Below, piece by piece: positions 1 through 25,090 of a DNA stretch of 25,090 bases. The stretch lies in IMG/VR virus record IMGVR_UViG_3300044641_002118, positions 1-25,090 of that record, one strand, 5' to 3'. The position numbers and the translations under genes are program-made. Position 1 is the stretch's first letter. Each line of letters opens with the position of its first letter. Under the pieces are notes generated by a model, which saw nothing but the letters and a program-made list of their open reading frames with translations, did no database searches and was not told the origin of the DNA. This stretch comes from a virus.

Positions 1-3
1 TTT

Positions 4-10
4 ATCCCTT
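4..10 (-). promoter_or_regulatory. Ribosome binding site for a gene beyond the left edge
   Basis: Read on the minus strand, the window ends with AAGGGATAAA. The purine-rich AAGGGA is a good Shine-Dalgarno match, and no start codon follows before the edge. A further minus-strand gene therefore probably begins within a few bases outside the window. This is inference from spacing alone. Confidence 0.45.
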
Positions 11-20
11 GTTTATATTA

Positions 21-29
21 ATTATAGCA
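21..29 (-). promoter_or_regulatory. Candidate extended -10 promoter (TGCTATAAT)
   Basis: On the minus strand this reads TGCTATAAT, a perfect TATAAT with the TGn extension that can replace a -35 box. No good TTGACA-like hexamer lies 16 to 19 bases upstream. It lies just after the 104-residue gene and about 10 bases before the ribosome binding site at the window edge, so it could drive a new transcript leaving the window. A second TGnTATAAT lies at 11182-11190, also at a gene boundary. Confidence 0.4.
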
Positions 30-31
30 GG

Positions 32-346
32 TTAGCGCATTATGTATTTAAGCGCTGATACCAAATCGTTTATTGCTTGTGCTGCTGTAAAGTATATGTT
101 TTTCTTTGCCCTGTCAGATTTGTCAACATTAGCCATCCAAGTGGCTTTAAAAGACATTTTTGCTGCAATAGCCTGTAGCCTTACAATTTCAAGACTAGCA
201 GCCTGAAGTGGAATATCTGGTTTTATAATAATCTTTGCAATCATAGTTAGGGCAACGGTCAATTCCTCATCTTGCATATAGTCTGCAATTTCTGTTAAAC
301 CATTTACCATGTCAAGTGTTGTTTTTTGTGATCCTAGTTCAGACAT
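32..346 (-). CDS. Conserved phage-type helical protein, unknown function
   Basis: A 104-residue protein I cannot assign to a function. It is predicted to be almost wholly helical, with an acidic N-terminal third (MSELGSQ, ADYMQDEEL) and a basic C-terminal third (DKSDRAKKNIYFTAAQAINDLVSALKY). I recall similar short proteins near recombination genes of actinobacterial phages, but that is memory, not a search. There is no signal peptide, membrane segment or cysteine cluster. The start is supported by a strong AGGAG Shine-Dalgarno about 8 bases upstream. It overlaps the end of the resolvase-like gene by 8 bases, which suggests translational coupling and a job in the same recombination or replication process. 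Confidence 0.75.
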   Translation of the reverse strand: MSELGSQKTTLDMVNGLTEIADYMQDEELTVALTMIAKIIIKPDIPLQAASLEIVRLQAIAAKMSFKATWMANVDKSDRAKKNIYFTAAQAINDLVSALKYIMR

Positions 347-638
347 TATATTTCTCCTCTGTTAATTGTTCTAGCATATTCATTTCAATTATAGCAAGTC
401 TTACCTTTGTATTACCTTCTCCAAGAATTACAATAATGGCTGGAGACTTATCTCTACCCGCTTGAATAGAATCAGTAACAGCCTTTGCCCATACGTCTTT
501 GTTTAATGTAAAAGATTTGCTGGCTTCTTTAAAATCAACAACAAATTCACGCCATGTTGCATCACCTTTCTGTGTATTTCTACCAGAATTTTTATGCTGC
601 TTAGCACCTATTCTTTTACTTTCGTTCTTTTCGCTCAT
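339..638 (-). CDS. Candidate Holliday-junction resolvase (PD-(D/E)XK-type)
   Basis: A 99-residue protein when started at 638. Residues about 10 to 42 read as a basic RIGAKQHKNSGRNTQKGD stretch followed by WREFVVDFKEASKSFTL. The GD, then D-F-K, arrangement fits the metal-binding and catalytic positions of PD-(D/E)XK nucleases, with D-x-K in place of the usual E-x-K, and resembles small phage and archaeal junction resolvases. A hydrophobic strand (PAIIVILGEG) follows, as in that fold. The reading frame stays open to 707, but that longer form would overlap the upstream gene by 91 bases. The ATG at 638 has a purine-rich AAGAAGG just upstream, rather close to it. Location after recA and the zinc-binding gene supports a recombination role. 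A structural or other nuclease-fold protein remains possible. Confidence 0.65.
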   Translation of the reverse strand: MSEKNESKRIGAKQHKNSGRNTQKGDATWREFVVDFKEASKSFTLNKDVWAKAVTDSIQAGRDKSPAIIVILGEGNTKVRLAIIEMNMLEQLTEEKYNV

Positions 639-804
639 AATCCTTCTTTGTTGGAGGTAATAGGTTAACTTTTGAAATATGTTTTTGTGTGCACATCCAT
701 GTTGCATCTCCAGTTTCTTGCCAATACCTTAAAGATGTTACAACTTCTTGACAAGTTTTACATGGCCACTTGCCAGGATATACGGTAAAATTTTGCTCAG
801 GCAT
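616..804 (-). CDS. Small zinc-binding protein
   Basis: A 62-residue protein with C15-x-x-C18 followed by C38 and H42 (KTC, then MCTQKH), a likely single zinc site of the CCCH or zinc-ribbon kind. The C-terminus is basic (KKDYERKERK), which would suit nucleic-acid binding. It overlaps the end of recA by 8 bases, and the next gene starts inside its 3' end, so it is translated as part of the recombination cluster. It has no clear Shine-Dalgarno of its own and may depend on ribosomes finishing recA. I do not recognise a named family. A cofactor or DNA-targeting role for RecA or the resolvase is inference from position. Confidence 0.7.
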   Translation of the reverse strand: MPEQNFTVYPGKWPCKTCQEVVTSLRYWQETGDATWMCTQKHISKVNLLPPTKKDYERKERK

Positions 805-1810
805 TAATTATTTTTTTCTTAAGTTGTTCTTGTAAATCTAAATCTTCTTTAACACGATCTATAAAACCATCACGACCTTGGACTTTTGTCCCATCATCTA
901 ACTGATACCATGCACCAGTTCTATTAACTAGCCCCATTGATTCTGCGGTATCAACTAAATCTCCTATTGCATCAATACCAATATTGTCACCTCTAAAATA
1001 AAAATCATACTCACCAGATTGGAACCCTGGAGAGGTTTTAGAGAATTGTAATTCCCAACGAATTTTTCTACCAATTTTTTCTTCAATTAATTTATCCCCC
1101 ACCTTAATCTTTCCTTTAATTGCTTGATTTTCTGACTCAGAAGAAAACAACTTAATTACGCAAGATGAATAGAACTTGGTAGCCTGACCGCCAGAAGGTT
1201 GTTGACTTGTGTACATTGCATTAATATTATTTCTTGATTGTGAAATAAGCACAAGCAATGTAGGCTTTACTTTATTATTAGCATAGTTAAGCATTTTCCA
1301 GGCGTTGCTAAAGTCTCTAGACTCTGCACCAATTTGTTTTGTATTTTCAAGTGCTTTCATTTCGTCTGAATCTTTTTCAAAGTATATAGCAGGAAGCATT
1401 GAAGTAATTGAATCAATTACAATCAGGTCAACGCCAGCATTAATAAGACCAACACCAACATCTACCATGTCGCTAATAGTACGTGCTTGAGAGTAAATTA
1501 ATTTTGTTGGATCTACCCCCATTTGTTTAGCCCAGTCTTCTGAGTAAGACATTTCAGAATCAATCCATGCACAAACCTTGCCTTCTGCTTGCGCTAAAGC
1601 AATCATCTGTAAACACATAGATGACTTAGCCGATGACTTACTTCCCCACACAAGCACTTGTCTGCCGTATGGCAGTCCACCTCCTAGTGCACGGTTTAAT
1701 CCAAAACTTGGAGTTGGCTGATACTCAAAGTTAATTCCTTCTCCTGTGCCAAGACGTTTTCTAATTCTTGGGTCTAACTGTGATAGTACATCTTGTATAT
1801 TAACTGACAT
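797..1810 (-). CDS. recA: RecA-family recombinase
   Basis: A 337-residue ATP-dependent strand-exchange protein, close to the usual RecA length. The core aligns by eye with bacterial RecA. A Walker A region GSKSSAKSS lies at residues 56-64. The catalytic glutamate is in WIDSE (E86). Walker B is LIVID at 129-133. An L2-like segment runs ISQSRNNINAMY through PSGGQATKFYSS. The C-terminal domain contains DLVDTAESMGLVNRTGAWY and QGRDGF. It is closer to RecA than to T4 UvsX. The odd feature is the P-loop, which has alanine (A61, codon GCT) where the invariant glycine before the lysine is expected. K62 and S63 are kept. The start has a strong GGAGG about 8 bases upstream and overlaps the end of dnaE by 11 bases, so the two are probably co-translated. 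The likely role is recombination-dependent replication and repair of phage DNA. Confidence 0.95.
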   Translation of the reverse strand: MSVNIQDVLSQLDPRIRKRLGTGEGINFEYQPTPSFGLNRALGGGLPYGRQVLVWGSKSSAKSSMCLQMIALAQAEGKVCAWIDSEMSYSEDWAKQMGVDPTKLIYSQARTISDMVDVGVGLINAGVDLIVIDSITSMLPAIYFEKDSDEMKALENTKQIGAESRDFSNAWKMLNYANNKVKPTLLVLISQSRNNINAMYTSQQPSGGQATKFYSSCVIKLFSSESENQAIKGKIKVGDKLIEEKIGRKIRWELQFSKTSPGFQSGEYDFYFRGDNIGIDAIGDLVDTAESMGLVNRTGAWYQLDDGTKVQGRDGFIDRVKEDLDLQEQLKKKIINA

Positions 1811-4800
1811 TTACATCCTCCATAATTACCGTGCCATCTTTGGTTTTACCAAAACTAAATTTATACGACTTGCCTTCTTCAATATGCATATATGCTTTTG
1901 GAAATGCAGTAGGAAATACTGTTACTGAGTGCAGGTCTCTTGAAGTATCTGCCAAGGTTAGAGAAGCCATTTTCTTTCCAGCCTTCGTTATTCTTGATTT
2001 AAATGAAACAACAAACATCTCATCTTCTGTATAAGGTAATTGCTTATAACTTAAAAATTTAACAAGTGCATTTGTTGATCCTTTTACTTCATCAACAGGA
2101 ATTGCAGAAACAATCCTATTGTCATTAGCAAGAACCAAGTAAGTACGACCTGTTTCAATAGTCGTTCCTTCTTCATCAAATATACCAACACTCCCAGTTT
2201 TGTCAAGAATTTCAACTCGTGACCATCCCTTTCCTCGTTTAATTGCTTTAACCATGCCCATTAAAATAAAAGATCCTTTTTCTTCAAAATCTTCAATTGA
2301 TTGAATAAATGCATAATAGTGAGATGGAATAGAAATATTAAACTCTGGAAGATTTAGATACTCATAAAGATTTTCTTTAATGTCTTCATCGTTACGTGGA
2401 TTATCAGAAAATGTTGCAGCACCAGTCAGCCTTAGTGCATTTAAGGCTCTACTGTTTACGCCATTACCTTTTGTAAATGTAAACTCTTCAAGTTGCTTAT
2501 AACTATTAAATGGTCTTGCATCAATATATTTTTGTGCAATGTTGTTTGAAATAAATTTAATACCAGTTAAGCCAAAACGAATTCCCTTACCCTCAATTTT
2601 AAAATCTAAATCTGAATCATTAATATGTGGCAATTTAACTGAGATGCCCATACGTTTTGCTTCAATCAAATACTCTGTTCTACCATCCTTATCTTTTTCA
2701 TTTTTAAGAAGGGCAAACATAAATTCAAGCGGATAGTAATATTTTAACCACGCCGTCCAATACGAGAGAGTAGAGTAAGCAACTGCGTGGCTTTTGTTAA
2801 ACGAGTATCCCGCATGCTCTTCAAAGTCGTGCCAAAGGTCCAAGGCTTTATTAGGAGATATGTACTTACTCGCCCCAGCAACAAACCTATCTTGAAATAT
2901 ATTGAACTCTTTTGCATCTTTTTTCTTTCCAATAATCTTACGAACTTTGTCAGCCTCTGCCATTGTCATTCCACCAAGATAAACGCAAGCCTGCATAACC
3001 TGTTCCTGATAAAGGATACACCCATATGTATCATCTGTGAATTCTTTCATGGTTTGATGAACATAAGAAACGTTTTGCTTACCGTGTTTACGAGCAATAT
3101 AATCTTTACCAATAGTATTCATAGCGCCTGGACGAACTAAAGCATTTGATGCTGCTAACTCATTAAAATTCTTTACTCCCATTTTTACTAGGAGGTTTGT
3201 ATATGGTGTTGCTTCACACTGGAATACACCTTTTGTATACCCGTCTGAAAGCATCTCATATACTTTTGGATCTGCCATATCAATTGACAAAAGATTAATA
3301 TCTTGATAATGATTTTGTTTAATCATATCAATACAATCTTTTACTACACTTAAAGTTTTAAGGCCTAATGCATCAATTTTAATAAGGCCAATCTTTTCAG
3401 CCTCTTGCATATCAACACCAACCACAGGAATGCGATCATCGGATCCAGGAGAAGAGCGAGTCTCCAATGGCGCATACCTAAATATTGGATTCTTACTAGT
3501 AACCACACCAGCAGCATGAATGCCAGTACCTCTAATACGACCACGTAACTGTTCTCCATAAATTTCTACCTCTGGATATTTTTCTCTAAACGATAATGTA
3601 GTTTTAGATGTGCAATATTCATCCCAAGTATCCACTAACTTTAATACTTTATTAACATCTGTTAATGGTATATCTAAAACTCGTGCAACATCTCTTACAA
3701 CACCTTTATCTTTAAATTCAAGAAATGTAGCAATAGATGCTACGTGTCTATACTGTCTAACTAAATAATCTTTTACTTCATCACGACGGGCATCTTGAAT
3801 GTCTGTATCAATATCAGGAAAGTCATTACGCTCTGGATTAATAAAACGAAAAAATAAAAGTCCATGCTCTAGTGGATCTATATCTGTAATGCCAAGCATA
3901 TAACAAACTAAAGAACCAGCAGAGGATCCACGACCAGGACCAACTAAAATTCCTTCTTTCTTAGCCCAATTAATCATGTTTTGAACTACAAGAAAATATG
4001 GAGCAAATTTTTTATCTTTAATAATTTCAAGTTCTTCATCTAGTCTTAACTCATAAGAATCATTTCCTAACCAAGAAGATGTTAATTTTTTATCACTTAA
4101 CGCTTGCCATGCTAGGTCTTTTAGTTGTTGATCTGGATTTTTATATTGAACAGGAAGTAAATTTAGTCCATCTTTAATGTCATAATCTTCTACTGTGTCT
4201 GCTAGCAATAGTGTGTTTAAGTATATGTCTTCTCTATCAATACCCTGTTTTTCCATTGCTGCTTTAATCTCTTCATACGAAAGAAGATGAATATCAAATT
4301 TGTTAAATGTTATATCACGATCATGACCATATAAATAATCAAGTCGTTCCATCATATCTGTTTTCTTTTTAGACTTTTCGTATGTTGCTTCTTTGTTTAC
4401 TTTTCCATGTGTATTTAAAATCAACTTAAATTCTTGTATTTCTTTTTGCAATGTATCTGAATGATGACAGTCTGGTGTGACAACAACTTTTATATTAAAC
4501 TCATCAGCAAGTTCAATAAGATATTTATTTATTTCTGGTGTATTGTGTGGCATAACCTCAATGTAATAATCGCTACCAAAATTATCTTTAAACCATGTAA
4601 TATGTTTTTTAGCAAGTGCAAATTCTTGTTCTTCTAATGCTTTAACAATAACGCTACTAGGACAGGCAGAGGTTACAATAATTCCTTCTTTATACTTTTT
4701 AAGAATCTCAAAGTCAAACCTTGGTTTCTTAAAAAATCCATCTGTCCATGCAATTTCACTAATTTTGTTAAGGTTTTCCAAACCCTTTTGGTTCTTGGCT

Positions 4801-5087
4801 AGAAGGACAATGTGATTGTAGACAAGATCTTGTTGACCTTCTCTTTCAGACTTATCTCTTTTATCAGATATGTCTGCACACATGTACCCTTCTAGACCTA
4901 GAATTGGCTTAATACCCTTTTCTTTTGCAGCACGATACAGTTCTCTGTGACCAGAAAGTGTACCGTGATCTGTAATTGCAAGGGCGTTCATACCCAACTT
5001 GCTAGCACGGTCTACATACTCTTGTGGAGTTGCTATGCCGTCAAATAGGGAGTAGTGAGTATGAACATGTAAGCCTACGTAGTTCAT
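1800..5087 (-). CDS. dnaE: DNA polymerase III alpha subunit (C-family, DnaE type)
   Basis: A 1095-residue replicative DNA polymerase. The N-terminal PHP domain (about 1-270) keeps all nine metal-ligand positions of active PHP exonucleases: H7, H9, D16, H41, E66, H92, C142, D206 and H208. The polymerase core shows VGPGRGSSAGSLV (382-394), the PDIDTD motif with catalytic D427 and D429, the third aspartate D572 in IKIDALGL, then ILYQEQVMQ (691-699) and GYSFNKSHAVAYS (760-772). After a helix-hairpin-helix region come two segments that look like OB folds, about 936-1000 and 1019-1095; the second ends the protein, so the usual tau-binding domain is missing. No clear clamp-binding QxxLF peptide is seen. 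It starts one base after the ssb stop codon with only a weak ribosome site, so coupling to ssb is likely. Confidence 0.97.
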   Translation of the reverse strand: MNYVGLHVHTHYSLFDGIATPQEYVDRASKLGMNALAITDHGTLSGHRELYRAAKEKGIKPILGLEGYMCADISDKRDKSEREGQQDLVYNHIVLLAKNQKGLENLNKISEIAWTDGFFKKPRFDFEILKKYKEGIIVTSACPSSVIVKALEEQEFALAKKHITWFKDNFGSDYYIEVMPHNTPEINKYLIELADEFNIKVVVTPDCHHSDTLQKEIQEFKLILNTHGKVNKEATYEKSKKKTDMMERLDYLYGHDRDITFNKFDIHLLSYEEIKAAMEKQGIDREDIYLNTLLLADTVEDYDIKDGLNLLPVQYKNPDQQLKDLAWQALSDKKLTSSWLGNDSYELRLDEELEIIKDKKFAPYFLVVQNMINWAKKEGILVGPGRGSSAGSLVCYMLGITDIDPLEHGLLFFRFINPERNDFPDIDTDIQDARRDEVKDYLVRQYRHVASIATFLEFKDKGVVRDVARVLDIPLTDVNKVLKLVDTWDEYCTSKTTLSFREKYPEVEIYGEQLRGRIRGTGIHAAGVVTSKNPIFRYAPLETRSSPGSDDRIPVVGVDMQEAEKIGLIKIDALGLKTLSVVKDCIDMIKQNHYQDINLLSIDMADPKVYEMLSDGYTKGVFQCEATPYTNLLVKMGVKNFNELAASNALVRPGAMNTIGKDYIARKHGKQNVSYVHQTMKEFTDDTYGCILYQEQVMQACVYLGGMTMAEADKVRKIIGKKKDAKEFNIFQDRFVAGASKYISPNKALDLWHDFEEHAGYSFNKSHAVAYSTLSYWTAWLKYYYPLEFMFALLKNEKDKDGRTEYLIEAKRMGISVKLPHINDSDLDFKIEGKGIRFGLTGIKFISNNIAQKYIDARPFNSYKQLEEFTFTKGNGVNSRALNALRLTGAATFSDNPRNDEDIKENLYEYLNLPEFNISIPSHYYAFIQSIEDFEEKGSFILMGMVKAIKRGKGWSRVEILDKTGSVGIFDEEGTTIETGRTYLVLANDNRIVSAIPVDEVKGSTNALVKFLSYKQLPYTEDEMFVVSFKSRITKAGKKMASLTLADTSRDLHSVTVFPTAFPKAYMHIEEGKSYKFSFGKTKDGTVIMEDVNVS

Positions 5088-5088
5088 C

Positions 5089-5745
5089 TTACCAATCTGT
5101 GTTGGTTGATGAAGTTACAGATGGAGTATCAAACCCCAAATAAAATGCTTCTTGTTCAGCATAAGGAATTTTCTTTAATGCTAACTCAAGAGCGTATGGC
5201 TTGTATGCTGACCAGTCAAATGGTTCTTTGTCTGGTGCAGATGGAATAAGTGTGTAACTTGTTTCAGTACCCTGACCGTTACGCTTTAATTTCCATGAAA
5301 TGTTTGAGATGCTTCCTGTTTCAAGAGCATACTCACGAATAGTATTAAATGCAGATTGTTTACTTACGCCCATTGACCAAATGGCTACGTATGGCTCTTC
5401 AATGCCATCATCTACAAGTACGTTGCAATAAAAACGAAGACGTGCTCTCCAGCCAGCCTTTACATCTTTACGATGCATTTCTTCAGCCCAGTCACGACCT
5501 TCTGATTCCATTGTGTCTACAGCCTTGCGCTTATAGTCTTTTGGATTTGTGTGTTCTTTAACAACAAGTGCTAATCCACGATCTTTATTGTAGTTTGCAG
5601 AATCTTCGTCAAGTTCTTCAACAAATCTAATTTTTGCAGATTGTCCATCGGCAAGTTTTAACCATCTTACCTTTGGAGAGTTTTCATCATACTTTGGCTT
5701 GTCAACTAGGGCATTAATGTTCTTGAGTCCCTTTACAATAGTCAT
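5089..5745 (-). CDS. ssb: Single-stranded DNA-binding protein, phage type
   Basis: A 218-residue protein that resembles the phage single-stranded DNA-binding proteins related to T4 gp32 and common in actinobacterial phages. This is judged from KVRWLKLADGQSAKIRFVEELDEDS near the N-terminus, EHTNPKDYKRKAVDTMESEGRDWAEE in the middle, and RARLRFYCNVLVDDG followed by EEPYVAIWS. In relatives I recall, the middle section carries cysteines that may bind zinc; here it has only H and E at such points. The C-terminus (PYAEQEAFYLGF, then TSSTNTDW) has little acidic charge compared with usual SSB tails. The start has a strong AAGGAG upstream. Placed directly before dnaE, it would coat template strands for the polymerase and help load RecA. 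Confidence 0.8.
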   Translation of the reverse strand: MTIVKGLKNINALVDKPKYDENSPKVRWLKLADGQSAKIRFVEELDEDSANYNKDRGLALVVKEHTNPKDYKRKAVDTMESEGRDWAEEMHRKDVKAGWRARLRFYCNVLVDDGIEEPYVAIWSMGVSKQSAFNTIREYALETGSISNISWKLKRNGQGTETSYTLIPSAPDKEPFDWSAYKPYALELALKKIPYAEQEAFYLGFDTPSVTSSTNTDW

Positions 5746-5770
5746 ATTATTTTTTCTCCTTTTATATTAT

Positions 5771-6298
5771 TTAGTATCTTCTGTCGTATCCATTTTTATT
5801 TATTTGTTCTGCTGAAAGATCCCAGGTTTCGCTATTTTCCTGAATACCATGACCCTCAACAATTCTGTTGAATAAATTAAAAGCAGCACATACTGCAATT
5901 GCATCTTTTAACTCTTCTTCAGAAAATCCAGCATCAAACACGTCCTGTGCATCTTTTTTTGTAATTAAAGACGGACTTATAGTTAATTTTTTAACATAGT
6001 TTAAAATACTTTCAAGTCTATGTCCTAAGTAATTGTTTGATATTACTAAATCTATTTCTTCTTCTGGAACACCTAAAGATTTTGTAAAGACTTTATGTGA
6101 TCCAACACAAAACTTGCAACTATTTAAACTTGATGTAAATGTTGCAATTAGTTCTCTGTCTTGTTTAGATAAAAAAGAATCTTCTCTCAATATCTCTTGT
6201 GCAAAAGATAATAACATCATGTACTTTGATGGCCTTTGCATAAAAACATCAACAATTGTTGAGTTGTCATTTAAAGAAGTAAATATTTTTTCGCTCAT
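5771..6298 (-). CDS. AhpD/carboxymuconolactone-decarboxylase-like peroxidase-related protein
   Basis: A 175-residue all-helical redox protein of the AhpD-like superfamily. Numbered from the longer possible start at 6310, the signature is C65-K-F-C68-x-x-x-H72 in LNSCKFCVGSH, preceded by DRELIATFTSS and followed late by NLFNRIVEGHG, all typical of peroxidase-related members. The two cysteines would cycle between dithiol and disulfide to reduce hydroperoxides. I prefer the ATG at 6298 because GGAG lies 6 bases before it, and nothing like a ribosome site precedes the ATG at 6310. The gene is much poorer in GC than its ssb neighbour (13 of 60 bases at 6001-6060 against 27 of 60 at 5401-5460), which suggests later gain. 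It is an auxiliary metabolic gene candidate; its substrate is unknown. Confidence 0.9.
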   Translation of the reverse strand: MSEKIFTSLNDNSTIVDVFMQRPSKYMMLLSFAQEILREDSFLSKQDRELIATFTSSLNSCKFCVGSHKVFTKSLGVPEEEIDLVISNNYLGHRLESILNYVKKLTISPSLITKKDAQDVFDAGFSEEELKDAIAVCAAFNLFNRIVEGHGIQENSETWDLSAEQINKNGYDRRY

Positions 6299-6304
6299 CT
6301 TATT

Positions 6305-6308
6305 CTCC
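6305..6308 (-). promoter_or_regulatory. Ribosome binding site deciding the AhpD-like start
   Basis: GGAG on the minus strand, 6 bases before the ATG at 6298. It overlaps the alternative in-frame ATG at 6310, which itself has only AT-rich sequence upstream. This favours the shorter protein. Confidence 0.65.
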
Positions 6309-6312
6309 ATTA

Positions 6313-6627
6313 TTAAAGTATTAATTCAAAATGTTTTAAAATAAATGTAATAGCAAGAACGCTCCACAATATATTAAACCAGATTAAAGTTGGAATAGTT
6401 TTTATTGTTGATGACCAAATAAGACCCAAACTTGATATTAAAGCAAAAATATAAAACCACCAAATGCTAATATCAAATAGTAAACCTGGAAGAATAATTG
6501 CTGCTTTTGCAACAAATGCAAAAAATTCAACAGTATTTGCTTTAGTCCAGTATTTTTTATGACCCATTGTTTTTAAAGCAATGACCCATTCCATGTGCTT
6601 GTTTTTTGTTTTATTTTTCATTGTCAT
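6313..6627 (-). CDS. Small integral membrane protein
   Basis: A 104-residue protein with a basic, Asn/Lys-rich N-terminus (MTMKNKTKNKHMEW) and two or three likely membrane segments, about 33-50 (VEFFAFVAKAAIILPGLL), 52-71 (DISIWWFYIFALISSLGLIW) and 78-97 (IPTLIWFNILWSVLAITFIL). No family is recognised. It sits between primase and the AhpD-like gene and is AT-rich like the latter. It could be a membrane partner of that redox protein or a holin-like lysis protein, but nothing in the sequence decides between these. Its size and segment number are compatible with a holin, yet no endolysin gene is adjacent. The ribosome site is weak, and the gene begins 5 bases after the primase stop. Confidence 0.75.
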   Translation of the reverse strand: MTMKNKTKNKHMEWVIALKTMGHKKYWTKANTVEFFAFVAKAAIILPGLLFDISIWWFYIFALISSLGLIWSSTIKTIPTLIWFNILWSVLAITFILKHFELIL

Positions 6628-6632
6628 CTTTT

Positions 6633-7556
6633 CTATTTTAGCATACTGGTGATAGAATTGTCAAACTGAAACTCCAGTTTTTTAATTGCATCATCATCCA
6701 TGTCGCCTATATCTTTATATTTTTTATCTATGTACACAGAAGTAACAACAGGTCCAAGTCTTTGAATTAACTTATCTCTCATTATTATTCCTGCGTCATC
6801 GTTATCTGCAATCAAAACAATACTATTAAAATACTTTTCTAATAGTTTTATCTGTGCTGCAGAAACATTAGCCCCCAGCGTAGCAACAGCAGGGAGTCCT
6901 ACTTGATCTAACCTAATTGCATCAAAAGAAGACTCTACTACATAGACAATGCTTGAAGTCTTTATTCTATGTAAATTAAATAGGGTCTTGCCTTTTGGCA
7001 AACCAGGAGTATTCTTAAATTCTTTACCTTCAATTGTTCTAGCAACAAATCCGATACACATACCGTCTGGAGAGTGTACTGGAATTGTAACTGAATCTTG
7101 TTTTTCTGAATAGCCAAGATTAAACTTTACTATTGAGTCTTTAGTTATTTTTCTACCTTCGTAATACCGAATTGCTCTTGGAGACTCTAATGCGTTATTA
7201 TTTAATCTTTTAATTAATAATTCGTCATATTGAACAAACTCTGGCTTATTTATCAATGCTTTATTTACTGATGTTTCAATACTAGTTTCTTGCTCTTTGC
7301 TTTTGATGTATCGTATTGCCTCAAAGTATGTTCTATTGGATACATACATTACAAACTCAACAAGGGTTTTTGTGGTTTGACATCCAAAACAAAAAAACAA
7401 TCCATGCTCTTTTGATACTTCGCCAGCGGGGGTTCTGTTGTTATTGTGATATGGACAAAATATAATGTAGTCTGTTCCATACTCAGCCTCAATATCAATA
7501 CCAGCACCAGTCAACACACGGTTAACCTGTTCTGAAGAATAAATTTCTTTAATCAT
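6633..7556 (-). CDS. DnaG-type primase
   Basis: A 307-residue primase that makes RNA primers for lagging-strand synthesis. The N-terminal zinc domain shows the CHC2 pattern C34-P-Y-H37 with C56-F-G-C59. A DnaG-like core follows (RYYEGRKITKDSIVKFNLGYS, then a FVARTIEGKEFKNTPGLPKGKTLFNL-type stretch in shortened form). The TOPRIM fold has E208 in YVVESSFDAI and the D251-N-D253-D254 motif. It is about half the length of bacterial DnaG and lacks a full C-terminal helicase-binding domain, so contact with the helicase must differ or be carried by another protein. It overlaps the stop codon of the upstream 241-residue gene by one base (TAATG). Confidence 0.93.
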   Translation of the reverse strand: MIKEIYSSEQVNRVLTGAGIDIEAEYGTDYIIFCPYHNNNRTPAGEVSKEHGLFFCFGCQTTKTLVEFVMYVSNRTYFEAIRYIKSKEQETSIETSVNKALINKPEFVQYDELLIKRLNNNALESPRAIRYYEGRKITKDSIVKFNLGYSEKQDSVTIPVHSPDGMCIGFVARTIEGKEFKNTPGLPKGKTLFNLHRIKTSSIVYVVESSFDAIRLDQVGLPAVATLGANVSAAQIKLLEKYFNSIVLIADNDDAGIIMRDKLIQRLGPVVTSVYIDKKYKDIGDMDDDAIKKLEFQFDNSITSMLK

Positions 7557-8281
7557 TATTTATAACTCTTTCTTGTCCAAAATTTATTTTTATAGTTTCT
7601 AATTATATTTAAATTAACATTATTAAAAAAATTTAATAATAAATTTTTTTCATATTTTTTTTCAAGAGATATCCAGTTGTCTCTTTTAATTGGAATAATT
7701 TGTGCAATTGGAGTTCCTTCTTCTATAATACCTTCAAATCCATTTTTAATAAAAAATGGCAAAAATAAAGAATTTGGATGCTTATCTGTATCAACAAATC
7801 CAGTAATAGTAAAAAATGGTAAATCGTGCCTATGGGATGGATGAGTTATCCATAAACTGTGTCCGCTTGGTGTTATTATTTTCCAATCTATTGTCCATCT
7901 ATAAAATGTATTATTAAAATTATCTGGCACTGGATAGTTTCCTAAAGATCTACCATCTTGAACATCTAGTACTGGAAAGTTTGTTTGCCATTCAATATAA
8001 GGAATATAGTTTTTACCTGCTCCAATATTTTTTACAAAAATATCTGCTGGTAATTCAAGAATATATCCAGCAGTCAATGAATCCGTTACGGGAACACAAA
8101 GTTTGTACGTACGGCCATAGTTGTCTTTCTTTTTTGCTTTTAACAAAATATTTTCATTATTTGTAAAAAGTTTTTGATTTTTATACCAGTCTGGCACATA
8201 AGTTGTTGATGGTCTTGGTTTTTTTAATAGTCCACCTACATGCTCTTTTGCTTGTTGAAAAATAATTTTTTTATTTTTCAT
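7556..8281 (-). CDS. DUF6065-like phage protein, unknown function
   Basis: A 241-residue protein of a type I recall as widespread in environmental and cyanobacterial phages, possibly the DUF6065 group. The function is unknown. Recognisable points are VPDWYKN near residue 30, a GYILELPAD strand at 72-80, a histidine- and proline-rich core TPSGHSLWITHPSHRHDLPF (137-156), TGFVDTDKHP (160-169), and GFEGIIEEGTPIAQIIPIKRDNW (181-203). The G-x-V-D-x-D and GTPIAQ phrases faintly recall beta-rich dUTPase or dCTP-deaminase folds, but the diagnostic active-site motifs are not there. The 3' end is extremely AT-rich (17 G or C in 7561-7680). It sits between helicase and primase with an ATGA overlap to the helicase gene, so it is expressed with them. 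Confidence 0.7.
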   Translation of the reverse strand: MKNKKIIFQQAKEHVGGLLKKPRPSTTYVPDWYKNQKLFTNNENILLKAKKKDNYGRTYKLCVPVTDSLTAGYILELPADIFVKNIGAGKNYIPYIEWQTNFPVLDVQDGRSLGNYPVPDNFNNTFYRWTIDWKIITPSGHSLWITHPSHRHDLPFFTITGFVDTDKHPNSLFLPFFIKNGFEGIIEEGTPIAQIIPIKRDNWISLEKKYEKNLLLNFFNNVNLNIIRNYKNKFWTRKSYK

Positions 8282-9501
8282 GCCTTATCCTCATAATCCT
8301 TGTAACGGTAGTATCCTCTATCAAAGTCTACCTGAACCAAAAAGTCTCCCATAAAACCATTTCTATTTTTTCTAAATACACATTCAATAATATCACTATT
8401 CGTGGCACGACCTAAAGCCATTACCCAGTCAGCATCATAAGCAATTTGTCTTGACCAAGCAGTTTGTCCCAAAGTTGGCGGGGTAGAAAGATCTTTAACA
8501 TCATCTGGAGTAGCAGATGAAATAGCAATAATAGGAACCTCTTCGCTAATAGACATAAGTTTAAGTTCTCGTGAAAGGTTTTTCATACGTACTGTCTCAC
8601 TATCAGCCTTTTGGTTTGGTGACATTAATTGTAGATAATCAACAACAACAAAGTCTGGTTTATACTGATCAATCTTTCCACGTATAACTGAAGGAGTTAA
8701 ATCTCCGCCATTATCATTAGAGATAATGTGAAACTCTGGCCTGCCTTCTAATTTATCTGCATGCCACTTTTTAAGCATTTCAATTTCTACTTCGCCATTA
8801 CTAAGTTTACGATGAGACCATAAGCCTTCACCCATAATTGCAAATACACGATTACGAACTTCTGTTTCAGACATTTCAAGACTTATGATAAGTGGGCTAC
8901 GACCCTGCTTCCAGGCCTGTACAGCGAAGTACAGAGCCAACCAAGACTTTCCAATACCTGGATATGCAAGGAAGACTCCTAATTGTCCTGGCATGATTCC
9001 AGAAGGTAAGTAGTTATCAAACCCTGGCAAACCTGTTTTAATTCCAATGTGACCTAGGCTTTGCATTTTCTTTACATTCTCAAAGTATGCAATTGCTGAC
9101 TCAAGATCTGTTACTTCAATATCTCTTATTGCAGCAGTATTCTTTTTTAATTCTGATGTTTTTGTAATAATATGTTCAAGAGCCTTTGATCCATTTCCGC
9201 CTTGAACTTCAGATGCTGCATTACGTAAAATGTCTTTAAGGCTATCATTGAGGTATTCTGTTTGTAATTCTTCAAGGTGATGCTTTGTTGCACCAACACC
9301 TTCTACTGGTACAAAGTCTCTAAATTTTTCTACAACTAAAGATGCTGGCGGAACTGATTGATTATTTTCTGAGTATAGTCTAATAAATTCCCAGACATCG
9401 TTATGGGTTCTTAAAAGGTTGTCAACATTTGCTTGCAGTAATACGTGGACTTGTTTATCGTTTAATACTGCAGTTATTAACTTTGCTTCTGTATTATTCA
9501 C
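8278..9501 (-). CDS. dnaB: Replicative DNA helicase, DnaB type
   Basis: A 407-residue hexameric helicase of the DnaB/RecA-like ATPase class. Residues 1-120 form a helical N-terminal domain shorter than in bacterial DnaB. A linker follows, then the ATPase: GIKTGLPGFDNYLPSG (153-168), Walker A AYPGIGKS (179-186, K185), the catalytic glutamate in SLEMS (E209), Walker B VVVDYLQLM (285-293, D288), and a C-terminal FRKNRNG that carries the finger-type basic residues. The start is GTG, not ATG, with AAGGAAG upstream. It overlaps the previous gene by 8 bases. It should unwind the fork ahead of the phage-encoded polymerase and stimulate the primase encoded two genes downstream. Confidence 0.95.
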   Translation of the reverse strand: MNNTEAKLITAVLNDKQVHVLLQANVDNLLRTHNDVWEFIRLYSENNQSVPPASLVVEKFRDFVPVEGVGATKHHLEELQTEYLNDSLKDILRNAASEVQGGNGSKALEHIITKTSELKKNTAAIRDIEVTDLESAIAYFENVKKMQSLGHIGIKTGLPGFDNYLPSGIMPGQLGVFLAYPGIGKSWLALYFAVQAWKQGRSPLIISLEMSETEVRNRVFAIMGEGLWSHRKLSNGEVEIEMLKKWHADKLEGRPEFHIISNDNGGDLTPSVIRGKIDQYKPDFVVVDYLQLMSPNQKADSETVRMKNLSRELKLMSISEEVPIIAISSATPDDVKDLSTPPTLGQTAWSRQIAYDADWVMALGRATNSDIIECVFRKNRNGFMGDFLVQVDFDRGYYRYKDYEDKA

Positions 9502-9802
9502 TAATCCACTTCCTTGCTAACTTTCTTCGTTCTTCTCGTTCTTTAATATCTTGCTCTACTTCTATTTTACCACTAAGAATTTTTTCTGCATTGTATGCAA
9601 AATAATTCCAAGTAGGACTTTCTGCTATCTTAAAATAATAATCTAATAAATCATAACATTGAGAAATTCCGTAAGATTCAACGAGGGCATCTGCAGCCCA
9701 TTGTTCAACATTAAGATTCATGTTGCTTTTGGCTTCATATCTTTGTAGATGCAACTTATTGTATCTACTGAGCAAAGCCATACGGTCTTTGCGTTCAGTC
9801 AT
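9494..9802 (-). CDS. Possible helicase-loader-like protein
   Basis: A 102-residue helical protein placed immediately before the helicase gene. It is rich in charged residues and ends in a strongly charged helix (EVEQDIKEREERRKLARKWISE). The middle reads ALVESYGISQCYDLLDYYFKIAESPTWNYFAYNAEKI, a pattern that resembles the small helical domains of phage replication-initiation and helicase-loading proteins. There is no ATPase motif, so it is not a DnaC-type loader. The role is inferred from position and general character. Its start codon overlaps the stop of the 70-residue gene (TAATG), and no separate Shine-Dalgarno is seen. Confidence 0.7.
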   Translation of the reverse strand: MTERKDRMALLSRYNKLHLQRYEAKSNMNLNVEQWAADALVESYGISQCYDLLDYYFKIAESPTWNYFAYNAEKILSGKIEVEQDIKEREERRKLARKWISE

Positions 9803-10014
9803 TATTCGTTACTGTCGGCCTCTGACTCGGCTTCTTTAACTTTTTCTGTTAACTTTTCTTCAACAAATTTATAAATTCTTTCAAAAGCCTGCTCTGTGTT
9901 TTCGTCATCACGCTTAGAATCAACTACTCCAAAATCAAACCTCAATGACTGAAAGTTTCCCAGATTAAGTGTATATCCAAGTGCTACCGATATTTTTGTA
10001 TTTTCGTTTTCCAT
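9802..10014 (-). CDS. Small conserved phage protein, unknown function
   Basis: A 70-residue protein with a beta-prone N-terminal half (ISVALGYTLNLGNFQSLRFDFGVVD) and a highly acidic helical C-terminal half (ENTEQAFERIYKFVEEKLTEKVKEAESEADSNE). I recall small proteins with the phrase GYTxNLGNFxSLR in replication regions of actinobacterial phages, but no function is known to me. The start has a TGGGG-type ribosome site upstream. It begins 19 bases after the helix-turn-helix gene and leads into the loader-like gene with a one-base overlap. Confidence 0.75.
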   Translation of the reverse strand: MENENTKISVALGYTLNLGNFQSLRFDFGVVDSKRDDENTEQAFERIYKFVEEKLTEKVKEAESEADSNE

Positions 10015-10033
10015 TACCCCACCATTTCTATTA

Positions 10034-10576
10034 TTAAATGTTTTCTGCCCAAACAGGAATAAATCTTCCGTCTTCTGTCTTCGTATATGTAAGTATACCG
10101 TCTCCCATTCGCCGTGTCAATTCTTGGCTTGTAGGTGTCATATTATTTGTTATAAGTCCGTCTTTTCTTGGTTGTCCTATATGTATAGTAGCCAGTATAG
10201 CACGAATGTCCCTTACCATGCTTTCTGAATAATATGATCTAATTTGCCAACCTCTTTCACCATTTAATCTTGCTCCAATTGGTTTTGGTATCATTCCAGT
10301 TTTCATTAATTTTGGCATATATTTTCTGTGACGATTAATTAACTTAGCAGTCTCAGCAACAGTGTATGCACGTTCTCTGTTTTTTCTAAAATCAGAACGG
10401 AGACATGTTTCAAGTCTATCTTTAGTAATATTGTAAACAGAAACCATTCCAGTAGATCTTGAACTATGATGTAGCCTTACAAGGTCGCCGTTAAGAAACC
10501 ATATTTTTTTATTTCCTTTTATTACAGTTTCGCTATTGTAGATTTCGCTCTGGATAATTCCTTTGCTAGTAACCAT
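10034..10576 (-). CDS. Helix-turn-helix DNA-binding protein, MerR/excisionase-like
   Basis: A 180-residue protein. Residues about 68-130 form a MerR/excisionase-type winged helix-turn-helix: RAYTVAETAKLINRHRKYMPKLMKTGMIPKPIG, then GWQIRSYYSESMVRDIRAIL. The N-terminal 60 residues (IWFLNGDLVRLHHSSRSTGMVSVYNITKDRLETC) look like a small beta domain. The C-terminal tail is QELTRRMGDGILTYTKTEDGRFIPVW. It may bind phage DNA as a regulator or origin protein. AGAAGG 3 bases before the ATG supports the start, even though this places 55 bases of the gene inside the upstream zinc-ribbon gene. It sits at the border of tail and replication genes, a sensible place for a timing switch, but its target sites are not known. 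Confidence 0.8.
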   Translation of the reverse strand: MVTSKGIIQSEIYNSETVIKGNKKIWFLNGDLVRLHHSSRSTGMVSVYNITKDRLETCLRSDFRKNRERAYTVAETAKLINRHRKYMPKLMKTGMIPKPIGARLNGERGWQIRSYYSESMVRDIRAILATIHIGQPRKDGLITNNMTPTSQELTRRMGDGILTYTKTEDGRFIPVWAENI

Positions 10577-10713
10577 CTGCCTTCTTCGCTTTCTGCTGGG
10601 GGATGAAAAAATTTTCTAACTCCACACACCAGACAATATGTTTCCATATGTTGCATACTGCTGTACTGCCTATCAACAAAAGTTCTACCTTTACATTTTT
10701 TACAATAAATCAT
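10522..10713 (-). CDS. Zinc-ribbon protein
   Basis: A 63-residue protein with two CxxC knuckles, C4-K-K-C7 and C27-L-V-C30, spaced as in a single zinc ribbon (MIYCKKCKGRTFVDR, then MQHMETYCLVCGVRKFF). The rest is a charged helix (EEGRWLLAKELSRAKSTIAKL). Such small ribbons often bind nucleic acid or RNA polymerase; which applies here is unknown. It is the first gene after the tail module. Its ribosome site is weak. It shares 55 bases with the next gene in a different frame, an unusually long overlap for this window. Both frames look genuine from their motifs. Confidence 0.75.
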   Translation of the reverse strand: MIYCKKCKGRTFVDRQYSSMQHMETYCLVCGVRKFFHPPAESEEGRWLLAKELSRAKSTIAKL

Positions 10714-10724
10714 TAGGTTTGTCT

Positions 10725-11165
10725 TTAATTTGGAATGCCAACAATTACTAGATGCACTGATAAAGATAGGTCACCAGAAGCACCAAACCTTACAACACCC
10801 TCTACTCTTGTTTCTGTAACGCTTTTTAAAACAATATTTACGTTTTGTCCTGCTGGTGTTTGTCCAGTGTTTACTGGAGTTGCTGATACTATTGGTGGGT
10901 ATTTAAAATCTTTAAAGTCATAGGTAAATGTTCTTTCGTTACCCGCCGAAACTGTAGAGTTGTTTGCAACTTCAACCAAACCGCCTACTATTCTTGTATT
11001 AGAGGTTTGTACCTCTGCTTTGCCCGCACTTGCTGTATCAATAATTGTTTTACTTGTTTGCTTAGAAGCAACATTTGTAGAAAGGTCGTTTACAGCCTCA
11101 ATTAGTTGATACAAATATGTAACATCAAGAGGTTGCCCTCTTTCTGGTAGTGGTACTTTTGCCAT
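10725..11165 (-). CDS. Small tail or receptor-binding protein, H-type-lectin-like fold possible
   Basis: A 146-residue protein. The first 45 residues look like a helical stalk (PLDVTYLYQLIEAVNDLSTNVASKQTSK). The rest is beta-rich: TFTYDFKDFKYPPIVSATPV, then NVNIVLKSVTETRVEGVVRF and LSVHLVIVGIPN. The FxxFxxPPxV opening and an ending in a hydrophobic I-G-I strand resemble H-type lectin modules found on phage fibres, though I cannot confirm this. A trimeric fibre tip is a reasonable inference. It is the last gene of the tail module. A strong AGGAGG supports its start, and a candidate promoter lies at 11182-11190. Confidence 0.7.
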   Translation of the reverse strand: MAKVPLPERGQPLDVTYLYQLIEAVNDLSTNVASKQTSKTIIDTASAGKAEVQTSNTRIVGGLVEVANNSTVSAGNERTFTYDFKDFKYPPIVSATPVNTGQTPAGQNVNIVLKSVTETRVEGVVRFGASGDLSLSVHLVIVGIPN

Positions 11166-11172
11166 TTATTCC
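11159..11172 (-). promoter_or_regulatory. Strong ribosome binding site of the 146-residue gene
   Basis: The minus strand reads AGGAGG followed by a 5-base AATAA spacer to the ATG at 11165. It is among the best ribosome sites in the window and suits a virion protein needed in quantity. Confidence 0.6.
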
Positions 11173-11181
11173 TCCTATTTT

Positions 11182-11190
11182 ATTATACCA
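11182..11190 (-). promoter_or_regulatory. Candidate extended -10 promoter (TGGTATAAT)
   Basis: The minus strand reads TGGTATAAT, a perfect extended -10, partly inside the 3' end of the 141-residue gene. Initiation would fall near 11175, leaving about a 10-base leader with AGGAGG before the 146-residue gene. The upstream region lacks a convincing -35 hexamer. It could give extra transcription of the last tail gene and the junction and replication genes beyond it. Confidence 0.4.
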
Positions 11191-11608
11191 AAGAAACTAA
11201 GCCAGAATTGTATATTTGCAAATTGGCATTTAGTGTTTTTTCAGATGACTCAACTTGAATGATTACACGTACATTTGTAGTTCCAGTTTTAATAAATTGA
11301 TATGAATGAATTGGTGTTGTGCCATGGTAGGTTGCTGTAGCCCCATCAAATCCAACAAAAACATCATACTTTGGTCTATTTAATTCATCTCCCCATACTG
11401 CACTAATAACTGAGGCTGAAACCTGTACGGCTCCAGCAACAGCAGTGATTGAGTCATCTAGTACAAGATTTATTGGAGACCATTGAGAAGTTCTGTTTTT
11501 ATCTTCAGAAACAACTCTGTATCTAAAAACGTATCCAACTTTATCATGATCTAGTGCAGGCAAAGAGGCTTTTTTAATTATAACTTTTTTAATTCCTGCA
11601 TCAGCCAT
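11183..11608 (-). CDS. Tail protein with fibronectin-III-like character
   Basis: A 141-residue beta-rich protein. The stretch VGYVFRYRVVSEDKNRTSQWSPINLV has the feel of the B and C strands of fibronectin type III domains that ask for a modelled interaction surface (YRVVSEDKNRTSxWSP). A second part (RPKYDVFVGFDGATATYHGTTPIHSYQFI) continues the sandwich. I recall very similar openings (IKKVxIxKxxLPxxDxxxxGYxxRYRxxSEDKNRxSxWSP) in actinobacterial phage tail proteins. It lies between two other tail proteins and starts one base before the stop of the upstream gene ends, so it is coupled. The role is probably structural or receptor-facing. Confidence 0.75.
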   Translation of the reverse strand: MADAGIKKVIIKKASLPALDHDKVGYVFRYRVVSEDKNRTSQWSPINLVLDDSITAVAGAVQVSASVISAVWGDELNRPKYDVFVGFDGATATYHGTTPIHSYQFIKTGTTNVRVIIQVESSEKTLNANLQIYNSGLVSLV

Positions 11609-12768
11609 TATGAATTATTTCCGCTAGAAAGATCTACTGAAAATCTAAACTCAACATAGTTGTTAGTATTAGGACTCTTAACCACTGTTGCTGCACCAGA
11701 AGTTTGAATTACCGAATATCCTGTTAGTCCATAAAGTGGATTTACTGTAGCAACATTTTCCAGTTTTAAAGCATCTAAGGCTACATAATAGTTGCCCGAT
11801 GGATTAACTCCATCAATAACACATGCGTATATCTTAACTACAGAAACATTATTCCAATCAAATCCAGACGTTCTATATAGTTGTTGAAGTTGTTTTGTTA
11901 CTACAAAGTATCTTTCTGTAGCAAAATCATATTGTCCACCACTACTATCGTCAGCAACCTCTGCTTCAAGTCTTGCAAATTGTGTTCCGCTTGTATTTTC
12001 AAATGAAACTAAAACTCTGGCTCTTTCTGGTTGAGTGCCAGAACCATAGGTTCCGTCTCTATTTACTATTGAGAATGCTAGTCTTAGTTGATCTGTTGGA
12101 GAATTTTTTGTAAAATCAACTGTTGTTCCGCTTAATCTAATATAGTTAGATCCCGCTCCTATTTCAAAAGTATCTTGTGTTGGACCGCTATCTGATTCAA
12201 TATCAAGATCAGCCTCATTGCCTTTTATCATAATTACATTATTTAAAAATCTTGGTCTTTCATATCTTGCAACTCTTGGTGATTTAAAAAATATTGGATT
12301 GTCTGCGCTTGTTTGAAATACTGGATCTGCTATAGCAATAATGTTGTCATAGTTTGGGGCATCCAACGCATTAGACTCTGTATCAATTGCTACTGCAGAT
12401 GCTGCTGTTACATATTGCCAATTTTCTGTTTGCGTAAACGCAAAAACTGTTTTACTATCATACGCTCCCGCAGAAGGATTAGAACCTGCAGAATATATTC
12501 CAATTTCAGATATTTCATATCTTTCTTCTGTTGGTAGTTCTGCTGTTAAAACAATTTTATCTACACCGTCTTCGTTTACAAAACCTCTAGAAGATATTGG
12601 AACACGAAACATTTCAAAATCTAAATTTGTTTTTGTTGAATAGTCGCCAATTTCATCGGAGGTATCCAATGGTGTAGCACCACAACCAATAGCAATATAC
12701 GAGGCGTAGGCAGGAGCCTGACCAAGTAAATATTTTGCAATAATAGATTTACCAGTATTAGTTATCAT
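11608..12768 (-). CDS. Tail fibre or baseplate protein
   Basis: A 386-residue virion protein. The N-terminus (NTGKSIIAKYLLGQAPAYASYIAIGCGATPLDTSDEI, residues 4-40) matches the attachment module seen at the start of many phage tail-fibre proteins, with EISEIGIYSA at about 85-94 as its second conserved element. The remainder (from about 150) is a beta-rich region (FLNNVIMIKGNEADLDIES, ERARVLVSFENTSGTQFARLEAEV, VVKIYACVIDGVNPSGNYYVALDALKLENV) resembling a carbohydrate-binding jelly roll. Attachment to the tail tip by the N-terminus with an outward sugar-binding part is inference. Its start overlaps the end of the 279-residue gene by 4 bases (ATGA). Confidence 0.8.
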   Translation of the reverse strand: MITNTGKSIIAKYLLGQAPAYASYIAIGCGATPLDTSDEIGDYSTKTNLDFEMFRVPISSRGFVNEDGVDKIVLTAELPTEERYEISEIGIYSAGSNPSAGAYDSKTVFAFTQTENWQYVTAASAVAIDTESNALDAPNYDNIIAIADPVFQTSADNPIFFKSPRVARYERPRFLNNVIMIKGNEADLDIESDSGPTQDTFEIGAGSNYIRLSGTTVDFTKNSPTDQLRLAFSIVNRDGTYGSGTQPERARVLVSFENTSGTQFARLEAEVADDSSGGQYDFATERYFVVTKQLQQLYRTSGFDWNNVSVVKIYACVIDGVNPSGNYYVALDALKLENVATVNPLYGLTGYSVIQTSGAATVVKSPNTNNYVEFRFSVDLSSGNNS

Positions 12769-13604
12769 GAGGTATAGTCTCCAAGATCTGCTTCATATAT
12801 TGTACCACTTACGCTAATCTGTGTTTCTATTTGCTCATCAGGATTTATGTTAATAAATTCAATAACCAAGTCTCCTGTTGCGTTAAGGTATACGTTTTGT
12901 CCATCAGTGCCGTTGCCAATTTCTGGAATTTTGTCTTCTAGTTTAATTGAAAATCCAGCAAAAAACTTGTCTGCGGTTTGTTGTAGGCTAAGGATATTAT
13001 TTGAATTATACCTTTGTTGAATGGCTGAAAGGTTTTTAATTGGTTGATATGATATTTTTTGTCCATTAACAATGTCAGACCTTGTTATACTAATTAATTC
13101 CTGTCCACCAATATTTTCAAATATTTGATCAAACATTCCATCTATAGGAACTGATTCTTCATCAAATAATATAATATCTAATGTTGCAGTTTTAATTGGT
13201 GGTGGTGGAGGAGAAACTGTTACTGGTAAGTTTGGGGTTGGTGGTTTTGCAACTACACTACCTGTTATAAAATTAGTTCTCCCCGCACCTACACCTACAC
13301 CCGCACTCGCACTCGCATCTGACCCTGGTTTATATCCAGTTTCTGTGCGAACAGTTCCCAGCGGTATGGGTCCAACAAATAATCCATTTGATACTGCTGG
13401 CTGAAAAGCATCTGCAATTGCTTCAAAAAAAACAGGAGATTTTTTAGGTGGAGTTTGTGTAACTTTAGGTGGAACATATGGACTATATTTTGCAGTGCCA
13501 GTAAACGTAGGTGTTTTTGTTGATGCAGATGTGACTCTGTTCTCTTTTGTATTTGCATTTTGAACTATTTTAGATTTTCCACCGCCTGAATTTTCACTTG
13601 CCAT
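12765..13604 (-). CDS. Tail protein with Pro/Thr-rich flexible N-terminus
   Basis: A 279-residue protein in two parts. Residues 1-145 are low-complexity: Ser/Thr/Lys-rich, then Pro-rich (YSPYVPPKVTQTPPKKSP), a DASASAGVGVGAG run near 95-107 coded by a six-base tandem repeat, and a SPPPPP run near 130-135. Residues about 146-279 look folded and beta-rich (TATLDIILFDEESVPIDGMFDQIFENIGG, then ATGDLVIEFININPDEQIETQISVSG). A long flexible arm tethering a small domain to the tail tip is the simplest reading. It has no named family that I recognise. A GGAGGTG ribosome site supports the start, one base after the 1502-residue gene ends. Confidence 0.75.
   Translation of the reverse strand: MASENSGGGKSKIVQNANTKENRVTSASTKTPTFTGTAKYSPYVPPKVTQTPPKKSPVFFEAIADAFQPAVSNGLFVGPIPLGTVRTETGYKPGSDASASAGVGVGAGRTNFITGSVVAKPPTPNLPVTVSPPPPPIKTATLDIILFDEESVPIDGMFDQIFENIGGQELISITRSDIVNGQKISYQPIKNLSAIQQRYNSNNILSLQQTADKFFAGFSIKLEDKIPEIGNGTDGQNVYLNATGDLVIEFININPDEQIETQISVSGTIYEADLGDYTS
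13286..13319 (-). repeat. Six-base tandem repeat coding Ala-Ser and Gly-Val pairs
   Basis: On the minus strand, about five to six imperfect copies of a GNGAGT/GTAGGT unit run head to tail and code for ASASAGVGVGAG in frame. Six-base units keep the frame when the copy number changes, so slippage would lengthen or shorten the flexible arm without breaking the gene. Confidence 0.65.
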
Positions 13605-13605
13605 C

Positions 13606-16600
13606 TTACACCTCCGCCAAATAAAGAGTCATGTCTGGACCATTTATTCTTCTTGCATACTCAATATTATAAACTATAAATCTAGAATTTGATGAAGTAA
13701 CTAAATCTAAATTATTAGAATCTTTATAGTTAATCGTTACTATATCTCCAAGTTGAATTGTTGGAGTTGCAAATATTTTTAAACCAACTGACTTTTTAGG
13801 AACCATAAGTTTATCTATCATCCAGCCCATTAAATTTTCTGCATCATCTTGAGTCTGTATGTATGGGGTATCTAAGGTAAACTCATTGTTTCCATAAATC
13901 ATTCTGCTTCTTTTAATTTCATCAAACCTTTGTTTTTCAACTTGAGGAGAAACAATCTGAGAAGATCCAGTTAATAATGGATTAGAAAAATTACTACGTT
14001 TTTTAAAGTATTCATCAACTGTTAATTCGTGGGTGGTATCTTGTGTAAATGTAACGCCTTGAATTCTTAAATAGTTACCGCTTGTTTCGTCAAGATTTAA
14101 GGCTGTGTCTGTAGCATTAAATATTAAAAACTCAGCACCGTATGAGTCTGCATAAAAACCAGATGAAACATAGCCTTTGATATTATTAAATGTTGGTGAT
14201 AGTTTGGCGTAAAGTGCGGGGTATGCACGATCATACTTAACATCAAAGTAAGCACATTCTCTCATTATTGAGCCAAACTCATCAAAGTATAAATTATATT
14301 TAGGTGGTTGTTGAGCACTAATTCCAGATAGATAAGTTGCTTGAACCATACCACTCATTGCATATTTTCTTAAAGATTCACTAGCACTTATTTCATTATC
14401 CCCAAAAGCAGATGATAATGTTTCTCCAACTGTAAAGACACTATTTTGAGAATAGTTCTGCGACAAAGCATAAATATTTTCAAACATAACTCTAGATGAG
14501 CCACGAACAAATGGGGCCATGTTATTATATATTGGAAGTGGGTCTGTATCATCTACAACTTTAATTAATTGATTATTAATATATAAATAGAATCTTCTTA
14601 TTTTTCCTATGTCTTGATACTCTACTGCTAAATCATATACCGTCGGATTTTCTTCACCAGCCATTCTATACTGACCAGTAAACCTGCCATCGTCAACTAT
14701 AATTTTTGCTAGACCACCGTAAAGTTTTACAGGAATTGCATTATTATTTGATGCATCTTTTTTAATTTTATAAAACACAACATTGTTAATGGAAATGTTT
14801 GATTGATTATTTTTATCTAATTTTAAATATGACTCTACATTGTCTTCTGTTAATGCAGCAATTTCAAAATAATACCCGTTATTAGTAGTCGGATTAAGTA
14901 ATACTGCAAGACCCCCTGATCCACCACCAATACTTACGTTTTGGTCTGGTTGAACTCCAGCAACCTGATAATAGGTTGTGCTTCCATTTGGCGTTTGACT
15001 ACGGCGTTCGTTGTTTTCAATTTTTCCAATAATACGCATTCTTGTTCCAAAATGTTTATAAGAATTGTCTAATTGTTTATAAACATAAGAAACTAGATCA
15101 ATTGGAGTTTCGGTTGTTTCAAAAGTTGGACCATTCATTACTAACGCTGACGATTGAATTGTTCCAGTTTTAGGAGATATGGTTGAGTTAACTGGAGTCT
15201 CCGTTGTATAACTTGAAGACATAAAGTTTTTAATTGTTCCGCCTCTTGATGTTTGTTGGGCTTTAGAGTTACTAACTCCTGCTGCTCCAACCGTAGTTGC
15301 TGGCAAAGAAATATCTTCAAGCAAGGTAGTTGTAAATAAATATTGAGTTTCCATGTCACAGCCTCTAACATAAGTATTATCTGACCAATAGGTGTCTATT
15401 CCAGCAGTGTGACTTGTTATTGTTGTTCCAAATTGAGCACGTCCATGTTCATAAACTGCACCATTTTGTAAACGAGTAACGCCTTCAATTTCTTCATAAA
15501 AAGGAACTGTGTAAATTCTTACTATCCCAGTTGGATATATTTTTCCGTTAAACGGCAAAGATCTAAAAAAGTTTTGATATTCCTGATTATTTGTAATCCA
15601 CACATTACTGCTACCTTGTCTATGAGAAACTCTCCATGCTTGAATTTCTTCACCCTTTTGTGCTTCTGTAATTTCTCCATTTGCAACTCTTTTGTCTAAA
15701 TTATCAATAACACTTGTTGGCGCCAATCTTCCAGGTAAAACAATTTCGGGTTTAGATTCATCTAAATTTATACCGTCTGACAATATTGGATACCAAATTG
15801 CAAGGGTAACGTTAAACTGTGCAGCGTCATATCTAATAACTTCTCCGTTAGAATAAAAATATCCTTGATATCTTGTAAGCCAATAAACATTTTCTCCAAG
15901 ATCAAAAACATTGTTTACTATTTTACGATTAATCACACTTGGTGGTAATGCACTTAAATCAGAGTTTAATGGCATTGCTCCTAAAACATATTTGCCTTGT
16001 TTAGATGCCACCTCATTAATTGTTTTAGTTGAATCTGTTCCAGATACCTCCCATAAAAGTGCTGGCTTGTAAATCCAAGTCTTGTCTATATCAATCATGC
16101 TTGCTTGACGAACAGAACCATATGATCTTTGAATATACCTAGTTGTATAATTAATTTTTCCGTTATTATAAACCTTTTTGTCTTCAGATGCAATTGAAAT
16201 AATATTTGGAAGCGTTCCAGATGATAAGTTTTCAACAATACCGCTAACAGATTGGTTATTAGATCCAGATAAAACCAGACTAGACGTTCTATCATCTATG
16301 TCTGGAAGCATGTAGTTTTTGCTCATCACAATAAAATTGTTGTATTCATCAAAAAACATTGCTGTTTGTGTAGAGACTGCAAGTTGATTTAATACTTCCG
16401 CTACCGTTTGATCTGGAGCAATAAAGAAATACGGAATAATTGGATCTGGCTCATTTGTTGTTCTATAAAATGCGTAGTTGCTAAATCCAATATAGTCAAG
16501 TATTAAACTAATTGCATAACTAAGTGATACTTCTGTTACCAACATTCTTGGCGCAGGCATAGATTCTAAAAAGAAATAGAAGTCTCTTAAGGATATTTCT

Positions 16601-18114
16601 AGTGTGCCAGCGGTAACATTTGCTTGTGGAAATCCGTCAGAGTAAAGTGTTTTAATTGGAACCCAATAGTCAAATCCACTCACATTTAATATTTTTTCAT
16701 AAAAATTAAATTTAATATTTTTACGAATATAATCACTAACTATGCTAGCAGTGTTGTTGTCATTAAATGCTTGATCGTCATCAAACAAAGATATACTTCC
16801 AGTTGAGGCAAGTAATTGTCCCACTGGCAGGGCAGATGTTCCAAGATCAGAAAGAATTTTTTTAATACTATATTCTATTGTTTTATTAGATATGTCAACA
16901 ACTAATCTTGGCGACATTTCAATTAAATCAAAGGTAGAATCAAACTTATTCATTCTTTCTACTACAACTCTTATCCCACGAATATTTTGAAACTCTCTAT
17001 AAACGGTTTGCCCATTTGTTGTTTCTTGAAATGATAGCGGGTTTGTTAAATCCGTAATAAATGTTGTCTTATTGTCAATTTGCTCACTTCCTAGTACCCA
17101 TCCGTAAGCAGGAGTAAAAGTATCGTATGTGTCAGTAGTACTATTCCAAACATGGTATGTTCCAACATTTCCTACGTTTGAAATAACTAAATATGCATAT
17201 CCGTTTATTGACTCGTTTGGTAGTAGTGTAGATGAAGAAAGAGTTTCTGCAAATACAAAACTATCTTTAAAATTATCTGGAATATTTTTTAATCTATATT
17301 GTAATTCAACATATCCATCGTGAGTAATAATTGGAGATCCATCATCACGAGTGTCATTTTCAGTAAACACATAAGAGTCTACCCAGTTGTTTTCTTCAAG
17401 ATGCTGAACTTTCCATCTTGTTGGAGTTGTTTTATTTGCGTTACCAAAAAACGGATCTTCAAAGGTTCTAGAAATATCAGTAAAATCTCCTAGATCTATA
17501 TCTCCAACATTGGTTTGCATTTTTACAATAATTCGGTTTGCTGGTACGTTTTCTTTATAAACTACAAATGGAGCAGCATCATCTATATAGTAGTTGCCAT
17601 TGACTATGGTTTTAGCAATACCTCTTTCAATACCGTCTTCAGTTCTAAAAGATGTAAAGTATTTAAATTGATCATAACGTGATGCCATATAATATCTTGG
17701 CCTTCTAGCAAGATCGCTGCCAGAGTTTGACAAAAATTTACCTTTAAAAGCAACTGCTTTATTAATACCAGATCTTGGTCTAAATGGTTTTATGCAGTCT
17801 TCTAATGAGTATAAAAGTTTATTTTTTTCTTTTATTGATGTAAAAATTTGTGGTGTTCCATTATTTTCAAACCCTCCATCAATAACAACATCTGCATCTG
17901 TGGCTCCAGTATAAAATAATCCAGCATCTGCGTTATCAAATGTGTTGGGTAGTGTTAAGAATTGAGAGTTTTGTTCCTGAGATCTGTATCTATAATTGCC
18001 GAGTTTAAATATATTATCTGGCATATTCATGTTCCACTCAGCCAGAACTAGTGATTCTGTTTGTATTGTTGCAGATGTTTCAAAGTGATTCTTTAGGTCG
18101 GTACTTTCAAACAT
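13606..18114 (-). CDS. Large tail-tip/baseplate hub protein
   Basis: A 1502-residue virion protein. Its place two genes after the tape measure, and its sections, point to a tail-tip hub. Residues about 570-598 (VAEVLNQLAVSTQTAMFFDEYNNFIVMSK) resemble the hub domains of gp27-like proteins. The C-terminus (about 1425-1502: MGWMIDKLMVPKKSVGLKIFATPTIQLGDIVTINYK, ending GPDMTLYLAEV) also has hub-like features. Between them, about 1075-1200, a beta-rich stretch (GYYFEIAALTEDNVESYLKL, then KIIVDDGRFTGQYRM and YDLAVEYQDIGKIRRFYLYINNQLIKVVDD) looks like an inserted laminin-G or concanavalin-like sugar-binding domain. No hydrolase motif was recognised. It begins as the upstream gene ends (TTTAAATG). 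Confidence 0.8.
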   Translation of the reverse strand: MFESTDLKNHFETSATIQTESLVLAEWNMNMPDNIFKLGNYRYRSQEQNSQFLTLPNTFDNADAGLFYTGATDADVVIDGGFENNGTPQIFTSIKEKNKLLYSLEDCIKPFRPRSGINKAVAFKGKFLSNSGSDLARRPRYYMASRYDQFKYFTSFRTEDGIERGIAKTIVNGNYYIDDAAPFVVYKENVPANRIIVKMQTNVGDIDLGDFTDISRTFEDPFFGNANKTTPTRWKVQHLEENNWVDSYVFTENDTRDDGSPIITHDGYVELQYRLKNIPDNFKDSFVFAETLSSSTLLPNESINGYAYLVISNVGNVGTYHVWNSTTDTYDTFTPAYGWVLGSEQIDNKTTFITDLTNPLSFQETTNGQTVYREFQNIRGIRVVVERMNKFDSTFDLIEMSPRLVVDISNKTIEYSIKKILSDLGTSALPVGQLLASTGSISLFDDDQAFNDNNTASIVSDYIRKNIKFNFYEKILNVSGFDYWVPIKTLYSDGFPQANVTAGTLEISLRDFYFFLESMPAPRMLVTEVSLSYAISLILDYIGFSNYAFYRTTNEPDPIIPYFFIAPDQTVAEVLNQLAVSTQTAMFFDEYNNFIVMSKNYMLPDIDDRTSSLVLSGSNNQSVSGIVENLSSGTLPNIISIASEDKKVYNNGKINYTTRYIQRSYGSVRQASMIDIDKTWIYKPALLWEVSGTDSTKTINEVASKQGKYVLGAMPLNSDLSALPPSVINRKIVNNVFDLGENVYWLTRYQGYFYSNGEVIRYDAAQFNVTLAIWYPILSDGINLDESKPEIVLPGRLAPTSVIDNLDKRVANGEITEAQKGEEIQAWRVSHRQGSSNVWITNNQEYQNFFRSLPFNGKIYPTGIVRIYTVPFYEEIEGVTRLQNGAVYEHGRAQFGTTITSHTAGIDTYWSDNTYVRGCDMETQYLFTTTLLEDISLPATTVGAAGVSNSKAQQTSRGGTIKNFMSSSYTTETPVNSTISPKTGTIQSSALVMNGPTFETTETPIDLVSYVYKQLDNSYKHFGTRMRIIGKIENNERRSQTPNGSTTYYQVAGVQPDQNVSIGGGSGGLAVLLNPTTNNGYYFEIAALTEDNVESYLKLDKNNQSNISINNVVFYKIKKDASNNNAIPVKLYGGLAKIIVDDGRFTGQYRMAGEENPTVYDLAVEYQDIGKIRRFYLYINNQLIKVVDDTDPLPIYNNMAPFVRGSSRVMFENIYALSQNYSQNSVFTVGETLSSAFGDNEISASESLRKYAMSGMVQATYLSGISAQQPPKYNLYFDEFGSIMRECAYFDVKYDRAYPALYAKLSPTFNNIKGYVSSGFYADSYGAEFLIFNATDTALNLDETSGNYLRIQGVTFTQDTTHELTVDEYFKKRSNFSNPLLTGSSQIVSPQVEKQRFDEIKRSRMIYGNNEFTLDTPYIQTQDDAENLMGWMIDKLMVPKKSVGLKIFATPTIQLGDIVTINYKDSNNLDLVTSSNSRFIVYNIEYARRINGPDMTLYLAEV

Positions 18115-18750
18115 TTAAACTTCTTCCAGGGTTACCGATATGTTCCAAAGATCATGATTTGTTGCACCACGTTTTACGACGGAATAATTAAAATCTGCAA
18201 AATAAACTTCAATAATTTGATTGTATCTGTTCAAACCAGTGTATTCATAGGTTTCGCCCTCTAGGTTTGTATATTTATCATAAGCAAGATACATAAAGAA
18301 TGGACCTTGATGTGTCTCATACCAATCAAGAAGTTCTACTCCACCTGCACCACCATCTGCTGTGTACTCTGTTGTAGATCCTTCACTTGGTGATACTCCT
18401 GTTGTTGAGTTAAAATTTGGTAATCCTGAATACCCTCGTGAAGGCAGCATGTTCCAAGATACAGACATTGTTAATTTATCTGCAATGTGGTATGAACGCA
18501 TGCGACCATTAATAGTTCTTTGACGTTGCTCAATTCGCTGGGTATTAAATTGCATATCCCCTCTATTATGATCAGATAAAATAATAAACTGGTCTAGAAG
18601 GTTTGGATCTGTTTCTGTTGTGGAGGCTCCTACCTCTACTCCAGTAGGCACGTATAGGCCATTAGAGAGGGTTCCAGAGTTGTTTGCCCATAAGATGCCC
18701 TGGGGTCTGGTATACCTGCGTCTACCCGTTAAATAAGCACTAGTAGCCAT
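18115..18750 (-). CDS. Tail protein, distal-tail-like by position
   Basis: A 211-residue protein directly downstream of the tape measure gene, where siphophages encode the distal tail protein. The N-terminus RRRYTRPQGILWANNSGTLSNGLYVPTGVEVG is a phrase I associate with tail proteins of actinobacterial phages. The body is beta-rich: MRSYHIADKLTMSVSWNMLPSRGYSGLP, then LLDWYETHQGPFFMYLAYD and YNQIIEVYFADFNYSVVKRG, ending HDLWNISVTLEEV. The last part has the look of a tail-tube-like fold. A distal tail assignment is inference; a tube-type or minor tail protein is the alternative. It starts one base within the end of the tape measure gene, with GAGG upstream. Confidence 0.8.
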   Translation of the reverse strand: MATSAYLTGRRRYTRPQGILWANNSGTLSNGLYVPTGVEVGASTTETDPNLLDQFIILSDHNRGDMQFNTQRIEQRQRTINGRMRSYHIADKLTMSVSWNMLPSRGYSGLPNFNSTTGVSPSEGSTTEYTADGGAGGVELLDWYETHQGPFFMYLAYDKYTNLEGETYEYTGLNRYNQIIEVYFADFNYSVVKRGATNHDLWNISVTLEEV

Positions 18751-21700
18751 TATCGCCTCTGTCCCCTAATTCTTTGTGAATCAACATTTTTGATTTCTCT
18801 CATTACCGCATTGGCAATATCTTTAGCACTTCCATTAGCACCATTAATACTGAATCCTAAATTATAATTATACACTGCTGTGGAGTTATCATTTGTAGAT
18901 GTTGAAATGTTATTTACTGGAACTTGCGGTTGTCCGCCACCACTAAGCATTCCAGGATATTTGGATTCGTTTAATCTTTCAAGTAATGGAGCATATGCCC
19001 TTGATGCTGACTTATTTACTATAAATTCTCCAGGAGTTAACATTGCTGGAACGGTGTCAGATCCTATTGCTCTACCGCCAAAAGCCATGGCTTTAACTAT
19101 TCCCATTCCGCCTTTGCCTTTAGATAATATTGGTCCACCAAACATTTTTCTTTGTGCTCCAGTAAATGGATCAATGTTTGGGTTTGCTTTAAAATAAGCA
19201 TCGGCTTGGGCCTGTAGTCTTGAAGACATTCCTGCCATGGCCCTTGCCCCGCTTACAGTATTGCCCATAGCAATTGATTCTTCATATACTTTTTTAAATA
19301 CTTGATCGTTTTTAGTAGTTTCTGTAGTTGGTACTCCAGCACCTGAAACTGCTGAAGAACTAAGGCCAGACATGTAGCCTGAAGATTTAAGCAAGGCTGC
19401 TGCAAGTCTTTCTGCATTGGTTGCTTGTTTTAATAACTCTGCTGTAAACGGAATTCCTGCTGTTTCTGCTGCTGATATTAATTCAGCAAGATTATCAATA
19501 TCTTCTTTTGTTTTTCCAGCATAATATGATCCTTCTTTTAGAACACTTACTTCTTTGTTAAGAGTTGTAATGTTTTTATTAATTGAAACAATCTTGTCTT
19601 CAATTACTTGTTTTTGTGATTCTAAAGTTTTTAGTTGTGTTGCTTCAATTGTACTTATCTCTAATTGAAGTTGTTTATTTTCTTTTTCAAGAGCAACTCT
19701 TCCAAGGGCTGTAATTGCCATATCACGATTTGCAGTAAGTCCTTCTCTTTGTCCAGTTACTGCTGATTGTGCCCGTTCTGCTCTTGCATCTTGCATAGCC
19801 ATTGCAGCGGCAGATATATCTCCACGAGTAAGGGCATCTGCAATTGACATTCTCTGTTTTTGAATGTTTGCAATATTTTGATTAGCCTTTTCAATTTTAT
19901 CAAGCGCTTCTATTTGTTTGTTATATTTTTCATTAATGACATCCTCTTGTGCTGCTATTTTTTCTAATGCAAGATTATTTTTATCAATTGTTGTTTTTTT
20001 AGGATCAATTTCTGTCCTTGTAATTTGTTGAATTTTTTCATTTATATCTGCTAACTTTTGTTCTTGAGCAGTCAATTCATCAGTTTCTTTTTTAATTTTA
20101 GGGGCAAAGTCTATGTCAATTAACTTTTCACGAAGTTTTGCTACTGCTTGCAATCTTTCTAGTTCATTTTTAAAAGTGGTTGTTGGATCGGCAAAATCTT
20201 TTTCTGCTTGTGCTTGCGCTTTTAATACCTTTGAATACTCTTTAATATCTGCAATTATTTTAGGGAGAAGTTTAGATGATTTATTTTTAAGAATATATGA
20301 CGCTATTTCTGCATCATTAGATAGTTCAGTTGCAGTTTTTTCATCAATTTTTGCATTACGTAAGAGTATAAATGCCTCTGTTTGTTTTTTAATTGCTTCA
20401 ATTCTTTCTTTTAATGGATTGGTTTTTCCAGCGGCTGCAGCGGCTGCTGCTGCTGATGCCTCAGCATCTTTGTCTGCTTTAGTAACTTTATTAATTACGC
20501 CAATTGTTTCATCATACAATTTTATTAATGCTTTTCTTCCTCTTTGCTGATCTTCATAATCTTTTGATGCAAGAAGTTTAAAAATTCCACTATCTTTATC
20601 TAAAACCCCACTACTAATTAAAGCAAGAGTTTGCATTTGTAGTACTGCGCCTTTTAGATTTGCTAAAAATGGTGCTGCGTCAATGTTAAGTGATTTAAAT
20701 ATTTCCATTAAAACAAGTTTTTGATTTTCGGCATTGAGATTTTTAGTTGTTCCTAAAATTCCAAACATTGTTGCTTCAAAATCATCTGCGCTAATTAATC
20801 CAAGTTTAAACATTCCAGCAGCAGAGTTTGAAACAGAAGATATGGTTGTACTTAATTCAGAAAGAGATTTTTTAGCAGCATTTGACATTGTATCCAATGC
20901 ACCTGGAGTTTTACCTTGAAATGCTTGCAAGAAACTATTTTTAAATCCTTTAAATAATCCCTCTGCTCCAGTAGGCCCAGTCTTTAGACTTTTTTCTAAA
21001 CTTAAAATAATTGGTGCAATTTGAGTTTGAATTCCTTTAATTGATTCTGCAGAAAAGTTAAGAGACTTAACGTCTAGTTTAATGCTTGTTTTACCAGCCT
21101 CTTCACGAAGTGCATCAACAATTGTCTGAACTTGTTGTTCTGCAAAACCCTGTGCCTTTAAATTAAGAGCAAGAGTTGTAAAAGCCAGTCTTGCTTCTTC
21201 TGCTGTAGCAGCAGAAAGTGTTTTGATAGTTGGAGCAAATTCTGCCTGGAATCCCTCGTCTGCTCTTAACCTATCTCTTGCGCTCCTTGTTTCTTTTCTA
21301 ACAACTTCTCTATTTTTAAGATCAATTGGAAGTTTTGTTGGAACAATGCCAAAGAAGTCGCCTAGAGTTTTTACTTGTTGTGTAGTGGTTTTCATTGCAT
21401 TTGAAAGACCATAAATATATTCTAATTCTTTTTTCCTTGCGTCATTTATTAATTTAGTTGCAACAACAAATCCCGTTAAGGCAATTGCTGCTACTCCAAA
21501 CTTAAGTTTTCCAATATTTTTAATAATTCCTATAATTTTTTGACCAGTAAATAGTTGAAGTATAGATGATAGTGCAAATAGTGGTCCAGTTATTTGAAAT
21601 AGTATTTGAGAAAACTTTCCAAGATTACCGCTAGACATTGAAGCAACACCCGACAGGGCAGATAAAGCAAAGGTACCACTCATAAATGCCTTGTTTAATG

Positions 21701-24700
21701 AATTCATTCTTGCATTCATTTTTGCAGTCTGTCTTTGTGATGCTGCTGCTAACAGTGCATCTCTATTAAATCTTGCCTTTGCTGTAATATCTCCTAAAGA
21801 AACACCTGGTCTTGGTGCATTTGCTGCTACGGATCCTGGTTGTCCTGGTGCTCTAAATGGAATGGATCCAACTCCACCTTGAACTCCTGTAGTAGCAGCC
21901 TTACCCAATTGAGATCCTACTAGGGCAACATCATCCTGTCTACTCTTCATACCTTCTTCAAGACCACGACCAATATCTTCGCCAGTTCTTCTCGTTTTTC
22001 TTGATGGTGAGTTTGTTCCTGCTGCTGTTGCAGTTGCATTAACGGCTGATGTACCAACCATCTCTCCAACTTTGGCTGCTTCTATAATAAATTCTTTTTT
22101 AAATGCTGTAAGATCATTTCTCATTCGTGACAAAGTTGTTTTAGCATTTATAGACATTTTATTATAAATCTCTGCTGCTTGATTACTAGTAATACCTAAT
22201 TCTTTAGCAACATTGTGTGTAACAACAAATCTACTAGATTGTGGATATGGAATGTTTTCAGCACCAACCATTTGACTTTGCATTTTTCTAAATTGACTTG
22301 GTGTTCTTGGTGTAGATTTCTTTTGTTTAACATAAGAATCTTCTGTTATTGGAATTCTTAATCCTCTAACTCCTGCCCTGTCTGGACTAAAGGTAGTTGA
22401 GATTTGTTTCATATTGTTATATGCTTTTTCAACACGGACATCTGTTTTTGCTACTTCTTCGTATGCCTTTCTTAAAAGATTATTAAGTTCTTCAGAAGTT
22501 ATTTCTGTTTTGTCTCCCAAAGCATCAAAACCTTTAATAATTCCATCTGTTATTTTTTTATTAATTACCTTAAATTCATCAATAGCCATTCCTGAAGAAA
22601 CAAGTTGTCTTTGTAATTCTACATCTCGTGTTTCAGCAAATCCTGCACCAACTAGATTTTGTTTAACTTTTTGTGTGTTTGCTTTTCCTTTAGTTTGCAT
22701 CAATCTATTAATCTCTGTAAATTGTGCTACAACTTGATTGTCAAAAGTTGTAAATACCTTACTTAGCCCATTGTCAAAAGATGCAACCATTTTTCTAATG
22801 TTTTTAGCAGCAGTTGTTTCTAAACCTTCAACCATTGCAAGTAGTTCTGAACCAGTCCTACTGCTTTTCATACCAAAATGAGATATATCCATTCCGCCTG
22901 GAACATCAACTGCTGTTCCTAAACTTCTTCCTTTTTGATATCCAGGAATATTGTCTGCAATCATTCCATTAATTAATGGGGCATACTTCTTTGTCATTTT
23001 TGCTGGAATAACTGATTCTCCTGGAGTAAGCATTGCAGGAACAGTATCCTTATTTCCACTACCTGGAACACTTACAATACCGTCTGCTAATTTTCTAACT
23101 GCTCTTCCTGGCATCATCATTCCAGGGTTGTTCATTGAAAAGTTTCTTGCTGCTCCTGCTGCTGAGTTGTATGCTGATATAAGTTTGTTTATTTGTGCTA
23201 CTTCAGCAGTAAATGTTTGTGTTAAGTTTGCATGTGTTTGATTAAGAGAGTGTGCTGCTGCTGCTGCATCTAACTGCTCCATGGTCATATACTGTGTTTG
23301 TTCTCCTAGTATTTGTGATTGACCAGTTAATCTTTGATATCCCCCACGAAGAGTTAGGAACAACTTAATAATATTTGCAATACCGTTTGCAAGCAAACCA
23401 AATGTCATAAGAAGTACAGGCCCTACCGCACCAATACCTACTGTTAGTAATGTAATTAATTTTTTAGTGCCATCTGAAAGGTTGGAAAACTTTTCAAGAA
23501 TTCCACCAACAAACTCAATAATTGGCGTAAGGGCTTGCAAGAAAGCCTCTCCAACTGGAACAAGTGCAAGTTTGAGATCTTCAACACTCTTTTTAAATTT
23601 ATTCATGGAAGACTCTGCAGTCATTCCTAATTCTTTTTCAGATAAAGATGCTAGTTCTTCTACAGATGAATTTGCTAAATCAAGAACACGAGCAGCCTGA
23701 TTTCCATCTTTTGCTACGTTAGCAAAAAGTGTTGACAAACGAGCAAATTGGAACTTACCAAACATTTGTTCAATTGCTCTTGCTCTTGATAAAGGATCTA
23801 ATTGATTTAATGCTTGAGCAAATCCAATTACTGTTGCTTTTAAGTCACCTTTATTTTTTTCAACAATAGCATTAGCATTAATTCCAAACCCTGCAAGCAT
23901 ATCTGATGCTTTTTTAGTTGGATTAATTAATGCTGCAAGACCAGACTTAAGTGCGTTAGCACCTTCTGATGCATTAATTCCACCCTCTTTCATAGCGGCC
24001 ATAAAGAATGTTAAATCTTTTACGTCTCCACCTAATTGCTGAATAACTGGCGCTACCTTTGGAATTGCAGTAGTAATGTCGTCAAGAGATACAACTGTTT
24101 GGTTTTCTACTGCGTTAAGAAAATCAATTGATTCTGCAAGTTTGTCGGATGACATGCCAAAAGCATTTTGTAATGATATGGTTGTTTCAAGAGCCTTTTG
24201 ACTTTCAACCTGACCAAGAATAGAAAGACGTGTTGCTTGTGCTGTTTGACGTTGTAAATCTAATCCTTGAAAACCTGCTGCTGCAGCCTCTGATGCTAAG
24301 CCAACAGTAGTAGAAACTGCAACTCCATACTTAGTAAATTGTTTTCCAAGTTCTATAATATTATCTAATGCTGCTTGCGTTTCACCCTGCGGTGTAAATA
24401 GATCTCCATAAACCTTTCTAAATCTAAGTGCTTGGGCTTCCATATCCATAAAGGTTTTTGTTGCTGTTGAACCTAAAACCATAAGTGGCAAGGTAAAGCC
24501 AACCATCAACTGACGACCAGCCCATTGTGTATTCTTACCAAAGTTTAATAAATTGGTAGATCCTTGTTTCATTAACTGATTAAATAATGCTTGCTTTTGT
24601 GCTGCTATTTGAATTTTGGTAGTGTAGTCGCTCATGTCCAGTCTAGTAGGCATAACAGCCATTGCCTTCATTGCACCGTTAGTGTCACGACCCATCTTGA

Positions 24701-25085
24701 TGTATTGGGTTTGTAGTCTCTTTACCCGCTCTTCGGCTACCTTACCAATTGTGTCAAACTCTGATTTAAATAATCTTCCAAATGTTTTTGTAGATGCTCC
24801 CGCATAGCGGAAGTACTCACGCATTGAGAATTTATTTTTTTCTAATGAGTTAGTAAATGATTCTGCAGATGTTCTGACTGTACGCATTTCGGCAGTAAAA
24901 GAACCGATAGCGTTTATACTATTTAAAAGATTTTTTTGTAAACCCTTTTGAGCAAGGGCTGCTGCTTCACTTGATCTGGCTATTGAGGTGTGAAACTGAG
25001 ATATCTGACGTTGTAATGCTTTTAACTGTGCTAATGCATTAGACGAATCAATATTAATACCAATATTAGCATTAACATCAGCCAT
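18750..25085 (-). CDS. Tail tape measure protein (TP901 type)
   Basis: A 2111-residue protein that sets tail length and is held inside the tail tube. The N-terminus (MADVNANIGINIDSSNALAQLKALQRQI) is typical. A TP901-type tape measure domain spans about 205-400 (FMDMEAQALRFRKVYGDLF, LASEAAAAGFQGLDLQRQT, GGINASEGANALKSGLAALI). Hydrophobic blocks lie near 538-582 and 1158-1218 and could insert in the host membrane during DNA entry. Residues about 1620-1850 are a long charged coiled coil. An alanine run occurs near 1541-1555. Two DTVPAMLTPGE modules sit near 680-718 and 2000-2050. No peptidase or lysozyme motif was seen. At about 0.15 nm per residue, a known rule for such proteins, the tail would be about 310-320 nm. 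The start lies 5 bases from the right edge, so its ribosome site is not visible. Confidence 0.93.
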   Translation of the reverse strand: MADVNANIGINIDSSNALAQLKALQRQISQFHTSIARSSEAAALAQKGLQKNLLNSINAIGSFTAEMRTVRTSAESFTNSLEKNKFSMREYFRYAGASTKTFGRLFKSEFDTIGKVAEERVKRLQTQYIKMGRDTNGAMKAMAVMPTRLDMSDYTTKIQIAAQKQALFNQLMKQGSTNLLNFGKNTQWAGRQLMVGFTLPLMVLGSTATKTFMDMEAQALRFRKVYGDLFTPQGETQAALDNIIELGKQFTKYGVAVSTTVGLASEAAAAGFQGLDLQRQTAQATRLSILGQVESQKALETTISLQNAFGMSSDKLAESIDFLNAVENQTVVSLDDITTAIPKVAPVIQQLGGDVKDLTFFMAAMKEGGINASEGANALKSGLAALINPTKKASDMLAGFGINANAIVEKNKGDLKATVIGFAQALNQLDPLSRARAIEQMFGKFQFARLSTLFANVAKDGNQAARVLDLANSSVEELASLSEKELGMTAESSMNKFKKSVEDLKLALVPVGEAFLQALTPIIEFVGGILEKFSNLSDGTKKLITLLTVGIGAVGPVLLMTFGLLANGIANIIKLFLTLRGGYQRLTGQSQILGEQTQYMTMEQLDAAAAAHSLNQTHANLTQTFTAEVAQINKLISAYNSAAGAARNFSMNNPGMMMPGRAVRKLADGIVSVPGSGNKDTVPAMLTPGESVIPAKMTKKYAPLINGMIADNIPGYQKGRSLGTAVDVPGGMDISHFGMKSSRTGSELLAMVEGLETTAAKNIRKMVASFDNGLSKVFTTFDNQVVAQFTEINRLMQTKGKANTQKVKQNLVGAGFAETRDVELQRQLVSSGMAIDEFKVINKKITDGIIKGFDALGDKTEITSEELNNLLRKAYEEVAKTDVRVEKAYNNMKQISTTFSPDRAGVRGLRIPITEDSYVKQKKSTPRTPSQFRKMQSQMVGAENIPYPQSSRFVVTHNVAKELGITSNQAAEIYNKMSINAKTTLSRMRNDLTAFKKEFIIEAAKVGEMVGTSAVNATATAAGTNSPSRKTRRTGEDIGRGLEEGMKSRQDDVALVGSQLGKAATTGVQGGVGSIPFRAPGQPGSVAANAPRPGVSLGDITAKARFNRDALLAAASQRQTAKMNARMNSLNKAFMSGTFALSALSGVASMSSGNLGKFSQILFQITGPLFALSSILQLFTGQKIIGIIKNIGKLKFGVAAIALTGFVVATKLINDARKKELEYIYGLSNAMKTTTQQVKTLGDFFGIVPTKLPIDLKNREVVRKETRSARDRLRADEGFQAEFAPTIKTLSAATAEEARLAFTTLALNLKAQGFAEQQVQTIVDALREEAGKTSIKLDVKSLNFSAESIKGIQTQIAPIILSLEKSLKTGPTGAEGLFKGFKNSFLQAFQGKTPGALDTMSNAAKKSLSELSTTISSVSNSAAGMFKLGLISADDFEATMFGILGTTKNLNAENQKLVLMEIFKSLNIDAAPFLANLKGAVLQMQTLALISSGVLDKDSGIFKLLASKDYEDQQRGRKALIKLYDETIGVINKVTKADKDAEASAAAAAAAAGKTNPLKERIEAIKKQTEAFILLRNAKIDEKTATELSNDAEIASYILKNKSSKLLPKIIADIKEYSKVLKAQAQAEKDFADPTTTFKNELERLQAVAKLREKLIDIDFAPKIKKETDELTAQEQKLADINEKIQQITRTEIDPKKTTIDKNNLALEKIAAQEDVINEKYNKQIEALDKIEKANQNIANIQKQRMSIADALTRGDISAAAMAMQDARAERAQSAVTGQREGLTANRDMAITALGRVALEKENKQLQLEISTIEATQLKTLESQKQVIEDKIVSINKNITTLNKEVSVLKEGSYYAGKTKEDIDNLAELISAAETAGIPFTAELLKQATNAERLAAALLKSSGYMSGLSSSAVSGAGVPTTETTKNDQVFKKVYEESIAMGNTVSGARAMAGMSSRLQAQADAYFKANPNIDPFTGAQRKMFGGPILSKGKGGMGIVKAMAFGGRAIGSDTVPAMLTPGEFIVNKSASRAYAPLLERLNESKYPGMLSGGGQPQVPVNNISTSTNDNSTAVYNYNLGFSINGANGSAKDIANAVMREIKNVDSQRIRGQRR
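18938..19079 (-). repeat. Tape measure module, C-terminal copy (DTVPAMLTPGE)
   Basis: Near the C-terminus the protein reads GGRAIGSDTVPAMLTPGE, then a V-N-K-S segment, YAPLLERLN and PGMLSGG. The core at 19026-19058 matches the copy at 23016-23048 in all eleven residues, and the following K and YAPL positions also agree. Confidence 0.85.
22931..23078 (-). repeat. Tape measure module, internal copy (DTVPAMLTPGE)
   Basis: About a third of the way into the tape measure protein it reads VPGSGNKDTVPAMLTPGE, then a short stretch with K, YAPLINGM and IPGYQKG. The core is 23016-23048. The codons differ from those of the C-terminal copy, so the duplication is old or is kept by protein-level selection. 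Confidence 0.85.
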
Positions 25086-25090
25086 TTAGT

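Follow-up and report, generated by a model that had tools for sequence, protein, structure and literature searches.

An intact AhpD-like gene among replication genes

Why a phage should carry a peroxidase-related gene among the genes that replicate its DNA is the question raised by positions 5771-6298 of a 25,090-nucleotide stretch of IMG/VR record IMGVR_UViG_3300044641_002118 (hereafter the window). The gene, called ahpD here, is an open frame of 175 codons on the minus strand, and none of 2000 same-length base shuffles of this interval remained open. Its ATG at 6298 is closely preceded by GGAG, and an alternative in-frame ATG at 6310 would give a product of 179 aa; the cysteines that an earlier note on this DNA had numbered C65 and C68 match the longer form and are C61 and C64 in the 175-aa protein. 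They lie within the motif CKFCVGSH, which also supplies H68 and has E49 upstream. This is the sole CxxCxxxH on the minus strand of the window, and the plus strand has one further match, within the pol III gene.

The protein is matched by the Pfam CMD family (PF02627) at an E-value of 4.9e-11 (42.9 bits, cut-off 23) and by the NCBIfam AhpD core domain TIGR00778 (32.8 bits, cut-off 27.8). Thus, by sequence, the window gene is a member of the CMD/AhpD superfamily, and the earlier description of an intact CxxCxxxH peroxidase-related gene holds. The best family is the peroxidase-related subfamily TIGR01926, for which the window protein reaches 78.8 bits, 3 bits below the cut-off of 81.8, whereas it scores 13.2 bits against a cut-off of 191.95 for AhpD sensu stricto (TIGR00777). 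All 13 aligned relatives match both TIGR01926 and TIGR00778 at E-values up to 1e-3, and solved relatives in the PDB comprise 6k40, 3c1l, 2oyo, 2pfx and 2prr. With TIGR01926 and the AhpD/CMD proteins of PF02627 (6k40, 3c1l, 2oyo, 2prr), the phage protein shares the fold family, as judged by sequence, the CxxCxxxH motif and the upstream glutamate; it differs in having its own conserved C-terminal stretch, IxxxGYD, and in belonging to a subfamily that is almost confined to phages in our survey of IMG/VR and cellular genomes.

E49, C61, C64 and H68 are invariant in the 13 aligned relatives. The roles of these residues, namely the CxxC pair and the histidine and upstream glutamate of a proton relay, we take from M. 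tuberculosis AhpD. Protection against oxidants is a known function of AhpD-like proteins, and the part of the earlier proposal that assigned the protein to thiol-redox chemistry and oxidant removal is supported by this conservation. The statement that ahpD has half the GC of ssb is incorrect: ahpD has a GC content of 0.299 (29.9%) and ssb one of 0.390 (39.0%), and the other two module-type genes of the window, TM (0.270) and DUF6065 (0.271), described below, are AT-rich like ahpD.

A cargo slot between primase and ssb

The surrounding genes are for DNA replication, as the earlier note had stated. Profile matches identify RecA (797-1810), DNA polymerase III alpha (1800-5087), ssb (phrog_9721; 5089-5745), DNA primase (6633-7556) and a DnaB-type helicase (8278-9501), all on the minus strand, and a conserved gene, g1 (32-346, minus strand), is the final gene before the left end of the window. 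The placement of ahpD between primase and ssb is right for the region, but ahpD does not adjoin the primase: a gene for a 104-aa membrane protein (TM; 6313-6627) intervenes, so that the order is primase, TM, ahpD and ssb, with small gaps. The nearest annotated relatives of the polymerase are those of Streptomyces phages (55%), such as BillNye, and from its sequence the window virus looks like a freshwater actinophage. Beyond dnaB, at 9494-10713, lie four small conserved genes (g9494, g9802, g10034 and g10522), which are matched by PHROGs of unknown function and whose order beside dnaB is mostly kept in relatives.

A dnaB scan of IMG/VR gave at least 599 stretches, of which at least 594 were confirmed. 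Among the best 80 of these loci, the primase-ssb gap is mostly empty where it is readable; some loci contain TM there, and one (L013, on the contig of L001) contains ahpD. The gap between dnaB and primase is a second slot, holding a DUF6065 gene in the window and orf108 in others. We also scanned IMG/VR for ahpD; an early alignment yielded 17 loci and a broader one, of 13 sequences, yielded 46. In clade members of the 46-locus set, the primase-ssb gap contains ahpD with a halogenase, ahpD-TM-halogenase, ahpD-TM, TM-ahpD or ahpD alone. The nearest long ahpD-bearing relative (L008; 91.7 kb, ahpD 82%) has the order ahpD-TM, opposite to that of the window, and carries a halogenase approximately 8 kb downstream, behind a RuvC-like gene. 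In other phages, inspection by eye places ahpD between genes of tail type and portal type, or next to WhiB-like genes. In L222 and L223, the WhiB-like gene stands immediately before ahpD (by eye, in L222); in actinobacteria, WhiB proteins act as redox-sensitive regulators.

The primase-ssb gap is therefore a cargo slot. A function of AhpD in the replication operon was considered and rejected, since the slot holds cargo and the gene is sited elsewhere in other phages. That ahpD lies inside the replication operon, as previously emphasized, is true of its position but seemingly beside the point, and production at the time of DNA synthesis, although plausible for the window, fails as a rule across the ahpD family.

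The most constant company of ahpD is a halogenase

A survey of neighbouring genes, suggested by the earlier note, found that the most constant company of ahpD in related phages is not replication genes but flavin-dependent halogenases. A halogenase of the PF04820 (tryptophan) type is present in 37 of the 46 ahpD records from IMG/VR, within the locus in 33 and elsewhere in the record in 4. All 13 ahpD records of at least 45 kb have one, and the nine records without are 5.9 to 41.9 kb long. Clustering at 90% identity gives 22 clusters, 17 of them with a halogenase. Within 100 bp of ahpD lies a halogenase in 19, TM in 13 and either of the two in 32 of the 46. Four phages whose replication genes are unrelated (L227, L232, L233 and L236) share the order HAL-DUF6065-HAL-TM-AHPD, and in these operons TM and AHPD overlap by 1 nt. 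Elsewhere the adjacencies are permuted, with AHPD-HAL, AHPD-TM, TM-AHPD, HAL-TM, TM-HAL, DUF-HAL, HAL-DUF and AHPD-DUF all observed. Across nine module halogenases one lysine column is invariant, which by its position we take to be the active-site lysine.

Close pairs of genomes show how this arrangement is maintained. Between L204 and L199, identity is 96% for dnaB, 93% for ssb and 78% for ahpD, but 31% for the halogenase beside ahpD; between L209 and L206 it is 85% for ahpD and 42% for the halogenase. Simple co-inheritance is excluded as the source of the ahpD-halogenase link, because the L204 and L199 halogenases are so divergent (31%) next to a dnaB that is 96% identical. Thus, the halogenase has been exchanged next to a retained ahpD, and the genes are permuted yet stay together.

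No halogenase is found in the window itself or in the nearest relative of its ahpD (L001/L195, 34 kb). Two longer records also have ahpD and no halogenase, namely L202 (41.9 kb), in which both the primase-ssb slot and the slot between the RuvC-like gene and terL are present, the latter empty, and L229 (40.4 kb). Either these records or the loci that carry TM and a halogenase and no ahpD could point to a general antioxidant function of AhpD, incidentally useful there. As a separate observation, a protein of 230-250 aa of unknown family adjoins the halogenase in L232 (1658-2362), L236 (4212-4910) and L228 (7330-8073); two of these three were without a Pfam match.

TM and DUF6065 are partners of the halogenases

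The TM gene at 6313-6627 (minus strand) encodes a halogenase-associated protein outside any Pfam family, with a predicted amphipathic helix and three predicted transmembrane helices. The family comprises at least 479 confirmed IMG/VR stretches and has 35 positions that are invariant across 56 sequences; a tblastn search of all INPHARED records found none. Among the best 80 TM loci, 42 were classed outside the phage clade, a class that includes one locus (L120) that lacks dnaB and is actually a clade member. A halogenase lies within 500 bp in 32 of these 42 and in the locus in 35, DUF6065 is present in 18 and ahpD in 4. Because only 4 of the 42 have ahpD, within the best 80 loci, AhpD is optional in the module. 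For 18 of the best 80, the whole virus record was searched and all 18 have a halogenase, including three (L122, L176 and L179) in whose loci none had been seen.

Within the clade, a halogenase is found in 12 of 13 records with TM or ahpD and in 0 of 14 records without (Fisher 7.5e-7, or 3.4e-6 once obvious duplicates are merged), a comparison that speaks to association and not to frequency, as the positives were selected for TM. The 14 negatives are clade members with records of 35 kb or more that have neither TM nor ahpD, the absence of TM being judged in the locus only; L018, which has both TM and a halogenase, was left out of them. In addition, 31 shorter records (10-34 kb; G001 is shared with the longer set) hold one halogenase, in G042, whose locus has neither TM nor ahpD. 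The TM protein therefore belongs to the halogenase-linked gene set. The model of TM superimposes on the MPC/SemiSWEET chain 9giy_A with a VIA Z of 8.0 and an rmsd of 4.2 over 92, which is within helical-bundle noise, at a Foldseek E-value of about 5. SdpI was considered as a possible relative, with a match for 12 of the 56 members (best E 0.0035).

The second partner is encoded at 7556-8281 (minus strand), a 241-aa DUF6065-like protein assigned by a match to phrog_7084, which in other phages often adjoins a halogenase. A model computed from 30 relatives (pLDDT 89.8) resembles trimeric dUTPases (Foldseek 2.3e-4) and aligns with 2py4 with a VIA Z of 10.2 and an rmsd of 2.6 over 116 residues; a G-x-V-D-x-D stretch also resembles dUTPase motif 3. 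By sequence, no known dUTPase was matched when the DUF6065 profile was searched against PDB chains at E-values up to 10. We note that the dUTPase-type fold is thus predicted from the model. DUF6065 is not tied solely to halogenases, because tailed viruses of haloarchaea commonly carry it as well: it occurs in 49 INPHARED records, haloarchaeal viruses by name, one of which, Hardygib1, is a virus of Haloferax.

A halogenase probably lies beyond the left end of the window

The window contains both TM and DUF6065, the two usual partners in the proposed module. In relatives, genes of 286 aa and 97 aa come after g1, then a RuvC-like gene, and then a halogenase in 7 of 10 TM-bearing loci, these ten being the close-group loci among the best 80 TM loci that reach beyond the RuvC-like gene, some of them near-duplicates. 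In the seven (L114, L115, L119, L127, L133, L135 and L136), the halogenase stands directly after the RuvC-like gene or one gene further on, at 7.5-8.2 kb from TM. No halogenase lies behind the RuvC-like gene in L120, L122 and L123, although L122 has one elsewhere in its record. The left end of the window is 6.3 kb past TM, so the corresponding slot would fall approximately 1.2-1.9 kb outside it. On the strength of this gene order, we consider it quite probable that a halogenase occupies the slot just beyond the left end of the window.

A proposed redox-protection role within a halogenation module

Taken together, we consider the odds to favour a reading in which AhpD, a phage CMD/AhpD-type thiol oxidoreductase, provides redox protection within a viral halogenation module. 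Such a module would have as its core one or two flavin-dependent halogenases of the tryptophan type, with TM and DUF6065 as the usual partners. Enzymes of this kind use FADH2, O2 and halide to produce hypohalous acid, and leak free HOX and H2O2. The available text of one study reports that flavin-dependent halogenases leak free HOX, and that part of the flavin hydroperoxide decays to H2O2, in Thal about 20% of it when the halide is bromide and 55% when it is chloride (PMC7948982). AhpD would then reduce HOX, H2O2, or the chloramines and hydroperoxides formed from them, at C64 and C61, with H68 and E49 as the proton relay, and might be re-reduced by the thioredoxin, lipoyl or mycothiol pool of the host. 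In the window phage, AhpD and TM would occupy the primase-ssb slot, DUF6065 the dnaB-primase slot, and the halogenase the position just past the left end. We infer the scavenging of HOX and H2O2, the electron donor and the presence of a halogenase in this phage. Precedents come from the available portions of two reports: the AhpD-like RclX, which retains four of five catalytic residues of M. tuberculosis AhpD, shields P. aeruginosa against HOCl and HOSCN (PMC7950407), and genes for AhpD-like proteins are found near that for chlorite dismutase, an association that is statistically supported as genuine (PMC9751292).

The earlier proposal, protection from peroxides in sunlit water, fits the data less well than oxidants from the phage's own halogenase, because halogenases are the most constant company of ahpD across phages. 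In a broader form, AhpD would be a general antioxidant auxiliary gene against environmental or host-made peroxides, its link to halogenases being a by-product of shared cargo slots. Genes for the mitigation of reactive oxygen species (ROS) occur in over 10% of the phages of one freshwater set, according to the accessible part of that report (PMC6802176). The catalytic residues of AhpD are also intact, and no halogenase accompanies ahpD in the roughly 40 kb of the L202 and L229 records. However, the linkage is specific to halogenase and TM and extends over unrelated genomes, varied neighbourhoods, overlapping genes and halogenase exchange, and a shared slot fails to explain the operons outside the dnaB clade. 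We therefore regard this explanation as rather unlikely.

A further alternative makes AhpD a catalytic or assembly part of halogenation itself, which would tailor the substrate or product by CMD-type chemistry or provide reducing equivalents for the halogenase. The CMD family includes non-redox enzymes, the coupling with halogenase, TM and DUF6065 is tight, and by eye no flavin reductase was recognised beside the inspected modules. This proposal nevertheless appears distinctly improbable, given that the CxxC pair, histidine and glutamate are invariant in 13 of 13 relatives, as fits redox work, and that many halogenase modules are without ahpD, which argues against an obligatory step. Finally, a role in which AhpD supplies thiols for DNA synthesis, such as those used by a ribonucleotide reductase, would explain why the gene lies between primase and ssb both in the window and in its clade, but is highly improbable because elsewhere ahpD lies far from these replication genes and remains with halogenases, and no ribonucleotide reductase is found among the scanned window proteins.

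Returning to AhpD as the redox guard of a halogenation module, a more speculative extension may be drawn, which we think unlikely to be right in full: freshwater phages may carry a self-contained halogenation system, consisting of exchangeable halogenases, a dedicated three-helix carrier in the membrane, a protein of dUTPase fold to bind or present a substrate of nucleotide type, and AhpD as the antidote to hypohalous acid, whose product, a halogenated nucleotide, metabolite or oxidant, would serve during infection as a weapon or for self-modification. The reshuffled but conserved partner set of AhpD, TM and DUF6065 provides handles on co-expression choices, on halogenase leakage and on carrier and substrate. 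In addition, 'antioxidant' genes of phages may answer oxidants of the phage's own making rather than sunlight or grazers.

Relation to known systems

Halogenases have long appeared among the listed genes of cyanophages. Those known as VirX1, which presumably originates from cyanophage Syn10, and from pelagiphage HTVC008M belong to PF04820, as does the module halogenase, which matches the VirX1 chain. With one query, 65 INPHARED records with a phage halogenase were found, whereas a tblastn search of all INPHARED records gave one weak match to ahpD. The annotated neighbourhoods of HTVC008M, Syn10 and DSL-LC01 name no AhpD, TM or DUF6065 product, many of their products being 'hypothetical'. Halogenases have also been described in a lake actinophage (PMC10611076) and among the auxiliary genes of cyanophages (20 of 153; PMC10452541), in the available text of both papers.

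RclX/RcsA of P. aeruginosa resembles the phage protein at the level of the family: it is an AhpD-family protein that removes hypohalous oxidants and works beside a chlorine-oxidant problem, but, unlike the phage AhpD, it has no halogenase partner in the available text of the two reports (PMC7950407, PMC9751292). RclX, a functional analogue of the phage protein, was modelled on Lpg0406, a different AhpD-like protein, and guards against external HOCl. Phage-mediated ROS defence (PMC6802176) is likewise phage-borne oxidant defence in freshwater, often in actinophages; its genes are those for ferritin, SOD, glutathione peroxidase, thioredoxin, glutaredoxin and reductases, and the stem 'halogen' is absent from the available main text. 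Membership of the module in a defence system was considered and rejected, PADLOC having returned no defence-system match for AhpD, TM, DUF6065 or one module halogenase. Thus, phage halogenases and ROS-defence genes of freshwater phages are already known, whereas the combination of AhpD, TM, DUF6065 and halogenase was not found in the open-licence literature, in which titles and opening abstracts yielded no paper tying AhpD/CMD, DUF6065 or TM to phage halogenases.

Cellular relatives

Close cellular relatives of the phage AhpD number only two, both in freshwater Actinomycetota MAGs (56%), and the sampled 296 genomes of the class and 396 of the phylum gave no other strong match; two further genomes of the phylum match at E-values of about 1e-26 to 1e-28. 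In the phylogeny of host and phage AhpD proteins that the earlier note had called for, the two cellular copies group with the phage copy of L207 (support 100/98), in a tree whose root is unusable owing to a very long outgroup branch. A cellular origin of ahpD was considered and set aside, such relatives being scarce among the genomes sampled; transfer may have gone in either direction. Matches to the halogenase profile in the two MAG genomes are short, covering 45-47 model positions at 21.1 and 19.7 bits (cut-off 21), and were not counted. The ahpD of the Acidimicrobiia MAG (L100, 5327-6505), with no halogenase near it, lies by eye beside genes resembling those for a sugar ABC transporter and xylose isomerase.
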